Below are positions 1 through 64,000 of a stretch of 64,000 bases of DNA, piece by piece. The notes beneath the pieces are model-generated. The model searched no databases. It worked only from the letters and a program-made list of their open reading frames with translations, and was not told the origin of the DNA. Within the stretch, counting starts at the first letter, position 1; each line of letters starts with the position of its first letter. Origin of the DNA: Prochlorococcus sp. AH-736-L23 (GTDB taxonomy: Bacteria > Cyanobacteriota > Cyanobacteriia > PCC-6307 > Cyanobiaceae); contig JAOIPS010000001.1 in assembly GCA_028141225.1 (NCBI GenBank), positions 1-64,000 of the forward strand. The letters are read 5' to 3'. The position numbers were made by a program, and so were the translations under genes.

Positions 1-26
1 CAAATCAACCTTAAATTCTTAAATCC

Positions 27-1544
27 ATGGTATCTATACGCCCTGATGAAATCAGTTCAATCTTAAAACAACAAATAACTGATTATGACCAATCTGTAAG
101 TGTTAACAATGTAGGAACTGTTCTGCAAATCGGTGATGGCATTGCAAGAATATATGGCTTAGATCAGGTCATGGCAGGTGAGTTATTGGAATTTGAGGAT
201 GGTACCGAAGGTATAGCTTTAAATCTGGAAGATGATAATGTTGGAGCCGTTTTGATGGGAGAGGCTCTAGGTGTCCAAGAGGGAAGTAACGTTAAATCTA
301 CAGGAAAAATCGCATCTGTTCCGGTTGGTGAAGCAATGCAAGGGAGAGTTGTTAACCCTCTCGGACAACCAATTGACGGGAAAGGGGAAATTCCAACTAG
401 TGATACTAGATTGATTGAAGAGATGGCTCCTGGAATAATCAAGAGAAGATCAGTGCATGAACCAATGCAAACAGGTATCACATCTATTGATGCAATGATT
501 CCTGTTGGAAGAGGTCAAAGAGAATTAATTATTGGTGATAGACAAACTGGAAAATCTGCGATTGCTATTGACACAATAATCAACCAAAAAGGTCAAGACG
601 TAGTTTGCGTTTACGTAGCTATTGGTCAGAAGTCAGCATCAGTAGCAAACATCGTAGAGGTCTTAAGAGAGAGAGGAGCTCTAGATTATACAGTTGTAGT
701 TAGTGCAGGAGCTTCAGAACCAGCTGCTTTACAGTACTTAGCACCTTATACTGGTGCGGCAATTGCTGAACATTTTATGTATCAGGGTAAAGCAACACTT
801 GTTATTTATGATGATCTAACAAAACAAGCTCAGGCTTATAGACAAATGTCTCTTCTTTTAAAAAGACCACCAGGAAGAGAGGCTTATCCTGGAGACGTGT
901 TCTACTTACACAGTAGATTACTAGAAAGAGCAGCAAAACTCTCTGATGCCATGGGAGGGGGCTCCATGACAGCTTTACCAATTATTGAAACTCAGGCAGG
1001 GGACGTTTCAGCTTATATTCCAACGAATGTTATTTCAATTACAGATGGACAAATTTTCTTAAGCGCAGATTTATTTAACTCAGGATTAAGACCAGCTATT
1101 AATGTTGGTATTTCTGTTAGCCGTGTTGGAGGAGCCGCTCAGACAAAAGCAATTAAAAAAATTGCAGGAACTTTAAAATTAGAACTCGCACAGTTTGATG
1201 AACTAGCCGCTTTTTCTCAATTTGCATCTGACCTTGATGAAGCGACTCAGCAACAACTTGAAAGGGGGAAAAGACTGAGAGAGCTATTAAAGCAACCTCA
1301 ATTCTCTCCACTGAACCTTGCAGAGCAAGTCGCAGTTGTTTATGCAGGAGTTAAAGGTCTTATTGATGAGGTGCCTGTTGAAGATGTTACTAAATTTGCA
1401 ACTGAACTCAGGGAATACCTAAAGTTAAATAAAGCAGAATTTATGGAAGAGATTCTTAAAGAAAAGAAATTAAATGATGGATTAGAAGCGACTCTAAAAG
1501 AGGTGATAAATGAAGTTAAATCATCAATGCTTGCCACAGTTTAA
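27..1544 (+). CDS. atpA: ATP synthase F1 subunit alpha
   Basis: Catalytic-core alpha subunit of the thylakoid F1Fo ATP synthase, which alternates with beta in the F1 hexamer and carries non-catalytic nucleotide sites. The 505-residue length is normal for the family. The P-loop GDRQTGKS lies near residue 170, and the alpha-type stretch around [20 protein letters not shown] follows. The ATG is the first start after the window edge and gives a canonical N-terminus. atpG follows after 18 bases, as in the cyanobacterial atp operon. The upstream part of the operon is outside the window. Confidence 0.98.
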
Positions 1545-1562
1545 ATTTATTTAGGAGATACC

Positions 1563-2513
1563 ATGGCAAATCTTAAAGAGATTAGAGATCGAATTGTTTC
1601 TGTTAAAAATACAAGAAAAATAACGGAGGCCATGAGACTTGTTGCAGCTGCAAAAGTTAGAAGAGCTCAAGATCAAGTTCTTAAGAGTCGACCTTTTGCA
1701 GATAAACTTGCACGGGTCTTAGAAAATATTCAATCTAGAGTACAGTTTGAGGCAGTCGACTCTCCTCTATTATCTAAGAGAGAAGTAAAAAGCATCACCT
1801 TGGTTTGTATTACTGCGGATAGGGGTTTATGCGGTGGTTACAACACAAATATAATAAAAAAAGTAGAAATACGATACGCAGAATTAGTCAAACAAGGATA
1901 TCAGCCAAATTTAATTTTGGTAGGGAAGAAAGCTATTGGATATTTTCAAAATAGAAAGGATAGATATGTAATTAAAAGTACTTTCAAAGAACTAGAACAG
2001 GTCCCCACAGTCAAGGACTCTGAAGGAGTTACAAATGAGATTTTAGCTGAATTTCTTTCGGAAAATTCTGATAGGGTTGAAATTATTTACACGAAATTCA
2101 TCACTCTAGTTAGCTGCGCCCCTGTCGTTCAAACACTTTTGCCACTTGACCCTCAAGGAATTGCTGATAAAAACGATGAAATTTTTAGGTTGACTACAAA
2201 AGATAGTAAGTTACTTGTTGAAAAATCAAGTATTGAAAATAGTGATTCAGAGAAGTTGCCATCAGATATTGTCTTTGAACAAAGCCCTGATCAACTATTA
2301 GATTCGTTATTACCATTATATTTACAGAATCAGATACTAAGAGCTCTTCAAGAGTCTGCAGCTTCTGAACTCGCTTGTAGGATGACTGCTATGAATAATG
2401 CGAGTGATAATGCTAAAGAACTAGCAAGTACTTTGAATCTAACCTATAACAAAGCCAGACAAGCAGCTATTACTCAAGAAATATTAGAAGTTGTAGGAGG
2501 TTCAGCAGTTTAG
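1563..2513 (+). CDS. atpG: ATP synthase F1 subunit gamma
   Basis: Central-stalk gamma subunit that couples Fo rotation to F1 catalysis. The N-terminal [20 protein letters not shown] and the C-terminal [21 protein letters not shown] helix are classic gamma signatures. At 316 residues it fits the cyanobacterial/plastid type, which has an extra internal segment (about residues 195-235) tied to redox or dark regulation. The two regulatory cysteines of plant gamma are not obvious there, as in other cyanobacteria. It is co-directional with atpA and has a GGAG-type ribosome site just upstream of the ATG. Confidence 0.97.
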
Positions 2514-2529
2514 CAATAAGATTTAGGAT

Positions 2530-2856
2530 ATGCCTGAATACAATATCAAAGTTCAATTTGAGCAAAAGACTTTTAGTTTTTTATGTTCTGGAGATCAAGA
2601 TATTATTTCAGCGGCAAAAATGAATGGAATAGATTTACCTAGTAGCTGTTGTTCAGGAGTTTGTACAGATTGTGCATCCATGATATTGGAGGGATCTGTA
2701 GATCAAGAAGATGCTATGGGATTAAATGATGATTTGAGGGAAAAGGGATTTGCACTTTTGTGTGTGGCATATCCCAAGTCAGATTTGAAGATTGTTATTG
2801 GTCAAGAAGTCGAAGACAATTTATATAATGATCAATTTGGTAAATATCAAAAATGA
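2530..2856 (+). CDS. Plant-type 2Fe-2S ferredoxin
   Basis: Soluble one-electron carrier. The cluster ligands are visible as CCSGVCTDC near residues 40-48 and a distal cysteine in ALLCVAYP near residue 84, the Cys-x4-Cys-x2-Cys...Cys layout of [2Fe-2S] ferredoxins. It has 108 residues and an acidic C-terminal tail, slightly longer than PetF, so it is probably a specialised ferredoxin and not the main photosynthetic one. It follows atpG closely and overlaps the next small gene by four bases (ATGA), so the two are probably co-translated. Confidence 0.9.
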   Translation: MPEYNIKVQFEQKTFSFLCSGDQDIISAAKMNGIDLPSSCCSGVCTDCASMILEGSVDQEDAMGLNDDLREKGFALLCVAYPKSDLKIVIGQEVEDNLYNDQFGKYQK

Positions 2857-3044
2857 AATTAAGTTCAGTTGATTATTATTTAGATTGGCCAGCTTCAATA
2901 AATTTAAAAAATTTAAGGGGATTTATCATTTCAAATTTAGAACAAAAAGGTGATCTAATTCGATGGTCAATTGTTGATATTCAAAATTCTTCTGACTCTT
3001 TTGGAACAAAAAAACTTAGAATTAAAGCTGTCTTAGCTAATTAA
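2853..3044 (+). CDS. Small conserved hypothetical protein
   Basis: A 63-residue protein with no transmembrane segment, no cysteines and no motif I recognise. Its start codon overlaps the ferredoxin stop (ATGA), which supports it being real and translationally coupled. It precedes the DUF3326 gene by 26 bases on the same strand. It may be a partner of the ferredoxin, but that is only inferred from position. Confidence 0.7.
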   Translation: MKLSSVDYYLDWPASINLKNLRGFIISNLEQKGDLIRWSIVDIQNSSDSFGTKKLRIKAVLAN

Positions 3045-3070
3045 AAATATAAATTTAAATATTTTCAATA

Positions 3071-4129
3071 ATGGAAAATTCACCAACAATATTTATTGTT
3101 CCCACTGGTATTGGTTGTGAAGTAGGAGGTTTTGCTGGGGATGCACTTCCTACCGCTAAATTATTAGCATCGGCTAGTGGATGTTTAATTACTCATCCAA
3201 ATGTTATGAATGGCGGTACTCTTTCTGAAAAAGATAAAAATATTTTTTATGTTGAGGGTTATAGTTTAGATCGACTTGCTAAAGGAGAAATCGCTTTAAA
3301 AATGGTAAAGCAACAGAAAATTGGGATAATTTTTGATGCAGCCATTGAAAAAGAAATATTAGTAAGGCATTTACAAGTTGCTGATGCATGTATTTCTACT
3401 TTAGGTATTAATGTTCATTCTTATGTGATTACAAAAAAACCATTAAACATAGTTATTGATTCTGATTCTTCAGAAATCAGTGGTGGTACAATTGAAAATC
3501 CTGATACTCTAATTGATGCTGGAAAATGTTTAATAGAAAGAGGAGCTACGGCAATAGCAATTGTGGCAAAATTTCCAGAAGATTCAGATTCTTTAGAAAC
3601 AAATATCTATCGAGAAGGGAAAGGGGTTGATCCTATTTCTGGAGTCGAAGCAGTTATAAGTCATTTAATAAGCAAATTTTTAAGAGTTCCCTGTGCTCAC
3701 GCACCTGCTTTAAGTTCAATTGAATTGAATGAAAATTTAGATCCTCGTGCAGCTGCAGAAGAAATTGGATACACCTTTTTACCATCAGTACTTATTGGAT
3801 TAAGCAATGCACCTGATATTGTTGAATGGCCTTCTAAACATGAATTAATTTCACTACACCCAGATCAGATTGAATCTATTGTTGTTCCTAATGGAGCACT
3901 AGGTGGAGAAGCAGTACTGGCCGGTATTGAAAAAGGTTTGAATATTATTTCTGTAAAAAATCAAAATACATTAAAAGTGACAAATGAGTTTTATGATTAT
4001 CCCAATCTTTTTGAAGTGGATAATTATTTAGAAGCTGCAGGTATAATTCTTGCTATCAAAAAAGGTATCAACCTTGATTCAGTTAAACGGCCTTTAAAAA
4101 AAATCCAACAGTGCTCTTATAGTGATTAA
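3071..4129 (+). CDS. DUF3326 family protein
   Basis: A 352-residue soluble protein of the DUF3326 family, widespread in cyanobacteria and of unknown function. Glycine-rich stretches are visible at the N-terminus (PTGIGCEVGGFAGDALP), with ISGVEAVISHLIS mid-protein and VPNGALGGEAVLAGIEKG near the C-terminus, suggesting a nucleotide- or cofactor-binding fold. It ends head-to-head with nadE and the two stops overlap by a few bases. No function is claimed. Confidence 0.85.
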   Translation: MENSPTIFIVPTGIGCEVGGFAGDALPTAKLLASASGCLITHPNVMNGGTLSEKDKNIFYVEGYSLDRLAKGEIALKMVKQQKIGIIFDAAIEKEILVRHLQVADACISTLGINVHSYVITKKPLNIVIDSDSSEISGGTIENPDTLIDAGKCLIERGATAIAIVAKFPEDSDSLETNIYREGKGVDPISGVEAVISHLISKFLRVPCAHAPALSSIELNENLDPRAAAEEIGYTFLPSVLIGLSNAPDIVEWPSKHELISLHPDQIESIVVPNGALGGEAVLAGIEKGLNIISVKNQNTLKVTNEFYDYPNLFEVDNYLEAAGIILAIKKGINLDSVKRPLKKIQQCSYSD

Positions 4130-5823
4130 CAAGATATTGCTATGGGAACTCTCCAGTCACTTCCTAATGATTGACTGCTTAGTTTTAGAATTGGGGGAGC
4201 TTGCTTTCTTTTAAATTCCGCTTTTTTTATGAGGGAGATAATTTTTAAAATTAAATCTTTTTTATAACCATCTTCTTCTAGTTGTTGTAAATCTTTTTTC
4301 TCTTCAATAATTCCTTTAAGAATATTATCTAAAATAGAATAAGGTGGGAGAGAATCAGTATCTAATTGATCAGGACCTAATTCGGCACTTGGAGCTTTCG
4401 TACGTATATTTTCTCCAATAATATCTACATTAGTGTTTAACAAATATGATTTTCTATGGTGAATTGAATCTTCACTATCAAGCCAATTGCATAATTTAAA
4501 AACATTAGTTTTATATAAATCCCCAATTACTGATAATCCCCCATTCATATCACCATAAAGTGTGCAATATCCTACAGCTAGCTCTGATTTATTTCCTGTT
4601 GAAAGTAATAAATGCTTTTCTTGATTTGCTAAAGCCATCAGAAGCGTTCCTCTGATTCTTGATTGAATATTTTGATTTGTTATTTCAGCCATCTCGAATG
4701 ATATGGTATTTTTAAAAGATTCTTCAAAAGAGCTCATCAAATTTTCAATTGGGATGCTATTGAAATTTATTTTTAATCTTCTCGCTAAATCTTTCGCATC
4801 ACTCTTTGAGTGAGATGAGCTCCACTTAGAGGGCATCGAGACGCAATAAATGTTATTACTGCCAAGAGCAGCTGTCGCAATTGCCGAAACTAGTGCTGAA
4901 TCAATGCCACCACTTAGTCCAATTAAAGCTGTTTTAAATCCACATTTTTGAGCATAATCCTTAACACCAAGAACTAATGCATCAAAAATTGATGACATTT
5001 CAGACTTTTCAAATTTATTTTTTTGAGGTTTTGTTTGTTCAATGTCCCATATGGAGAGGTCTTCTGCAAAAGATTTTAATTGCTTAATTTTAGATCCGTT
5101 CTTATCAAGAATAAAACTATTTCCATCAAAAATTAAATTATCATTTGCTCCAATCTGGTTTACATATATCAGTGGTACTTGAAGATATTGAGCAGCAAAA
5201 CTGGAAACTTTGGATCTTATCTCTAACTTTTTGAATGTATATGGGGAGGCCGATAAGTTCACTAAGATATCAACTTTTTTTTTCTTTAAATCAAAAATAG
5301 GATTCTTTTTATGAATTCCTCTACCTTCTATATTTTTATTGACCCATAAATCCTCACATATAGTAAAGCCAAGTCGCCAAATTTTATTGTTAATTTCTTT
5401 TGTTAATACGGAAACTTTTTCTTCTGATCTAAAGTATCTTTTCTCATCAAATACTTCATAGGTGGGTAGAATAATTTTACGAGCAATTATTTTCCACTCA
5501 CCGCGCTCAAGCAATGCAATAGAATTATAAAGATTTGGGAAAAAAGAATCATTTATTATCTCAGCTATCCCTACTGTGATACTCAAGTTTCCATATTTTT
5601 GATTAATATCTGTGGCTAATTGGTCAAGAATTTGATATTGATTTTTGATTAAATTTTTTTTTAGAAGTAGATCGTTTGATGGATATCCCCATAGTGATAA
5701 TTCTGGAGTAAGAACTAAATCTGCAGAAGTTGAGCTAGCTTTCGAAGCAGTACAAAGTATTTTTTTAGCGTTACCCTCTAAATCACCAACTACTGGATTA
5801 ATTTGAGCAAGTAAAAACTTCAT
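4126..5823 (-). CDS. nadE: Glutamine-dependent NAD+ synthetase
   Basis: Final step of NAD biosynthesis: amidation of nicotinate adenine dinucleotide with ATP, using ammonia from glutamine. The N-terminal half is a carbon-nitrogen hydrolase (nitrilase-fold) glutaminase, with a CEDLW motif holding the nucleophilic Cys and an early Glu in LTPELSLWG. The C-terminal half is the synthetase with the PP-loop SGGIDS near residue 302. The 565-residue length is normal for the fused bacterial enzyme. It is coupled with nadD, whose stop overlaps this start, so two consecutive NAD steps sit in one transcript. Confidence 0.97.
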   Translation of the reverse strand: MKFLLAQINPVVGDLEGNAKKILCTASKASSTSADLVLTPELSLWGYPSNDLLLKKNLIKNQYQILDQLATDINQKYGNLSITVGIAEIINDSFFPNLYNSIALLERGEWKIIARKIILPTYEVFDEKRYFRSEEKVSVLTKEINNKIWRLGFTICEDLWVNKNIEGRGIHKKNPIFDLKKKKVDILVNLSASPYTFKKLEIRSKVSSFAAQYLQVPLIYVNQIGANDNLIFDGNSFILDKNGSKIKQLKSFAEDLSIWDIEQTKPQKNKFEKSEMSSIFDALVLGVKDYAQKCGFKTALIGLSGGIDSALVSAIATAALGSNNIYCVSMPSKWSSSHSKSDAKDLARRLKINFNSIPIENLMSSFEESFKNTISFEMAEITNQNIQSRIRGTLLMALANQEKHLLLSTGNKSELAVGYCTLYGDMNGGLSVIGDLYKTNVFKLCNWLDSEDSIHHRKSYLLNTNVDIIGENIRTKAPSAELGPDQLDTDSLPPYSILDNILKGIIEEKKDLQQLEEDGYKKDLILKIISLIKKAEFKRKQAPPILKLSSQSLGSDWRVPIAISC

Positions 5824-6398
5824 TCAACTAATTTAGTGGATTCATATAAATTATTCGTTTTAACAATTTCTATTAATGAAGTTGGTAAATTAGAATAATT
5901 AAAATTTGATCTGAGCTTAGAACTTGAAATGTTTGGGATTTTTATGGTTGAAATCTTAAACTTCACTTTATAAGTTTCTAACATTTTAAGAGTATTTGAT
6001 TCAACAGGGTATCCCTCTCTTAAAATTACTAAAAAACTAACCTCATCAGTAATTTTATCAAAATTTTTCCAATAGAAAATATCTTTAACTAAATCGCTCC
6101 CAATGACAAAATCTAAATTATTTAATTCATAAATTCTTTTACATTTTTTAATTGATTCTACTGCCCATTGGCTACTAATACTTTGATTAAATAAAATTTT
6201 AGGATTATCTAAATCTTCAATAAGAGTTTTTAATAATTGACTACGAATTGATATATCCTCTTTGTGATTTTTGTTGGGGTTGTTACTAACATAACCAATT
6301 GTCAAAGCATATATTTTGGATAATTCTTCAAGTATTTTTTTATGTCCAATGGTAGGTGGATCTGCACTGGTACCAAATAATGCAATTCTTTTTCCCAT
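5820..6398 (-). CDS. nadD: Nicotinate-nucleotide adenylyltransferase
   Basis: Adenylylates nicotinate mononucleotide to the deamido-NAD used by the neighbouring nadE product. The nucleotidyltransferase N-terminus IALFGTSADPPTIGHKKIL carries the TxxPPxxGH signature, and a C-terminal ISSSKLRSN matches the family's ISSTxIR motif. Length (192 residues) is typical. It overlaps nadE by four bases and lies 7 bases below the GTPase gene, giving a tight minus-strand operon. Confidence 0.95.
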   Translation of the reverse strand: MGKRIALFGTSADPPTIGHKKILEELSKIYALTIGYVSNNPNKNHKEDISIRSQLLKTLIEDLDNPKILFNQSISSQWAVESIKKCKRIYELNNLDFVIGSDLVKDIFYWKNFDKITDEVSFLVILREGYPVESNTLKMLETYKVKFKISTIKIPNISSSKLRSNFNYSNLPTSLIEIVKTNNLYESTKLVE

Positions 6399-6405
6399 TT
6401 AAGTT

Positions 6406-7647
6406 TTAAGGTAGAACGCTAACAAAATTTTTATTTAAATTTCTATTTGAAAAATAAATATTTATATGGTTATAGATCTCTGGGTCATTAAAAGCCATAT
6501 TTTGCATTATAGTCGCAGGTTCTATAAAAGAAGCTTTGCTTCTTATAAATATCTCTTTTGCTGCTAACTTCCCTATGATTTTTGTAGAATGAACCGCGAT
6601 TGCTGCTTGAATAATCGCTATGGGTCCATAGGGTAATAATGAAAGCCCGTTAGTAAAAGGTGCTGTTAATAAAATTACTTTCTTAATAAGGTTGAAAGAG
6701 GTATTAACGCCAACTTGCGTGACTCCCAAATATAAATTATTAATGGATATATTTTTAAATATTTTTCTTGTAGATTCACCTTTCAACTTCAAGCCGTAAA
6801 TCTTACTTAATTCGCTAATCAATGCAGTATCTAGTGCGAAACTCCCAGCAACATCAAATAAAATAAAAGGATTAAGAGCTACTGCGGATGCCTTTATAGT
6901 CGAAAATCTACCAATAGTTGATTGAGCTAATTTCTGCCTTTTTTTCAATCTTTGCTCTTTTATTAGCAGAAACAATTTGTCAGCCAATTGAATAGAATTT
7001 AGTGTTAATAGCATCTCACCATATTGATTTATTAATTCTGTTATGTAATTTTTAAGATTGTTTTCATTATTAATAATTATTGGAATATTTAAGTCTTTTG
7101 GAAGCTTAAACTTTATATTTTCAAGTATTTCTTTTAATTCATTTTTATTATATAGATCGATTTTGTTTAAAATTACAATAATTTTTTTTCCATCTTTTAT
7201 AAAAGAACTGATTTCGCTTAATTCATTTCTATTTAAATCTCCCGAAACTATGAATAAAATAAGATCTGAATGATTTATAAAAGAGTAAAATTTATCTGGG
7301 AATTTTATATTGCAGAAATCAAATCCTGGAGAATCTAGCAACTCTAAACTATTGAATGTTTGATCTTTTAGAGTCCAAGTTTCCGATTGTATTTCTTTTG
7401 TGGTCCCATTAAGAATATCTGTTTTGAATATGTCTTTTTTTAATAAAGAATTTAAAACAGAAGATTTTCCTACACCTGATTTACCATATGCGCCAATTCT
7501 TATTTTTTTTTCTTTAAGTCTTAAAAGTTGTTGATTAAAAGAAATTATTTCTTTATTAAGGAAACTTTTTTCATAATTGGTAAGATCAATAGTCTCCCAC
7601 CATTTTTTTAACAGTAAATAATTTTCCTTAATTTTAAATTGTTTCAT
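6406..7647 (-). CDS. GTP-binding protein with C-terminal DUF697-like membrane region
   Basis: A 413-residue GTPase. The P-loop GKSGVGKSSVLNSL is near residues 55-68, the G3 motif DSPG near residue 107 and the NKID box near residue 161. The C-terminal half is hydrophobic and helical (for example LLPYGPIAIIQAAIAVHSTK), as in Era-like proteins with a DUF697 domain, so it is probably membrane-associated. Function is unknown; such proteins are common in cyanobacteria. It overlaps the downstream-oriented CorC-like gene by four bases, suggesting co-expression with a membrane transport protein. Confidence 0.85.
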   Translation of the reverse strand: MKQFKIKENYLLLKKWWETIDLTNYEKSFLNKEIISFNQQLLRLKEKKIRIGAYGKSGVGKSSVLNSLLKKDIFKTDILNGTTKEIQSETWTLKDQTFNSLELLDSPGFDFCNIKFPDKFYSFINHSDLILFIVSGDLNRNELSEISSFIKDGKKIIVILNKIDLYNKNELKEILENIKFKLPKDLNIPIIINNENNLKNYITELINQYGEMLLTLNSIQLADKLFLLIKEQRLKKRQKLAQSTIGRFSTIKASAVALNPFILFDVAGSFALDTALISELSKIYGLKLKGESTRKIFKNISINNLYLGVTQVGVNTSFNLIKKVILLTAPFTNGLSLLPYGPIAIIQAAIAVHSTKIIGKLAAKEIFIRSKASFIEPATIMQNMAFNDPEIYNHINIYFSNRNLNKNFVSVLP

Positions 7648-8627
7648 GATTTATTTTTCCACCACCCGGCTAATACAGATAACACAGCTTCTGCCCCAAT
7701 AATTCCCACGAATCCCCCGAATTCATCTACTACTACTTTCACTCCTTTATGATTCTTGTCAAATTTAGTTAATAATTGATCTGCTTTAATCATTTCGGGA
7801 ATGTAGTCCACAGGTTCGCAAATTTCTGATAATAATTTTTTATTCTCCCCATTAATTAATTCTGCTAACATTTTTTCACGTTTTACTACCCCTTGTATTT
7901 TGTCAACTTTATCTCCCAAAATAACCCACCATGGAGAGCTGTCAGACATTATAAGTCTGGAAATTTCACCAAGATTTGAAGACCCATCAAGACAAGGTGC
8001 CGATACCCTAGGGGTCATTAAGTCTTTAGCTTTTAAATCATTTAATTGAAAAACCTTAAATATCATTGCTGCCTCATCAGCTTCTATAACACCTTTCTGA
8101 CTTCCAATTTTTGCCATTTGTCTAATTTCTTCTTCATCAGTTGAAATTTCATTTTCTGCCGTAATAACTGGAAATATCTGTTCAATTAATATTAAGAATG
8201 GCCTCATTAAAGTATTTAATATTCTCAAGACAGGAACCGACAATAATGCTATTTGAACTGAAAATCTTGTGCCAAGAGCTTTGGGTAGTACTTCTCCTAA
8301 TAAAACAACTAGTATGTAAAAAGCTATTGAAAAAAGAGTCAAACCAAAACTGCTATTAATTACTAATGCTCCGTATACTCCCAAAATAAGACTGCCAATT
8401 ATATTAAATCCATTATTAGTAATAGTAATTACAGTTAGAGTTCGTCCTAGATGTTTTCTAAGTTTTAGAAGTTGATTCGCTGAACTTTTTGGCTTTTGTC
8501 TAGAGGCAATTTCTAAAACTCTTATTGAATTTACAGCTAAAAAAGCTGCTTCTACTCCCGAACAACATGCTGAGCCAATTAATATAAATATTATAAGAAA
8601 AATTAAACCGTAAACACTTGGTTCCAT
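7644..8627 (-). CDS. CNNM/CorC-like membrane protein (DUF21 plus CBS domains)
   Basis: An integral membrane protein of the hemolysin C/CNNM family, associated with Mg2+ or Co2+ efflux. It has an N-terminal DUF21 domain with about four hydrophobic segments and the small-residue motif GSACCSGVEAAFLAVNS. A cytoplasmic CBS pair follows (about residues 195-320, containing DLMTPRVSAPCLDG and VVVDEFGGFVGIIGAEAVL). At 327 residues it lacks the CorC_HlyC domain found in longer relatives. It is first in the minus-strand operon and divergent from pepP. Confidence 0.88.
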   Translation of the reverse strand: MEPSVYGLIFLIIFILIGSACCSGVEAAFLAVNSIRVLEIASRQKPKSSANQLLKLRKHLGRTLTVITITNNGFNIIGSLILGVYGALVINSSFGLTLFSIAFYILVVLLGEVLPKALGTRFSVQIALLSVPVLRILNTLMRPFLILIEQIFPVITAENEISTDEEEIRQMAKIGSQKGVIEADEAAMIFKVFQLNDLKAKDLMTPRVSAPCLDGSSNLGEISRLIMSDSSPWWVILGDKVDKIQGVVKREKMLAELINGENKKLLSEICEPVDYIPEMIKADQLLTKFDKNHKGVKVVVDEFGGFVGIIGAEAVLSVLAGWWKNKS

Positions 8628-8700
8628 TAAAGTAGATTAGGTACTAAATCTGTTTTATTCATTCTTCCATTTTTTTTTTAAACACGCCAATACACAATTT

Positions 8701-10026
8701 ATGTTTAAACCTGACCATAAAGTTTTTGAAGAAAGAAGAGAAGTTTTCTTAAATAAATTAGATGGAAAAGCTGCCATTATCCCAGGAGCTAATCTTGTAA
8801 AGCATCACGCCGATTGTGAATACCCTTTTAGACAAGATAGTAATTTTTGGTATTTAACTGGTTTCGATGAACCTGATGCAATTGCTCTTTTCTTATCCCA
8901 TAAGCCAAAGGGAGAGAGATTTATTATGTTTGTCGCTCCTAAAGATGTTATAAGTGAAGTCTGGCATGGCTTTAGATGGGGTATAGAAGGCGCAGAAAAA
9001 GAGTTTAAGGCTGACAAGGCTCACTCTATAACTGAACTAAGAGATTTACTTCCAGGGTACATAAATGGTTCCGATGAACTTGTTTTTTCAATAGGTAAGT
9101 ATCCATTAATTGAGAAAGTAGTGCTCGAGATATTTTCACAACAACTTGAAAATCGATCAAGATTAGGGATCGGTGCAAATTCTATAAAATCTCCAGAAAT
9201 TTATTTAAATGAGATGAGATTAATTAAAAGTGAATTTGAAATTAACAGAATGAGAGAGGCTACACAAATTTCAGCTGAAGCTCATGAATTAGTAAGAGAA
9301 TCTATCTCATCAAAGAAAAATGAAAGGCAAATTCAGGGTCTTCTAGAAGGGTTCTTTTTGGAAAAAGGGGCGAGAGGACCTGCATATAATTCTATTGTTG
9401 CTTCAGGAGATAATGCCTGCATTTTGCATTACACTTCAAATAACTCACCATTGAAAAAAGAAGATTTATTGTTGGTAGATGCTGGCTGCTCATTAATTGA
9501 TTATTACAATGGGGACATAACAAGAACCATCCCAATAGGTGGAAAATTTTCTAATGAGCAAAGAGTTATTTACGAAATTGTATTAAGTGCGCAGAAAAAT
9601 GCAATTAAAAGTGCTGTAAATGGATCAAATTCTAGTGCTGTTCATAATGTTGCTTTAACAATTCTGATAGAAGGATTAAAGGAAATAGGTTTATTATCGG
9701 GTAGCACTGAGGAGATAATAGAGAATCAATCATATAAACATCTTTACATGCATAGAACTGGACATTGGTTAGGCTTAGATGTCCATGATGTTGGAGCATA
9801 TAGAATGGGAGACTATGAAGTGCCATTACAGAATGGAATGATTCTTACAGTAGAACCTGGGATCTATATAAGTGATAGGATCCCGGTACCTGAAGGACAA
9901 CCTAAGATTGATGAAAAATGGAAAGGCATTGGGATAAGAATAGAAGATGATGTTTTGGTTAAAGACGCAAGCCCAGAAGTTTTAAGTATTGCTGCACTCA
10001 AAGAAATTTCTGATTTGGAATTTTAA
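8701..10026 (+). CDS. pepP: Xaa-Pro aminopeptidase
   Basis: An M24 metallopeptidase removing an N-terminal residue preceding proline. The pita-bread-fold metal ligands are visible: D in LLLVDAGC and D in YNGDITRT, the His of MHRTGHWLGLDVHD near residue 350, and two Glu in TVEPGIY and GIRIEDD. It has 441 residues, including the N-terminal AMP_N domain (about 1-130). The start follows a short leader and gives a normal N-terminus. It is a housekeeping gene in its own transcript, divergent from the CorC-like gene. Confidence 0.95.
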   Translation: MFKPDHKVFEERREVFLNKLDGKAAIIPGANLVKHHADCEYPFRQDSNFWYLTGFDEPDAIALFLSHKPKGERFIMFVAPKDVISEVWHGFRWGIEGAEKEFKADKAHSITELRDLLPGYINGSDELVFSIGKYPLIEKVVLEIFSQQLENRSRLGIGANSIKSPEIYLNEMRLIKSEFEINRMREATQISAEAHELVRESISSKKNERQIQGLLEGFFLEKGARGPAYNSIVASGDNACILHYTSNNSPLKKEDLLLVDAGCSLIDYYNGDITRTIPIGGKFSNEQRVIYEIVLSAQKNAIKSAVNGSNSSAVHNVALTILIEGLKEIGLLSGSTEEIIENQSYKHLYMHRTGHWLGLDVHDVGAYRMGDYEVPLQNGMILTVEPGIYISDRIPVPEGQPKIDEKWKGIGIRIEDDVLVKDASPEVLSIAALKEISDLEF

Positions 10027-10078
10027 AATTTGACTAATCCAATTAATAGATTTATTTTATAAAATTTAAAGTTTAAAA

Positions 10079-10237
10079 ATGAATAATTCAGATTCATATG
10101 ATTCGAAACTCTCTCAGGCTAGAGCCTTGGTTAGTCAGCTTGGAATGTTTGCAGAAGAAAACGATATTCCTAAAGATCTTTGGGATTCATTGGAAGCTAC
10201 AATTTATGATTTTTATCAAGTTCCTAATGATAGATAA
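10079..10237 (+). CDS. Small acidic conserved hypothetical protein
   Basis: A 52-residue ORF with an acidic, helical composition and motifs such as LSQARALVSQLGMFA and IPKDLWDSLEATIYDFY. It has no cysteines or membrane segment. It lies 52 bases after pepP on the same strand, with codon use like its neighbours. I do not recognise the family. Confidence 0.65.
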   Translation: MNNSDSYDSKLSQARALVSQLGMFAEENDIPKDLWDSLEATIYDFYQVPNDR

Positions 10238-10343
10238 AAACTCTATTTAGAAAGTATGAATAACTAAAATCAAGGAATTTTGAATAAATCAATCAAAATG
10301 TGACCATAAACTGATAAATTATTTATTAACCATAAATCCGTGA

Positions 10344-10811
10344 ATGACCTCCTCAGATAAGTTAAATCAAAATTCAAAAGAAAAAAACAGAGATGACCAA
10401 AAGTCTAAAAATTATTCTCCTAATTCGGGAATGATGGGTGCTTCAGCTGTATTAGCGGCTGCCACAATTGATGAGGATGGAGTTCCTACTGGTTATACCC
10501 CTAAGCCTGACGAAGGGAGATTTATCATTAAGGTATTGTGGTTGCCTGATAATGTTGCTTTGGCTGTTGATCAAATAGTAGGGGGAGGTCCAAGTCCTCT
10601 TACTGCTTATTATTTCTGGCCAAGAGATGATGCTTGGGAAAAATTAAAAAGTGAACTCGAAAACAAAGCTTGGATTACAGATAATGAAAGAGTAGAAATA
10701 TTGAATAAAGCTACTGAGGTAATAAATTATTGGCAAGAAGAAGGTAAAACAAAAAAATTAGAAGAAGCCAAATTAAAGTTTCCTGAAGTAACCTTTTGTG
10801 GAACTGCTTAA
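10344..10811 (+). CDS. Probable small ribosomal subunit protein PSRP-3 (Ycf65-like)
   Basis: A cyanobacterial/plastid-specific component of the 30S ribosome. The diagnostic core runs from about residue 57 ([18 protein letters not shown]) through [19 protein letters not shown] to [15 protein letters not shown]. The first 50 residues are a low-complexity extension rich in Lys, Asn and Ser, found in picocyanobacterial versions. It is convergent with atpC, and only a few bases separate the two stops. Confidence 0.9.
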
Positions 10812-10814
10812 ATA

Positions 10815-11219
10815 TTAGTTCTTTGCAGCTTGAATTCTAGCCTCAGCCTTGGAAATATCTTTCAAGGCTTTTATTTTCTCTGGACTTTTTTCATTTTCAG
10901 AAAATTTGCTGATTATTAATTTTGCTTCTTTAAGATCTTGTTCAGCAGTTTGAACATTAATCTCAGAACCAATTTCAGCATTATTTACTAAAACTATGAC
11001 TTCATCTGATTCAATTTCAGCGAAGCCTCCCATAAGAGCTATTGATTTCCACTGGGAATTCATTCTTAGCCTTAAAACGCCAATATCTATAGCAGTAACT
11101 AAAGAGATGTGTCCTGGTAGTATGCCAAGCTGACCTGTAGTACTTGGAAGGATCACTTCTTCAGCTTCGCCTTGATAAACATTTTTATTAGGAGCTAAAA
11201 CTTTTAGAGAAATTGCCAT
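10815..11219 (-). CDS. atpC: ATP synthase F1 subunit epsilon
   Basis: Rotor-stalk epsilon subunit, which regulates F1 activity. It has the N-terminal beta-sandwich with [17 protein letters not shown], then a C-terminal helical hairpin containing AEARIQAA. The 134-residue length is normal. It is transcribed after atpB with 44 bases between them, in the two-gene beta/epsilon operon typical of cyanobacteria and plastids. Confidence 0.96.
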
Positions 11220-11263
11220 TAATTTAAAATTATTGAAGGTTAAATATATTTATATTCAAATAT

Positions 11264-12727
<1,464 letters not shown>

Positions 12728-12905
12728 TTATTGATTGGTGATAAATAGCTGATTTAAACAGCTCATAATCCGAAAATACTACCACCTCATGGGTAGATTC
12801 GTTAAATGGGTTCGGCCACCCGCACAGTTTAAGTATGGTTTAATTGCCGCTCTGCAGATTATCTTGTTGATGATAAGGACAGAGATCTTCTCTTTCCATT
12901 TTTAT

Positions 12906-12918
12906 GACGCAAAGCGTC
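12906..12918. promoter_or_regulatory. Short perfect inverted repeat upstream of groES
   Basis: GACGC-AAA-GCGTC lies about 25 bases before the groES start, inside the probable 5' leader. A CIRCE-type operator (TTAGCACTC with its inverted copy) was looked for in 12725-12942 and not found. This arm is too short to be CIRCE. Its role as an operator or RNA hairpin is only inferred from position. Confidence 0.3.
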
Positions 12919-12942
12919 TCAATCATGATCCTCCATTAATCT

Positions 12943-13254
12943 ATGGCAGCTGTTTCACTTACAGTCTCTACAGTTAAACCACTGGGAGATAGAATATTTA
13001 TTAAAGTTTCCGCATCTGAGGAAAAAACTGCTGGGGGCATCCTTTTGCCTGATTCAGCTAAAGAAAAACCACAGGTCGGAGAAGTTGCTCAGGTGGGCCC
13101 TGGCAAACTTAATGACGATGGTTCTCGACAAACTCCGGAAGTGAGTATTGGCGATAAAGTTTTGTACAGCAAATATGCTGGTACAGACATTAAATTGGGG
13201 GGAGATGAATATGTCTTGCTCTCTGAAAAGGATATTTTAGCTGTAGTAAGCTAA
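12943..13254 (+). CDS. groES: Co-chaperonin GroES
   Basis: The lid of the GroEL folding chamber. The N-terminal block [13 protein letters not shown] and the mobile-loop region [21 protein letters not shown] are diagnostic, followed by [29 protein letters not shown] in sections typical of GroES. It has 103 residues. It is transcribed with groEL 51 bases downstream. The ATG lies inside the overlapping end of a spurious upstream ORF; the chosen start gives the standard cyanobacterial N-terminus. Confidence 0.97.
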
Positions 13255-13278
13255 ATTATTTGTTTCAAAAATTATTAA

Positions 13279-14943
<1,665 letters not shown>

Positions 14944-14971
14944 CTAAATAATAGTTTTTAATAAATTTTTT

Positions 14972-15002
14972 AAAGGGGATCATTCAAAATGGTCCCTTTT
15001 TT
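14972..15002 (+). terminator. Rho-independent terminator of groESL
   Basis: A stem formed by AAAGGGGATCATT and AATGGTCCCTTT (one G-U type and one bulged position) is followed by a T-run. It is 28 bases after the groEL stop, correctly oriented, and lies just before the convergent secG stop. Confidence 0.85.
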
Positions 15003-15011
15003 ATTGAACTT

Positions 15012-15239
15012 TTACGAAATCCAACCAGCGCTGAGAATAATTGCTAGAGCTAAAAATATCACTAAAAAAGTCCAAGTTATTTTGTTTAGAGAGGCTTCTG
15101 CACTACTTGCACTGTTGAACATAGAGCTTCCACTGGCGGCTATTCCTCCCATTCCATCACCTTTAGGACTATGAAGTAAAACTAAGAGAATGAGAAGAAC
15201 TCCAGAAAATACCCAAATCCAACTAATAATTTGAATCAT
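15012..15239 (-). CDS. secG: Preprotein translocase subunit SecG
   Basis: Small partner of SecY/SecE in the Sec channel. At 75 residues it has two hydrophobic helices (about 4-22 and 55-74) joined by the SecG loop HSPKGDGMGGIAASGSSMF. It is encoded downstream of gpmI on the same strand with 23 bases between, an arrangement common in cyanobacteria. Confidence 0.93.
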   Translation of the reverse strand: MIQIISWIWVFSGVLLILLVLLHSPKGDGMGGIAASGSSMFNSASSAEASLNKITWTFLVIFLALAIILSAGWIS

Positions 15240-15262
15240 TGCTCAAAAAACTTTTATTGACC

Positions 15263-16885
15263 TTAAACGTGTTGAACCACTTTATTATAACCCTTTAATT
15301 CAATTTCTTGAATAAGCGATTTCCCTGTCATTTCTTTTGGGATTGGTAGATTTAATAATTGCAATAAAGTGGGAGCAATATCTGCTAAGCCTGCGTTTTC
15401 TCTTAAATTAATTTCATTTCCCATACTTGGTATTTTTCTTTTTTCACCTTCAATCAAAATTAATGGAACTTTATTTATTGTGTGTGCTGTCCATGGTTCT
15501 CCTTCAGATCCTTTCATTACCTCTGCGTTACCATGATCAGCTGTAATAACTATGCTCCCGCCCATTTCTCCAGTAGCATTAACTATTTGACCTACACATT
15601 TATCTACTTTTTCAATAGCTTTAATTGTTGCATCCATGTTGCCTGTGTGACCAACCATATCAGGATTAGCAAAATTGATTACAACAAAAGCATAATTCCC
15701 GCTTTTAATTGCTTTAGAACAACTAATAGTTAATTCCTCCGCAGACATTTCGGGTTCCATATCATATGTTGCGACTCTTGGAGATGGAATCAAATGTCTC
15801 TCTTCTCCAGGTAAAGGTATTTCAACTCCTCCATTGAAAAAGTATGTTACGTGAGGATATTTTTCAGTTTCCGCGGTTCTGTATTGTTTAAGTCCATTTT
15901 CTGAAACTATTTGGCCTATAAAGTTATTAAGTGATTCAGGAGGAAATGCAACTTTAACGGGAAAGTTCGGATCATATTGAGTAAAAGTAACAAAATCTAA
16001 ATTTGGATAATTTTTTCTTTCAAAGTCTGAGAATTCCTTGACTGAAAGGGATTTGACTATTTGTCTTGCTCTATCTGGACGAAAGTTAAAGCAAATCAAA
16101 CTATCCCCATTTTTAAGATAGTTCTCAGACATTCGTATGGGCTCTATAAATTCATCAGTTATGTTTTTGTCATAACTTTTTTCTATGTAATCCTTGGGAG
16201 AAATATTTGTTATTTGAATATCAGGATCAGTCAAATTAGAATATGCTTTTTCTGTTCTATCCCATAAAAGATTTCTATCCATTATCCAGTATCTTCCGCA
16301 AATGGATGCTATTTCGCCTACGTTAAATTTTTTTATACATGATTCTATTTGATTTAGATACTTTAAGGCACTTTTCGCAGGAGTGTCTCTTCCATCAGTA
16401 ATAATATGGATTGCAACTTTTTTAAGTTTATTATCAGATGCCCATTTTATTAAACCTAATAAATGATCGATATGACTATGAACTCCTCCATCGGAACATA
16501 ATCCCGTGATATGCAAAGTAGAATTGTTTCTCTTTAATGAATCAGCCATCTCTTTTAACTCATTTACCAAGCTTAATTGATTATTTTTTACAATATTTGA
16601 AATTCTTACAAGTTCTTGTTGTATTATTCTTCCCGAACCAATGGTAAGGTGTCCTACCTCTGAATTACCCATTTGACCATCTGGGAGACCCACATCAGAC
16701 CCACTAGCACTTATAAGGGTGTGGGGGTAAGCATGCCACAATGAGTCCATTATTGGTGTACTGGCACTTTTTATAGCATTATCTGATTTTTCTTTTCGAT
16801 ATCCCCATCCATCTAATATTGCGAGAACTACAGGGCTCTGAGGAACACTTAATCTTTTTATATTTTTGCTGCTAATCTTTGACAT
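15263..16885 (-). CDS. gpmI: Cofactor-independent phosphoglycerate mutase
   Basis: Interconverts 3- and 2-phosphoglycerate. It is a Mn-dependent alkaline-phosphatase-superfamily enzyme: N-terminal [24 protein letters not shown] near residue 76, and C-terminal [12 protein letters not shown] and [15 protein letters not shown] metal sites. The catalytic serine is expected in the N-terminal metal domain ([11 protein letters not shown] region to GNSEVG). At 540 residues the length is normal. Confidence 0.96.
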
Positions 16886-17022
16886 ATTTAGATCAAATTC
16901 ATTGTTAACTGATCCAACCTTAAATTTAGCTTCAAACGTTACTCTTTAACAATTTATATTTAACATAGTTAGCTTTTGCTAATTTATGAAAATATTAGAT
17001 TAATTTTATTTCTTGATAAATC

Positions 17023-17559
17023 ATGTCCAAGAAGACAAAAAAGATTGTAATACTTACTGAAGTTGAGCTTAGAAAAACTATTTCGCGTTTAACTTGCGAA
17101 ATTATCGAAAAAGTAAAAAAACTGGATAACCTTCTATTGGTTGGTATCCCGACTAGAGGAATTGAGCTGACAGAAGTGCTAGAAAAGGAATTATTCTCTA
17201 AAACAGGTTTAAGAGTTAGAAAAGGAACAATTGATCCAACTTTTTATAGAGATGACCAAAATAGAGTTGGAACTCGCCTCATACAAGCTGCAGATATTCC
17301 AACCCCTATTGAGAAACAAGAAATTCTTTTAATAGATGATGTAATTTACACAGGTAGAACAATTAGAGCTGCAATGGATGCTTTATTTTCGTGGGGCAGA
17401 CCTCAAAGAGTGATGTTATTAGTAATGGTAGATAGAGGTCATAGAGAATTACCTATTCAACCAGATTTTTGTGGTAGAAAAGTTCCAACTAGTAAAATTG
17501 AAAGTATTAGTTTACGTTTAAATAATATTGATAATGAAGAAGGAGTTTTTCTTGAATAG
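17023..17559 (+). CDS. pyrR: PyrR bifunctional regulator/uracil phosphoribosyltransferase
   Basis: A type I PRTase-fold protein of 178 residues. The PRPP loop DDVIYTGRTIRAAMDAL is near residues 106-122, and the PyrR-type hood with RGIELTEVLEKEL precedes it. In Firmicutes it attenuates pyr mRNA. In cyanobacteria it stands alone, and uracil salvage may be its main role. It is monocistronic here, convergent with the Hsp70-like gene 8 bases away. Confidence 0.93.
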   Translation: MSKKTKKIVILTEVELRKTISRLTCEIIEKVKKLDNLLLVGIPTRGIELTEVLEKELFSKTGLRVRKGTIDPTFYRDDQNRVGTRLIQAADIPTPIEKQEILLIDDVIYTGRTIRAAMDALFSWGRPQRVMLLVMVDRGHRELPIQPDFCGRKVPTSKIESISLRLNNIDNEEGVFLE

Positions 17560-17566
17560 CTATTTT

Positions 17567-19135
17567 TCAGAAGATATTTCCTAAATTATATTCTCCGTAA
17601 AATTCATCTTCAATATCAAAGCACTTAACTAATAAATCAGCATTTTTCGTAATTTTAAAAAAAAGTTTTAAGGTGTCTTCTCCAATCTTCGAATTACTTT
17701 TTAATACTATTTTTAGTGGTTTTTTGTCCCATTTTATAATTTCTTCTTCATTCTGAATCTCTGATAACTTTGGTAATCCATTTTCAAAAATAACATCATA
17801 TGCTCTCTCTTTTTGTGTCTCTCCAATTATTATTTCGAATATTTTCTGATTGTTTTTACTGGCTTGAAGGATCAGTTTAAAGGGTAATTCTGTTGGCCAT
17901 GTTTGACCTTTGCAAAAAATAGGATGCCAAAAGTGTTTTTGCTCTCTTTTATTAAATAATCTTATAGATAACCCTTTGTTTAATATATCTTTAATTTTTA
18001 CTCCCGGGGTCATTGCTAAAGCTCCCAAAGCTATTGATTCAATAGGGGGTGGTGACTTTATTTGAATTTTTGGAATTTTTTTTGTTATCCATTCTTTAAT
18101 CAATGGTATTTGAGTTCCTCCACCAACCAAAACTATTGCATTTAAGTCTTCAACTGTGCAAAATTTACCTCTTGCTTGATTTAATAAATCTTTTAGTAAA
18201 GAGTTAAGGTGATTAAGAAAATTATTTTCAATGAGTATTTTCTCAAATATTTCTTTACTAAGATAAAATTCACTTTCGTTATTTTTTTCAGTAAATAATT
18301 TTATTGGATATTTATTTTCATATTTAATTGCAGATGAGCTGAGTTTACATTTTATTTTTTCTGCCTTAGAAAGATTATTAATATAATTATTACCTGGAAT
18401 AAAATAATCAACTATCCATTGATCAATATCTTTCCCACCAATTTTTGAACCTGCTTTTCCAATTATTTCAGCACACCTTATTTTTTGTTTTGAAATTGAG
18501 CTTACATCATTACCTTTAAATTTTAATAGTTCAGCTATTGGAACAGATTTCCCTTCTCCTCCTTCTATTTTGACTATATTCATATCGACTGTGCTTCCTC
18601 CAATATCTAATGTCATAATTTTTGAGCCAAATGGTACATTTATTCCTAAACTTGCCGCAGTAGGCTCATCAACAAGGGCTATTTCATCTATAGATATTTC
18701 CTCGCAAAGGTTAACTAACCATTCTCTGTACCCCTTATATGTATCTATAGGTGCAGTCAAAACAAGTCTTTTAATCTCATACTTGTGAGGAATGTTTGCC
18801 CACAAAATTTGGAAAAATTTTTCGCCACATTCATTAGGGTTTAAAATATTTTTTTGGTTAATTTTTTCAATAGAATTTCCAATTAATCTTTTAAAGTTCG
18901 AATGAAAAAATAAATCAGAATTCGAGTTATCCCTCATCTTTAGAGCACTAATACCAATTTTTGTAATCTTTGAAGGTTCCTCAAACCAAACTGCTGAAGG
19001 AATAACTCCTGGAGATGATGTAATATTCGGTATTTCAACTAAAACAGAATTTATGTCTTTTTGATCTTGAAAAGCAACAACAGTATTAGTGTTCCCTAAA
19101 TCGATAGCAAGTGTTCCAGATAAACTTTCTTCCAT
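17567..19135 (-). CDS. Hsp70-family (DnaK-like) protein, short form
   Basis: An actin-fold ATPase: phosphate-1 motif LAIDLGNTNTVVAFQD at the N-terminus, DEPTAASLGINVPFGSKIMTLDIGG near residues 156-184 (phosphate 2), and VLVGGGTQIPLIKEWI near residue 338 (adenosine site). At 522 residues it is shorter than DnaK (about 640) and has a divergent substrate-binding region without the usual C-terminal lid, so it may be a specialised chaperone. Such Hsp70-like genes are conserved in picocyanobacteria; the client is unknown. Confidence 0.85.
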   Translation of the reverse strand: MEESLSGTLAIDLGNTNTVVAFQDQKDINSVLVEIPNITSSPGVIPSAVWFEEPSKITKIGISALKMRDNSNSDLFFHSNFKRLIGNSIEKINQKNILNPNECGEKFFQILWANIPHKYEIKRLVLTAPIDTYKGYREWLVNLCEEISIDEIALVDEPTAASLGINVPFGSKIMTLDIGGSTVDMNIVKIEGGEGKSVPIAELLKFKGNDVSSISKQKIRCAEIIGKAGSKIGGKDIDQWIVDYFIPGNNYINNLSKAEKIKCKLSSSAIKYENKYPIKLFTEKNNESEFYLSKEIFEKILIENNFLNHLNSLLKDLLNQARGKFCTVEDLNAIVLVGGGTQIPLIKEWITKKIPKIQIKSPPPIESIALGALAMTPGVKIKDILNKGLSIRLFNKREQKHFWHPIFCKGQTWPTELPFKLILQASKNNQKIFEIIIGETQKERAYDVIFENGLPKLSEIQNEEEIIKWDKKPLKIVLKSNSKIGEDTLKLFFKITKNADLLVKCFDIEDEFYGEYNLGNIF

Positions 19136-19231
19136 ATGAAATTTTTAAATCAATTAAGTTCTTTTTGTAATTTATGTTTTGAAATGGTCGAATAAATTGT
19201 AAAATACATTTTATAGTAAAAAATTTTTTTA

Positions 19232-19468
19232 ATGAACATATCTAACAATGCAGGAATTGATTCTAATGATCTTGCAAAGAGAGGTGAGAGCTTGATAAGA
19301 AAATCAACTAATAGATACTTAACTACAGTGAAGATTGCTTTCAGAGCTAAACAAAGACGTTTTGATGATTTTGATGGCTTATTAGAGGAATCAACTATTA
19401 AACCCGTTCAAAGGTCAATTATTGAATTGAGTGATGAGCAAGATCAACCAGATTTACTTCCAGGCTAA
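19232..19468 (+). CDS. rpoZ: RNA polymerase omega subunit
   Basis: A 78-residue omega subunit that helps assemble beta' into the core enzyme. The cyanobacterial form shows [20 protein letters not shown] and [11 protein letters not shown], followed by an acidic tail. The DUF1818 gene starts two bases after its stop, indicating co-transcription. Confidence 0.92.
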
Positions 19469-19470
19469 TT

Positions 19471-19842
19471 TTGGTAAAAGACCAAAAAAGATGGAGATTA
19501 CTTAAAGATTTAAAAAAAGGCAAATTTTGCTTTTTGATTGGTGTAGACAATTGGTCAATCGAGTTACAAAAAAGTGAATTCAATTCACTCTGCCTTCTAC
19601 TCTTAAGAATTAATGAACAACTATTAGTTATTAAAGATGAACTAATGGATGAAGAATCTATTACTTTAGAATTAGAACAATTACCTTGGTATATTCATTT
19701 AGAGGGAAAAAAAAATGAATGGAGTTTAAGGCTTGTTTTTGAAAGTCAAGAACAAACTAGATCCTTCGAAATGTATTGGCCGATACCAATAGCACAAAAT
19801 TTATTTTATGAAATAAAAAACATGTGGGAATCAATGGATTAA
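19471..19842 (+). CDS. DUF1818 family protein
   Basis: A 123-residue protein with WIHLEGKKNEWSLRLVFESQ-like beta-rich sequence and NWSIELQKSEFNSLCLLLLRI. The DUF1818 family is confined to cyanobacteria and plastids and its function is unknown. A TTG start directly after the rpoZ stop is used; no ATG is available nearby. Coupling with rpoZ hints at a transcription-linked role, which is only inferred. Confidence 0.85.
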   Translation: MVKDQKRWRLLKDLKKGKFCFLIGVDNWSIELQKSEFNSLCLLLLRINEQLLVIKDELMDEESITLELEQLPWYIHLEGKKNEWSLRLVFESQEQTRSFEMYWPIPIAQNLFYEIKNMWESMD

Positions 19843-19894
19843 AAGATAAATAAAATTGGAAATTTTAGAAAAAATTTCCCCTCCCCAAAAAGAA

Positions 19895-19958
19895 TTTTTC
19901 ACAACTTTTCCACAGTATTTAAAAAAAAAATATCTGATAATCTAAAGCATGTGGAAAA
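19895..19958. promoter_or_regulatory. Cluster of DnaA-box-like sequences
   Basis: Two perfect cyanobacterial DnaA boxes (TTTTCCACA) face each other: 19906-19914 on the plus strand and 19950-19958 as TGTGGAAAA. A one-mismatch copy (TTTTTCACA) is at 19895-19903. An A10 tract separates the two perfect boxes. There is no dnaN or other origin gene nearby, so a secondary DnaA-titration or transcriptional site is more likely than oriC. Confidence 0.45.
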
Positions 19959-20155
19959 CTTCTGATTTTATATAAATCTTTATATTTAAGTAAGATTTAA
20001 ATTTACAAAATTGATTTCCATGACTTCCCTATTTATGACTAAATTCTCATTATTCTATAACCTGAGACTGTCTCTTAATGATGCTTGTTGACGATTCAGT
20101 AATTTTGGAGAAAACTACATCTTGTAGATTTAAATTCCAATTAAGTTTTTTCAAT

Positions 20156-20407
20156 ATGCAAGAGTTAAATTACGACGAAAATTCAAAAGTGTTAAATCAT
20201 AAAGATGAAGTAATAAGTTTCAAATGTGAACTTCAAGAAAATCTTCAAAAGGCTTTGAAAAAATTCGTTGAGGATCATCCTAACTGGGATCAATACAGAA
20301 TATTACAAGCGGCCATAGCAGGATTTTTGATGCAAAAAGGATTTCACAATAGAAATTTAACTAGACTTTATATTGGCAATATGTTTTCAATGAATTTTAA
20401 GGATTAA
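20156..20407 (+). CDS. DUF2811 family protein
   Basis: The C-terminal 65 residues match DUF2811: ISFKCELQENLQKALKKF, then HPNWDQYRILQAAIAGFLMQ and TRLYIGNMFS. The ORF is open from an ATG at 20078, but the conserved part begins near the ATG at 20156, and the upstream extension (MMLVDDSVILEK...) looks unrelated, so the inner start is preferred. Function is unknown; the family is common in cyanobacteria. Confidence 0.8.
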   Translation: MQELNYDENSKVLNHKDEVISFKCELQENLQKALKKFVEDHPNWDQYRILQAAIAGFLMQKGFHNRNLTRLYIGNMFSMNFKD

Positions 20408-20413
20408 AATTTT

Positions 20414-20872
20414 TTATATTTTTTCTAGTAGTATTTTTGCAATATCATTTCTTACAGGTAATATAGATAACCTATTTCCTTTTTTTACGACTAATAACTC
20501 ATCCTCATCAAATAAAATCTTTAATTCAGGCAAACTTAAAATCTTATCTGATTTAAATTTATATTCTACCTTTACACAATCCCACCTCGGATTATCAGGT
20601 TTCGATTTTGGATCAAAATATTTTGAATCTTGATCAAATTGAGTAGGATCAACAATATTTAGATCTATTACCTCCATAAGTCCCACAATACCTGGGGGTT
20701 TACAATTCGAATGATAGAAAAAAACTTTATCTCCTTTATTCATTTTTCTCATAAAATTTCGAGCCTGATAATTTCTTATTCCATCCCATAAAGTTACACC
20801 TTCATTTTTTAAAGTATCTATGCTGTAAGCATCAGGCTCACTTTTCATTAGCCAGTAATTAATGTCAGTCAT
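20414..20872 (-). CDS. EVE domain protein
   Basis: A 152-residue PUA-like EVE domain. YWLMKSEPDAYSID, TLWDGIRNYQARNFMRKM, GDKVFFYHSNCKPPGIVGL and NPRWDCVKVEY are the standard blocks. EVE domains read modified bases in DNA or RNA and are often near restriction systems; this one is the stand-alone form widespread in bacteria. Part of its 5' coding end recurs exactly at 39434-39455 (see findings). Confidence 0.93.
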   Translation of the reverse strand: MTDINYWLMKSEPDAYSIDTLKNEGVTLWDGIRNYQARNFMRKMNKGDKVFFYHSNCKPPGIVGLMEVIDLNIVDPTQFDQDSKYFDPKSKPDNPRWDCVKVEYKFKSDKILSLPELKILFDEDELLVVKKGNRLSILPVRNDIAKILLEKI

Positions 20873-21180
20873 ATCAATAAGTTATGAGAAAGTTACAATG
20901 TGTGAACGGCGTGTGAACAGAGTGCGTATTTAGTCTTCTCTGCAGACGTTCAAATCATCGATTTATTTAATCTAATTTACCGTATAAAAAATATAGAAAC
21001 AGATCGCTGGTTACAGATCTTTTTTTTTTCTCTATTTATTGGAACCAACTAAAATCCTAGTTATAGCTTGATTCTTGACCTTGCTGTTCACACAGAATTG
21101 ATTATCTGTTCACATAGAGGTTATAAATTAAGGCTATTACTAGGTTTTGTTCTCTCTCTATAGAACTACGTACTTAATGC
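20873..21180. other. Non-coding stretch with GTGTGAAC inverted repeats
   Basis: No ORF is supported in these 308 bases. GTGTGAAC occurs twice near 20900-20921 and its reverse complement GTTCACAC/GTTCACAT twice near 21086-21116. One arm pair, GTGTGAACAG and CTGTTCACAC, is a perfect 10-base inverted repeat. A short AGATC/GATCT stem followed by a T-run near 21002-21030 could be a plus-strand terminator. Confidence 0.4.
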
Positions 21181-21423
21181 TTAAGCTGCTTCTGGAGCAA
21201 ATATTCTGCTGTTCTCTCTCCAGTATCTACATCCTTTAATGAGGTGATCTCCTGGAGGAATAAGCTTTTGATGAAATGGACAGGTAAGGATGGTGACACA
21301 AGAACTTGTCGTGCTGTACCTGAAGTGATTGCAAGTAATACAAATCTTCCGTAGTTTTCTTACTAATATTTCGTCCTCTAGGTAATCCCATTCCTGCCAG
21401 TCCTCCATAGCTATATAGTACAA
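21181..21423 (-). CDS. Small cysteine-rich hypothetical protein
   Basis: An 80-residue protein with a probable metal-binding cluster: CITCNHFRY (Cys-x2-Cys), then CVTILTCPFHQK and KGCRYW, giving about five Cys and two His. It resembles small zinc-ribbon proteins, but I do not recognise the family. Base composition is less AT-rich than the surrounding core. It is followed upstream by another short minus-strand ORF 46 bases away, and the pair may be an acquired unit. Confidence 0.6.
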   Translation of the reverse strand: MYYIAMEDWQEWDYLEDEILVRKLRKICITCNHFRYSTTSSCVTILTCPFHQKLIPPGDHLIKGCRYWRENSRIFAPEAA

Positions 21424-21469
21424 GTGTACTAATATTTATAGCATCGGTAAAGGGTGGGAGTCAACAAGC

Positions 21470-21790
21470 TTATTTACTCTCCAAAAGGATAGCTCTTGCT
21501 CTATTCCATCTATGCTCAAAAGACTCTTCTCTGCTTGATTCTTCTATCTGATTGCCATACTCATCTACACCTTTGTAGTAATCGTCTAGAACGTACTCTA
21601 CAAAGGGTTCAAGGGTATTCCTACTCTTGGATCTAAGAAGCTTTGTGAACGCTTCCATCGACCTCTCAAGCTTGTCTCCCTGAAGGTTCTGTATCCACAT
21701 TGAACCCTGATGATGATAGAGAAGAATCTTTACTACTTCGTCGTAACTGAGCCATGGATGAGCTTCTTTTATTCGTTTTGTGCTGTTCAT
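21470..21790 (-). CDS. Hypothetical protein
   Basis: A 106-residue, helix-rich, charged soluble protein (HPWLSYDEVVKILLYHHQG, LDDYYKGVDEYGNQIEE, FEHRWNRARAILLE). No cysteines, membrane segments or known motif. It is co-directional with the cysteine-rich gene and sits beside the repeat-rich stretch at 21.8-22.3 kb. Composition is less AT-rich than the core genes, suggesting transfer. Function is unknown. Confidence 0.6.
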   Translation of the reverse strand: MNSTKRIKEAHPWLSYDEVVKILLYHHQGSMWIQNLQGDKLERSMEAFTKLLRSKSRNTLEPFVEYVLDDYYKGVDEYGNQIEESSREESFEHRWNRARAILLESK

Positions 21791-21924
21791 TTTTATTGTT
21801 GATTGTTTGTATTTTTAACCGGGTATGGGGGAAATATCATGATCGCTTTATTAAATAGAGCTAAGAGAAATTTTTTTCATTTTCTACTCATCGTTTCATC
21901 TACCTCCTCTATTCTCTCTACAGT

Positions 21925-21980
21925 TGAATAGTGATGTTCAGGATTAACCAACCTCGAATAATAAGTAACATCACTATTCA
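21925..21980. repeat. 14-bp perfect inverted repeat with 28-base loop
   Basis: TGAATAGTGATGTT (21925-21938) is the exact reverse complement of AACATCACTATTCA (21967-21980). No T-run follows, so it is not a typical terminator; it could be a protein-binding site or a structured RNA. Confidence 0.75.
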
Positions 21981-22002
21981 TTTAATTAGTACTTTTGTAG
22001 AT

Positions 22003-22051
22003 AGTTAGTGGTAGTAGTTAGAGGTGATATCTTTAAGCGATATCCAGCTAA
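22003..22051 (+). repeat. 49-base direct repeat, copy 1
   Basis: Starts AGTTAGTGGTAGTA and ends GATATCCAGCTAA. It matches copy 2 at 22148-22196 with about five differences and lies 145 bases away from it. Each copy contains two GATATC palindromes about 7 bases apart. Confidence 0.8.
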
Positions 22052-22147
22052 CAGTACTTTAAAGGGAGATTTTATTCTCCTTCCCTCTAATAGGGTGCCA
22101 TCGTTCTTAAACCCAGTTATAGTAAAACTTTTTAATTCTTGTTAAAG

Positions 22148-22196
22148 AGTTAGTGGTAGTACTTAGAAGTGATATCTTTCAGGGATATCCAGCTAA
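22148..22196 (+). repeat. 49-base direct repeat, copy 2
   Basis: Second copy of the repeat at 22003-22051, in the same orientation. The sequence between the copies (GGGAGATTTTATTCTCC and neighbours) also forms a small hairpin. Confidence 0.8.
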
Positions 22197-22240
22197 GCTT
22201 GTTGTATTAGAGAAGACTTGTTGTATTTATAATCTTCCCC

Positions 22241-22341
22241 CATTAGCCCGTGATCGGTCACTTCTCCTTATAAGCCCGCCATTACTCTCCCCTTATTAAC
22301 CCGTGATTACTCCTTTTTCCTTATAAGCCCGCCATTGCTAT
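22241..22341 (+). repeat. Two-unit tandem repeat, 53-base period
   Basis: Units begin ATTAGCCCGTGAT (22241) and ATTAACCCGTGAT (22294). They share the exact 18-base core CCTTATAAGCCCGCCATT at 22265-22282 and 22318-22335. It abuts the 3' end of the nuclease-helicase gene. Confidence 0.75.
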
Positions 22342-22343
22342 CT

Positions 22344-24317
22344 CTAAATAACATCGATTCCAATTTCCCTTAAATAATTCCAAGTAGGGTCATACTTTTC
22401 ACTGTCTCTTGTTTTATCTAATGGATCTCCCTCCGGAACCACAATAATCATTCCTTGACGTGCTCTTGTTAAAAGAACTCTATAAGCATTTAATTTATTT
22501 TTTTGAGCTTCTTGATCCATGATGTTATTCCATTTAGTTCCCACAAAAGATTTATATAGCCAATCGGTTGAAGTCTTGATTAAATCTCCATCCCAAATCA
22601 ATCCTGCCCAATCAAGTTCTAAACCCTGTACCTGAAATTCTGTAGCCGCATCTTCTAATGCAAGGCTCGATCTGACATCGTTATTTTCTTTTAGAAACCA
22701 ACTTGCCACATTGTCCTTTGTTATTGATCCAGAGAATATTCCAAGGGGTTTTAATCTACTTGCTCCGGATGAGGTTAATAATCCATATCTCTCTGATCCC
22801 CTTGCATGATTTCTCAACCAATGTTTTGCTTTTATGAGTGAGCGTGTGATTTTAATTGGATATGAATCTTTTAGTTCTCCTAATAAATTCTTGGTTTCTG
22901 AAATATTTCCTTCAAGCAAATTAGATATGTATTTAGCTACTTTTTCTGATCTGAAAGATCTTATAGAAATACTTAAATGTAGATTATCTCTTCTAAAGAG
23001 TCTCCCATTTAATTGATCAAGATTAAATGAAGGTAAATAATATTTTGAATCTAATGCATTAGATATCCAAACTTTCCAATCTGGAAAATTATCTCTTAAC
23101 GCTTTAAGCCATTCCTCCATACCTCCTTCTCCTTTATTTATTTCCTGCCCTCCTCCAACTAAACAAACTATTGATGTCCAACCAGTGTGGCGATCCATTG
23201 ATTGAATTAAAAATTCAGGTTCCGAAAAATTGAAGTCAGGCTTATTTTTATTCCTTTTCATAAAACTCTTTGTTTTATCTAAATCGTAAGCTCTTTGCGC
23301 TTCGTCAAAAATTACTATTCTTTCAGTTGGAGGAGAATTATTTTCTAGACATTCATCTCTAAAATGATGAACATTTTGTATGAAAGATTTGACCTCTCTA
23401 AGAGCTTCGGCTTTCGTTTTGTTTTTATTATTTTTAGAAGCGTCTATGGCTAAAGACTCACTAAGCACACTCACTAGAGGAACATTTCCTGTTAAGAAAA
23501 CTGCATGCTCCTCTTCATTTTTATCTTTCATTCTTCTTTCACAAGCAAGATTTAAACCTGCCAAGGTTTTACCAGCACCAGGTATTCCGGTTAAGAGAAT
23601 GATAGATTTTTCATTATTTCTTTTTGAATTATCAATAATCTCATTTAGCAGAATTGAAGTCTGACCAAGATTATCTGAACCAGCTTCGTTTCTACTAATG
23701 TCAGAAACACCATGTCCTTTATAAAGAACTTTGCTCGCCTCAATAATAGTTGGGGTGGGTAGATAAGAGCTATTGATCCAATCTGAAAATATAATCTCTT
23801 TTTGAATGTTCGATTGACTTAAAACATCATCAATCAAATTTTGCAAATTAAATTTATTAGCCAGAAGACAACTATTTAATATCCCATCCTCAGAAAAATT
23901 AATGCTGTTTGAAGTGTCTTTTGCTTCAGTAGAAACAAGAATTGGAACTATATTTGCATCATGACTTCCTGCGTGAAAATTTTTAAGATCTAAGGCATAA
24001 TCAATTGCTTGAACTTTATCTTGATTGAAATAATTTTCAGAACCAACTTTAAATTCAATCGCAAAAATTGTGTTTTTTATGATCAATATATTGTCGACTC
24101 TTTTCCCAATCCTAGGGATTTTAAATTCGAATAGAATATATCCCTCTTCAAAGTTAGGAAGAATTTCTTTTAATAAATCAATCTGATCCTGCCATGCATC
24201 TCTTTGCGTTATCTCTACTGATCCTTCTTGAAACTTAGTTAATTCTCCTAAAACCTCATCATTTGATTTGGTTAGAAATTCTTGTATGGAAGATTGAAAA
24301 CCAGATCTTTTCGGCAT
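22344..24317 (-). CDS. PD-(D/E)XK-like nuclease fused to DUF2075/SF1 helicase
   Basis: A 657-residue two-part protein. The N-terminal region (about 55-120) has RVDNILIIKNTIFAIEFKVG, which fits the D...ExK core of the PD-(D/E)XK nuclease fold, followed by a Gln/Tyr-rich helix. From about residue 235 comes an SF1-type ATPase: Walker A TGIPGAGKTLAGL, Walker B VIFDEAQRAYD, and the C-terminal helicase motif RVLLTRARQGMIIVVPEGD, which together fit DUF2075. Such nuclease-helicase fusions are often antiviral. It is co-directional and contiguous with the dienelactone hydrolase gene, and a repeat tract follows it. A role in phage defence is an inference. Confidence 0.8.
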   Translation of the reverse strand: MPKRSGFQSSIQEFLTKSNDEVLGELTKFQEGSVEITQRDAWQDQIDLLKEILPNFEEGYILFEFKIPRIGKRVDNILIIKNTIFAIEFKVGSENYFNQDKVQAIDYALDLKNFHAGSHDANIVPILVSTEAKDTSNSINFSEDGILNSCLLANKFNLQNLIDDVLSQSNIQKEIIFSDWINSSYLPTPTIIEASKVLYKGHGVSDISRNEAGSDNLGQTSILLNEIIDNSKRNNEKSIILLTGIPGAGKTLAGLNLACERRMKDKNEEEHAVFLTGNVPLVSVLSESLAIDASKNNKNKTKAEALREVKSFIQNVHHFRDECLENNSPPTERIVIFDEAQRAYDLDKTKSFMKRNKNKPDFNFSEPEFLIQSMDRHTGWTSIVCLVGGGQEINKGEGGMEEWLKALRDNFPDWKVWISNALDSKYYLPSFNLDQLNGRLFRRDNLHLSISIRSFRSEKVAKYISNLLEGNISETKNLLGELKDSYPIKITRSLIKAKHWLRNHARGSERYGLLTSSGASRLKPLGIFSGSITKDNVASWFLKENNDVRSSLALEDAATEFQVQGLELDWAGLIWDGDLIKTSTDWLYKSFVGTKWNNIMDQEAQKNKLNAYRVLLTRARQGMIIVVPEGDPLDKTRDSEKYDPTWNYLREIGIDVI

Positions 24318-24318
24318 A

Positions 24319-25041
24319 TTATCTTTTAATTAATTCTTTCATCAATAAGTTCCAACCTATTAATGATGCAGCTTTATCGAAGGATTCTCTCTCCTCGCAC
24401 ATAAAGCCATGATCAGCTCCTTTAATTTCAACATAACTAAATCTCTCTTCTAAAGGATCAAATTTCTTAAACATTTTTTTAATTTCTAATCGATCTTTTA
24501 AAGGAATCAAATCATCTGCAGATCCGCAAATAAAATTTAAATTACCAGAAACTTTTTCAAGCAAATCTATAGGTGCAAAATTAGTATCGGTTCTTGGAGT
24601 TGTAACTCCTGCTCCATAGAAACAAAATGAATTATCTATTTCTTTTAAAGAAGAAGCAATAAGTGCTGCATGCCCCCCAAAACAAAATCCAATAATAGCG
24701 ATTTTCTTTTTTGGATATTTTTCTTTAACCCAATTTATTCCTGCAGAAACATCTTCAATAATATTTTTTAAGGTAGTTAAATTTTTATGATGTCTGCCTA
24801 ATTTTAAATCATCTTCGCTGTAACCTAAATCCAAATTTGGAGCCGTTCTTCCATAAAGAGGTATGGCTAATACAGGTAAATTTTGTGCAGCTAATTTTTC
24901 AGAAAAACTTCTTATCCAATTATTTATTCCAAATACCTCTGGTAAAACTATGGATATATATTCACACTCATTTCCAGAATTTACCCACCAAGATCTTAAA
25001 GGTAAATCGCCACTATAAATATTTATCCATTGACCTTTCAT
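24319..25041 (-). CDS. Dienelactone hydrolase family protein
   Basis: An alpha/beta hydrolase of 240 residues. The nucleophile motif GFCFGGHAAL has the Cys typical of dienelactone hydrolases, with an Asp in CGSADDLIPL and the catalytic His in KGADHGFM. The natural substrate is unknown; marine cyanobacteria carry several paralogues. It precedes the nuclease-helicase gene with one base between stop and start, so they are probably co-transcribed. Confidence 0.88.
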   Translation of the reverse strand: MKGQWINIYSGDLPLRSWWVNSGNECEYISIVLPEVFGINNWIRSFSEKLAAQNLPVLAIPLYGRTAPNLDLGYSEDDLKLGRHHKNLTTLKNIIEDVSAGINWVKEKYPKKKIAIIGFCFGGHAALIASSLKEIDNSFCFYGAGVTTPRTDTNFAPIDLLEKVSGNLNFICGSADDLIPLKDRLEIKKMFKKFDPLEERFSYVEIKGADHGFMCEERESFDKAASLIGWNLLMKELIKR

Positions 25042-25081
25042 AAGTTCTTAATTTAAAAAGTTTTTCAATTTTAATATTTAA

Positions 25082-25594
25082 TTACCACATATAAGGAAAT
25101 CTACAATTCTTTCCTTCAATTTTAAAGAAGCCTTCTGCAGCACTTATAACCTTTAAATTATCAGGTTCTTTTCTTCTATCAAAATCTGTTCTTTCATACC
25201 AAATATTAGATCCAAGTTGTGGCATAAGCATTCTTTTCTGCCCCTTTTTACGTTCTTCAACAGGAGTACCCTTAGCTACTTGATTACCAACAAAAAAGAC
25301 AGCTAATCCACTACCAGAATATTTTCCATGTTTAAAATCTACCCATGAAATATCAGGGTCTTTATCTTCACTAATGGTATATAAATGCCCACCATAACCA
25401 TTCATATGAAGGAAACTTATACGATACATTGATTTATTTTTATAGGTAATGCGACCAAACATTCCTAAATTATCACCTTCAATTTTGATAACAACATCCT
25501 TATCTAATTCGCTGGTTATTGTACAAAGTTTTTCAGCACTAACAGCAGTAGGTAGAGCAATAGCAGCAAGTAAGGATATTAAATAGCGTTTCAT
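25082..25594 (-). CDS. Secreted hypothetical protein
   Basis: A 170-residue protein with a clear signal peptide (MKRYLISLLAAIALPTAVSA, likely cleaved before EKLC). The mature part has two Cys near the ends (CTITSE and GKNCRFP), probably a disulfide, and a beta-rich composition. It lies in a row of three minus-strand secreted or membrane genes with no spacer to the next. Function unknown. Confidence 0.65.
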   Translation of the reverse strand: MKRYLISLLAAIALPTAVSAEKLCTITSELDKDVVIKIEGDNLGMFGRITYKNKSMYRISFLHMNGYGGHLYTISEDKDPDISWVDFKHGKYSGSGLAVFFVGNQVAKGTPVEERKKGQKRMLMPQLGSNIWYERTDFDRRKEPDNLKVISAAEGFFKIEGKNCRFPYMW

Positions 25595-25999
25595 TTATAT
25601 TTCATCCAGACTTCTAGTTACCCAACCATTTTTAGTACAGATTCCATATCCATAATCCATATATCCACCACCACGACGAAGTACAGGTTTTGGGTCGGCT
25701 TTTTTTCGTTCTTGTATATGATCTTCTGAACACCAATATCTACCCCCAGCTTTCATGATTCCTTTTTTAATTATTTTTGCAGGAACATCAGTCTTTACAA
25801 AGCATGCACCATCAATTTTTATTTTACAAATGTCATCATTTACTCTATCGGCAGAATTAGTGAAATAGTAGAAAAAGCCATCTTCGCCTATTGTGCCTGA
25901 GTAAGAAGAAGGGGGTCTTACATGAACATAATAAATTTGATCATCTTCTGCAAATACAGGACTAGAGAATAATAGAAGTGCAAGGAGTAAGCGTTTCAT
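25595..25999 (-). CDS. Secreted cysteine-containing hypothetical protein
   Basis: A 134-residue protein with a signal peptide (MKRLLLALLLFSSPVFA). The mature part has ICKIKIDGACFVK, GGRYWCSEDH and GYGICTKNGWVTRS. The YWC...C-x3-GWV arrangement also occurs at the end of the neighbouring 26015-26473 product, so the two are probably diverged copies of one extracytoplasmic domain. Function unknown. Confidence 0.65.
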   Translation of the reverse strand: MKRLLLALLLFSSPVFAEDDQIYYVHVRPPSSYSGTIGEDGFFYYFTNSADRVNDDICKIKIDGACFVKTDVPAKIIKKGIMKAGGRYWCSEDHIQERKKADPKPVLRRGGGYMDYGYGICTKNGWVTRSLDEI

Positions 26000-26014
26000 T
26001 TTGTAATTCTTAAA

Positions 26015-26473
26015 CTATCTTTCTGAACCATTAACCCATCCACCTGATCTACATTTGCCAGAATTATTGATATCGTAGCTATCGCACCAATAGCTATTTA
26101 AAGCAAATATGACATTGCTTTTAATTCTTTTAGCACCGCCTGCAATAGGCAAATAATGTGTACCTTTTTTTGCATTTAATTTCTTAGAACAAAAGAAATC
26201 AGGACCGCACATTGCGTAAGCTATACCTTCTTCATTCACATAAAGTACTGCTGCTGTTCCAGTATTTCTCCAATAAGGTATACCTGGTAATCCAATATCT
26301 TTTGCTTTTTGATGGTGGCGAGCAACTCTTGTTTTATTAGATTCAAAAACATATTTCCATTCAACTTTAGGGAGATTTACAAAAAGAACCCAAAAAATAA
26401 TTGGTCCATATATGGCTCCTACCCAAGCCCATATTCCGTATCTTTTGATTTTTTTTATTTGTTTTTTAGTCAT
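26015..26473 (-). CDS. Membrane-anchored hypothetical protein, paralogue of neighbour
   Basis: A 152-residue protein with a basic N-terminus and one membrane helix (about 13-31, WAWVGAIYGPIIFWVLFV). An extracytoplasmic part contains MCGPDFFCSKKL, NSYWCDSYDI and GKCRSGGWV. The last two blocks align with YWCSED and ICTKNGWV of the adjacent secreted gene. Start chosen at the ATG with AAAAATAAA upstream; no strong ribosome site is visible. Confidence 0.6.
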   Translation of the reverse strand: MTKKQIKKIKRYGIWAWVGAIYGPIIFWVLFVNLPKVEWKYVFESNKTRVARHHQKAKDIGLPGIPYWRNTGTAAVLYVNEEGIAYAMCGPDFFCSKKLNAKKGTHYLPIAGGAKRIKSNVIFALNSYWCDSYDINNSGKCRSGGWVNGSER

Positions 26474-26529
26474 AACTAAAATATCACTTTTTTATTTAAA
26501 TAAATTAAAAAATCTCTTTTTATTTTAAT

Positions 26530-26543
26530 TTGACTGTCAATCT
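26530..26543 (-). repeat. GATTGAC-type element, copy 1
   Basis: On the minus strand it reads GATTGACAGTCAA and shares GATTGAC(A/T)GTC with copies at 38731, 39349 and 61652. It is about 57 bases upstream of the 26473 start, and a T-run follows about 22 bases later on the minus strand. Confidence 0.45.
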
Positions 26544-26710
26544 CAGTAAGTTTTAAATCTTTTCCATATTTGAAGAATATTAAAATAAAAATCTTTATTA
26601 TTTTTCCAATTATTTTTCACGAAATTATGAAACTAAACGATAATGAATTAACAAATAAATGCAATAATTTTTTGATGTTTTATTATTGTAAAAATTATTG
26701 CTGTATCTAA

Positions 26711-27292
26711 ATGAAAAAATATATTCCTTATGCTTCTTTTTTAACTCTTCTTTTATCACCTATAAGTGCTTTTGCCGCATCTTGTAGTAATTATCCAGCT
26801 GTTGATGGTGTTGAAGTTATTGAAACTTTTGATGGAAGCGTAAAAATTAAGTCTACAGCACTCGCAACTGTTCCAATAAATGATGCCGAACTTTATTTAG
26901 ATGCAATAGAAGAAGCGGAACTTAAAGCAAAAGCAAAAATATCTAAATTTCTTTCTGAAGAAATTATTGATCAATGCTTAGATGAAAAGACTAATACTTT
27001 ATCAATCGACGTCACTGGTGAGGGAGATAAATCTGTTAACTATAAAAAAGTAAAGAAGACACTATGCTCAGTTAAAAATAAATCTAGTTCTCTTTTAAGG
27101 GGTGCTATAAGAATTTCAGATTGTTATACACCTGGAAAATATGTAATGGTTACAGTTGGAATCAAACAAGGAACTATCAATAAGGCAAAAAAACTTACAA
27201 ATCAAATTGAGAAAAATTCCTATTCAAATCAAAAGGGAAATTTCGTTCCAATTAAAGGGAAATCTAATATAGACGGATTTTTTAATTTCTAA
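26711..27292 (+). CDS. Secreted LPP20-like protein
   Basis: 193 residues with a signal peptide (ending SAFAA before SCSNYP). The body has DAIEEAELKAKAKISKFLSEEI, then LRGAIRISDCYTPGKYVMVTVGI, a helix-strand-strand pattern like the LPP20/FlgT N-terminal domain superfamily. It pairs with the next gene (2-base spacing), which carries a similar domain, suggesting a two-component envelope complex. The assignment is based on pattern only. Confidence 0.6.
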   Translation: MKKYIPYASFLTLLLSPISAFAASCSNYPAVDGVEVIETFDGSVKIKSTALATVPINDAELYLDAIEEAELKAKAKISKFLSEEIIDQCLDEKTNTLSIDVTGEGDKSVNYKKVKKTLCSVKNKSSSLLRGAIRISDCYTPGKYVMVTVGIKQGTINKAKKLTNQIEKNSYSNQKGNFVPIKGKSNIDGFFNF

Positions 27293-27293
27293 A

Positions 27294-28811
27294 ATGAAAT
27301 TATTTTATCTTTTATTAATATCATTAATTTTTCAACTTACAAATATTCCAATTTTATCTAGAGGTAATTCAGTAAATGCCTCTGAAAATATAGAAATAAA
27401 AAACTCTAATGATGAAAATAATCCTGTTAAAACTGTAATTGCAAATGGGTATGGAATTAATATCGATGATGCTGCTCAAAATGCTGCAAAAAATGCTCTT
27501 ACAAATGTTGTTGGTAAATTTATTGATGCAGAGACAAAATTAAGTAAAAAAGTTGAAATAGAAAATGGTTTAGTTAATCAATCTAAAAATATTGATAGAA
27601 ATATTAGGGAGTACTCTCAAGGATCAATAAGTTATTTCGAAATTATTGAAATTAATAATATTGATGGGATTTTTAATCTCACTGCAAGAGTTGATGTGAA
27701 AGTTGATGACTTTATTAGTTATATCAAACAGATTGCTTACAACCTAAAGGATATTGATACTGGTATGTTCAATGAAATTAAAGCAAATATTGATAATGAA
27801 GATAATAAATTAGATCTTTATATAGAGAAAGTATTAAAACCTATTCTTACTGGAGAAGTCACTGAATTTGAGATAGGAAAAGCACTTCCTTTTAATAAGT
27901 TCCCAACAGAACGCTTCACTGGAAGTTATTGGGGTTATCAAGTTCCTGAGGAGTCCGATCCAATGAAAATGTTCGTTGTCCCTTTTAGTCTCAAATTGAA
28001 TGATGCATTTAAAAAAAATATTAAGGAAGTTTTAAATAATTTAAGTGAAGGGAAAAACTCAACTATTACTTTTAAAAATTGGGCAAAAATGAATTTTACC
28101 GAAGAAGATCTAAACCCAGGGAAAAAGGTTGTCGGTTATCGCTGGAGTAAAAATAAAAAATCAATGTTTCACTACATGGATTTATTTAGATCAAAGTTTT
28201 CTAAAAATTTATCTTCAAATAAACCATATGAAAATATATATGTTGGTTTAGTAGAAAATAATCAAAATAAAGTGCAGCTTTTTTCTATTCCAAACTTGGG
28301 TCTAAGAATAAAAAATTCAGAAAAATATAAAAAATATTATTCTAAACATATAGAAAAAGATAAGTCGAGATTTTCATATTACCCACAAGAAAAAAAAATA
28401 AGCCTGGTTAATCATCCCTTTATTTCTTCTTCTGAATATTTTAGATCTATTCGTGAAAGAAAAAAATTTGGATTAAATACTTTCTTCTATAATCCAATTA
28501 AATTATCTTTAGAGGATAGTTCTGAAAACGTAATATATTCATGTACTATTTCTCCTATTAGTAGCACCTGTAAAAATGTTCAGATTGTAATGTTGAGTCC
28601 GGATGGGAGCTTGGGAAACGATGGAGCATATCCAAATATTTCATTATTGGCTGGATATTATGCTCGTTCTTCTGCATCTTACAAGCCTCGTAATAATAGT
28701 AATTTTATTTTTTCGAAAAGAGATTATGCTTTAGTTTTTAATTTAGATCTTGAGTTAATTAAAAATATAAACAATATAAAAATTGAGCATACTAAATACT
28801 TAGATAATTAA
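27294..28811 (+). CDS. Large secreted protein with LPP20/FlgT-like domain
   Basis: 505 residues with a hydrophobic N-terminal leader. At about residues 45-150 there is an LPP20/FlgT-N-like domain (ANGYGINIDDAAQNAAKNALTN, then GSISYFEIIEIN and GIFNLTARVDVKV). The remainder is unique: it includes a single CTISPISSTC pair near residue 420 that could form a disulfide. It is the second gene of a pair with 26711-27292. No homologous function is known to me. Confidence 0.65.
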   Translation: MKLFYLLLISLIFQLTNIPILSRGNSVNASENIEIKNSNDENNPVKTVIANGYGINIDDAAQNAAKNALTNVVGKFIDAETKLSKKVEIENGLVNQSKNIDRNIREYSQGSISYFEIIEINNIDGIFNLTARVDVKVDDFISYIKQIAYNLKDIDTGMFNEIKANIDNEDNKLDLYIEKVLKPILTGEVTEFEIGKALPFNKFPTERFTGSYWGYQVPEESDPMKMFVVPFSLKLNDAFKKNIKEVLNNLSEGKNSTITFKNWAKMNFTEEDLNPGKKVVGYRWSKNKKSMFHYMDLFRSKFSKNLSSNKPYENIYVGLVENNQNKVQLFSIPNLGLRIKNSEKYKKYYSKHIEKDKSRFSYYPQEKKISLVNHPFISSSEYFRSIRERKKFGLNTFFYNPIKLSLEDSSENVIYSCTISPISSTCKNVQIVMLSPDGSLGNDGAYPNISLLAGYYARSSASYKPRNNSNFIFSKRDYALVFNLDLELIKNINNIKIEHTKYLDN

Positions 28812-28942
28812 AGTATTTTTTATAAAATTAAATCCTTATTTAAATTATTCTCTAAATAATTATTTCCTTTTATTAGAGAAATAATTATGAGTGTGGATTA
28901 TGTTTGATTAATTTATTACTGTGAGGAAAATATTTTTATTAA

Positions 28943-29341
28943 ATGAATCTTGGATTTTTAAAAAAGAAATTAGTACTGATATTTTTTTGTTGCTTTTATC
29001 CAATGAATTTAAATGCAGATAATCATAGTTTCGAAAGCTGGAATAATAAGCAATTTGAAAATTATCCTTTTGAATGTGTTGAGGATGGCGTAACTGGTGA
29101 ATATACAAGGTGTTTTGCCGAAAAACTCAATAAATATGATTGGGAATTAAGACAAGAATTAAATGATGATAAATTGTGGAATGAATGGAGAGATGCTAGA
29201 GGCAAAATATGCTACCACTATAAAAATAAACATTTTGGTCAAGGTACAGTCAAACCACTTATGACTCTTAGTTGTGAAATGAGATTAAATACAGAAGTAA
29301 AAAGATTTTGTCTGAGTGGACAAGATAAACAGTGTGGGTAG
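28943..29341 (+). CDS. Secreted LprI-like (DUF1311-type) protein
   Basis: 132 residues with a signal peptide (MNLGFLKKKLVLIFFCCFY...). The mature part shows C..CFAEKLNKYDWELRQEL, WRDARGKICYHY and TLSCEMRLNTEVKRF, resembling the four-Cys helical LprI/DUF1311 domain, some members of which inhibit lysozyme. Similarity is by pattern, and two extra Cys (LSGQDKQCG) follow. It sits between the LPP20-like pair and a thermonuclease. Confidence 0.5.
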   Translation: MNLGFLKKKLVLIFFCCFYPMNLNADNHSFESWNNKQFENYPFECVEDGVTGEYTRCFAEKLNKYDWELRQELNDDKLWNEWRDARGKICYHYKNKHFGQGTVKPLMTLSCEMRLNTEVKRFCLSGQDKQCG

Positions 29342-29377
29342 ATTAAAGGCTTAGAATTTTCTAATAATCAATAAGCT

Positions 29378-29788
29378 CTATTGCGTCCAACTACATTGGA
29401 ATGCATATCTTTTATAAATCTTTCCATATCCTTTTTTAACAACTAATTCTTGTAAGTTAATATTATTTTTAAATAATTCAGCAACTGTTCTGCCATATTT
29501 ATCGGTCGTAATTCTTTTAATTGAAACTTTTTCTTTTGATACTAAATTATTCATGAAATCTCTTGCTTCTTTAGCTTTAATGGGATTAGCTTTTTTACCT
29601 TTCAGCTCTGGTGTATTTATGCAAGCAAGTCTTATTTTTTCTCCATCAATAGTTGTGCAGGTATCACCGTCATAGCAATCTCGGATGATTGTGGTTGGTA
29701 ATTTTGCATAAATCTCAGATGGGAAAACTGCAAAAAGAATGGCAAAAAATAAAAATCTCATGAAATTAAATATATACTTATTCATCAA
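29378..29788 (-). CDS. Secreted thermonuclease (SNase-like)
   Basis: A staphylococcal-nuclease-fold enzyme of 136 residues with an N-terminal signal/anchor. Active-site blocks are present: RDCYDGDTCTTIDGEKIRLACINTP (Asp and the first Arg), PIKAKEARDF in the Glu position, and TTDKYGRTVAEL (second Arg). A Cys near the N-terminus and another at FQCSW may form a disulfide. It probably degrades extracellular or periplasmic nucleic acid. Confidence 0.88.
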   Translation of the reverse strand: MMNKYIFNFMRFLFFAILFAVFPSEIYAKLPTTIIRDCYDGDTCTTIDGEKIRLACINTPELKGKKANPIKAKEARDFMNNLVSKEKVSIKRITTDKYGRTVAELFKNNINLQELVVKKGYGKIYKRYAFQCSWTQ

Positions 29789-29896
29789 ATAAACTTATTG
29801 TTTCTGGATTACCTTTCTTTGATCCAAATTCAAAGCATTTTATTTAGTTTATCGAACAATATTAGTCGAAGAAAGTTCACATTTATAAAAGTGTTG

Positions 29897-29945
29897 GTGA
29901 GTATAAGGGGTACACATGACGGTTTTACATCATTAAATGTGACTT
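29897..29945 (+). repeat. Dispersed repeat X, copy 1
   Basis: About 70 percent similar to 39567-39618 by hand alignment, sharing GTGAG, AGGGG, TACATCAT and TGACTT in order; similarity continues weakly downstream. Both copies are in the plus orientation. It lies between the thermonuclease and the Nit1C cluster. Confidence 0.5.
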
Positions 29946-29964
29946 TAATATTTCTGTTTAAATT

Positions 29965-30114
29965 TTAAGGATATAACTTTTTAATAGCTTCTTTTTGTTC
30001 TTGCTTTTTTATCTCCTCAGCATCATAAACTGGGCAATTATTCTGTTCTAGAGATGAGAAAAAAGTTCTCCGTTTAAAAGTTTTAAATATAGGAGTTAGT
30101 AGGAAACGTTTCAT
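29965..30114 (-). CDS. Small hypothetical protein (49 aa)
   Basis: Basic N-terminus (MKRFLLTPIFKTFKRRTFF) followed by a charged tail (EEIKKQEQKEAIKKLYP) and one Cys. It has no recognisable domain. It lies downstream of the Nit1C cluster on the same strand. Confidence 0.45.
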   Translation of the reverse strand: MKRFLLTPIFKTFKRRTFFSSLEQNNCPVYDAEEIKKQEQKEAIKKLYP

Positions 30115-30154
30115 TAAATCTTCTATTTTTTAAGTAGAACTAATTCTTAATAGC

Positions 30155-30430
30155 TTATTCCTTTGATATTGAAATAAGTTGGTCAGGATCATAATTAGAA
30201 ATCCAACTTAGTATTTTTTCTTCCTCTTCTAAAGTTCTAGTGCATGCAAAACCATATTTTGCTCTTACTTTTTCGGAAGCCTCATGCAAAGCTTGAATTG
30301 CAAGAGACTTAAAATCTGAAATCTTTAAAGAATCTCCAGGTTTTAAATATTCAAGAATTACCGTAGAGGGTGAATATAGAGATTTTTTTTTACCATCTGG
30401 TAAATTTAATTGAAAATTAATTTCAGGCAT
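30155..30430 (-). CDS. MSMEG_0570/Nit1C small protein
   Basis: 91 residues matching the MSMEG_0570 family that accompanies Nit1C nitrilase clusters: MPEINFQLNLPDGKKKSLYSP, STVILEYLKPGDS and SEKVRAKYGFACTRTLEEE. Function is unknown; the family name refers to nitrogen-starvation response. It is last in the minus-strand cluster, 56 bases after the AIR-synthase-like gene. No membrane segment. Confidence 0.85.
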   Translation of the reverse strand: MPEINFQLNLPDGKKKSLYSPSTVILEYLKPGDSLKISDFKSLAIQALHEASEKVRAKYGFACTRTLEEEEKILSWISNYDPDQLISISKE

Positions 30431-30486
30431 TTTTAGTATCCCTTGTTTTTTATGTGAAAATTTTAATTGATTGGAGCATTATTGAT

Positions 30487-31464
30487 TTAATTTATATGTG
30501 TAAATCCAGTGAGAGGAGTATCCTCTTCCCAAAGTAATTCTTCTCCATTTTGATTTTTGATATAAACACTGCTATTACCATTTTTAAAGTTGCCGATATG
30601 ACAACAAATAAGTTCATCATATGGTCTTAAAGCATCCTTTAAAAAATTAGCTTTATCTGGCTTGATAGCACAAAGAAAACCATAGCTTGGGAAACATGTA
30701 AGCCATTCAAATTCTGGTACTCCTTTAGGGCGTTCAATTTTTTCAATATCAATTATAATTTTTTTTCCTGCAGATTCAGCAAACATAACTGCAGTACCTG
30801 TAATACCTCCCATGCTAATGTCCTTGGCTGCATGAATAATATTTTTTTTTGCAAGAAACGGTATCAATGAAAAATGTTTTTTAAGTAAAGTTGCCGAGGC
30901 TTTCGTAGCCGCATCCCAGAATGGATAATCTTTAAAAAAATATCCATCTTTATTCGCTATTATCCATAATTCATCTCCAGAATCTGCGAACCTTGAAGAA
31001 AGAATAGGACCTTCTATAAGTCCAAGAATTGAGACGGATAAAGCAAAATATGGACTTTTTTGATTTGAGTGACCACCCACCATTGGGACATTAAATTTCT
31101 CACAGGCAAAACTCATACCAGAAAGAATTTTATTGTGTTTTTCTAAATCATTTTCACTCCAAATACTATTAACTAAAGCTATGGGCTTCCCACCCATTGC
31201 AGTGATGTCACTGATATTAACTAATACGCTGCTCCAACCTGCGAACCACGGTTCTTTTTCTACTAAGCTTGGACTAATCCCTTCACTAGCCATTAATAAC
31301 AAGCCTGATTGTTGTGGAATTACTGCTGCATCATCTCCAAGCATTGCAGATTTACCAAGTTCGCTGAACGGGCTATGTGAGAAAGTTTTTGCAGCACTTT
31401 GAATATCTTTTTTAGATTCAATACCACTATGTGTTTGCAATTTTTTGATAAGTTTATCTAACAT
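30487..31464 (-). CDS. AIR-synthase-related protein (Sll0787-like, Nit1C)
   Basis: 325 residues of the PurM/ThiL superfamily. LGDDAAVIPQQSGLLLMASEG is the N-terminal metal/ATP block, VGGHSN and DISMGGITGTAVMFAES lie in the C-terminal half. It probably binds ATP and phosphorylates an unknown substrate. Mycobacterial versions are fused to the GNAT domain; here the two are separate adjacent genes with 9 bases between, as in Synechocystis. Confidence 0.88.
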   Translation of the reverse strand: MLDKLIKKLQTHSGIESKKDIQSAAKTFSHSPFSELGKSAMLGDDAAVIPQQSGLLLMASEGISPSLVEKEPWFAGWSSVLVNISDITAMGGKPIALVNSIWSENDLEKHNKILSGMSFACEKFNVPMVGGHSNQKSPYFALSVSILGLIEGPILSSRFADSGDELWIIANKDGYFFKDYPFWDAATKASATLLKKHFSLIPFLAKKNIIHAAKDISMGGITGTAVMFAESAGKKIIIDIEKIERPKGVPEFEWLTCFPSYGFLCAIKPDKANFLKDALRPYDELICCHIGNFKNGNSSVYIKNQNGEELLWEEDTPLTGFTHIN

Positions 31465-31473
31465 TTTATGTGG

Positions 31474-32112
31474 TCACTTTTTCACTAAATACCAGCCTGG
31501 TCTGCTTAATTTTGAAGGCTTGTAATAATTTAAGTCAGCTTCCATTAGGTGATGTTTTATTCCCTTGATTTCTATTTGTTTAATTGATTTCCATTTGAGG
31601 CGTCTAAAAAAACTCACATTTTGGATCTGAACGGTTGCTAAAAATTGATCGCAACCCCATCCATTTGCTGTAGTTACTGCTTTCCAGATCAATCCTTTTC
31701 CTATTTGGTTGAATTTACGGAAAACAGAATCAACACCTAGTCTCCCCCCATACCATTGTCTTTTTTCTGTTTCGTAAATTCTCACTACGCCAACGACTCT
31801 CTCTTTAGTGCCATATCCAGAATTCAATGAAACTATTGGATATGCATCTTGATCAATTTCATCAATGTCAGATTCAGCAAAAATATTCTGTTCTTCGCAA
31901 AATATTCTCTTTCGTAATCCCCAGTAATCTTTGATAAGGGGAGAATCATCTTCAAGTAAATGAAACGAAAAGTTTTCTGAATTTGAACTTGGAGATATCA
32001 TAAAATCTTCTTCTTCAATTCCAATACCTGATCTTACGGAGGGTGTGAAATAGTAAGGCGCGGAGCTAAAGCTTCTGCCGATATCCTCACTTGAGGGGTC
32101 AATAAAAAACAT
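31474..32112 (-). CDS. GNAT N-acetyltransferase (Sll0786/MSMEG_0567-like, Nit1C)
   Basis: 212 residues. A GNAT fold core with RLGVDSVFRKFNQIGKGLIWKAV (acetyl-CoA loop region) and VQIQNVSFFRRLKWKSI near the C-terminus. The N-terminal 50 residues are divergent. It belongs to the cluster's conserved set of six or seven genes. The acceptor substrate is unknown. Confidence 0.88.
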   Translation of the reverse strand: MFFIDPSSEDIGRSFSSAPYYFTPSVRSGIGIEEEDFMISPSSNSENFSFHLLEDDSPLIKDYWGLRKRIFCEEQNIFAESDIDEIDQDAYPIVSLNSGYGTKERVVGVVRIYETEKRQWYGGRLGVDSVFRKFNQIGKGLIWKAVTTANGWGCDQFLATVQIQNVSFFRRLKWKSIKQIEIKGIKHHLMEADLNYYKPSKLSRPGWYLVKK

Positions 32113-32117
32113 AATAT

Positions 32118-33206
32118 TTAACTCTCAAATAGTGATAAAGCTGAGCAGGCACCGCATTTGGCACAACCAGCGGACATCTCATCTGATTTTATGTTGCCTT
32201 CATTTAGTAATTGCGAGACTGATTGATAAATATCAATCATGAAATCAGTGCTTGGGGAGGGGTGATGTTCCAGAGGCGTTCCTGCTATTGGCACAAATGG
32301 AACTATGAAAGGATAAACTCCTATAGATATCAATTTTTTACTGCAATTTATTAGGGATTCTTTGCTATCCCCAAGCCCAGCTAATAAATATGTAGAAACT
32401 TCTCCTCTGCCGAACACTGAGACACTTTCTTCGAAAGCTTTATAGTATCTTTCAAGAGAAATTTCAGATTTGCCTGGAAGAATTTTTTTTCTTATCTTCT
32501 CCTCCACAACCTCTAAATGCATACCTAAACTATCAACGCCTGAGTCTTTCATTCTTCTAAACCAAATTGGATTATCAGGCGGTTCGCATTGACCTTGGAT
32601 TGGAATATCAACTTTAGCCTTAACAGCCTTTGCTGCTTCTGCCATTATTCTTGCTCCCCTATCACTACTGTTTGGGGTCCCTGTTGTCATTACTAATTGC
32701 TTTATTCCATCAAGTCTTACAGCTGCTTCTGCAACTTCAGCTATTTGATCTGGAGTTTTTCTTACGATCGTTTGTTCGTTTTCCAAAGATTGCTCTATTG
32801 CACAAAACTGGCAAGATTCTTCTCTATGTTTGAAACGAATACATTTTTGAAGAATAGTTGTAGCTAATACATCCTTGCTATGAAGAAGAGCAATCGACTT
32901 ATAAGGTATACCATCTTTTGTTTTTAAAGAATAAAAACTTGGTTCTTTTGTGGTAGATAATTCCTTGATATTTGAATCTTCACTATTTTGGAGAATAAAT
33001 TGTCCGTCAGGCTCCTCTGAAAGTTGATAATTAGATTTTTTAGATACGTGATTATAAACTGGAACCATTACAGTCTTCCCTTCAATAGTTAAAGCTCTAT
33101 GATCGGATGGACCAGCGCCTCCTTTCCTACCTCTGTTGCCCTTTTTAGGCGTGGAACTTATCCCATTAACTTGTAACTCAGTAATAATTTTGCTTAGTTC
33201 AGACAT
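32118..33206 (-). CDS. Radical SAM protein (Sll0785/MSMEG_0568-like, Nit1C)
   Basis: 362 residues. Unlike the usual CxxxCxxC order, the visible cluster is CIRFKHREESCQFCAIEQSL, i.e. a Cys-x7-Cys-x2-Cys spacing characteristic of this Nit1C family near residues 140-150. A C-terminal CAKCGACSALS could bind an auxiliary iron-sulfur cluster. It overlaps the nitrilase gene by 8 bases. The reaction is unknown. Confidence 0.88.
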   Translation of the reverse strand: MSELSKIITELQVNGISSTPKKGNRGRKGGAGPSDHRALTIEGKTVMVPVYNHVSKKSNYQLSEEPDGQFILQNSEDSNIKELSTTKEPSFYSLKTKDGIPYKSIALLHSKDVLATTILQKCIRFKHREESCQFCAIEQSLENEQTIVRKTPDQIAEVAEAAVRLDGIKQLVMTTGTPNSSDRGARIMAEAAKAVKAKVDIPIQGQCEPPDNPIWFRRMKDSGVDSLGMHLEVVEEKIRKKILPGKSEISLERYYKAFEESVSVFGRGEVSTYLLAGLGDSKESLINCSKKLISIGVYPFIVPFVPIAGTPLEHHPSPSTDFMIDIYQSVSQLLNEGNIKSDEMSAGCAKCGACSALSLFES

Positions 33207-34191
33207 GATTGATTTCCTCTAAATAGTCTTTTGTAGTTAGATCTTTTGGTATGAAATCTTTTCCATTTGATATCTCAAATACCTTATTGGGGGATGTATT
33301 TAGTTTTAGAGAAAGAAGATCTGGACGACTGTAGTGACCAACACTATCCATCATTCTTTTCCTTTTTGTAATAAGCGATAAATTAATTTCTGCTATGGCT
33401 AATCCTTCTCCTTCATCAAGTGGTCCTGCCAAATACTTGCCTTCTGGACTGATAATTGCTGTGTGACATCCTCCTTGAAATGCTTTATGAAGATTGGTTT
33501 CGGACGTTATTTTTTTATAATCTTCTGGATCTAGCCAACCTGTTGAGCAAATGACAAAACAGCCTGCTTCTAAAGCGTGATGTCTCATTGTGACTGCAGT
33601 TTGCTCGGTAAATATTGGACCAACTAATGAACCTGGAAATTGAGCACAATGTATTTGTTCCCCTTTAGCCATAAGGGCAAATCTAGCTAAAGGGTTATAG
33701 TGCTCCCAACAAGCCAAAGATCCTATCTTGCCAAGTTGAGTATCAACAACTTCTAAACCAGAACCATCTCCTTGACCCCAAATCATTCTTTCGTGAAAAG
33801 TAGGAGTTATTTTTCTTCTTTTTAGAACAATTTCACCTTTTTCGTTGAAAAGAATTTGAGTATTGTACAAACTTCCACCATCAAGTTCATTAACTCCTAA
33901 AAGAACCTGGATGTTATATTTTTTAGCTGATTTCCCAACTATTTCAGTAACTGGACCCGGGACTTCTACTGCTTGCTCATATAGCTTCATATGAGATTTA
34001 CCCATGAGAACTGGCGGCTCAACAAATGAAAAATATGGGTAGTAAGGAAGGAATGTTTCGGGAAAGACTATCAATTTTACATTTTTTGTAGCTGCCTCTT
34101 GAATCTTTAAAAGTACTTTATTCAATGAGCCATTTAAGTCAAAAAGTACAGGTCTTACTTGAGCAGCAGCTACTTTAAATGTTTTAGTCAT
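33199..34191 (-). CDS. Nitrilase of the Nit1C cluster (Sll0784-like)
   Basis: 330 residues of the nitrilase branch 1. The catalytic triad is visible: Glu in VFPETFLPYYP, Lys in LKRRKITPTFHER and the nucleophilic Cys in GSLACWEHYNPLARF. It hydrolyses nitriles to acids and ammonia in homologues. The Synechocystis counterpart (Nit6803) acts on aromatic nitriles and fumaronitrile in vitro. In related clusters the physiological role may be cyanide-derived nitrile assimilation. Confidence 0.93.
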   Translation of the reverse strand: MTKTFKVAAAQVRPVLFDLNGSLNKVLLKIQEAATKNVKLIVFPETFLPYYPYFSFVEPPVLMGKSHMKLYEQAVEVPGPVTEIVGKSAKKYNIQVLLGVNELDGGSLYNTQILFNEKGEIVLKRRKITPTFHERMIWGQGDGSGLEVVDTQLGKIGSLACWEHYNPLARFALMAKGEQIHCAQFPGSLVGPIFTEQTAVTMRHHALEAGCFVICSTGWLDPEDYKKITSETNLHKAFQGGCHTAIISPEGKYLAGPLDEGEGLAIAEINLSLITKRKRMMDSVGHYSRPDLLSLKLNTSPNKVFEISNGKDFIPKDLTTKDYLEEINHV

Positions 34192-34209
34192 TTTCTTAGA
34201 GCTTATGTC

Positions 34210-34692
34210 TTACAGAGTCCAAGTATCCAAAATAAATGCTCCTTCTTTGCGATGCATTAACACGATATCGAGAACATCTAAAGGACTTATTGGTTTGATC
34301 CCTGGAGTAAGAGCTCCTTCCCCATGCCCGTACAAAGCTTGTAACGCAAATCGACAAGCATAAACCTTACCGCCTTGACCCATAAATTTTTCTAAGCGAG
34401 CATTAAAATTTAAATGACCATCAAATGCTGCATCTCCAAGCTTTGGAAAGCCTCTTTGTAGTCCTAGAGTAACTCCTGGACCATATAGCAATATTGAAGT
34501 TTCAAAACCCTTATTTATAAGACGACTAGCTTGTAAAAGATTAACAAGACCAATAGACCCCTCAAAAGCAACAGTATGAAAAGTTAGTAAGGCTTTCTCA
34601 CCTGGTTCGGCTTTAACATCTGGGAATACTTTTTCTTCATAATCAACTAAGAATTCTCCAGGCTGATTAGCGGGACGAGTTACAGATGGCAT
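34210..34692 (-). CDS. Sll0783/MSMEG_0572-like nitrogen-starvation protein (Nit1C)
   Basis: 160 residues with a DsrE-like alternation: [43 protein letters not shown] and [19 protein letters not shown]. It is the first gene of the minus-strand cluster. In Synechocystis the homologue Sll0783 is induced by nitrogen starvation and affects polyhydroxybutyrate build-up. A candidate NtcA site lies 54 bases upstream. Confidence 0.9.
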
Positions 34693-34745
34693 GAAATTTT
34701 TTTAAAAAACTTTTGATATTTTCTAATTTGATTTCCCAAAAGAAT

Positions 34746-34759
34746 GTAACCGATATCAC
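34746..34759. promoter_or_regulatory. Candidate NtcA site in Nit1C divergent promoter
   Basis: GTAACCGATATCAC fits GTA-N8-CAC (GTG-N8-TAC on the minus strand), one base off the NtcA consensus GTA-N8-TAC and within GT-N10-AC. It lies between the Sll0783-like gene (minus) and the flavoprotein gene (plus). Confidence 0.5.
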
Positions 34760-34862
34760 TAAATTGATTAACTTAAGATTTCAGATCAAAAAAACTTTTT
34801 AGTGAGTTTTATAACAAATTAAAATTCATAAACATGACAAGATTAGTTTATTAAAGAAAAAG

Positions 34863-36164
34863 ATGGCTGAAGAATTTCTAAATCAAATCTCTGCTAAATG
34901 TTCTGTAATTATTATTGGTGCAGGACAAGCGGGATTGTCTATTGCTCATTCACTTCAAAAAAAAGGGATAAAACCTCTTATCTTAGAAAAAAATTATGTT
35001 GGATTTTCTTGGAAAGAACATCGTTGGGATTCTTTCTGCCTTGTGACGCCAAATTGGCAATGCACACTTCCTGATTATCAATATTCTGGTAAAGACCCTA
35101 ATGGGTTTATGGACAAAGAAAATATAGTTAAATATTTAAAAAAATATTCTGAATTTGTTAAGGCAGATATCCTTGAAGGGATTGAAGTAAAACATTTAGT
35201 TAAAAAAAATGAAAAGTTTTTTATTTCAACTAACCGTGGAAATTTTGAAGCTGATCAAGTTGTTATAGCAACTGGAGCTTATCATGTTCCGAATCGACAT
35301 CCTCATTCTGAGAGATTACCAACCAATATCCTGCAAATTGATGCGAGAGAATATAAAAATGCAAATTCATTACCAGATGGACCTGTCCTAGTTGTTGGCA
35401 GTGGTCAATCAGGTTGTCAAATAGCTGAAGATCTTTTTTTTGAAAAAAGAGAAGTTCATTTAAGCGTTGGGAGTGCTCCAAGATCTCCCAGAAGGTATAG
35501 AGGAAGAGATGTTGTAGATTGGCTCGACAGAATGGGTTATTATTCAATGCCTATTGGGGAACACGATGATCCTAAAAGTGTAAGGAATAAAACTAATCAT
35601 TATTTAACTGGAAGAGATAACGGAAGAGAAATAGATCTTAGAAAGAGAGCTTTAGAAGGGTTGAATCTTCATGGAAGACTGGAAGAGTTAACTATTAATG
35701 ATATTCAATTTTCAAATGATCTTTCTAAAAATCTTGATGGAGCAGATTCTGTTTACTGCAGAATAAGAAATAGTATTGATGAGTGGATTTCAAAAAATAA
35801 TATAGATGCTCCTAAAGAAGAGAAATATTCTCCTTGCTGGGAACCAACGGAAGATGTCAAAGGTACTGAAATTGAATGCAAAAGCTTAGCAGTAGTAATT
35901 TGGTGTACAGGTTATAAAAGTGATTTTAGTTGGGTAGATATTTCAGTTTTTGATGGAACTGGCTTTCCTATTCATGAAAGAGGTGTGACCCAATCACCTG
36001 GGCTGTATTTTCTTGGTTTACCTTGGCTTTATACATGGGGCTCAGGACGTTTTTGTGGAGTAAAAGATGATGCTAACTTTTTAGCAGATATTATTTCATT
36101 GAGATCAAATAAATCAGCTGCCACTAAAGAAATGTTGGAGTGCAAAGCTCTCCTAGGTTCTTAA
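34863..36164 (+). CDS. Flavin-dependent oxidoreductase (MSMEG_0569-like, Nit1C)
   Basis: 433 residues of the flavin monooxygenase-like type. The FAD Rossmann motif IIGAGQAGLSIAHSL is at about residues 17-31, the NADPH motif VVGSGQSGCQIAEDL near 178-192, and VIWCTGYKSDFSW near 345 is the ATG-like linker. It is the divergent member of the Nit1C cluster and probably oxidises the nitrile precursor or product. No membrane segment. It starts 170 bases from the oppositely oriented Sll0783-like gene. Confidence 0.9.
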   Translation: MAEEFLNQISAKCSVIIIGAGQAGLSIAHSLQKKGIKPLILEKNYVGFSWKEHRWDSFCLVTPNWQCTLPDYQYSGKDPNGFMDKENIVKYLKKYSEFVKADILEGIEVKHLVKKNEKFFISTNRGNFEADQVVIATGAYHVPNRHPHSERLPTNILQIDAREYKNANSLPDGPVLVVGSGQSGCQIAEDLFFEKREVHLSVGSAPRSPRRYRGRDVVDWLDRMGYYSMPIGEHDDPKSVRNKTNHYLTGRDNGREIDLRKRALEGLNLHGRLEELTINDIQFSNDLSKNLDGADSVYCRIRNSIDEWISKNNIDAPKEEKYSPCWEPTEDVKGTEIECKSLAVVIWCTGYKSDFSWVDISVFDGTGFPIHERGVTQSPGLYFLGLPWLYTWGSGRFCGVKDDANFLADIISLRSNKSAATKEMLECKALLGS

Positions 36165-36177
36165 ATAATTTAAATTT

Positions 36178-36255
36178 CGCTAAAAGTTTGGAGAGAAAAT
36201 TATTCTTTGAGATCACTGTTATAACTAGACGGGCTCACTTTTCTTTAGCTAAAAA
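36178..36255 (+). repeat. Dispersed repeat Y, copy 1
   Basis: Starts CGCTAAAAGTTTGGA, continues with CTAGACGGGCTCACTTTTC, and matches copy 2 at 39366-39455 at most positions apart from an 11-base insertion in copy 2. Its end resembles the EVE gene's 5' coding sequence. It begins 13 bases after the last Nit1C gene. Confidence 0.65.
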
Positions 36256-36416
36256 TTTTCTTCAGTCGTATCAAAGGCTTTGGAGTAATTTATCTGCTAG
36301 ATTTTTGCTAGGATCAGAATCTTTTATATTTTTATTATCCATCAAAGTTTCTAATTAGCGAAGTGATGATTGGTATAGGGTGCAAGCGAATTATCAGCTA
36401 CTCACACTTGAGCTTT

Positions 36417-36442
36417 TTATGTAACATAATAAGTTTACATAA
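36417..36442. promoter_or_regulatory. TTATGTAAC/GTTTACATAA inverted repeat
   Basis: Left arm 36417-36425, right arm 36433-36442, 7-base spacer, one unpaired base. It ends 12 bases before the start of the 36455 gene, a position suitable for an operator or a leader hairpin. Confidence 0.35.
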
Positions 36443-36454
36443 AGTAACAATTAA

Positions 36455-36649
36455 ATGAAAAGACTTTTTCCCTATATCGCTTTTGCATGTTTAACTGGTT
36501 TTACGGCTACAACCGCTTTACCAGTTATAGCCGGCGGTTGTAGTAGCCACATGGACAAAAAAGCTGAAATCAAATGCGCTGAAGATGATACTGAATGTCA
36601 AACTGAAAAAGCTGAAAAGTTTGATTTAAAAGATTCTCTCAAGTCATAA
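36455..36649 (+). CDS. Small secreted hypothetical protein
   Basis: 64 residues with a signal peptide (MKRLFPYIAFACLTGFTATT...IAG). The mature part is short, with CSSHMDKKAEIKCAEDDTEC, i.e. three Cys and an acidic/basic mix. No known family. Followed 5 bases later by a 34-residue membrane micro-ORF. Confidence 0.55.
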   Translation: MKRLFPYIAFACLTGFTATTALPVIAGGCSSHMDKKAEIKCAEDDTECQTEKAEKFDLKDSLKS

Positions 36650-36653
36650 AATC

Positions 36654-36758
36654 ATGACTCAAATCGGTTTATTTATGAACTCTGCCCCAAGAGATTTGAT
36701 TGAGTTCATATTCTTTTCGGCTGTTGGTTTTACTGCAGGTTTATTTGGTCTAATTTAG
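36654..36758 (+). CDS. Membrane micro-protein (34 aa)
   Basis: MTQIGLFMNSAPRDLIEFIF begins it, followed by a hydrophobic helix (FFSAVGFTAGLFGLI). One membrane segment. It starts 5 bases after the preceding stop, suggesting co-transcription. No family recognised. Confidence 0.45.
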   Translation: MTQIGLFMNSAPRDLIEFIFFSAVGFTAGLFGLI

Positions 36759-36876
36759 TTATAGAAAATTCACCCATTCTTTTTTTTTCCTAACCTTTTC
36801 AAGTCTTTCCTTCTTTTATGTGATGGCTTGCTTGTGGAGAGATTTAATTAATCAAAAGTAAAAAATATTTTTTAAA

Positions 36877-37020
36877 TTACCTTTTATGGATAAATCTTTG
36901 TATGTCTTCGAATAAATTTGATTTTGATTTAAAAAATCCATTGCTTTTTAAATAAGATTTTCCTTTTTCTATATTTTCAATTCTTTTTTCATAAGAATTT
37001 TCATCTAAATTTTTTTGCAT
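36877..37020 (-). CDS. Basic micro-protein (47 aa)
   Basis: A highly charged helical ORF (YEKRIENIEKGKSYLKSN, LFEDIQRFIHKR) without Cys or membrane helix. Codon use fits the neighbours. It is followed upstream by another micro-gene on the same strand. No family recognised. Confidence 0.4.
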   Translation of the reverse strand: MQKNLDENSYEKRIENIEKGKSYLKSNGFFKSKSNLFEDIQRFIHKR

Positions 37021-37154
37021 AAAAAAATAGTCGGACTCTTATTCTGAATAATGTTCACAAAAAAGCGGTTACCTAAAATACAAAATTTAAATTCTTTTTT
37101 GAATTACTTTTCATTCAAACTAAAAATCAAATAAAACGTTTCTTTCTTAAATTT

Positions 37155-37292
37155 CTAAGACTCTTTTGATATCTTGTTCTTCATGTCCTCAATATTATTA
37201 ATTAATTTGTCTAACCATTCTGTATTGTCTTCTGGTTTTAGATATTTAATTTTTGGTTGATTAATTTCAAGAGTCTCAAAATCTCCACTCAT
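37155..37292 (-). CDS. NT-x-WLD-x-LI family micro-protein, member 1
   Basis: 45 residues. The C-terminal half NTEWLDKLINNIEDMKNKI aligns with NTEWLDELINKIESMKNRI in the 41602 ORF and NTIWLDKLINQLEKK in the 40692 ORF. The N-terminal half is unrelated between members. A GAGAATTT ribosome-site-like sequence precedes the ATG. Function unknown; a paired helix for protein binding is plausible. Confidence 0.6.
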   Translation of the reverse strand: MSGDFETLEINQPKIKYLKPEDNTEWLDKLINNIEDMKNKISKES

Positions 37293-37521
37293 AAATTCTC
37301 CTTCGTAAATTTTTCAAAATCCTATATAAGTTTTAATTGATTTGAACAAAATACTGCGTATCTAATTTGTGCGGTTTGATGAACATATAGGTACGGAAAG
37401 AGGTATCTTTTTTTTAGCCATTTAAATCTATTGCTGACTTAGATTAAAAATATGGTTGTCATGAGTCGGTTGCGTTGCTAAAACTGAATTCAACCATAAA
37501 CTTTAAATTGCATTTAATAAA

Positions 37522-37704
37522 ATGACTTACTACAGTTGCTTTGATCAAAAAGGAAACATAATTGCTCGCTGTCAGACTAAAGAAGATATAAATGTTCTTA
37601 AGAAAATGGGCAGACCAATAATGGAAATAAAAGAAATGAGAAAAGAGGAATCAGTTGTTTGTTCTTTAACTGGTAGTCCATCCGATTACAACGAAGATTA
37701 TTAA
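37522..37704 (+). CDS. Small hypothetical protein (60 aa)
   Basis: A compact domain (MTYYSCFDQKGNIIARCQTKEDINVLKK, given in part) with beta-strand-like start and the tail SLTGSPSDYNEDY. Three Cys; no membrane helix. A 43-residue ORF starts 4 bases later on the same strand. Confidence 0.5.
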   Translation: MTYYSCFDQKGNIIARCQTKEDINVLKKMGRPIMEIKEMRKEESVVCSLTGSPSDYNEDY

Positions 37705-37708
37705 GAGT

Positions 37709-37840
37709 ATGACTCAAAGAACACTTCAATTAAATCAACATGGAAGATCAGTAGTTCTTTTGCTGGTTGCATTGAATAGCATTTGTACTTTCTTTTCTAC
37801 TTTTGAAAAAGTATTAACTGATCGCGAAAGAGTGAGATAA
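37709..37840 (+). CDS. Membrane micro-protein (43 aa)
   Basis: MTQRTLQLNQHGRSVVLLLV then ALNSICTFFSTFEKVLTDRER. One hydrophobic segment and one Cys; basic end. It is followed by a strong terminator about 50 bases on, supporting that this pair is a transcript. Confidence 0.45.
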   Translation: MTQRTLQLNQHGRSVVLLLVALNSICTFFSTFEKVLTDRERVR

Positions 37841-37891
37841 AAATATTTAGTTATTTGTTGATTAACAGTAAATCAATAAAATTTAACACAT

Positions 37892-37922
37892 AAAAAAAGA
37901 CCCTGATACAGGTCTTTTTTTT
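37892..37922 (+). terminator. Rho-independent terminator
   Basis: AAAAAAAGACC, loop CTGATACA, then GGTCTTTTTTTT: a 9-bp stem with A and T flanks, workable in both directions. It lies about 50 bases after the 37709-37840 ORF stop. Confidence 0.85.
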
Positions 37923-38101
37923 AATGATGACGACAGAAAGGAGATCTATTTAATAATCAGATTAAGAATTTTCTTAGAAATTAGTTTTGGATGTAAAAGT
38001 GATTACTCACTTCTTCATGCTTTACAAACGACTTAATTTTTAAGATAGTTCAGAATTAATCCCGAAAGTTTAATTTCTGATCACTTAACTTACTTTCCGT
38101 A

Positions 38102-38158
38102 AAGGTTAGATAAGTTAATTTACCGTGGTGTTGCAGACCATGGATTAGTGAAGATCTA
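38102..38158 (+). pseudogene. DUF4278-like remnant
   Basis: The frame reads RLDKLIYRGVADHGLVKI then stop. LIYRGVA is the DUF4278 signature (compare KLTYRGSIY in the 63758 ORF). No start codon exists between the previous in-frame stop at 38078 and this motif. A shifted frame continues with DLVGQPWSSRSPELSHK, so one frameshift may have split the gene. Confidence 0.35.
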
Positions 38159-38320
38159 GTTGGTCAACCTTGGTCGAGTCGATCACCAGAACTGTCGCAT
38201 AAATAAAGTAATCGGTCTCAAATATTTTGCATGAATCCTTAAGATTGATTTAATCATGATTAATTAAATCTTTAATCAATTGAATAGTTTGAACAGTGGT
38301 GGGAGTAGTAATCGTTTCAT

Positions 38321-38704
38321 TTATTCCCATGTGGTCATATCAGTAGTGCCTTGAGATCTTTGCATCCAAGAATACTTCCAAATACCATTTACATTTTTAA
38401 AAATGCAAGTATAAGTTGATAGATCTTTATTTTGATTTCCTTTATAACTGAAGATTTCATTTAAAGTAAAAACTGCGTAAGCTATCTCACCGTAAATTTC
38501 AATTTTGTGGGTTTTGATTAGTTCTGATGATTCTGCAACTAAGTCTTTACTATCAAACATTCCCACTAATCCCTTAGCAGATATTGGATTTCCACTCGGT
38601 CTTACAGCTAAAAAATCCTCAGTTACGTTTGGTATTAGAAAAGAAGAATCTTCACTGGTTGCATAACCATTAATTAAATCTTCTATGGCTTTAGTGTTTG
38701 ACAT
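38321..38704 (-). CDS. NTF2/SnoaL-like protein
   Basis: 127 residues with a SnoaL-like cone fold pattern: an N-terminal helix, VTEDFLAVRPSGNPISAKGLVGMF, IYGEIAYAVFTLNEIFSYKG and YTCIFKNVNGIWKYSWMQRSQG. Such small proteins often bind hydrophobic ligands or act as isomerases; the ligand here is unknown. The terminator of the upstream minus gene lies between the two. Confidence 0.7.
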   Translation of the reverse strand: MSNTKAIEDLINGYATSEDSSFLIPNVTEDFLAVRPSGNPISAKGLVGMFDSKDLVAESSELIKTHKIEIYGEIAYAVFTLNEIFSYKGNQNKDLSTYTCIFKNVNGIWKYSWMQRSQGTTDMTTWE

Positions 38705-38730
38705 TAAAAAAGGAGCTAATGCCCCTTATT
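38705..38730 (-). terminator. Terminator of the 38765-39040 gene
   Basis: On the minus strand it reads AAGGGGCATTAGCTCCTTTTTT: GGGGC/GCTCC pairs with one G-U, then a T-run. The 16-base AAGGAGCTAATGCCCC recurs at 40299-40314 (plus strand). Confidence 0.65.
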
Positions 38731-38749
38731 TTAGATCGACTGTCAATCG
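38731..38749 (-). repeat. GATTGAC-type element, copy 2
   Basis: TTAGATCGACTGTCAATCG on the plus strand, identical to 39349-39367. On the minus strand it precedes the terminator directly, placing it in the 3' untranslated region of the 91-residue gene. Confidence 0.7.
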
Positions 38750-38764
38750 TATTTAATAGTTATT

Positions 38765-39040
38765 TTAAGCAGCATCATATTCTTCATCTTCAAGTTCTCT
38801 CATAAATCTTTTATCTAATAAGTAATCGTCTAAAAGCTCGGCTGCCATGAGCATTTCAGGAGCAGGTTCTTGTAAATTTTTGTCTAATAAGTAATTGTCT
38901 ACAAGGTCTAGATTGTTATTTTCTTTAATTTCTTTATCGCTGTCTAATAGCTCTCTTATATAGGTATATACAAGCTTTTTATCGTACCCACTTTCTCTAA
39001 TTTCTTTCATCATTTCGATTGGAATTTTCATAATCGTCAA
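38765..39040 (-). CDS. Acidic hypothetical protein with internal repeat
   Basis: 91 residues, acidic and helical. Two internal copies of a short unit are visible: LVDNYLLDKNLQEPA and LLDDYLLDKRFMREL. No membrane segment or Cys. It may be a small adaptor. The gene ends in a GATTGAC element plus a terminator, so it forms a self-contained minus-strand transcript. Confidence 0.6.
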   Translation of the reverse strand: MTIMKIPIEMMKEIRESGYDKKLVYTYIRELLDSDKEIKENNNLDLVDNYLLDKNLQEPAPEMLMAAELLDDYLLDKRFMRELEDEEYDAA

Positions 39041-39139
39041 CCCCTATGTGAAAGCCTATATACGCATACTTACGAAGATATAAGAAAAATGCAAGAAAGA
39101 GGTAGGATGGAAGAAGACAGCTATATTTAAATCTTATTT

Positions 39140-39262
39140 TTAATAATTAATTAATTTTCTCTTTCCATCTCTAATTTCTACTTTATTTATTCTTAACCCA
39201 ATAAACAAAGCCCATATAAGTGCAAAGACAATTGGTAAGAAAATGATCGCAAGTTTCATCAT
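39140..39262 (-). CDS. Membrane micro-protein (40 aa)
   Basis: MMKLAIIFLPIVFALIWALF is the N-terminal membrane helix, followed by the charged tail GLRINKVEIRDGKRKLINY. A GATAAAA-type leader precedes it. Single-pass, cytoplasmic basic tail predicted. The family is not recognised. Confidence 0.5.
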   Translation of the reverse strand: MMKLAIIFLPIVFALIWALFIGLRINKVEIRDGKRKLINY

Positions 39263-39348
39263 TTTTTTTATCCTATTATTTGCAAAAATAATAACTTTTA
39301 AATCAATAAGAAAATATAGGTACTTTATCTAAAAAAGTAGGGTCGAGG

Positions 39349-39367
39349 TTAGATCGACTGTCAATCG
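39349..39367 (-). repeat. GATTGAC-type element, copy 3
   Basis: Identical to copy 2 over 19 bases. On the minus strand GTCGA-TCTAACC-TCGAC can pair just after it, followed by a T6 run, giving terminator-like architecture although no gene is seen upstream of it. Confidence 0.65.
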
Positions 39368-39455
39368 CTAAAAGTTTGGATAAAGTTTGGATAAAAATTA
39401 CGATTCCTTGAAATCCCAGTAATAGCTAGACGCGCTCACTTTTCATTAGCCAGTA
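39366..39455 (+). repeat. Dispersed repeat Y, copy 2
   Basis: Second copy of 36178-36255 with an extra TTTGGATAAAG unit. Its last 22 bases (39434-39455) are identical to 20836-20857, inside the start of the EVE gene. Confidence 0.7.
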
Positions 39456-39566
39456 TCTAGGTTCCTGTTGTGGCATTGGATCTCAGGTAAATTATGTAGT
39501 TCGAATGAAGTTAGAATATCTATTCAAATATAAATTGATTATCTATTAAATAATCTATTTAGGAAA

Positions 39567-39618
39567 GTGAGGGTAGTTAGGGGGTCCACGCGATCTTAGT
39601 ACATCATAAAGATGACTT
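39567..39618 (+). repeat. Dispersed repeat X, copy 2
   Basis: Partner of 29897-29945, same orientation, with TACATCAT and TGACTT conserved. It is 110 bases after repeat Y copy 2. Confidence 0.5.
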
Positions 39619-39999
39619 CATAAATTTCTATAAAATCATTTAGGCTCATAGTATTTATTTTTTAAGTATCTGTCACTACTTGATTTAACTTTTTATGTTT
39701 TGCATAAATCTTTTATGAGGAGCCACTTCACTTATTTTAAATCAACTATTAAATTAGATTTTTTCAAAATCTTTTTATAAATTAAATCTTAAATTATGTA
39801 GAGAAACTTATGCAGAAGTCGTTTTTATATAAGTTATATAAATCAAAATAAGTAGTCTTTTTTACCAATTAAATATAGCTGTTGTTAAATAAATATATTT
39901 GTCCTTGAAAAGCTCCTAAAAAATACTTTTTCTTGAAATAAACATTGACAAGACATTTATTAAAAAAACTTTTATAAAACATTAACTTCTTTTATAGAT

Positions 40000-40308
40000 A
40001 TGTTTCTAACCAACAAGACCCGTTTAAAAATTAAAGATATTGTAAAGAGGATTTCATTAGATCAACCTGTCGCATTGGAAGAAAGAATTTATGTAGAAAA
40101 GTTTGCAAAACATAATTCAACTATATGGACATGGCTTAAGAAAGCTAATAGCTTGAGAAGATATGGTAAGCAGAAATCAGATGGAATAAATGGACTTATA
40201 CAGAATCTTGGCCTTGATGGTTTAGAAACTGAAAATCATTTCGATCCCAAAAATGATGATCTTGCTGATTGGTTTGGTGGATCTCCTGATTGGGTTAGAA
40301 GGAGCTAA
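40000..40308 (+). CDS. Hypothetical protein (102 aa)
   Basis: Soluble, mainly helical (LKIKDIVKRISLDQPVALEERIYVEKF, given in part), with a C-terminal DDLADWFGGSPDWVRRS. No membrane segment or Cys. The stop lies inside the AAGGAGCTAATGCCCC repeat, whose hairpin may also act as terminator. Probably conserved in picocyanobacteria, but I cannot name a family. Confidence 0.6.
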   Translation: MFLTNKTRLKIKDIVKRISLDQPVALEERIYVEKFAKHNSTIWTWLKKANSLRRYGKQKSDGINGLIQNLGLDGLETENHFDPKNDDLADWFGGSPDWVRRS

Positions 40309-40322
40309 TGCCCCACCTTTTT
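40299..40322 (+). terminator. Candidate terminator sharing the AAGGAGCTAATGCCCC repeat
   Basis: AAGGAGCTAATGCCCCACCTTTTT: AAGG pairs with CCTT and the inner GGAGC/GCCCC part is weak. The first 16 bases equal 38710-38725. It overlaps the stop codon of the 40000-40308 gene. Confidence 0.4.
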
Positions 40323-40691
40323 AAATAAATTCAAATTAATAATAAAAAAAGGGATCCTCCTCCACTTTTCTTGGCGAATAATCACAAATACCAAACTGCA
40401 TACATTCCATTTGATTATCAGTTAGTTTTCTCTTACTTGTTAACTTATCGAACCAATACCCAAATACATGTTGAATTTTACTTTTAATTAGATTTTTTAG
40501 TAATAATTATCCTATTTTTTGGAAGTCATAAGTATTATTTTTATACAAAATCAAGAGTTTTAATACCATAAATACAAACTATAAATTAATCTTTTTTAAA
40601 ATATTTCACTATATTCATAATCAGTATTTTTGCTCTAGGAAATTTGAATCATTACCTTTAAATTAGATCCACTGATGGGAGGTTTCACTTC
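40309..40691. other. Stretch without a confident gene
   Basis: A minus-strand frame ending at 40336 reads GYWFDKLTSKRKLTDNQ then MECMQFGICDYSP and KVEEDPFFYY. It looks protein-like, but the only ATG gives 24 residues and the upstream part has no start, so it may be a fragment. The rest is AT-rich. Confidence 0.4.
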
Positions 40692-40799
40692 ATGAGTACT
40701 TACAAAACGAAATACTTTAAAAACACAAAAAAGATCAATAACACTATTTGGTTGGATAAATTAATTAATCAACTTGAAAAAAAATCAAAGGGTGTTTGA
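40692..40799 (+). CDS. NT-x-WLD-x-LI family micro-protein, member 2
   Basis: 35 residues: a basic start (MSTYKTKYFKNTKKIN) followed by NTIWLDKLINQLEKKSKGV. Shares the WLD-x-LI helix with members at 37155 and 41602. It is followed two bases later by the twin-CX3C ORF, so both may be co-translated. Confidence 0.55.
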   Translation: MSTYKTKYFKNTKKINNTIWLDKLINQLEKKSKGV

Positions 40800-40801
40800 T
40801 C

Positions 40802-40966
40802 ATGAATACATTTAGAAATAAACAATTCAAAAATGAATTAGATCCCAAGTATGCCTTTTATGATTGTCTTCGTAGTTGCGAACTTAAGAGTAATTCTGAA
40901 AAGTCTTTAGAAGAATGCGTCGATGATTGTGAATTTAGGCCATTCACGAAGAATCTCGATGGCTAA
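40802..40966 (+). CDS. Twin-CX3C micro-protein (54 aa)
   Basis: Contains two CX3C motifs in helical context: DCLRSCE near residues 21-27 and ECVDDCE near 38-44, 16 residues apart, which could form a disulfide-locked helical hairpin or bind a metal. No signal peptide, so a reducing cytosolic environment would favour metal binding. It starts two bases after the preceding micro-ORF stop. Confidence 0.5.
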   Translation: MNTFRNKQFKNELDPKYAFYDCLRSCELKSNSEKSLEECVDDCEFRPFTKNLDG

Positions 40967-41043
40967 AAATAGGAAATTAAACTCTATCCTATAACTATTT
41001 TGACGTTATAAAGTTTTAATATAAATTTTTGGAGGGAAATCTT

Positions 41044-41202
41044 ATGACCAACCTCGCAATTGAGCTACTCCTGTTAATTCTAGTTTTAGTTAATTTTGGA
41101 GCGATCCTTACAGCTAACATTTATTCACAATCATTAAAAGAAATTCAGCGAAAGAGAGAATTTTGTAGAGAATCTATAAGTAACCCATATTGTATTTTTT
41201 GA
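41044..41202 (+). CDS. Membrane micro-protein (52 aa), MTNL-type
   Basis: One membrane helix (IELLLLILVLVNFGAILTANI) then a charged tail ending NPYCIF. A strong ribosome site (GGAGGG) is 7-8 bases before the ATG. The N-terminus MTNLAIELLL resembles MTNLGIEILF of the 60519-60620 ORF, which also has a GGAGG site. Confidence 0.6.
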   Translation: MTNLAIELLLLILVLVNFGAILTANIYSQSLKEIQRKREFCRESISNPYCIF

Positions 41203-41601
41203 TAAATTAATTCCACACTAATAACTTTAAAACTAAAGTTAAAATATTAAAAAGTTAAAGTCGACCAAGTCTAAAAATAAGGAGTGTATGGGACTTCCGT
41301 TTTCATTGAATCACCATAGTAGCTTTCAGCTGACTTTACTAAGATCCAATAAATGAAATTTAGCAATGATTTTTCCATAAAAACATCCATATCTCTTTTA
41401 ATTCAAATCGAAATTTTATATAAAAACATCGTAGAAAATACTTAAAAGAAAAGATTCAGAATTTCTAATTTAGTATGTGATGATTAAGTTTGTATGAAAT
41501 GCTACTAACAAATGTTCTCTGAATAGATTTATCATTATTGCTTATTGTTTAATGTAATTACTAAAGATATATTAAATGAATTCTATAAAAACTAGTAATT
41601 T
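41203..41601. other. Stretch without a confident gene
   Basis: A 22-codon ORF (41288-41356, MGLPFSLNHHSSFQLTLLRS) has an AAGGAG site 5 bases upstream, but it is too short to call. Otherwise AT-rich sequence without visible structure. Confidence 0.4.
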
Positions 41602-41718
41602 ATGATTAATCAAAAAAGTCAGGACCATAAAAGAAAAGAGCAAAATAATACTGAATGGTTAGATGAATTAATCAATAAGATTGAAAGTATGAAAAATAGA
41701 ATATCTAATATTTATTAA
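41602..41718 (+). CDS. NT-x-WLD-x-LI family micro-protein, member 3
   Basis: 38 residues: a charged start (MINQKSQDHKRKEQN) followed by NTEWLDELINKIESMKNRI. Closest to member 1 (37155). Only this helix is conserved. The ORF is free-standing. Confidence 0.55.
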   Translation: MINQKSQDHKRKEQNNTEWLDELINKIESMKNRISNIY

Positions 41719-41931
41719 TTCTTCTTTTTTCTTTTATTAAATTCGGATCAGTTGATTAGCTTTAAGATATCTTGTGTGGCATGATAAATGGGATTTATTA
41801 GCGATATCTTTATATCAAATTTTGATTTGTAACTTTTGAATTTATTTGATGTGGGTAATGTATTTGAAATTAGTAAAATTTATTTTCAAAAAATTTTTTC
41901 ACGGATATACCATTATTTATAAAGAGCTTTA

Positions 41932-42162
41932 ATGCAAAACGATAATTTTGATGAAATTGATTTAAAAGAAATATGGTCAATGATTGTTAAAAAAATGAAA
42001 AAAGAAGGTGAGAAAGTCTGTCCTAATTCATCAAGTTTTTACAAAACGCAAGATGGTATAGAGTGTTCTTTGCGAAGAAAAAATGGAGATTTAATTGGCA
42101 TTTGTTATAGGGAGAATGATAGAAGTGGCGGATATCGTTGGATTATAGAAAAATCAAGTTAA
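41932..42162 (+). CDS. Hypothetical protein (76 aa)
   Basis: A soluble protein with IDLKEIWSMIVKKMKKEGE, GIECSLRRKNGDLIGICYRE and GGYRWIIEK. The middle looks like a beta-hairpin with two Cys. No known family. It is followed by the SDR gene on the same strand after 80 bases. Confidence 0.55.
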   Translation: MQNDNFDEIDLKEIWSMIVKKMKKEGEKVCPNSSSFYKTQDGIECSLRRKNGDLIGICYRENDRSGGYRWIIEKSS

Positions 42163-42242
42163 TATATTTCCAAATTAAATAATTGTTCGCAAGAAGTATA
42201 TTTGTATTATGAGAAAAGTTATTTAAAACTAAACAAAAAATT

Positions 42243-43007
42243 ATGAATTTACCATTAGATAAACAGACTGTTTTAGTAACGGGTGCAGGCAGAGGATTAG
42301 GTTCCGAAATCGCAAGATCATTTCATAGAGAGGGTGCAAAAGTAATTATCAACTATAGAAATTCATATGAAAGTGCAAAATATTTATCTGATTCATTAGG
42401 AGAGAATGCAATTTTAGTAAAAGGAGATATCAGAGAAAAAGATCAAGTCTCTAAAATGCACGAAGAATTGGCAAGTCAAAACATCAGAGTGGATACGATA
42501 ATCCACAACGCCATAAATGATTTTATTTTTAATGGTGATCAAAGAAAAAAAATAGACACTATAGAGTGGCAAGATTTCCAAAACCAGATTGAAACTACGC
42601 AAAAAGGATTTCTAAATCTTCTGAATATTTTTACGCCAAATATGAAAAATAATTCTTTTGGAAGAGTGATATCTATTGGGACTAATTTATTTCAAAATCC
42701 AGTAATTCCCTACCATGATTACACTGCAGCCAAAGGCGGATTATTATCACTTACAAGAACTGCAGCGATAGATCTAGGGCAATTTAATATCACTGTAAAT
42801 ATGGTTTCAGGTGGCTTATTAAAGGTCACTGATGCTAGCAAAGGCACTCCAGAAAGTGTTTTTGAATATATTTCTAGTATTACACCCTTAAGAAGGGTTA
42901 CCACTACAGAGGATTTTTCGGATGCTGTATTATTTTTTGCTTCCCCTTGGTCGAGGGCAGTGACTGGTCAAAATTTAGTAGTTGATGGTGGTTTAGTTCT
43001 AAACTAA
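42243..43007 (+). CDS. Short-chain dehydrogenase/reductase
   Basis: 254 residues of classical SDR. The cofactor motif VTGAGRGLGSEIARSF is at residues 12-27. The active-site Ser lies in SIGTN and the Tyr-x3-Lys in YTAAKGG near residue 160. An SRAVTGQNLVVDGG C-terminal end is typical of 3-oxoacyl-ACP reductase-like enzymes. The R-Arg after the second motif suggests NADPH. The substrate is unknown; it is not in a fatty-acid operon here. Confidence 0.88.
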   Translation: MNLPLDKQTVLVTGAGRGLGSEIARSFHREGAKVIINYRNSYESAKYLSDSLGENAILVKGDIREKDQVSKMHEELASQNIRVDTIIHNAINDFIFNGDQRKKIDTIEWQDFQNQIETTQKGFLNLLNIFTPNMKNNSFGRVISIGTNLFQNPVIPYHDYTAAKGGLLSLTRTAAIDLGQFNITVNMVSGGLLKVTDASKGTPESVFEYISSITPLRRVTTTEDFSDAVLFFASPWSRAVTGQNLVVDGGLVLN

Positions 43008-43129
43008 TTAGCTTTAATCAAAGTTATTTTTTCTAAATTATTTTTTTTTAGAGAATAAAAAATTGATTATTCTAGAGTTTTAATTAATTGAGATTTAGGC
43101 TTATTCTTGATTTGATTTTTAAATATTAA

Positions 43130-43324
43130 TTATCTTTTATCAATTAGATAAAGGGAATTACTTTCAAAAATCCCCTCAGTTATCCATTCTCTATACTCCT
43201 CTATTAATGCTAATTTGTTTTTTAAATTTTCCTCTCCCCCAAGAAACTTTTGTCTATAAGTCATAGAATCTAGTATATATTTACAGATTGATAATGCATT
43301 ACTATTGTGCTTATTCATAATCAC
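43130..43324 (-). CDS. Hypothetical protein (64 aa)
   Basis: A helical protein (NALSICKYILDSMTYRQKFLGG, LKNKLALIEEYREWITEG given in parts). It has one Cys and no membrane helix. Two adjacent Met (MIM) mean the start could be residue 1 or 3. Unknown function. Confidence 0.5.
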   Translation of the reverse strand: MIMNKHNSNALSICKYILDSMTYRQKFLGGEENLKNKLALIEEYREWITEGIFESNSLYLIDKR

Positions 43325-43519
43325 TCATAAATGAAAAATTTTGTAAAATCATAAATTAATACAAACTTTATTGATGTAACAAAATATCCTTATTACGATA
43401 AAAATTTACTCCTTAAGAAAGAAACTTTCTTATTCAAAGATTATTTAGATTAAGAACTATTATCAAAATTTCAAAAGCAAGTATAAACAAAAGTAAGTTG
43501 ATAGTGGACCAGCTCTAAA

Positions 43520-43750
43520 TTAATTACCTTGAAAAGCTGAAGTTAAAATACCTCCACCAAAATCATCATCATCATCGTTACTATCTTCTGAAAAAATTAA
43601 TTGCCCAACTTGTAATCCAAAATATAAACAGAAAATCCATATAAAAACATCTCCACCTGAAAGTCTCATAATCCAACTGAGGACTAATCCAATTAATAAA
43701 CCAATTCCTACTAGAGTAATTTCCAATGTCTTATAAGTTTTAAATAACAT
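43520..43750 (-). CDS. Two-helix membrane protein with acidic tail
   Basis: 76 residues. Two hydrophobic helices (about 10-30 and 36-53) followed by SEDSNDDDDDFGGG, a strikingly acidic run that could bind cations. No known family. Confidence 0.55.
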   Translation of the reverse strand: MLFKTYKTLEITLVGIGLLIGLVLSWIMRLSGGDVFIWIFCLYFGLQVGQLIFSEDSNDDDDDFGGGILTSAFQGN

Positions 43751-43874
43751 AATAAATAAAATTTAAAAAAGAGGTCTCAAAGATATCAAAATCCTGTGAT
43801 ATTTAGATATTGACTTTTGAGAGGTTTTTCTGATTTTATTTCTCTTATTAAAAGCAATTTATTTAAATAAGTAA

Positions 43875-45059
43875 TTAACCTTTAGATAAATTTCTTCCTT
43901 TCCAGGTCCAACCATTTCCGGTATGTGTTTTATAAATCGAAAGCAAACTAATATAAAATACAATTATCCCTCCTATGCCATTTAAATACCAATATTTTAA
44001 TGGGATTTCATATTTCACTTTTAACCAAATTCTTTTAAAAAGATAAGTGCATAAGGCCAGAAAAGAGAATAAAGTTGTGCATAAAATCTTTAAAGAATAA
44101 TTATTAAATAAAATAATTAAAGAGATAAAAAATAATAACCAAGGAAGAGTAAAATTTAAAAATACAAATACTGATCCAGAAATTGATCTGAGAAGATCTT
44201 TCTCTAAACCTAAAAACCAGTTTTTACTCCATCCCTCAATTAGGGAATTGAAATCTTGATACATATTTAATGAAATATCTTTAATAGCTATTAAAAAATT
44301 TAATTTTAAATTTCTATTTTTGATCTTTTTGGCCAGAGCTATATCTTCAACTACTTCATCAAAAGTGCCTTCATGTCCGCCAATCAATTCATAGGATTCT
44401 TTCTTAAAAAGCATAAAAGGGCCAGCTGCAAATGATGTATTAGTTCTACTATCGTTAGTATCAGAAATGGGGAATCCTATCATTAATAAGCTTGTCATAA
44501 TAGGTTGTACCATCCACTCTGCTAAGCAATTGCAATTTACTTTTGGCGCTAGAGATAATAGATCAATATTATCTTCGCGTGCTTTAAATAGAGCATTATA
44601 AATACAATTTTTTCCTAAAATTACATCTGCATCAATAAAAAGTATCCATTCAGAATTTATCTTCCTAGAACCTACATAACAGGGCCAATTTTTACCAACC
44701 CAATTTTTTTCTTCAGGTCTTTTTCCTGATGAAATGATTTCCAATTCTTTTGAATTTTTAAATATTGCTTTTTTTAAGTTTTTTGCTTCTAAAAAAGTTT
44801 TGTCAGTACTTAAATCATCTACTACTAATATTTTAAAATTGACACTGGGTCTTTTAATTTCACTTAATGATTTTAAGCACTTGGCTATATTTAATTCCTC
44901 ATTATAAGCAGGGATAATTATTGTAAGACTTGTTTCTATAGGTTTTTCAGAATTAATATTTTGAAGAAAAGGTGCATTTCTAAATCTGTATCTCTCAATA
45001 ATGAAGGTTCCTAAAGCTGATATAAAAGTAAAAAGTGAAAGCAATAGTAAAAAGAACAT
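43875..45059 (-). CDS. Glycosyltransferase family 2, membrane-associated
   Basis: 394 residues. An N-terminal membrane anchor, then a GT2 domain from about residue 45 (TIIIPAYNEELNIAKCLKSL), the DDLSTD and LFIDADVILG metal/donor motifs (DxD-type), FDEVVEDIALAKKI, and three to four C-terminal membrane helices from about residue 285. Topology resembles HpnB-like or carotenoid-associated glycosyltransferases. The acceptor cannot be read from sequence. A 35-residue membrane micro-ORF precedes it on the same strand. Confidence 0.85.
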   Translation of the reverse strand: MFFLLLLSLFTFISALGTFIIERYRFRNAPFLQNINSEKPIETSLTIIIPAYNEELNIAKCLKSLSEIKRPSVNFKILVVDDLSTDKTFLEAKNLKKAIFKNSKELEIISSGKRPEEKNWVGKNWPCYVGSRKINSEWILFIDADVILGKNCIYNALFKAREDNIDLLSLAPKVNCNCLAEWMVQPIMTSLLMIGFPISDTNDSRTNTSFAAGPFMLFKKESYELIGGHEGTFDEVVEDIALAKKIKNRNLKLNFLIAIKDISLNMYQDFNSLIEGWSKNWFLGLEKDLLRSISGSVFVFLNFTLPWLLFFISLIILFNNYSLKILCTTLFSFLALCTYLFKRIWLKVKYEIPLKYWYLNGIGGIIVFYISLLSIYKTHTGNGWTWKGRNLSKG

Positions 45060-45103
45060 ATTTCTACATCAAATTTCTGAGTAAATATAAATCAAATTTT
45101 TAA

Positions 45104-45211
45104 TTATTTACTTTTTATTTTTAAAGGATCAAATCTAATATCAAAAGAAGCTACAATTCCAATACTTATAAGCAATAAACCAATAGCGATTTGAGGAGAA
45201 GGTAAAATCAT
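45104..45211 (-). CDS. Membrane micro-protein (35 aa)
   Basis: MILPSPQIAIGLLLISIGIV is a single membrane helix, followed by ASFDIRFDPLKIKSK. It lies 44 bases upstream of the glycosyltransferase on the same strand and may be co-transcribed. Confidence 0.5.
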   Translation of the reverse strand: MILPSPQIAIGLLLISIGIVASFDIRFDPLKIKSK

Positions 45212-45305
45212 AACAAAAATATTTACATCACCCTATCTAAAAAATTTGGGGATTGAAGAAAGATTGCCTAATATTAACTTTATAAAAAACTTGAAAAAAT
45301 CTAAA

Positions 45306-45503
45306 ATGGCAAACTCTCAAAATGATATTGATATTTATTACGCAGTAGGAAATGCAAATACTAAAAGACAAGAAAATGAAATAGCTGCAATAATGAAAAT
45401 AAGAAATGAATCAGGCTGGAAGTTAATTTCAACCAGCACAGCAGTTGTAGATACTAAGAATCAATTTTCAAATCTTTATCTTTTTTGGGAAAAGGATATT
45501 TAG
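45306..45503 (+). CDS. DUF4177-like small protein
   Basis: 65 residues from the ATG. The C-terminal part NESGWKLISTSTAVVDTK and SNLYLFWEKD resembles the GWELVS...-FxK pattern of DUF4177. A longer TTG-start version from 45246 is possible, but the extension is poor. Soluble. Unknown function. Confidence 0.55.
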   Translation: MANSQNDIDIYYAVGNANTKRQENEIAAIMKIRNESGWKLISTSTAVVDTKNQFSNLYLFWEKDI

Positions 45504-45585
45504 ATTTTTTATTAAAAATGTTTTAATCTAAATATTTTTCTGCTAATCATTTAAGCTGGATTATATTTTTTATAGACACTAATAA

Positions 45586-46280
45586 AAAAAGATTAATAAT
45601 CCAATAATTATTCTTGGTGGTTTTCTTATTAACAAAGAAGCTTATGATTAAGCTAAAAACATAATTGAAAATTTTTTCAAAAGAAAAGTATATGTGGTAG
45701 ATGTTACTAGAAAAGATTGGTTTAAAAGTAATTCTGAAAAAGGCTGGGTAGATATTTTAAATAAAGTTAGAGATACAGTTAATCTTGCACTGAAAAAAAT
45801 AAATCTAGAAAAATAGATTTTATTGGTCATAGTTCCGGTGGCGTAATGTTGAGACTTTATCTATCCGATGAACCTTTTAATAATGAGATATTTAATGGTA
45901 AATCTCATACCAAAAATTTAATTACATTAGTTAGCCCGCATCAGGCAGTAAACGCGACTGAATTAAGAAAATTTTTAGATGAAAAATACCCAGGTAACTT
46001 TTTTAAAAATATAAATTACGTTTCTGTTGGCGGTGAAGTTGAAATTGAATCTAAACAAATATCTCTGATAACTAAAATTATTGCGAGAGGATCATATAAA
46101 TCAATTTCCGGAGATAAAAATGCTAAAGGGGAGGGACTAGTTCCTTTATCATCATCTCTTTTAGAAGGATCACAGAAAATAATTCTTCCTGAAACAGTAC
46201 ATGGGGGTATTTTTGGGAAAAACTGGTATTGCACATCTTCAAAAGTAAGTGAATGGTGGAAAAAAATAAATTGGAAATAG
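45586..46280 (+). pseudogene. Broken alpha/beta hydrolase (lipase-like) gene
   Basis: The frame from 45586 reads NNPIIILGGFLINKEAYD, then an in-frame TAA at about 45649, then AKNIIENFFKRKVYVVDVTR and KDWFKSNSEKGWVDIL. A one-base shift in the A-rich tract near 45790-45812 is needed to join IDFIGHSSGGVMLRLYLSDE, where GHSSGG is the nucleophile elbow. The 3' half stays open to 46280. It has therefore lost its start or gained two lesions; the A-run lesion could also be a sequencing error. Confidence 0.75.
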
Positions 46281-46361
46281 AGCTATTTTACTTTTTGTAT
46301 TAACTTTTGATTTTTTCTTCAACTAAAAGCATTTTTTTCTAATATCTTATTCAAATATAGA

Positions 46362-47003
46362 TTGATTTTTGTGGTTGAAGCTTTATCAGGAAACTGGGGA
46401 ATTTTATTAATTTTACTTTTAAGATTTACAAGCATCGTTATTCCTATCTTACCGGGAACTTATTGCTTATTAATTTCTGGATATCTTTTTGGATTAGTAA
46501 ATGGATTACTTCTAAGTTTCATCGCAGATTTAGTTGCATGCTCAATTAGTTTTTCTTTATCAAGAAAATTTGGTAGGAGAATACTTCAACGAATTATCTC
46601 GAAAAAATATTTAGATAAATTTGAAAATCTATCCAAAAAATATCTTGAGAAAAACTTATTTCTTTTAACTGGTTTTTTAATGACGGGTTGGTTTGATTTT
46701 GTAAGTTATGGTATTGGGCTGACTAAATTAAGGTTTAGAAAATTTCTTTTAGCTTTAATTGTTAGTGCTCTTCTTTCAGATTTACCATTTGTTGCTACTG
46801 GAAATGGATTTAGAGAATTACAAAATCAGAATTTCAATATTAGAAAAATTATTGATGAAGAAGTACCATCACTTCAACGAGAATATTTAATTGTATTTAT
46901 AGTAAGCGTCATATTGATATTCGGTTTGGGAATTATCAGAAATCTAATTGAAAGGAAGTATCTTAAATCAACAAATGAAGCTGGAAATTTTGATTTGTCA
47001 TAG
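46362..47003 (+). CDS. VTT-domain (TVP38/DedA-like) membrane protein
   Basis: 213 residues with about five hydrophobic helices. LPGTYCLLISGYLFGLVNGLLLS (given in part), LTGFLMTGWFDFVSYGIGLTKL and RFRKFLLALIVSAL match the VTT/SNARE-associated fold, in which the FDFVSYG loop corresponds to the conserved re-entrant region. Such proteins scramble or flip lipids. A TTG start is used; GTG four codons on is an alternative. Confidence 0.8.
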   Translation: MIFVVEALSGNWGILLILLLRFTSIVIPILPGTYCLLISGYLFGLVNGLLLSFIADLVACSISFSLSRKFGRRILQRIISKKYLDKFENLSKKYLEKNLFLLTGFLMTGWFDFVSYGIGLTKLRFRKFLLALIVSALLSDLPFVATGNGFRELQNQNFNIRKIIDEEVPSLQREYLIVFIVSVILIFGLGIIRNLIERKYLKSTNEAGNFDLS

Positions 47004-47035
47004 CGCTCAGATAATATTCATCATTATAAAAAACT

Positions 47036-47290
47036 TTATTTACCCTTTGATAAAAAGTAATTTAAAAAAATACCGCCTGCAACTAATAAGCCTCCAACCG
47101 AGATAAAAATAATTAAATCTAAAATTGATTTATCGTTATTTACTTTTAAGAAAGTTAAGGCAAAGGCTATTGAAGGAAATAATAATATTATTTTAGGAAT
47201 TATTGATTCATACCATTTTTTTAAAACAGTATCTTCTTCTTCATTTAATTTTTGATAAATCCTTTCTAGCTTTTCTTTTTGTTCTTGCAT
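47036..47290 (-). CDS. Two-helix membrane protein (84 aa)
   Basis: An N-terminal coiled-coil-like segment (QEKLERIYQKLNEEED) precedes two hydrophobic helices (about 29-46 and 56-79). It is separated by 4 bases from the next minus-strand ORF, indicating an operon of small genes. Family unknown. Confidence 0.55.
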   Translation of the reverse strand: MQEQKEKLERIYQKLNEEEDTVLKKWYESIIPKIILLFPSIAFALTFLKVNNDKSILDLIIFISVGGLLVAGGIFLNYFLSKGK

Positions 47291-47294
47291 TAAT

Positions 47295-47480
47295 TTAATT
47301 TTTCTGGTCTTTTGCTGATTTTATGAATTCTAGCTTTCTTAAAAGTCTATGAAGACCTGACCAAGTTGCTGTTTTTCTTTGAGCAGAAATTATTACTTTT
47401 TGTTTGTTTTTTGGCGTTAAGTCATATATTTTCAGAAGTTTTCCCAGTGATTTTGAATTAGCAGATTTGCATATATTCAT
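47295..47480 (-). CDS. Basic hypothetical protein (61 aa)
   Basis: A strongly basic helical protein (SKSLGKLLKIYDLTPKNKQKV and RKTATWSGLHRLLRKLEF, given in parts). It could be nucleic-acid binding. Four bases from each neighbour on the same strand, so it is probably co-translated with the HhH gene at 47485. Unknown family. Confidence 0.55.
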   Translation of the reverse strand: MNICKSANSKSLGKLLKIYDLTPKNKQKVIISAQRKTATWSGLHRLLRKLEFIKSAKDQKN

Positions 47481-47484
47481 TATT

Positions 47485-48207
47485 TTAATTTTTAATTTTT
47501 GAAATCAAACTTTTTCCAAGTCCCTTAATTTCAATTAATTCACTATAGGGTGCATTAAGAACTTGTTCTTTAGTAAGGTATCCAGACTCCCATAATATTT
47601 CAGCAGTATTTTTAGAGACTCCATTTAGTTCACACAAAATATTTCTAAAGAAAGAATCTGGAAATTTTTTCTCTAAAACTAACTTTTTATAAATGTCTTT
47701 ATAACCTTCTGATTTAATACTTAATTCATCATTTATCATAAACAATTTTTTTTCTATAGAAATATTGGATTCAACAATTATTCTAAAATCAATTAAAAAG
47801 CTTTTGAAATCGTCTTCTAATTTTGATTTGGGTGGTATTCTTCCAATATCAGAAGGTCTTGCATAAATCATATTTTGAGAAATATTTACCAATTCTTCAA
47901 ATTCCTCTTCATGTCCATGCCTCCTTATCCAACATCCAAAATTTCCAGAGGGGTCTCCATCTTTTCCAAGATTATTTGGTTCACCTATTAACTCTGGTTT
48001 CACTGATGTATCTTTCGTAATAAGACCATCTTTTTCTATACAAATTCTTGGAGTTTTCAATAATAAATTACAAGTATATTCCCAACCTGTTGTTACAGAA
48101 TGGGCCCAGAGATCATTGGAATTTTCAAGAGGATCTTCAAAAATAACTTCTTCTCTTTTATTCCAATTTCTGAAAAAATAATTCAATAAATTCATTTCTC
48201 TATTCAA
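47485..48207 (-). CDS. Helix-hairpin-helix protein
   Basis: 240 residues. The N-terminal 150 residues match no domain I know and contain CWIRRHGHEEEFEE. The C-terminal 50 residues hold two HhH-like motifs: LNGVSKNTAEILWESGYLTK and IEIKGLGKSLISKIK, typical of DNA-binding and of Rad51/PolX-like proteins. The position in an operon with a basic micro-protein suggests a DNA- or RNA-related role. Function unknown. Confidence 0.65.
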   Translation of the reverse strand: MNREMNLLNYFFRNWNKREEVIFEDPLENSNDLWAHSVTTGWEYTCNLLLKTPRICIEKDGLITKDTSVKPELIGEPNNLGKDGDPSGNFGCWIRRHGHEEEFEELVNISQNMIYARPSDIGRIPPKSKLEDDFKSFLIDFRIIVESNISIEKKLFMINDELSIKSEGYKDIYKKLVLEKKFPDSFFRNILCELNGVSKNTAEILWESGYLTKEQVLNAPYSELIEIKGLGKSLISKIKN

Positions 48208-48219
48208 TAAATCTGAATT

Positions 48220-48591
48220 TTAATTATTAAAATAAGGTATAAGATTATTTTTAAATATATTCACTGAAAGGACAAATAAAGAAAAAATGGTTAGCTTTAC
48301 AATAAGCCAAGCTAACATTTTATAGTTCGGATTTTTTGTGAAAAGTGAGATGTTTTTTGTGATAAGAGAATTCAAGTGAAAACTCTCCTTATTTTTGACT
48401 ACATTGATCAATTCTTTTTTCTCATTTTTATTTTTATCTTTTAAATCTTGATCCATAAATTTCTCAATTGGTTTTTTTGATTTGTTTACTTCGGGCGTTT
48501 TATTTTGTAGTTTCTTTACTAATAGGATGTTTCCATATATCCAAAATGAAAATCCTATAACTAGCGGAAATAATGATTTGAAATTTATCAA
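48220..48591 (-). CDS. Two-helix membrane protein with charged loop
   Basis: 123 residues with an N-terminal helix (LFPLVIGFSFWIYGNILLV), a 70-residue lysine- and asparagine-rich loop, and a C-terminal helix (LIVKLTIFSLFVLSVNIF). No motif found. It is directly followed by the PsaM-like micro-gene upstream of it on the same strand with 2 bases between. Confidence 0.55.
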   Translation of the reverse strand: MINFKSLFPLVIGFSFWIYGNILLVKKLQNKTPEVNKSKKPIEKFMDQDLKDKNKNEKKELINVVKNKESFHLNSLITKNISLFTKNPNYKMLAWLIVKLTIFSLFVLSVNIFKNNLIPYFNN

Positions 48592-48593
48592 AA

Positions 48594-48695
48594 TTATTCT
48601 CTTAAGCTTATACCAAGTCTTAATGCTAAGGTTCCTGCAAAGATTACAATAAGCATCCCTAAAGCAATAAAAATTATCTCGTCAGATGATTCCAT
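48594..48695 (-). CDS. PsaM-like photosystem I micro-subunit
   Basis: 33 residues, one membrane helix (IIFIALGMLIVIFAGTLALRL), then GISLRE. The AG-x-LALRLGISL end matches my memory of Prochlorococcus PsaM (subunit XII), though the N-terminus differs. If a canonical psaM exists elsewhere this would be a second, divergent copy. PsaM lies at the trimer interface of photosystem I. The ATG is preceded by an AAAAT-rich leader without a strong ribosome site. Confidence 0.5.
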   Translation of the reverse strand: MESSDEIIFIALGMLIVIFAGTLALRLGISLRE

Positions 48696-48900
48696 TTTAA
48701 AATTTTCTTTAATAATTCTGTTTTTTTCCTATCAACAGGTAAACAAGAGCTTCAAACATTTTTTAATTAAAAATCTAAAATAACTAATAAGATTTATTTT
48801 CAAGAAAGGAATAAAATATGAACTTCTAAAAGATAAATTTTATATCCTTTAAAGTAATCAATGAATTTATTTCAATAAGATATTCCAAAAGTTGAGAAAA

Positions 48901-49323
48901 CTAAACTTTATTTATCCTTCCTCCATAACACCCACTCCCAATTCTGAAAAAACCAGAAGTAGCCTTCAGTAAATCTGCGTTATTAGTAATTCCTGATAAT
49001 TTTGAGGATAAACCCGAAAATAAAACCATGTTCACTTCATGTGATTTAATTTTTGTTTGATATGGGTGCCATATTTTCCCATCTTTAAGAAGTATCGCTG
49101 CACCATTTAATTTGGTTACTCCGTTTTCAAAGCTCCAGCTTGTAGGTTTATCTTTATTTGGTCTATGAGTATAAAAATTACCCTTAAGATTGCTATTTGA
49201 CGATATTGATCCTTTTAATGCATTTGATCTTCGTTCTTTTAAAATTATTGAAATACTTGGCACTTCTTCTGAAATTAAAAAGCATTGTATAGGGTGGCTT
49301 ATCTCAGCTAAAAAGGGATACAA
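48901..49323 (-). CDS. Hypothetical protein, start uncertain
   Basis: 140 residues from a TTG. Upstream, the same frame encodes hydrophobic residues (FYNFIII) that would complete a signal peptide, but no good start is available there. The body (ISIILKERRSNALKG, YTHRPNKDKPTSWSFENGV, GAAILLKDGKIW) looks beta-rich, perhaps an extracytoplasmic domain. Unknown. Confidence 0.5.
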   Translation of the reverse strand: MYPFLAEISHPIQCFLISEEVPSISIILKERRSNALKGSISSNSNLKGNFYTHRPNKDKPTSWSFENGVTKLNGAAILLKDGKIWHPYQTKIKSHEVNMVLFSGLSSKLSGITNNADLLKATSGFFRIGSGCYGGRINKV

Positions 49324-49425
49324 AATTATGATGAAATTATAGAATTTTATTTTAAAACAATTTTCAAAAACAAAAGAGTCCAGTTTTTAAAAGTTTTGAC
49401 TTGGAGTAAGTCGACTCGTATTTAT

Positions 49426-49509
49426 TTAGTAATGCCAAACCAACCAAAATAATCCGCAGTCATAAATAATTCCTATAAAAACTATTACTGGGATTAATAA
49501 GGATTTCAT
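49426..49509 (-). CDS. Membrane micro-protein (27 aa)
   Basis: MKSLLIPVIVFIGIIYDCGL then FWLVWHY. Its ATG overlaps the stop (ATGA) of the 49506-49691 ORF, indicating translational coupling. One helix and one Cys. Very small, so confidence is limited. Confidence 0.4.
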   Translation of the reverse strand: MKSLLIPVIVFIGIIYDCGLFWLVWHY

Positions 49510-49691
49510 TTGACTAAAAATCTACCCATATCATTCATAAAAAACCAAATTAAAATTGAAAGATTTAAGAGCACTGTAAGAGAAATAGAGATTATTAAAA
49601 ACTTTTTCCCCACAACCGATTGATTCGCATCTTTGCCCGCAACTGAAATCGATTCAAGTTTCATAAAAGATATGATTTTATTACCTTCCAC
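49506..49691 (-). CDS. Membrane hypothetical protein (61 aa)
   Basis: A soluble N-terminal half followed by a C-terminal membrane helix (FLIISISLTVLLNLSILIWFF) and MNDMGRFLVK. The stop overlaps the next start. No known family. Confidence 0.5.
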   Translation of the reverse strand: MEGNKIISFMKLESISVAGKDANQSVVGKKFLIISISLTVLLNLSILIWFFMNDMGRFLVK

Positions 49692-49877
49692 TTTAGATGT
49701 TTTGTCAATCTTCAGAATTTGATATCTGTGTTTCTGCCTTTATATCTCCTTCAGGACTTTCAAAACATTTTAGTCATATCTTTCTGTCATTGCCTTATTT
49801 TATCGATATTAAATAAAACATTGCTTCTCGATTTCCCTTTAACGTATATCCAATGCTTACCAGCTTGAAGTACTTTT

Positions 49878-50102
49878 GTGCTCTTTAATTCCCAAAGTGA
49901 TGATGATGAGATTCCTATAAACTTTGATGCCTCTGCACTTTTTCAATATCTATCCATAAAAAAAGAGAATTGTTACTTTCCTCTTAACTCAAAAAGATTA
50001 TCAATAACCCCTATTGTATATCAGGAGTTTAGGGGATGTAGTAAAGAAATAAACATAAAGTCACTGATGTTACGAACTAATCTAAAAATTGAAAAAATAT
50101 GA
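49878..50102 (+). CDS. Hypothetical protein (74 aa), GTG start
   Basis: Soluble, with an acidic start (SQSDDDEIPINFDASALFQY) and a basic second half. No internal ATG, so a GTG start is required. No family or strong ribosome site is visible. It is retained because it is followed by two more plus-strand micro-genes. Confidence 0.35.
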   Translation: MLFNSQSDDDEIPINFDASALFQYLSIKKENCYFPLNSKRLSITPIVYQEFRGCSKEINIKSLMLRTNLKIEKI

Positions 50103-50127
50103 AATAATTCTATTTTTATTAAATGTT

Positions 50128-50244
50128 ATGGCACTAATCCCTTTTAAATCCACTGAAAAACAAGGTAAAGCTAATATTAAAAGTATTTTTAGCCTTGCCT
50201 TATTAATGTTCTCATTGGTAGCTTGGATGTGCTTATTTAGGTAA
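50128..50244 (+). CDS. Membrane micro-protein (38 aa)
   Basis: A basic N-terminus (MALIPFKSTEKQGKANIKS) and a helix IFSLALLMFSLVAWMCLF. A single-pass form with an inside-positive N-terminus is predicted. It precedes the 50251 ORF by 6 bases. Confidence 0.5.
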   Translation: MALIPFKSTEKQGKANIKSIFSLALLMFSLVAWMCLFR

Positions 50245-50250
50245 AAAATT

Positions 50251-50385
50251 ATGGCTAAAAAAGAAGGAAAAGAATTAGCTACGGTGAAGGTCTATCTTAA
50301 CACTGGCATAATTGCCGTATTAATTGGGGTTGGCTTTGTTGCCTCAACTTTAGTTTTTGGAGTACTACTTCTAGTCTTGAAATAA
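50251..50385 (+). CDS. Membrane micro-protein (44 aa)
   Basis: MAKKEGKELATVKVYLNTG then a hydrophobic helix IIAVLIGVGFVASTLVFGVLLLVLK with glycine spacing. Its last 94 bases overlap the convergent 50292-50720 gene. Confidence 0.5.
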   Translation: MAKKEGKELATVKVYLNTGIIAVLIGVGFVASTLVFGVLLLVLK

Positions 50386-50720
50386 ATTTTTAAAAAAGAT
50401 TTTAATTCTTTTTCACTAGATTCAGAAAAATCATATGAACAGATTGATTTAACATCTGATTTGAAAATTGTTAAAAATTTATTTTCATCTTTTATGGAAT
50501 CGTAAGGAAGAGATGAGAAGAAATATTCATATTTCAAGGTTTCTTCCTTATCGAGTCCTTTAAAGAGATTTTTCTTTAGAGAATCACAATATTTAATGGC
50601 CAATTGATTATTGGCTATTTTTTTTTCTTTATATATTTCTCCAGATACAGGCAGACCATTTGTTATGTTGATTGCCAATATTAATCCAAATAAAAACAAT
50701 GAAATAAAAACTAATTTCAT
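50292..50720 (-). CDS. Secreted hypothetical protein (142 aa)
   Basis: A signal peptide (MKLVFISLFLFGLILAINIT) and a helical body with two Cys (YCDSLKKNLFKGL and KSICSYDFSE). The C-terminal tail is basic. Its start overlaps the preceding stop (TAATG), which supports translation. The 3' end overlaps the opposite micro-gene by 94 bases. No known family. Confidence 0.55.
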   Translation of the reverse strand: MKLVFISLFLFGLILAINITNGLPVSGEIYKEKKIANNQLAIKYCDSLKKNLFKGLDKEETLKYEYFFSSLPYDSIKDENKFLTIFKSDVKSICSYDFSESSEKELKSFLKIYFKTRSSTPKTKVEATKPTPINTAIMPVLR

Positions 50721-50872
50721 TAATCATCTTTTGGATTTAAAAATGGCCTTATTTTATTTTTCAGTTCGTTAAGTGGCTTTTCAATAAAATCAGGTTTTTT
50801 AAAAACTGCCAGTAAAACCCATCCCGCACTTATTGCTAGAACCATTCCTAAGTAAGCAAAACCATAAATCAT
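50720..50872 (-). CDS. Membrane micro-protein (50 aa)
   Basis: MIYGFAYLGMVLAISAGWVL is a membrane helix, then a basic tail (FKKPDFIEKPLNELKNKIRP). The stop TAA and the next ATG share a base (TAATG), so it is translationally coupled to the secreted-protein gene. Confidence 0.5.
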   Translation of the reverse strand: MIYGFAYLGMVLAISAGWVLLAVFKKPDFIEKPLNELKNKIRPFLNPKDD

Positions 50873-50898
50873 AAAAACTCTAAATAATTTACTTTTAA

Positions 50899-51114
50899 TT
50901 ATGATTCTTTTTTGAGTTCCTCTTTGGGTTTAATTTTCCCCTCTTCTGCAACATTATCCTCTTTTTTCCCTTTCTCTATAACTTTATCTTCTTCTTTAAT
51001 ATTTTTTTCTTCCTTTATTATTAATTTACTCTCAGTTCTCCCAAAATCATCTTTACCTGCAATAAAGAAAATTAGTGCGCTGATAAAAAAAAGTGCAAAA
51101 AGCAAAACTTCCAT
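50899..51114 (-). CDS. Membrane protein with highly charged tail
   Basis: 71 residues: an N-terminal helix (LLFALFFISALIFFIAG) then a Lys/Glu-rich tail (IIKEEKNIKEEDKVIEKGKK). The tail is low-complexity. It is the first of three minus-strand micro-genes. Confidence 0.5.
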   Translation of the reverse strand: MEVLLFALFFISALIFFIAGKDDFGRTESKLIIKEEKNIKEEDKVIEKGKKEDNVAEEGKIKPKEELKKES

Positions 51115-51466
51115 TTACTTATCCTATTTAATTAAATACAAACTAATTTAGAGAACTAATTTTAATCAACATCAAATAATACAAATCATAGTAAATTAAG
51201 TTAAATCAAAAACAAAATATAAACTTCTTTATTATCAATGAATCTAAGTATTTAAGAACCTTAAAGTGTTATATTTCATACTTTGAAAAATATTTTTAAA
51301 ATATAATAGTTGTAATTATTAGTTTTAATATTCATTTTTTTATTACACATTGATCATTAATTATTTATATTTAGGGATGCTTTTTACCTCATGGATATAT
51401 AAACTTTGAACTTGAATAAACCCTTAAATATCTTTATGTTTACTTGAGTAATTTAATTTGTAGAAA
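51115..51466. other. Non-coding spacer
   Basis: 352 bases, very AT-rich, between divergent micro-genes. I see no ORF with a ribosome site, no strong hairpin and no repeat. It presumably holds promoters in both directions. Confidence 0.6.
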
Positions 51467-51682
51467 ATGTTAGGAACAATCAAAGACCCAACTTTGTTTT
51501 TACTTTTTGGCAGTGTTGGACTTTTACTTTTTGGCTCAATAGGTTATGGAATTTATACAACAGTTGGACCCTCTTCTCATAAATTAAGGGACACAATCCA
51601 AGAGCATGCAAGAATGCATGAATTAGGCATTGCCCATGGCCACAATGGTCACAATCATAATGAAGCAGAACATATTCATTAA
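51467..51682 (+). CDS. Histidine-rich tail membrane protein
   Basis: 71 residues: an N-terminal helix (LFLLFGSVGLLLFGSIGYGIY), then a soluble tail containing HARMHELGIAHGHNGHNHNE, with about nine His in 25 residues. The tail suggests Ni, Zn or Cu binding outside or inside the membrane. It is followed by another membrane micro-gene and the Hli pair. Related genes occur in other picocyanobacteria as far as I recall; function unknown. Confidence 0.6.
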   Translation: MLGTIKDPTLFLLFGSVGLLLFGSIGYGIYTTVGPSSHKLRDTIQEHARMHELGIAHGHNGHNHNEAEHIH

Positions 51683-51691
51683 GATCTATAG

Positions 51692-51829
51692 ATGTATTCA
51701 TATTTCTTTGATTCTGAGTTAACGACGCAATTCTTCTTTATTTCGATTCTCTCTGGAGCATTATTGTCTTTCTTTATTTTTCTGTTATTTTGGTTGACTA
51801 ATCAAAATGCAATGTTTAAAAAACAGTAG
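51692..51829 (+). CDS. Membrane micro-protein (45 aa)
   Basis: MYSYFFDSELTTQFFFISIL and GALLSFFIFLLFWLTNQ: one or two helices rich in Phe. It starts 10 bases after the His-rich gene stop and is probably co-transcribed with it. Confidence 0.5.
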   Translation: MYSYFFDSELTTQFFFISILSGALLSFFIFLLFWLTNQNAMFKKQ

Positions 51830-51989
51830 ATTTGCTTTTGAAAATTGCAGAAATGCAACTTTGATTTTTAATTAATACGTTTTAAAACTTAGAAATTGCT
51901 ACATTACTGTGACAATGAATCATTTTATACATTCATCTCTCAAGTTTTGTTTACAATTAGTAATATTTTATTAATATTTCTTAATTTAA

Positions 51990-52106
51990 ATGGACTCAAA
52001 CAAAGATATTCTCGACAGAGCCATAGGAAGACCAGCAATGATGGCTTTCATGCTTTTGGTCGGAACATATGTAACAACTGGTCAACTTATCCCAGGTATT
52101 TTTTAA
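51990..52106 (+). CDS. High-light-inducible-like protein, short (38 aa)
   Basis: A single helix with the Hli chlorophyll-binding pattern in weakened form: LDRAIGRPAMMAFMLLVGTY then VTTGQLIPGIF. The usual E-x-N-G-R is A-I-G-R here. Its stop overlaps the next start (TAATG), coupling it to the second Hli gene. Such proteins protect photosystems under excess light. Confidence 0.75.
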   Translation: MDSNKDILDRAIGRPAMMAFMLLVGTYVTTGQLIPGIF

Positions 52107-52249
52107 TGGAAAATCAGAATCAAAAAAGAAACATTGATCCTCAAAAAACAAAAGCAGAGAAATTAAATGGTAGGTTTGCTCTTGTTGGTCTAATTGCTTT
52201 AGTTGGAGCGTATATAACAACTGGACAAATAGTACCTGGAATTATTTAA
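52106..52249 (+). CDS. High-light-inducible protein (47 aa)
   Basis: AEKLNGRFALVGLIALVGAY carries the E-x-x-N-G-R-x-A-x-x-G signature of one-helix Hli/LHC-like proteins, which bind chlorophyll and carotenoid. It ends ITTGQIVPGII, nearly the same as the upstream gene's end, so the pair arose by duplication. A strong terminator follows. Confidence 0.88.
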   Translation: MENQNQKRNIDPQKTKAEKLNGRFALVGLIALVGAYITTGQIVPGII

Positions 52250-52271
52250 ATTTTACATAAGTTTCTCATTT

Positions 52272-52304
52272 AGCCAGCTTGTAGTTTTACAAGCTGGCTT
52301 TTTT
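52272..52304 (+). terminator. Rho-independent terminator after the Hli pair
   Basis: AGCCAGCTTGTA (52272-52283), loop GTTT, TACAAGCTGGCT (52288-52299), then five T: a perfect 12-bp stem, 22 bases after the second Hli stop. Confidence 0.95.
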
Positions 52305-52441
52305 GATGGATTTAGTTATTTGATTTTTGCAAAAAATTTTTATTTAACAATGTTCCAATCAGGTTCCTTTTAAAAAAGTTTATGGTTCATTTTTATTTTT
52401 ATTGACAATATTGAAATAAGCGTAAAAAGAATTTTAAATTT

Positions 52442-53632
52442 GTGACTACTGAATCATCTCAAGATCAAGATTTTAAAAGAAAGCATCCCAGTGAAGGAAT
52501 GGAGGCTTTAGAAAAAGAATCAAAATTATCTTTGAAAGGATGGGAAACTGAGGTTGCCCGAGCAAAGGAATATGGTTTAGAAGGAGCAAAAAGTATTGTC
52601 GATAGAAATATATCTACATTTTCAAGAGGAGAATTACCCCATTTTGCCGGTATCAATACTTTCATGAAAGCTCCATATGTTGAAAATGTAAATGAAGTGG
52701 GAAATTATGATGTTGCGATAGTTGGTGTTCCTCATGATTCTGGAACTACTTATAGACCAGGGACAAGATTTGGACCTCAAGGAATAAGAAAAATTTCTGC
52801 TCTCTACACTCCTTATAATTACGAAATGGGAGTGGATCTGAGAGAGCAGATATCTATTTGTGATGTAGGAGATATTTTTACAATTCCAGCTAATAATGAA
52901 AAAAGTTTTGACCAAATTTCAAAGGGTGTTGCTCATATTTTTGCTAGTGGAGCATTTCCAATTATTTTAGGTGGAGATCATTCAATAGGTTTTCCCACAG
53001 TTAGAGGAGTTTGTCGCCACTTAGGAGATAAAAAAGTGGGGATCATCCACTTTGATAGACATGTAGATACTCAAGAAACAGATTTAGATGAAAGAATGCA
53101 TACCTGTCCGTGGTTTCATGCAACTAATATGAAAAATGCACCTGCAAAAAATCTTGTTCAATTAGGAATTGGAGGTTGGCAAGTACCAAGAGAAGGAGTG
53201 AAAATTTGCAGGGAACGAAGTACAAATGTTTTAACAGTTACTGATATCTGTGAAATGGGATTAAAAGAGGCCGCTGATTTTGCGATTGAAAAAGCTACGG
53301 ATGGAACTGACTGTGTATATATTTCTTTTGATATTGATTGTATTGATGCTGGATTTGTCCCTGGAACTGGTTGGCCTGAACCTGGGGGTTTATTGCCTCG
53401 AGAGGCATTAAAACTTTTGGAGTACATTATCAGAAAAGTTAATGTATGTGGAATTGAGCTTGTTGAGGTTTCGCCTCCATATGATGTAAGCGATATGACA
53501 GCTCTATTAGCTACTAGAGTTATTTGTGATTCAATTGCACATCTTGTAGTAAGTGGTCAGCTCCCAAGAAAATCTAAACCAGAATGGATTTCAGATAAAT
53601 GCAATATGTCAGTTGATCAAAAATGGAGATAG
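52442..53632 (+). CDS. gdmH: GdmH-type guanidine hydrolase (ureohydrolase family)
   Basis: A 396-residue ureohydrolase, longer than agmatinase (about 310) because of an N-terminal extension of about 70 residues. Metal ligands are visible: GGDHS, the block HFDRHVDTQ and SFDIDCIDAGFVPGTGWPEPGG (given in part). In Synechocystis, Sll1077 of this type is a nickel-dependent enzyme that hydrolyses guanidine to urea and ammonium and depends on HypA/HypB-like helpers. Those helper genes follow here, which supports GdmH over agmatinase. A GTG start is used. Confidence 0.85.
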   Translation: MTTESSQDQDFKRKHPSEGMEALEKESKLSLKGWETEVARAKEYGLEGAKSIVDRNISTFSRGELPHFAGINTFMKAPYVENVNEVGNYDVAIVGVPHDSGTTYRPGTRFGPQGIRKISALYTPYNYEMGVDLREQISICDVGDIFTIPANNEKSFDQISKGVAHIFASGAFPIILGGDHSIGFPTVRGVCRHLGDKKVGIIHFDRHVDTQETDLDERMHTCPWFHATNMKNAPAKNLVQLGIGGWQVPREGVKICRERSTNVLTVTDICEMGLKEAADFAIEKATDGTDCVYISFDIDCIDAGFVPGTGWPEPGGLLPREALKLLEYIIRKVNVCGIELVEVSPPYDVSDMTALLATRVICDSIAHLVVSGQLPRKSKPEWISDKCNMSVDQKWR

Positions 53633-53638
53633 ATTTTC

Positions 53639-53995
53639 GTGCATGAAGTAGATATGACAAAATGCCTTATTCTTTCCATGGAAGAGTGGGCAGAGAAAAA
53701 AAATAAAAAAAAAATAGTTGTTGAAAAGATTAATCTTAAGATTGGTGAATTTACTTGCGTAGAACCAATATCATTAATTAATACTTTTAATGCTGCAGTC
53801 TTGGGTTCTTGGTTAGATTCCTCTGAGATTACTATTGAGACAATACCTTTTGAAGGGAAATGCTCTAAATGCAATAGATTATATTTTCCAAAGAAAGAGA
53901 ATGGATATAAATCTCCATGCTGTAATTTTAATTTAGAGGAAATTATTAGTGGGAGGGAATTAAAAATCGCATCTATTGATTTTAAAGAAAAGTAG
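53639..53995 (+). CDS. HypA-like nickel chaperone (GhaA-type)
   Basis: 118 residues. With the GTG start the N-terminus is MHEVDM, preserving the HypA nickel ligand His2 and Glu3. The zinc site is visible as CSKC with a second SPCC pair later. It lies 6 bases after gdmH. No hydrogenase genes are seen here, so it probably serves the guanidine hydrolase. In Synechocystis the counterpart is Sll1078. Confidence 0.85.
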   Translation: MHEVDMTKCLILSMEEWAEKKNKKKIVVEKINLKIGEFTCVEPISLINTFNAAVLGSWLDSSEITIETIPFEGKCSKCNRLYFPKKENGYKSPCCNFNLEEIISGRELKIASIDFKEK

Positions 53996-54035
53996 AAATT
54001 TAGTATCTAGAATAAAAACGTATCTACAAATATAA

Positions 54036-54719
54036 ATGCATTTACCAATTTCAGACAAAATTGAATTAAATATTCTTCATCAAAATAGTAATCAAGCTGA
54101 GAAAAATAAAGTTAAGTTTAATAATTATAATTTGCTTTGCTTGAACATAATGAGTAGTCCTGGTGCAGGAAAAACTAGATTACTTGAAAAAACTTTAGAA
54201 GATCTTTCAAAAAAATTTCACAGTGCTGTTTTAGAGGGTGATATGACCACAAATCTTGATGCGGCAAGATTAGAAAAATTAAATATTCCAGTAGTACCAA
54301 TTACAACTGGAAGAGCATGCCATCTCGATGCAAATATGGTTAGTGGAGGTTTGAAATTACTAGAAAAAAAAATAAATCCTGATTTACTAGATATTTTGTT
54401 AATAGAAAATGTGGGAAATTTAGTTTGTCCTGCAGAATTTGAGATTGGAGAACATTTTAAAGTTGCACTTTTAAGTATTACCGAAGGTGAGGATAAACCT
54501 TTAAAATATCCAATAATGTTTAGAGAAGCAGATTTAATTTTGATAACTAAAGTTGATTTGTTACCCCATTTGAATTTTGATATTAACGAATTAAAATCGA
54601 ACATAGCTTCAACTAATCCGAAGGCAGATGTGATAGAAATTTCTTCGATAACCAAGTCTGGATTCGATTTATGGCAAGATTGGATTAGTAAAAAGATTCT
54701 GAAATTTAAAAATAATTAA
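54036..54719 (+). CDS. HypB-like nickel GTPase (GhaB-type)
   Basis: 227 residues of the SIMIBI GTPase class. P-loop MSSPGAGKTRLLEKTL near residue 40, DMTTNLDAARL and ITTGRACHLDANMV (nickel-binding Cys/His region), and a TKVDLLPH guanine motif. No His-rich N-terminal region. It provides energy for nickel insertion with the HypA-like partner. It follows ghaA by 40 bases. Confidence 0.88.
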   Translation: MHLPISDKIELNILHQNSNQAEKNKVKFNNYNLLCLNIMSSPGAGKTRLLEKTLEDLSKKFHSAVLEGDMTTNLDAARLEKLNIPVVPITTGRACHLDANMVSGGLKLLEKKINPDLLDILLIENVGNLVCPAEFEIGEHFKVALLSITEGEDKPLKYPIMFREADLILITKVDLLPHLNFDINELKSNIASTNPKADVIEISSITKSGFDLWQDWISKKILKFKNN

Positions 54720-54749
54720 TATTGATTAAGTAAGAGTAATCTCTTAAAA

Positions 54750-54763
54750 GTATCAGACATTAC
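54750..54763 (+). promoter_or_regulatory. Perfect NtcA box before the ABC importer
   Basis: GTATCAGACATTAC is GTA-N8-TAC, the full NtcA consensus, 57 bases before the importer start. A TATTGA sequence 25 bases downstream is a weak -10 match. Nitrogen-control activation is inferred. Confidence 0.6.
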
Positions 54764-54819
54764 AACTTTAGATTTGCTTTTTCTTGAGTATTGATAGTAC
54801 GTAATATTTTTTTTCAAAA

Positions 54820-55818
54820 ATGTTTAAAAAATTGAGAGTTTTTGTTGCCTCTTTGCTGGCTCTAATATTAGCGATTTCATTAAGTACACTATCAAGTCCT
54901 GCAGCTCCAAAAGGTGAACCAATCACTTTGGGATACAGTAACTGGGCAGGATGGTGGCCCTGGGCGATAGCTGTTGATCAAAAAATGTTTGAAAAAAATG
55001 GAGTTAATGTTCAGATGAAATGGTTTGATGGATATGTTCAATCCATGGAAACTTTTGCTGCTGGTAAAATCGATGGAAATTCGCAGACTCTTAATGATAC
55101 TATTTCCTTCTTGCCAGGAGAGAATGGAGGTGAAGTAGTTGTTTTAGTTAATGATAATTCTGCGGGGAATGACCAAATAATTGCAGATAAATCAATTAAA
55201 AGTGTTGCTGATTTGAAAGGTAAAACAGTAGCAGTAGAAGAAGGTGTTGTGGATGATTTTTTACTTGTTTTAGCTTTGAATGATGTTGGATTAACTCGAG
55301 ATGATGTAATTATTAAAGGACTTCCAACTGATCAGGCTGCAACTGCATTCGCAGCAGGAAAAGTTGATGCGGTTGGTGCATTTCCTCCATTTACAGGAAC
55401 CGCAATGAAGAGGCCTGGAGCAAGAGTTATTGCTAGTTCAAAGGATTATCCAGGTGCAATTCCTGATTTATTAGCTGTAAGCGGAGATTTGATTTCGGAA
55501 AGACCAGATGATGTTCAAAAAATTGTTAAAACATGGTGGGATGTAAGAGAATTCATGGAAAAAAATCCAAGAAAATCTGAAAAGATCATGGCAAAGCGAG
55601 CTGGGATCCCAACACGCGAATACAAACAATACAAAGGTGGAACTAGGTTCTTTTCTTTGGAAGAAAATTTAGAAGCTTTTAGTGATGGGTTCGGTATGAA
55701 ACATATGCCTTATGCAGCGAAACAAATGGCAGACTTTATGGTAAGGGTAGGATTTATTCCTGAAAAACCAGATATGAGTAAATTATTTGACTCTTCTTTC
55801 GTTAAAAACATCAGTTAA
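54820..55818 (+). CDS. ABC importer substrate-binding protein (guanidine candidate)
   Basis: 332 residues of the NMT1/TauA-like binding-protein family with a signal peptide (SLLALILAISLSTLSSPAA). Typical core: GYSNWAGWWPWAIAVDQKMF, VQSMETFAAGKIDG, KGKTVAVEEGVVDDF. In the closest cyanobacterial operons it imports guanidine; the large Trp cluster (WAGWWPWA) could cradle a small planar cation. It begins the importer part of the operon. Confidence 0.82.
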   Translation: MFKKLRVFVASLLALILAISLSTLSSPAAPKGEPITLGYSNWAGWWPWAIAVDQKMFEKNGVNVQMKWFDGYVQSMETFAAGKIDGNSQTLNDTISFLPGENGGEVVVLVNDNSAGNDQIIADKSIKSVADLKGKTVAVEEGVVDDFLLVLALNDVGLTRDDVIIKGLPTDQAATAFAAGKVDAVGAFPPFTGTAMKRPGARVIASSKDYPGAIPDLLAVSGDLISERPDDVQKIVKTWWDVREFMEKNPRKSEKIMAKRAGIPTREYKQYKGGTRFFSLEENLEAFSDGFGMKHMPYAAKQMADFMVRVGFIPEKPDMSKLFDSSFVKNIS

Positions 55819-55834
55819 TTAATACAAAATTAAA

Positions 55835-56653
55835 ATGGTTAGTTCGAAATTAATCAAGAGGGATAAATATTTTTTATCCCTCTTTTCATTTGGTAGTGAA
55901 CCGAAAAAATTAAATAAAATATTTCTTCAAATAGCCTCACTTTTGCTTCCCCTTTTAATTTGGACATTAGTTTGTCAATTAAAAATTGTAAGTGAAATGT
56001 TTTTACCATCACCGTTAGCGGTCTTTTATTCTCTTTTGGATATGGCTGAAAGTGGAATATTATTTGAAGATATTATTGCGAGTACTGGTAGGGTATTTGC
56101 TGGTTTTATAATTGCGACAATTTTTTCAGTTCCTTTAGGAATTTTAATGGGTTCTTTCCCTTTTTTTTGTGCTTTATGTGAACCATTAATTGCAATGCTT
56201 AGATATATGCCTGCAGCTGCATTTTCTCCTTTGCTTATTATTTACTTAGGCATTGAAGAGGCTCCAAAGATCGCATTAATATTCATTGGGACCGTTTACT
56301 TTAATGTGTTGATGGTTATGGATTCAGTAAAATTTGTACCCAAAGAACTCATTGAAACAACGCTTACTTTAGGAGGAAATTCAAAAGATTTATTGATCAG
56401 AGTAATAGCCAGATATTCATTGCCAAGCATTATTGATACTTTAAGGATTAATATTGCAACCTCATGGAATTTAGTTATTGTTGCAGAGTTAATTGCAGCA
56501 GAAGTTGGTTTAGGTAAAAGAATTCAACTAGCTCAAAGATTTTTTCGAACAGATCAAATATTTGCAGAATTAATAGTTCTTGGATTAATTGGTTTTGTTT
56601 TGGATATGAGTTTTAGATTTCTTCTAAGACGTACATGTAAATGGGCTGTTTAA
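55835..56653 (+). CDS. ABC importer permease
   Basis: 272 residues with about six membrane helices. The EAA loop is visible at about residues 195-215 (ELIAAEVGLGKRIQLAQ). Its N-terminus holds PLLIWTLVCQLKI and FLPSPLAVFYSLL, typical of the SsuC/TauC type. It overlaps or abuts the ATPase gene (one base), as in a single operon. Confidence 0.9.
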   Translation: MVSSKLIKRDKYFLSLFSFGSEPKKLNKIFLQIASLLLPLLIWTLVCQLKIVSEMFLPSPLAVFYSLLDMAESGILFEDIIASTGRVFAGFIIATIFSVPLGILMGSFPFFCALCEPLIAMLRYMPAAAFSPLLIIYLGIEEAPKIALIFIGTVYFNVLMVMDSVKFVPKELIETTLTLGGNSKDLLIRVIARYSLPSIIDTLRINIATSWNLVIVAELIAAEVGLGKRIQLAQRFFRTDQIFAELIVLGLIGFVLDMSFRFLLRRTCKWAV

Positions 56654-57415
56654 ATGAAATTAGACGTTAATAATATTTCAAAATATTTTGGGGAAGGTTC
56701 AAATAGAAAAAAGGCAATCGAGGGAATAAACTTTTCAATAAGCTCTGGCGAATTTAAAACTCTTGTTGGGAGCTCTGGATCAGGTAAAAGTACTATATTG
56801 AGGATTATTGCTGGACTTGAAAGTCCATCCAAAGGGAACGTAAAAGTCGATGGGAAAATAGTTAGTGGACCAGGATTGGATAGAGGAATGGTTTTTCAGA
56901 AATATAGTCTTTTCCCTTGGCTCACTGCATCAGAGAATATTGCATTTGGAATGAATTTAAATTCTTATAAATTGAAAGAAATAAAATTTAGAACATCTTA
57001 TTTATTAGAAGTAGTAGGCCTTCAGGATTCTGGAAACAAGTATCCAAAAGAATTATCTGGAGGTATGCAACAAAGGATTGCTATAGCAAGAGCTCTAGCA
57101 ACTAACCCCAAAATCCTACTTTTAGATGAACCTTTTGGAGCCTTGGACTTGCAGATAAGAGAATCTATGCAGAAATTTCTCTATGAATTATGGAAAAAAA
57201 CTTCATTGACAGTTTTACTTATAACCCATGATATTGAAGAAGCATTAGCCCTATCTCAGCAAATATGTATTTTGGCCCCTAATCCTGGAAGAATCATAAA
57301 AGAAGTTAGGGTAGATTTACAAAAAGGAGATTTAGATAAATTGAAACTTGATTCGGATTTTTCAAAATTAAGATATGAATTATCTGATTTTTTAAGAGGC
57401 CTCCAAAAAAATTAA
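56654..57415 (+). CDS. ABC importer ATPase
   Basis: 253 residues: Walker A GSSGSGKST, signature LSGGMQQR, Walker B LLLDEPFGALD, H-loop LITHDIEEA. SsuB/TauB type. It powers the permease and binding protein encoded just upstream, and its ATG immediately follows the permease stop. Confidence 0.95.
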   Translation: MKLDVNNISKYFGEGSNRKKAIEGINFSISSGEFKTLVGSSGSGKSTILRIIAGLESPSKGNVKVDGKIVSGPGLDRGMVFQKYSLFPWLTASENIAFGMNLNSYKLKEIKFRTSYLLEVVGLQDSGNKYPKELSGGMQQRIAIARALATNPKILLLDEPFGALDLQIRESMQKFLYELWKKTSLTVLLITHDIEEALALSQQICILAPNPGRIIKEVRVDLQKGDLDKLKLDSDFSKLRYELSDFLRGLQKN

Positions 57416-57418
57416 ATA

Positions 57419-58441
57419 ATGTCAACTAGTTTTTTGCCTACTTGGCTTTATAATGACCAAAAAATATTTGAACTTGAATTAGATAAATATTCAAAAAATT
57501 ATTGGCACCCATTGATTTTTGTAGGAGAAATTAAACCTGGACAAATATTAGAAAAAAAATTCTTTAATCAATCATTATTGATCTCTTGTTCAGAAAAAAA
57601 TTTAATAACTGTCTTTAAAAATAGATGTCCTCACCGTGGGTCAAAATTATGTTTGCCAAAAACAAAATTAAATCCTTCTAAAAGTATTATTTGTCCTTAC
57701 CATGGTTGGACTTTTGATAGCTTTGGCAAACTTAAAACCTTCCCTTTAAAGAACGATTTTGATACAAAAATAGAGACAAGTGATTTTTCTTTAGAGAAAG
57801 TTAACAGTCTAATAAATGGCCCTTTAATTTGGATTAATTTCAGCAAAAAAACAATATCTATACATGATCAAATTGAGCTTGTTGAGCGAAATTGTAATGA
57901 TCAATGGGATATGAATTACATCATTTTTTCTGAATTTTCTGATACTTTAAATTGCAACTGGAAAATTGCTCATGATAATACACTGGATGATTATCATGTA
58001 GCGATAGCACATAAAAATACCTTACATAAAGAACAAGGTCCAATTAAAAACTACAGGTATTTATTCAGTGAGTTTTGTAATGTACTGGTCACCCCTCTTA
58101 GTAGTCCAGGAAATCTATATACCTTTGGATTACTCCCATGGACTCATTTGATAATCTGGCCTGGGAAAGGGATTGTTTTAATAAATTATCTTCCTAAAAA
58201 TATTGATCAGTGTACTATTGAAATTAAATTAGCTTCTCCCTCTTTGTGTGAAAATGATTTAGAAAGTTGGAAAAGAAGTATATTAGAATTTATTGGGGAA
58301 GATAAAGTTATTGTCGAATCAGTTCATAAGTCTTATCTTGAAAATTTTAAACTTGGTCCGCCGAATAGACTTGAAAACAGGATTATACATTGGCAAAAGA
58401 TTTATAAAAATTTTCTTAATGCATCGGGTATTTCTCTCTAA
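57419..58441 (+). CDS. Rieske-type non-haem iron oxygenase, alpha subunit
   Basis: 340 residues. Rieske cluster ligands CPHRG (about residue 69) and CPYHGWTF (about 94), and the mononuclear iron triad region NTLDDYHVAIAHKNTLH near residue 193. The family hydroxylates or N-/O-demethylates substrates, with electrons from a ferredoxin. It starts 3 bases after the ATPase gene, so it is part of the operon. A guanidine-releasing demethylase or hydroxylase is a natural hypothesis; substrate unknown. Confidence 0.87.
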   Translation: MSTSFLPTWLYNDQKIFELELDKYSKNYWHPLIFVGEIKPGQILEKKFFNQSLLISCSEKNLITVFKNRCPHRGSKLCLPKTKLNPSKSIICPYHGWTFDSFGKLKTFPLKNDFDTKIETSDFSLEKVNSLINGPLIWINFSKKTISIHDQIELVERNCNDQWDMNYIIFSEFSDTLNCNWKIAHDNTLDDYHVAIAHKNTLHKEQGPIKNYRYLFSEFCNVLVTPLSSPGNLYTFGLLPWTHLIIWPGKGIVLINYLPKNIDQCTIEIKLASPSLCENDLESWKRSILEFIGEDKVIVESVHKSYLENFKLGPPNRLENRIIHWQKIYKNFLNASGISL

Positions 58442-58557
58442 TATTTCTATTTATTGCACTAAGATTATTAATTAAATCAAATTTTTAATTTGGTAGGGAT
58501 TTAACTATAAATTTAATAGAACTTGTTGATAATGTAGTTAATTACAAAAAGTTGATT

Positions 58558-58875
58558 ATGAGAAATTTTTTACTAATAATAGTTTCTGTATCTTTCCTAT
58601 CTTCTTGCAGTAATGACAAAGATTTTTTTCTCACTGAGGGAAACGCTTTGTTAAGTTGCGGAGGTAAATCTCGTATTATCGAAAATGATAAAGAAGAGAT
58701 AATAAATACTGAAGTGAGGGACTTAAGAGATGGAATTGGTAAATATGTTGAATTTACAGTTGTAGAGACTGATAAAAAAGGAGGAAAATATAGGATTATT
58801 AATTGTTTTCCAAGTAAAGAACCACAAGATTCAATATTAAAAACTGTTAAAACAAATTATAAATTAAGTAATTAA
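58558..58875 (+). CDS. Putative lipoprotein
   Basis: 105 residues from the ATG at 58558 (a TTG two codons upstream is less likely). Signal and lipobox LSSC are followed by SNDKDFF. The mature part has beta-type EVRDLRDGIGKYVEFTVVET and one further Cys pair. Function unknown. Confidence 0.7.
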   Translation: MRNFLLIIVSVSFLSSCSNDKDFFLTEGNALLSCGGKSRIIENDKEEIINTEVRDLRDGIGKYVEFTVVETDKKGGKYRIINCFPSKEPQDSILKTVKTNYKLSN

Positions 58876-58902
58876 ATGTTTTTTAAAATAACTAATTTGC
58901 TT

Positions 58903-59766
58903 TTAAGCTGAGTTTTTTGATGATTTGATAATTTCCCATGCTTCTGATGCAGTGTCTGCATATTGGAAAAGATTTAAATGCTTATCTTCAATCAATCCAA
59001 GATCAGCTAGATAATCAAAGTTAATTACCTTATTCCAATACTCCTTACCAAAAAGTATGATTGGGATTTTAGTTTTCATTCCTGTTTGACAAAGTGTCAA
59101 TAGTTCAAATAATTCATCTAGTGTTCCAAAACCTCCAGGAAAAAATACAGCAGCTATTGATCGCATTACAAAATGGATCTTTCTTAATGCAAAATAATTA
59201 AACTTAAAGCTAAGACCGGGAGTGATAAAAGCATTTGGGATTTGTTCATTAGGGAGACTAATATTTAACCCTATAGACTTACAATTTGCTTCAAATGCAC
59301 CTTTATTAGCAGCTTCCATAATTCCTGGCCCCCCACCTGTTACAATCACATGAGAATTACAGTTTTTATTTTGATTACTAATTGAAGCAAGTTTAGAAAA
59401 CTCTCTTGCAGATTGATAGTAATGACTCATTAGAAGCAAATTTTCTAATCTATTTAAATTTCGTTTTAGAAGTATCGAATTAGGATTTTTTTTAATTAAC
59501 TCTTTTATATTTTCAATTCTCTTTTTTGTATTTGATTCTTCTGTAATGCTTGCGCCTCCAAAAATAATTATGGTTGAAAAAATTTTATTTTCTTCAAGGA
59601 TTAAATCTGGTTTAGTAATTTCAAGAAGCATCCTAACTCCACGCATTTCATTTCGGCTAATTAGACCAATATCTTCGTGAGCCAATTTATAAGTATCAGA
59701 ATTAATAATTAAATTCAGGTTTTTTAAATTATTTTTTGGGGATATATGTTTTTTCATTTTAAACAA
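58903..59766 (-). CDS. LOG family protein (cytokinin-nucleotide hydrolase-like)
   Basis: 287 residues. The Rossmann-like LOG fold has VTGGGPGIMEAANKGA and PGGFGTLDELFELLTLCQTG, the family's PGGxGTxxE motif. Plant and bacterial homologues release free bases from nucleoside 5'-monophosphates, but bacterial roles vary. It overlaps the cupin-like gene by eight bases. Confidence 0.9.
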   Translation of the reverse strand: MFKMKKHISPKNNLKNLNLIINSDTYKLAHEDIGLISRNEMRGVRMLLEITKPDLILEENKIFSTIIIFGGASITEESNTKKRIENIKELIKKNPNSILLKRNLNRLENLLLMSHYYQSAREFSKLASISNQNKNCNSHVIVTGGGPGIMEAANKGAFEANCKSIGLNISLPNEQIPNAFITPGLSFKFNYFALRKIHFVMRSIAAVFFPGGFGTLDELFELLTLCQTGMKTKIPIILFGKEYWNKVINFDYLADLGLIEDKHLNLFQYADTASEAWEIIKSSKNSA

Positions 59767-60277
59767 GAGTCTTAACTTTTCTTTCTAGAGGATTAAAATA
59801 GACTCTTTTGATTTTGTTATTTTCGAAAATCCAATAAACAGGGGGACTTTTTCTTGCCTTAATTAAATTAATTTTGTCTAATTTTTGAGGGATAAATTCT
59901 TTAGCAGGATCAAAAAATTTATCTCTTTTGGGTTGGTTTAAAACAATACTACCTTTTTTCCCTGAGATTGATCTGTGATAAGTTCCTATAGGAATTTCTA
60001 ATGCTCCCATAGATCTATTTAAATAAATCACATGATGAGGTTCATCCCAGGAAGGATTTATTAAAACAAATTTCCTTTCCCCGGTGATAACTAAATTGTG
60101 GTCAATTTGATGATTGTGAATGTAATATTGCTCATCTTTTAAATCATCTGGAGGAGATATAGCTTCCCCAGAATGGATAACAACATCAGAACCATTAGAA
60201 TTATTTATGCCTGCATCGAAGAATGTGACTTTTGGAGTCTCTCTAAAAACATTTATTGGGAAGAATCTTAATTCCAT
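59759..60277 (-). CDS. Cupin-like protein
   Basis: 172 residues. A metal-binding-like HNHQIDHNLVITGE, followed by GALEIPIGTYHRSISG, suggests a cupin barrel with His ligands, reminiscent of sugar-related isomerase or dioxygenase cupins. Start of the LOG gene lies inside its end. Unknown substrate. Confidence 0.65.
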   Translation of the reverse strand: MELRFFPINVFRETPKVTFFDAGINNSNGSDVVIHSGEAISPPDDLKDEQYYIHNHQIDHNLVITGERKFVLINPSWDEPHHVIYLNRSMGALEIPIGTYHRSISGKKGSIVLNQPKRDKFFDPAKEFIPQKLDKINLIKARKSPPVYWIFENNKIKRVYFNPLERKVKTLV

Positions 60278-60356
60278 AATGCTAACTCCCTTTTAGAAAA
60301 TTTTTAAATACCAATAAAAATTTATTTAATTTTTAAAAACAGCTATTTTTTGATTT

Positions 60357-60503
60357 TTAATTGCAACAAACCAAACAATCTTCTTGATTTGGATAATCTA
60401 TACATTCTTTATTTAAAGTTTCTTCTAAAAAATCTACTTTCTTAAAATAAATAAGATCTTTTAATTTTTTGTTTGGAACCGTGAACTGAGTTTGTAGTTT
60501 CAT
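60357..60503 (-). CDS. Cys-rich C-terminal micro-protein (48 aa)
   Basis: The end is ECIDYPNQEDCLVCCN: four Cys in a C-x3-P-x4-C pattern also seen in CP12 tails and in the 60706-60858 product (EHPSNNHCKIFCD). The N-terminal 30 residues are soluble and basic. A shared disulfide/redox loop is possible, but function is unknown. Confidence 0.55.
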   Translation of the reverse strand: MKLQTQFTVPNKKLKDLIYFKKVDFLEETLNKECIDYPNQEDCLVCCN

Positions 60504-60518
60504 TTTCTATTCTCCTAA

Positions 60519-60620
60519 TTAATACTGTTTTTTGAATCCATTCCAAGTTTGAGAAAACCTTAATCCCAGATAAGAAATTAAAATTGTCCAAAATAAAATT
60601 TCTATACCTAAATTAGTCAT
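60519..60620 (-). CDS. Membrane micro-protein (33 aa), MTNL-type
   Basis: MTNLGIEILFWTILISYLGL is the helix, then RFSQTWNGFKKQY. A strong AAGGAGG ribosome site is 8-9 bases upstream of the ATG. Similar start to the 41044-41202 product. Confidence 0.6.
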   Translation of the reverse strand: MTNLGIEILFWTILISYLGLRFSQTWNGFKKQY

Positions 60621-60705
60621 TTGCTTGGCCTCCTTTCTATGTGATTATTCTTTAGTACGGGTATTATGTAAAAATCAAGCGTAAGAATACCTAAAAGTTA
60701 AAGTT

Positions 60706-60858
60706 TTAATCACAAAAAATCTTGCAATGGTTGTTACTAGGATGTTCTGCAAATTCTTTATTCCAATAAGCTTCAATTTCTTTGAGCTTATTATCAAATG
60801 AAAGGTTTTTTTTATCCAAATTAACTTCTTGGATAGTAAATGTGTCATTTAGTGCCAT
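60706..60858 (-). CDS. Small protein with HP-x4-C tail (50 aa)
   Basis: Start taken at the ATG at 60858 (MALNDTFTIQEV), which has an AGAGGT ribosome site; a longer version to 60963 is open but lacks one. The tail EHPSNNHCKIFCD resembles that of 60357-60503. Two Cys. Function unknown. Confidence 0.6.
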   Translation of the reverse strand: MALNDTFTIQEVNLDKKNLSFDNKLKEIEAYWNKEFAEHPSNNHCKIFCD

Positions 60859-61219
60859 AAGACTTACCTCTTGACTACACCTATGTTCTAATTCATTTGA
60901 ATAGTAAATTTCAAGTTTTATATGTGCGGTTAGAGGAACAAAATTGTACGGATTAAGGATCAAAAAAAGATCTCAAATTATGAATAATTGCTAGGAAAAT
61001 ATCCTCAAAAAATTATTCCAACTTTAAAAATTTTGTATAAATTTTGCTAGAAATTATATTCTCTTAATTTCCTCTTAGGTCCGCTATTATTTATCATTTA
61101 TCTAATCTATCTGTATATTCTCTTAAAATCTCAGCCATTTTCTGAGGTGGAATTTCTTGTTGATATTCTCTACAAAAAAAATTTATCTAAGAAATCTTTC
61201 TTTGAAGAGGACATAAAAA

Positions 61220-61315
61220 TTAACTTTTTCTTTTAAAAGTAAAGTATGCAAACCCACCAAGCAATAAAAGGCTCACAACCCCATAAGTAATCGCTATGCC
61301 GTACATGTAGGTCAT
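61220..61315 (-). CDS. Membrane micro-protein (31 aa), trio member 3
   Basis: MTYMYGIAITYGVVSLLLLG then GFAYFTFKRKS. Its ATG overlaps the stop of the preceding ORF (ATGA). One helix, basic tail. The last of three overlapping micro-genes. Confidence 0.55.
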   Translation of the reverse strand: MTYMYGIAITYGVVSLLLLGGFAYFTFKRKS

Positions 61316-61452
61316 TTATTTATAAAGACATAAGCAGAATATAAATAAACTAAGAAAACTCCAATAGCAAGAAAACTTCCATAAATAAGAAAGTTCCAAA
61401 ATCTATATAATTTAGTATTTTTAAATACTTTTTCTTCTTCTTTAGTAATCAT
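61312..61452 (-). CDS. Membrane micro-protein (46 aa), trio member 2
   Basis: A charged N-terminus (ITKEEEKVFKNTKLYRF) then a helix (LIYGSFLAIGVFLVYLYSAY). Both ends overlap neighbours by ATGA. Single-pass protein, unknown function. Confidence 0.55.
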   Translation of the reverse strand: MITKEEEKVFKNTKLYRFWNFLIYGSFLAIGVFLVYLYSAYVFINK

Positions 61453-61565
61453 TTATTTTCTTTTTCTTTTCTGGCAGCATTACCTTTTGCTCTTAATACC
61501 AAAGTTATCGTAAGGGCAGAGCTTAATATCGCAGTATCAATTAATAGGTGCGGGGAAATATTCAT
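61449..61565 (-). CDS. Membrane micro-protein (38 aa), trio member 1
   Basis: MNISPHLLIDTAILSSALTI begins it, then TLVLRAKGNAARKEKENK. First of the trio; its stop shares bases with the next start. Basic tail. Unknown function. Confidence 0.55.
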   Translation of the reverse strand: MNISPHLLIDTAILSSALTITLVLRAKGNAARKEKENK

Positions 61566-61625
61566 CAGCTGAAAAGAGAAGTAAAAAGAGTCATTATATT
61601 TTCATCAATAAATCTATTGAAAATA

Positions 61626-61650
61626 AAAAAGAGGAGTATATCCCTCTAAG
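61626..61650 (-). terminator. Terminator of the 61718-61873 gene
   Basis: On the minus strand AGAGGGATATACTCCTCTTTTTT: AGAGG pairs with CCTCT across an 8-base loop, then a T-run. Confidence 0.7.
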
Positions 61651-61651
61651 T

Positions 61652-61669
61652 TTAGATCGACAGTCAATC
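61652..61669 (-). repeat. GATTGAC-type element, copy 4
   Basis: Minus-strand GATTGACTGTCGATCTAA, one base different from copies 2 and 3. It lies in the same order as copy 2: gene, element, terminator. Confidence 0.65.
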
Positions 61670-61717
61670 ACTGTCTATTTTAGATTTTTAGCTTCTCTTA
61701 AAAAAACAGTATTTTAT

Positions 61718-61873
61718 TTAGCTAGAGCAAGAGAAGGCACCTGCAAGTATATTTTTAAAAATTGGTGCTTTACCCAAGGCATACAAAAAGAAAGTTGATG
61801 ATGCGAGAGTAATAGCTATTTTAGAAATCCTGTTAACTTTCAAATTTGAGACTTTTGCAAATGCAGAGTTCAT
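61718..61873 (-). CDS. Small hypothetical protein (51 aa)
   Basis: A basic first half (SAFAKVSNLKVNRISK) and a hydrophobic stretch (IAITLASSTFFLYALG) ending with FSCSS. One membrane helix. The gene is followed by GATTGAC element copy 4 and a terminator, which supports its being a transcript. Confidence 0.5.
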   Translation of the reverse strand: MNSAFAKVSNLKVNRISKIAITLASSTFFLYALGKAPIFKNILAGAFSCSS

Positions 61874-61949
61874 TTTTTTATTAATATTTTGCAAGTATAA
61901 TAGCTATTTAAATAAAATATTCAGCATCAATATTTACCAAAGAATAATT

Positions 61950-62153
61950 TTATTGCTCCTTTTTCTCTGCTTGAATTTTTACTAGTTCAAATTCTTTTTT
62001 AGAAACTATTCTGATTTTGTATGCTGGATATCTTGTCTTCCACCATTTATTGATAGAAATAGCTACTCCTTCTAAATTTTGTGTGCAAATATTGACCCAT
62101 AGAATCTTAGTTTCAACTTCTTTGTAAAATTTCCAACTTGTAGGTGAAGCCAT
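61950..62153 (-). CDS. Hypothetical protein (67 aa)
   Basis: Start taken at MASPTSWKFYKEVETK (four residues inside the longest frame). Contains Trp-rich ISINKWWKTRYPAYKIRI and a basic end. Soluble. No family known. Confidence 0.5.
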   Translation of the reverse strand: MASPTSWKFYKEVETKILWVNICTQNLEGVAISINKWWKTRYPAYKIRIVSKKEFELVKIQAEKKEQ

Positions 62154-62165
62154 TAAACATCGCAA

Positions 62166-62478
62166 ATGAAAAAATTTAATAAATTATGGGAAATGGTCCA
62201 TAAGCTAAAAATTTTGTTTTTTTATAAGAGGATTTAGTTGAAGATATAGAGTTTTCATTAAGTGGTAATAAAAAACTTTAAACAAAAGATTTACATCCCT
62301 TTCGCCTTCTAGGAAAGTATTATTTTAATTTTATAACGAGTTTCAATTAAAAAATATCTCCGCAAAGAAGGGGCCAAAAATTGACCCCTCTTGGTGAAAC
62401 TCTTCCAAAGAAACACCTTTAAAATCTTACTCTGAAAGTTGCAAAGTTAAACAAATTAACAAAATCAAGATTAACAAT
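62166..62478. other. Non-coding spacer
   Basis: 313 bases. A weak hairpin AGGGG-...-CCCCT lies near 62370-62393, possibly the terminator of a transcript on either strand. No gene seen. Confidence 0.5.
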
Positions 62479-62688
62479 TTATGCGGCCTTTTTAAAAGGA
62501 TTCATATTCCTTAAAAAGTTATTACTTTTGTGGGTAGTCATTTTTCTATATCTTTGATTTATATCCAGGATATACTTTCTAGCTTTCTTATCACTTTCAA
62601 TTTTCTTTTTTCGAAGACGTAAAGCCCTTAAATCTTCTATGGACATGAGCCTATCATCTTCATTGAAATTTAAATAATCAAATTGCAT
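62479..62688 (-). CDS. Basic hypothetical protein (69 aa)
   Basis: An acidic start (YLNFNEDDRLMSIEDLRAL) and a long basic helix (RLRKKKIESDKKARKYI, then YRKMTTHKSNN). The basic part could bind nucleic acid. Unknown family. Confidence 0.55.
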   Translation of the reverse strand: MQFDYLNFNEDDRLMSIEDLRALRLRKKKIESDKKARKYILDINQRYRKMTTHKSNNFLRNMNPFKKAA

Positions 62689-62935
62689 CAGTTTAAGAAA
62701 TTAAGTTTCTTCCTTAAGTGCAAGATTAACAACCTTATTTTTATTTGCAATAGAGATAATTAACCAACTTAACTCAAATTAGTTATGCAATTTTCAGAAA
62801 GCTATGAATTTAAGTATTAAAAAACTTTCTAAAATCAAGAAAAACTTTTGATTGAATTAGATGGATCTTCTATAGATACAAATGATTCTCCATAATGAGA
62901 TTCGGCTGATCTTATTAGTAATATGTAAAAGAAAT

Positions 62936-62967
62936 TTACTAAAGCTTTCTCCACGAGGATTTAGTAA
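62936..62967. ncRNA. Candidate stem-loop with antisense loop
   Basis: TTACTAAA (62936-62943) pairs perfectly with TTTAGTAA (62960-62967) around a loop containing CTCCACGAGGA. CTCCACGAGGATTTAGT (62949-62965) is the exact reverse complement of 63105-63121. Confidence 0.4.
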
Positions 62968-63098
62968 CTAATTTAAATAAACTCATTATTTTTGTAATAG
63001 CAATATACAAAATAAATTTATTAAGTAATCAAGATATTTATCTTATAAAGCATAGTTGCATATTTAAAAAAGAAAAATTTACACTCTCAGCTTTTAGG

Positions 63099-63150
63099 GA
63101 GCGGACTAAATCCTCGTGGAGTATTGGACTTTAGCCCGCTCTGTCTTTTT
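63099..63150 (+). ncRNA. Candidate small RNA end with terminator hairpin
   Basis: GAGCGGACTAAA (63099-63110) pairs with TTTAGCCCGCTC (63130-63141) with one mismatch, followed by TGTCTTTTT. The large loop contains CCTCGTGGAG and can pair with the hairpin at 62936. No ORF covers it, so a small non-coding RNA is likely; its 5' end is not determined. Confidence 0.45.
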
Positions 63151-63379
63151 AGCAAAAGAAACATATCACTGCAATGTTACTAGATCACCAATTATTTGTT
63201 TGATTCTGAATTAGCCCTTATTGGTTAATTCATCAAGATTATCTGAGCACAGGTTTGTATTATTTATTGTATAAGTAGGCTACAAAACTTTTGTCATATC
63301 AATGGATTCAGTATTTTTGCTCATTGATATATTCATTTTTAAAATAATATTATTATTGATGCCTGAAGAAGGTTGAATT

Positions 63380-63475
63380 TTGAAAAAATTAATTAAATTT
63401 TTTAAACTACTTAAGAGAAGAATTGATATTCTTAATGCAGAGGCTGAATTGAAATTTATATTGGAAAATAAATAA
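63380..63475 (+). CDS. Basic micro-protein (31 aa), TTG start
   Basis: MKKLIKFFKLLKRRIDILNA then EAELKFILENK. An amphipathic, strongly basic helix. Its stop TAA overlaps the next ATG (TAATG). A GAAGAAGG ribosome site lies about 10 bases upstream. Small size keeps confidence low. Confidence 0.4.
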   Translation: MKKLIKFFKLLKRRIDILNAEAELKFILENK

Positions 63476-63621
63476 TGGGATTCCCACATTGCCCTATTTG
63501 TGTTGTTCTAGCATTTGTTTCGGTTTTTATGGGAGTTACTCGTAGTTATATGTTCTATATTCTTGTTCGGGAGTTTATGAGAGCCCGATCTACTTTTAAA
63601 TTGAAGTTTAGTTTCTATTAA
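63475..63621 (+). CDS. Membrane micro-protein (48 aa)
   Basis: GFPHCPICVVLAFVSVFMG is a helix following HCPIC (Cys-x2-Cys), then basic RAR and FKLKFSFY. Coupled to the preceding ORF by the TAATG overlap. Confidence 0.5.
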   Translation: MGFPHCPICVVLAFVSVFMGVTRSYMFYILVREFMRARSTFKLKFSFY

Positions 63622-63624
63622 TTA

Positions 63625-63653
63625 TTGACATCTAAGTATAAATACTTTATAAA
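63625..63653 (+). promoter_or_regulatory. Consensus sigma-70 promoter
   Basis: TTGACA (63625-63630), 17-base spacer, TATAAA (63648-63653). The predicted start is near 63660, directly before the structured leader. A similar TTGAC / AATACTTTATAA arrangement recurs at 63898-63935. Confidence 0.7.
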
Positions 63654-63659
63654 TAGATT

Positions 63660-63757
63660 GTAGTGAATACTACAAAATCGTCCGATCTACCATCTGATAG
63701 ACCGCAGTACGACTCAAGCCATAGGACGGGGACTTGAGCAAGTTCAGGAGCTGCATC
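63660..63757 (+). promoter_or_regulatory. Structured 5' leader with a possible pseudoknot
   Basis: Elements in order: GTAGT-GAAT-ACTAC hairpin (63660-63673); CGTCC (63679-63683) pairing with GGACG (63724-63728); TCTA/TAGA hairpin (63686-63701); CTCAAG (63713-63718) pairing with CTTGAG (63733-63738). The CGTCC/GGACG and CTCAAG/CTTGAG pairings interleave, so they would form an H-type pseudoknot. The AGGAG ribosome site (63746-63750) follows closely. Candidate riboswitch-like leader; class unknown. Confidence 0.5.
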
Positions 63758-63859
63758 ATGGTAAACATGTATTTCAATGGAAAGTCATTCGTATATTGTA
63801 GAAAAAAAGAAGAAAAGATTATAAAGCTTACTTATAGAGGATCTATTTATTTGAAATAA
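63758..63859 (+). CDS. DUF4278-like mini-protein (33 aa)
   Basis: MVNMYFNGKSFVYCRKKEEK then IIKLTYRGSIYLK. KLTYRGSIY is the DUF4278 signature common in cyanobacteria. The ribosome site AGGAG is 7 bases before the ATG. It is the only gene behind the structured leader in this window. Function unknown. Confidence 0.65.
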   Translation: MVNMYFNGKSFVYCRKKEEKIIKLTYRGSIYLK

Positions 63860-64000
63860 GATTTCTAATTTCTTTTTTAAAAAAGTTTGGACATGTGTTG
63901 ACGTTTTAGATTAAGTATTTATTAATACTTTATAAGAAGAACTTATAGTGAATATATTTTTTGCCTATTTAAAAATTCATATATTCGTATATTTAGTAAC

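Follow-up and report, generated by a model that had tools for sequence, protein, structure and literature searches.

Lateral and generalized transduction from chromosomal pac-like sites occurs in Staphylococcus, and packaging of bacteriophage T7 DNA runs from the right end of the genome toward the left. At the T7 concatemer junction, the phage RNA polymerase (RNAP) pauses and, with gp18 and gp19, begins maturation and packaging (PMC3276506), the specificity of which lies near the genome ends. For the T7-like cyanophage Syn5, the RNAP promoter (ATTGGGCACCCGTAA, 15 bp) has been determined experimentally, and the genome has two promoters only, one of them within the RNAP gene (PMC3950665). The terminal repeat of P-SSP7 has also been described (PMC3350473), and qPCR of MED4 loci in P-SSP7 capsids revealed homogeneous mispackaging (PMC7852597). 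The exchange of hypervariable genomic islands is a long-standing question in Prochlorococcus, whose podoviruses are lytic. Here we describe a tract within a 64,000-nucleotide stretch of Prochlorococcus sp. AH-736-L23 DNA (the window; positions 1 to 64,000 of contig JAOIPS010000001.1) that resembles the packaging-initiation region of T7-like cyanophages. Comparisons of sequence give good support to the identity of its promoters, to their phage origin, and to an order and orientation like those found in phages. In the literature searched, which lay outside subscription journals, we found no description of such a promoter array.

The tract (21791-22343) is flanked by two minus-strand genes, orf106 (21470-21790) and one for a Schlafen group-3 helicase (22344-24317). 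A first-pass annotation, made from the letters of the sequence, had described three repeat structures here, and all three are present above the level of chance. The 14-bp inverted repeat is perfect (arms 21925-21938 and 21967-21980), and none of 1000 shuffles of the tract yields one. The reported pair of 49-base repeats proved to be a 54-nt direct repeat (21998-22051 and 22143-22196, 145 nt apart, 89% identity), each copy of which holds two GATATC palindromes as noted (at 22026 and 22039, and at 22171 and 22184). The longest exact repeat in the tract is 19 nt, and even one of 13 nt arises in just 7 of 1000 shuffles. The third structure, a tandem of 53-base period at 22230-22335, does exist (79%), but its basic period is about 25 nt (TRF: period 25, 3.2 copies). 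The tract was also said to be less AT-rich than usual, and it is (35.3% GC versus 31.2% for the window), but this elevation is only mildly unusual, as 20% of 553-nt windows are equally GC-rich.

The inverted repeat (21925-21980, minus strand) has no counterpart at the same place in aligned relatives, where that place is occupied by a conserved island segment. This hairpin is local to the AH-736-L23 genome and lies outside the promoter and packaging explanation developed below. Several other readings of the tract were rejected. No Rfam family matched it, and none of the Yfr-series Prochlorococcus non-coding RNAs was identified in a comparison made by published list rather than by sequence. Coding within the 49-base repeats was discarded because the frame is stopped in some relatives (for example, L004). 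A type III toxin-antitoxin array was entertained on account of the tandem repeats ahead of orf106 and was abandoned when the units were recognised as phage promoters. The proposal of attachment sites was not supported in the integrase sense. A tRNA attachment site was rejected as well: no tRNA gene is nearby, and none is present in the 64-kb window or in the 16-kb loci of most relatives.

A search for the repeat cores in cyanophage and Prochlorococcus genomes, as the first-pass annotation had proposed, was decisive for identification. The 49-base repeat is matched in cyanophage P-GSP1 and in 11 IMG/VR contigs, directly 3' of the terL stop codon, and its phage strand is opposite to that written in the annotation. 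The late-gene order in these phages is the terL stop codon, a unit of 20-24 nt ending in TAATA or TATTA, GGGGAGAG, a hairpin with a AAGGGTGGA loop, the hairpin formed by the 49-base repeat (the R hairpin), and the next gene. The corresponding promoter motif occurs exactly twice per genome in P-SSP7, P-SSP2, Syn5 and P-GSP1, once at the RNAP gene and once just after terL. In P-SSP7, P-SSP2 and Syn5, the second copy resides inside the annotated RNAP gene and differs from the post-terL unit by 0-1 mismatches; the second copy in P-GSP1 has 2 mismatches and falls, at the equivalent position, within a long open frame that carries no annotation. The same allele is found at both sites in P-GSP1 and in IMG/VR records G266, G268 and G270, such that the motif recurs with one allele at the RNAP-dependent sites of a single phage. 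The motif set includes the proven Syn5 promoter, which stands within the RNAP gene of that phage at 4929 and behind terL at 44797.

Several observations on the phages themselves accompany these results. The RNAP promoter of P-SSP7 is likely CCCCTACGTATACAGGGG (L101, 6855 and 43822), and that of P-SSP2 is likely AGTCACGTATACAGGGG (L104, 13268 and 5440). A published in silico prediction for P-SSP7 is a different sequence from CCCCTACGTATACAGGGG (PMC11475235), and cyanophage promoters of this kind matter for phage biology in their own right. The post-terL promoter in T7-like cyanophages (L088-L100, L105-L196) is followed by the hairpin with the conserved loop AAGGGTGGA, which is AAGTGGTGCT instead in P-SSP10, P-SSP6 and Syn5. 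The frequency of AAGGGTGGA in our phage comparison set is inflated because the set was partly picked for this motif; the loop was seen independently in isolates picked by TerL protein similarity, including P-SSP2, P-SSP3, P-SSP7, S-CBP1, NATL1A-7 and others.

In the window, the tandem resolves into four promoter units that start at 22340, 22312, 22287 and 22259 on the minus strand. When scored with a position weight matrix (PWM) from 40 distinct phage alleles, unit 1 (TAGCAATGGCGGGCTTATAAGGAA, 22317-22340) reaches 17.4 bits with 5 of 21 mismatches to the nearest phage allele, and unit 2 (GAGTAATCACGGGTTAATAAGGGG, 22289-22312) reaches 19.3 bits and differs from phage allele L130 at 2 of 21 positions. 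Unit 3 (GAGTAATGGCGGGCTTATAAGGAG, 22264-22287) scores 12.6 bits (4 of 21 mismatches to the nearest allele), whereas unit 4 (GACCGATCACGGGCTAATGGGGGA, 22236-22259) scores 31.7 bits and departs from phage allele L116 at 1 of 21 positions. A fifth unit on the same strand (GAACGATGGCACCCTATTAGAGGG, 22083-22106) scores 19.0 bits, with 3 of 21 mismatches to its nearest phage allele. Like the late promoter that follows terL in T7-like cyanophages (exemplified by Syn5 ATTGGGCACCCGTAA, and equivalent in position to T7 phiOR), the units combine a specificity core, a TAATA or TATA element and a GGGG start. That they are promoters for single-subunit (T7-like) cyanophage RNAPs, read on the minus strand, is well supported by these comparisons; for the window's own allele class, promoter identity is argued from position and architecture.

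The two copies of the 54-nt repeat on the minus strand correspond to the phage post-terL hairpin. The copy at 22143-22196 (R2), with the form TTAGCTGGATATC-N7-GATATCACTTCTAA, was assigned by covariation and phage matches, and the second copy at 21998-22051 (R1) by covariation. Among 38 distinct sequences from phages and hosts, 97.1% of cells pair. At the outermost position, G-C is found in 17 of these sequences, A-U in 12 and C-G in 5, and the loop is closed by C-G in 35, with A-U, G-C and U-A once each. The covariation score was reached by none of 500 shuffles and, judged by this pattern, the R hairpin is a genuine fold. By-eye alignment to phage terL ends further places a remnant of the terL 3' end at 22107-22138 on the minus strand, where the host sequence ends in AACTGGGTTTAA and the phage proteins end in GKKAYNNWV*. 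The minus strand of the window preserves the phage order, including the terL remnant, without the AAGGGTGGA loop, a hairpin loop found in none of 21 host loci. In sum, the host shares with the phage post-terL region its promoter, its neighbouring hairpin and the terL 3' end, but differs in that the single phage site is replaced by 1-7 tandem units with different specificity cores. The earlier suggestions of structured RNA and of mobile-element remains were each partly borne out, as the 49-base repeats are covarying hairpins that derive from the post-terL region of T7-like cyanophages. The main feature of the tract, an array of promoters for phage RNAPs, had not been suspected under either suggestion.

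The R hairpin was found at one locus per genome and nowhere else in the genomes searched, and a dispersed repeat or MITE was rejected because of this confinement. A third, diverged hairpin (AATATCC-N7-GGATATT) is present at L034 8221-8293 and at the same place in L035-L037. It is like the post-terL hairpin of the P-SSP7 class, which suggests capture from a second phage class.

Full conservation without rearrangement in all relatives, named in the first-pass annotation as evidence contrary to its reading, was not seen. A DNA search with the tract yielded matches in 21 of 266 genomes of the genus, and both neighbours and copy numbers vary among them. Loci with the R hairpin hold 1-7 promoter units by the PWM, except for the diverged locus L041, in which no unit exceeds the threshold. 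All of these units are in the sense orientation relative to R and none is antisense; shuffling predicts 0.025 per region. Strong PWM matches in 362 kb of host sequence fall nearly all inside arrays. On average, a host unit and the sequenced phage allele closest to it differ at 2.98 of 21 positions, and 44% of the units are within 2 mismatches, versus 5.1 mismatches and 3% for column-resampled phage promoters. Multi-unit arrays each contain 2-6 different specificity cores. At E 0.05, a model of the tandem detected arrays in 27 of the 266 genomes of the genus, roughly 20 of these being strong, and G143 carries a second array. In a sample of the family (380 genomes, 59 genera), a single weak match lay outside the genus (G382:C1:1178891-1178938, minus strand, E 2e-4). 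No array of the P-SSP7 promoter class ('class B') was found in the host loci, 362 kb in all.

Besides the array, another phage-like sequence recurs in the islands, just upstream of orf106; it corresponds to the end of phage talC together with the opening bases of the direct terminal repeat. The mature P-SSP7 genome starts with TATACGATGTACACAGG, and the host elements retain the terminal-repeat start TATACGATG. In the window, a diverged copy of this genome-end element, resembling a concatemer junction, occupies 21823-21880 (minus strand) with a weak match (16.8 bits with model R2, E 5e-4). A second element at 39579-39635 (minus strand; 27.6 bits, E 2e-7) is followed by a copy of the 5' end of the EVE-domain gene, and a possible third lies at 29905-29961 (minus strand; 15.8 bits, E 1e-3). 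A profile built solely from 61 distinct phage segments gave 24 host matches, the best at 24.5 bits, compared with a maximum of 6.7 for the reversed control. At E 0.05, a mixed model of 12 host and 4 phage copies, which leans on the host copies, detected such elements in 237 of the 266 genomes, and many of the E values are below 1e-6. Because of this leaning, its ten best further loci were re-tested with the phage-only profile, which recovered all ten at E 0.003 or better and none in shuffled sequence. The element is widespread across the genus (including L248-L257), with one to six copies per genome. The remaining phage-like sequence in the islands consists of psbA/hli-like stretches, isolated promoter-like matches and a few matches that are short and weak.

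As at the concatemer junction of T7 and P-SSP7, the host element keeps the end of talC and the terminal-repeat start, followed by a CCCCC block, and it lies downstream of the promoters and shares their orientation. The promoter-to-genome-end distance is usually about 1.0-1.2 kb in phages and 0.2-3 kb in hosts. Unlike the phage junction, the host element lacks the rest of the terminal repeat, and the GGGGGG half of the next hairpin is usually CCACCCC.

We hypothesize that the tract is a host-borne mimic of the packaging-initiation region of T7-like cyanophages, through which phages transcribe and probably package the island, and we give this explanation about an even chance. The array would provide promoters for phage single-subunit RNAPs of several specificities, followed by the post-terL hairpin twice and then by the genome-end copy. 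In an infected cell, transcription by the polymerase of the infecting phage, whatever its type, would begin at the array and proceed toward the genome-end copy, where terminase may be recruited as in T7, and cutting and packaging of the upstream DNA would begin. If the direction is taken from T7, packaging would start at the genome-end copy, pass through the array and continue into the hypervariable island, and the core genome would be left out. The motif sites, the sense-only units, the closeness to phage alleles, the R hairpin, the terL remnant and the genome-end profile all point toward this explanation. In the window, the island begins at the EVE gene (20.87 kb) and ends near 58.5 kb; its counterpart measures about 13 kb in G012 and about 21-33 kb in three other genomes. 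The overall range of about 13-38 kb is smaller than the 45-kb phage genome. Against the mimic, hosts lack the AAGGGTGGA loop, the window's 21823-21880 copy is weak, and genome-end elements mostly occur without an array (27 genomes with arrays versus 237 with elements). Also, host-type genome-end and EVE-5' probes were both unmatched in an exact-match scan of IMG/VR, from which satellites that lack viral genes may be missing.

The array might alternatively sense infection by means of the phage's own polymerase. Phage RNAP would then express the island genes (orf106, orf75, the EVE gene and those between) in infected cells only, as a defence switch for which several promoter types would cover several phages. 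An array of many specificities in one orientation would suit such a switch, as would the first clear downstream gene, which is co-oriented with the array in most loci, and in the window the array has as its neighbour a candidate defence gene of Schlafen type (PDC-S41, a PADLOC candidate anti-phage defence family; E 4e-262). However, transcription of this gene, which is located upstream, enters the array rather than starting from it; the genes downstream differ among loci, with an antisense arrangement in L024, L025 and L029, and orf106 is broken in many genomes. A switch would also leave unexplained the phage genome-end copy that stands in the same order, and we consider it rather unlikely. 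It is the pausing and packaging logic of T7, applied to the island, that leads us to favour a packaging-initiation mimic over this switch and over the decoy considered next.

As a decoy, the promoters, hairpin and genome-end copies would titrate phage RNA polymerase or terminase and thereby lower phage yield. With two promoters per checked phage genome, 3-7 host promoters would not be negligible early in infection; genome-end copies could distract terminase, and the match to phage alleles suggests selection. A single chromosomal copy would nevertheless face many replicating phage genomes, and a decoy has no need of fixed order and orientation; we consider it improbable. Chance-amplified, neutral debris of past phage recombination would account for the terL 3' remnant, for the varying copy numbers and for arrays that look decayed (L025, L033 and L043). 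We regard it as very improbable, because different alleles stacked in one direction and near real phage alleles are unexpected from a single capture followed by drift, and little other phage genome is retained near the arrays.

A packaging-initiation mimic would have relatives among known mobile systems. Like satellites (PICIs, P4 and PICMIs) and Prochlorococcus tycheposons, the island apparently carries helper-derived packaging and transcription signals on the chromosome. Unlike these elements, it has no tRNA integration site, its signals cover several helper types, and the whole hypervariable island would be cargo; phage-like cargo and integrase, TerS or capsid genes were not noticed near the array in an unsystematic look. 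Staphylococcus transduction likewise involves chromosomal islands packaged from a phage-recognised site, as proposed here, but our proposal differs in its promoter array and in relying on a virulent T7-like phage whose terminal-repeat mechanism is sequence-specific. More tentatively, and with less confidence than for the tract itself, we suggest that Prochlorococcus islands are generally tagged with cyanophage genome ends, that about a tenth of genomes also carry arrays, and that many lytic T7-like phages may transcribe, cut and package islands. If true, this would constitute a dedicated phage-driven gene-exchange system in the most abundant phototroph, and the promoter array would be an updatable record of phage polymerase types. 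An array before a genome-end copy would offer a direct, testable mechanism of exchange, in which phage RNAP and terminase act on the island.

The genes around the array show features of their own. The first gene downstream, orf106, is island-specific and a pseudogene in many relatives. A role as TerS was rejected, as tblastn revealed no phage homologue and a medium-confidence structure model had no match in the PDB. Next are a conserved, co-oriented small Cys-rich ORF (orf75/80; 21181-21423, minus strand) and the EVE-domain gene (20414-20872, minus strand). The first ~40-50 bp of the EVE gene recur as direct repeats through islands (window 20835-20872, 36232-36274 and 39434-39455; also L025-L043), and several interior genome-end-like elements have such a copy ~165 bp later. 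These repeats look att-like and might be insertion scars that record repeated insertions at the EVE gene; we presume that they correspond to the repeated element described for MED4 island 5. Island genes in L026, L028, L031 and L034-L037 start directly after a shared leader like TTGACAATCGATCTAAAATAAGGGGCAATTAGCTCCTTTTTTATG (for example, L028 near 6080-6130), in which a hairpin and T-run resembling a terminator come immediately ahead of the start codon. Elsewhere in the window, a glutamine-II riboswitch is present at 63676-63738 on the plus strand (Rfam RF01704, 58.4 bits).
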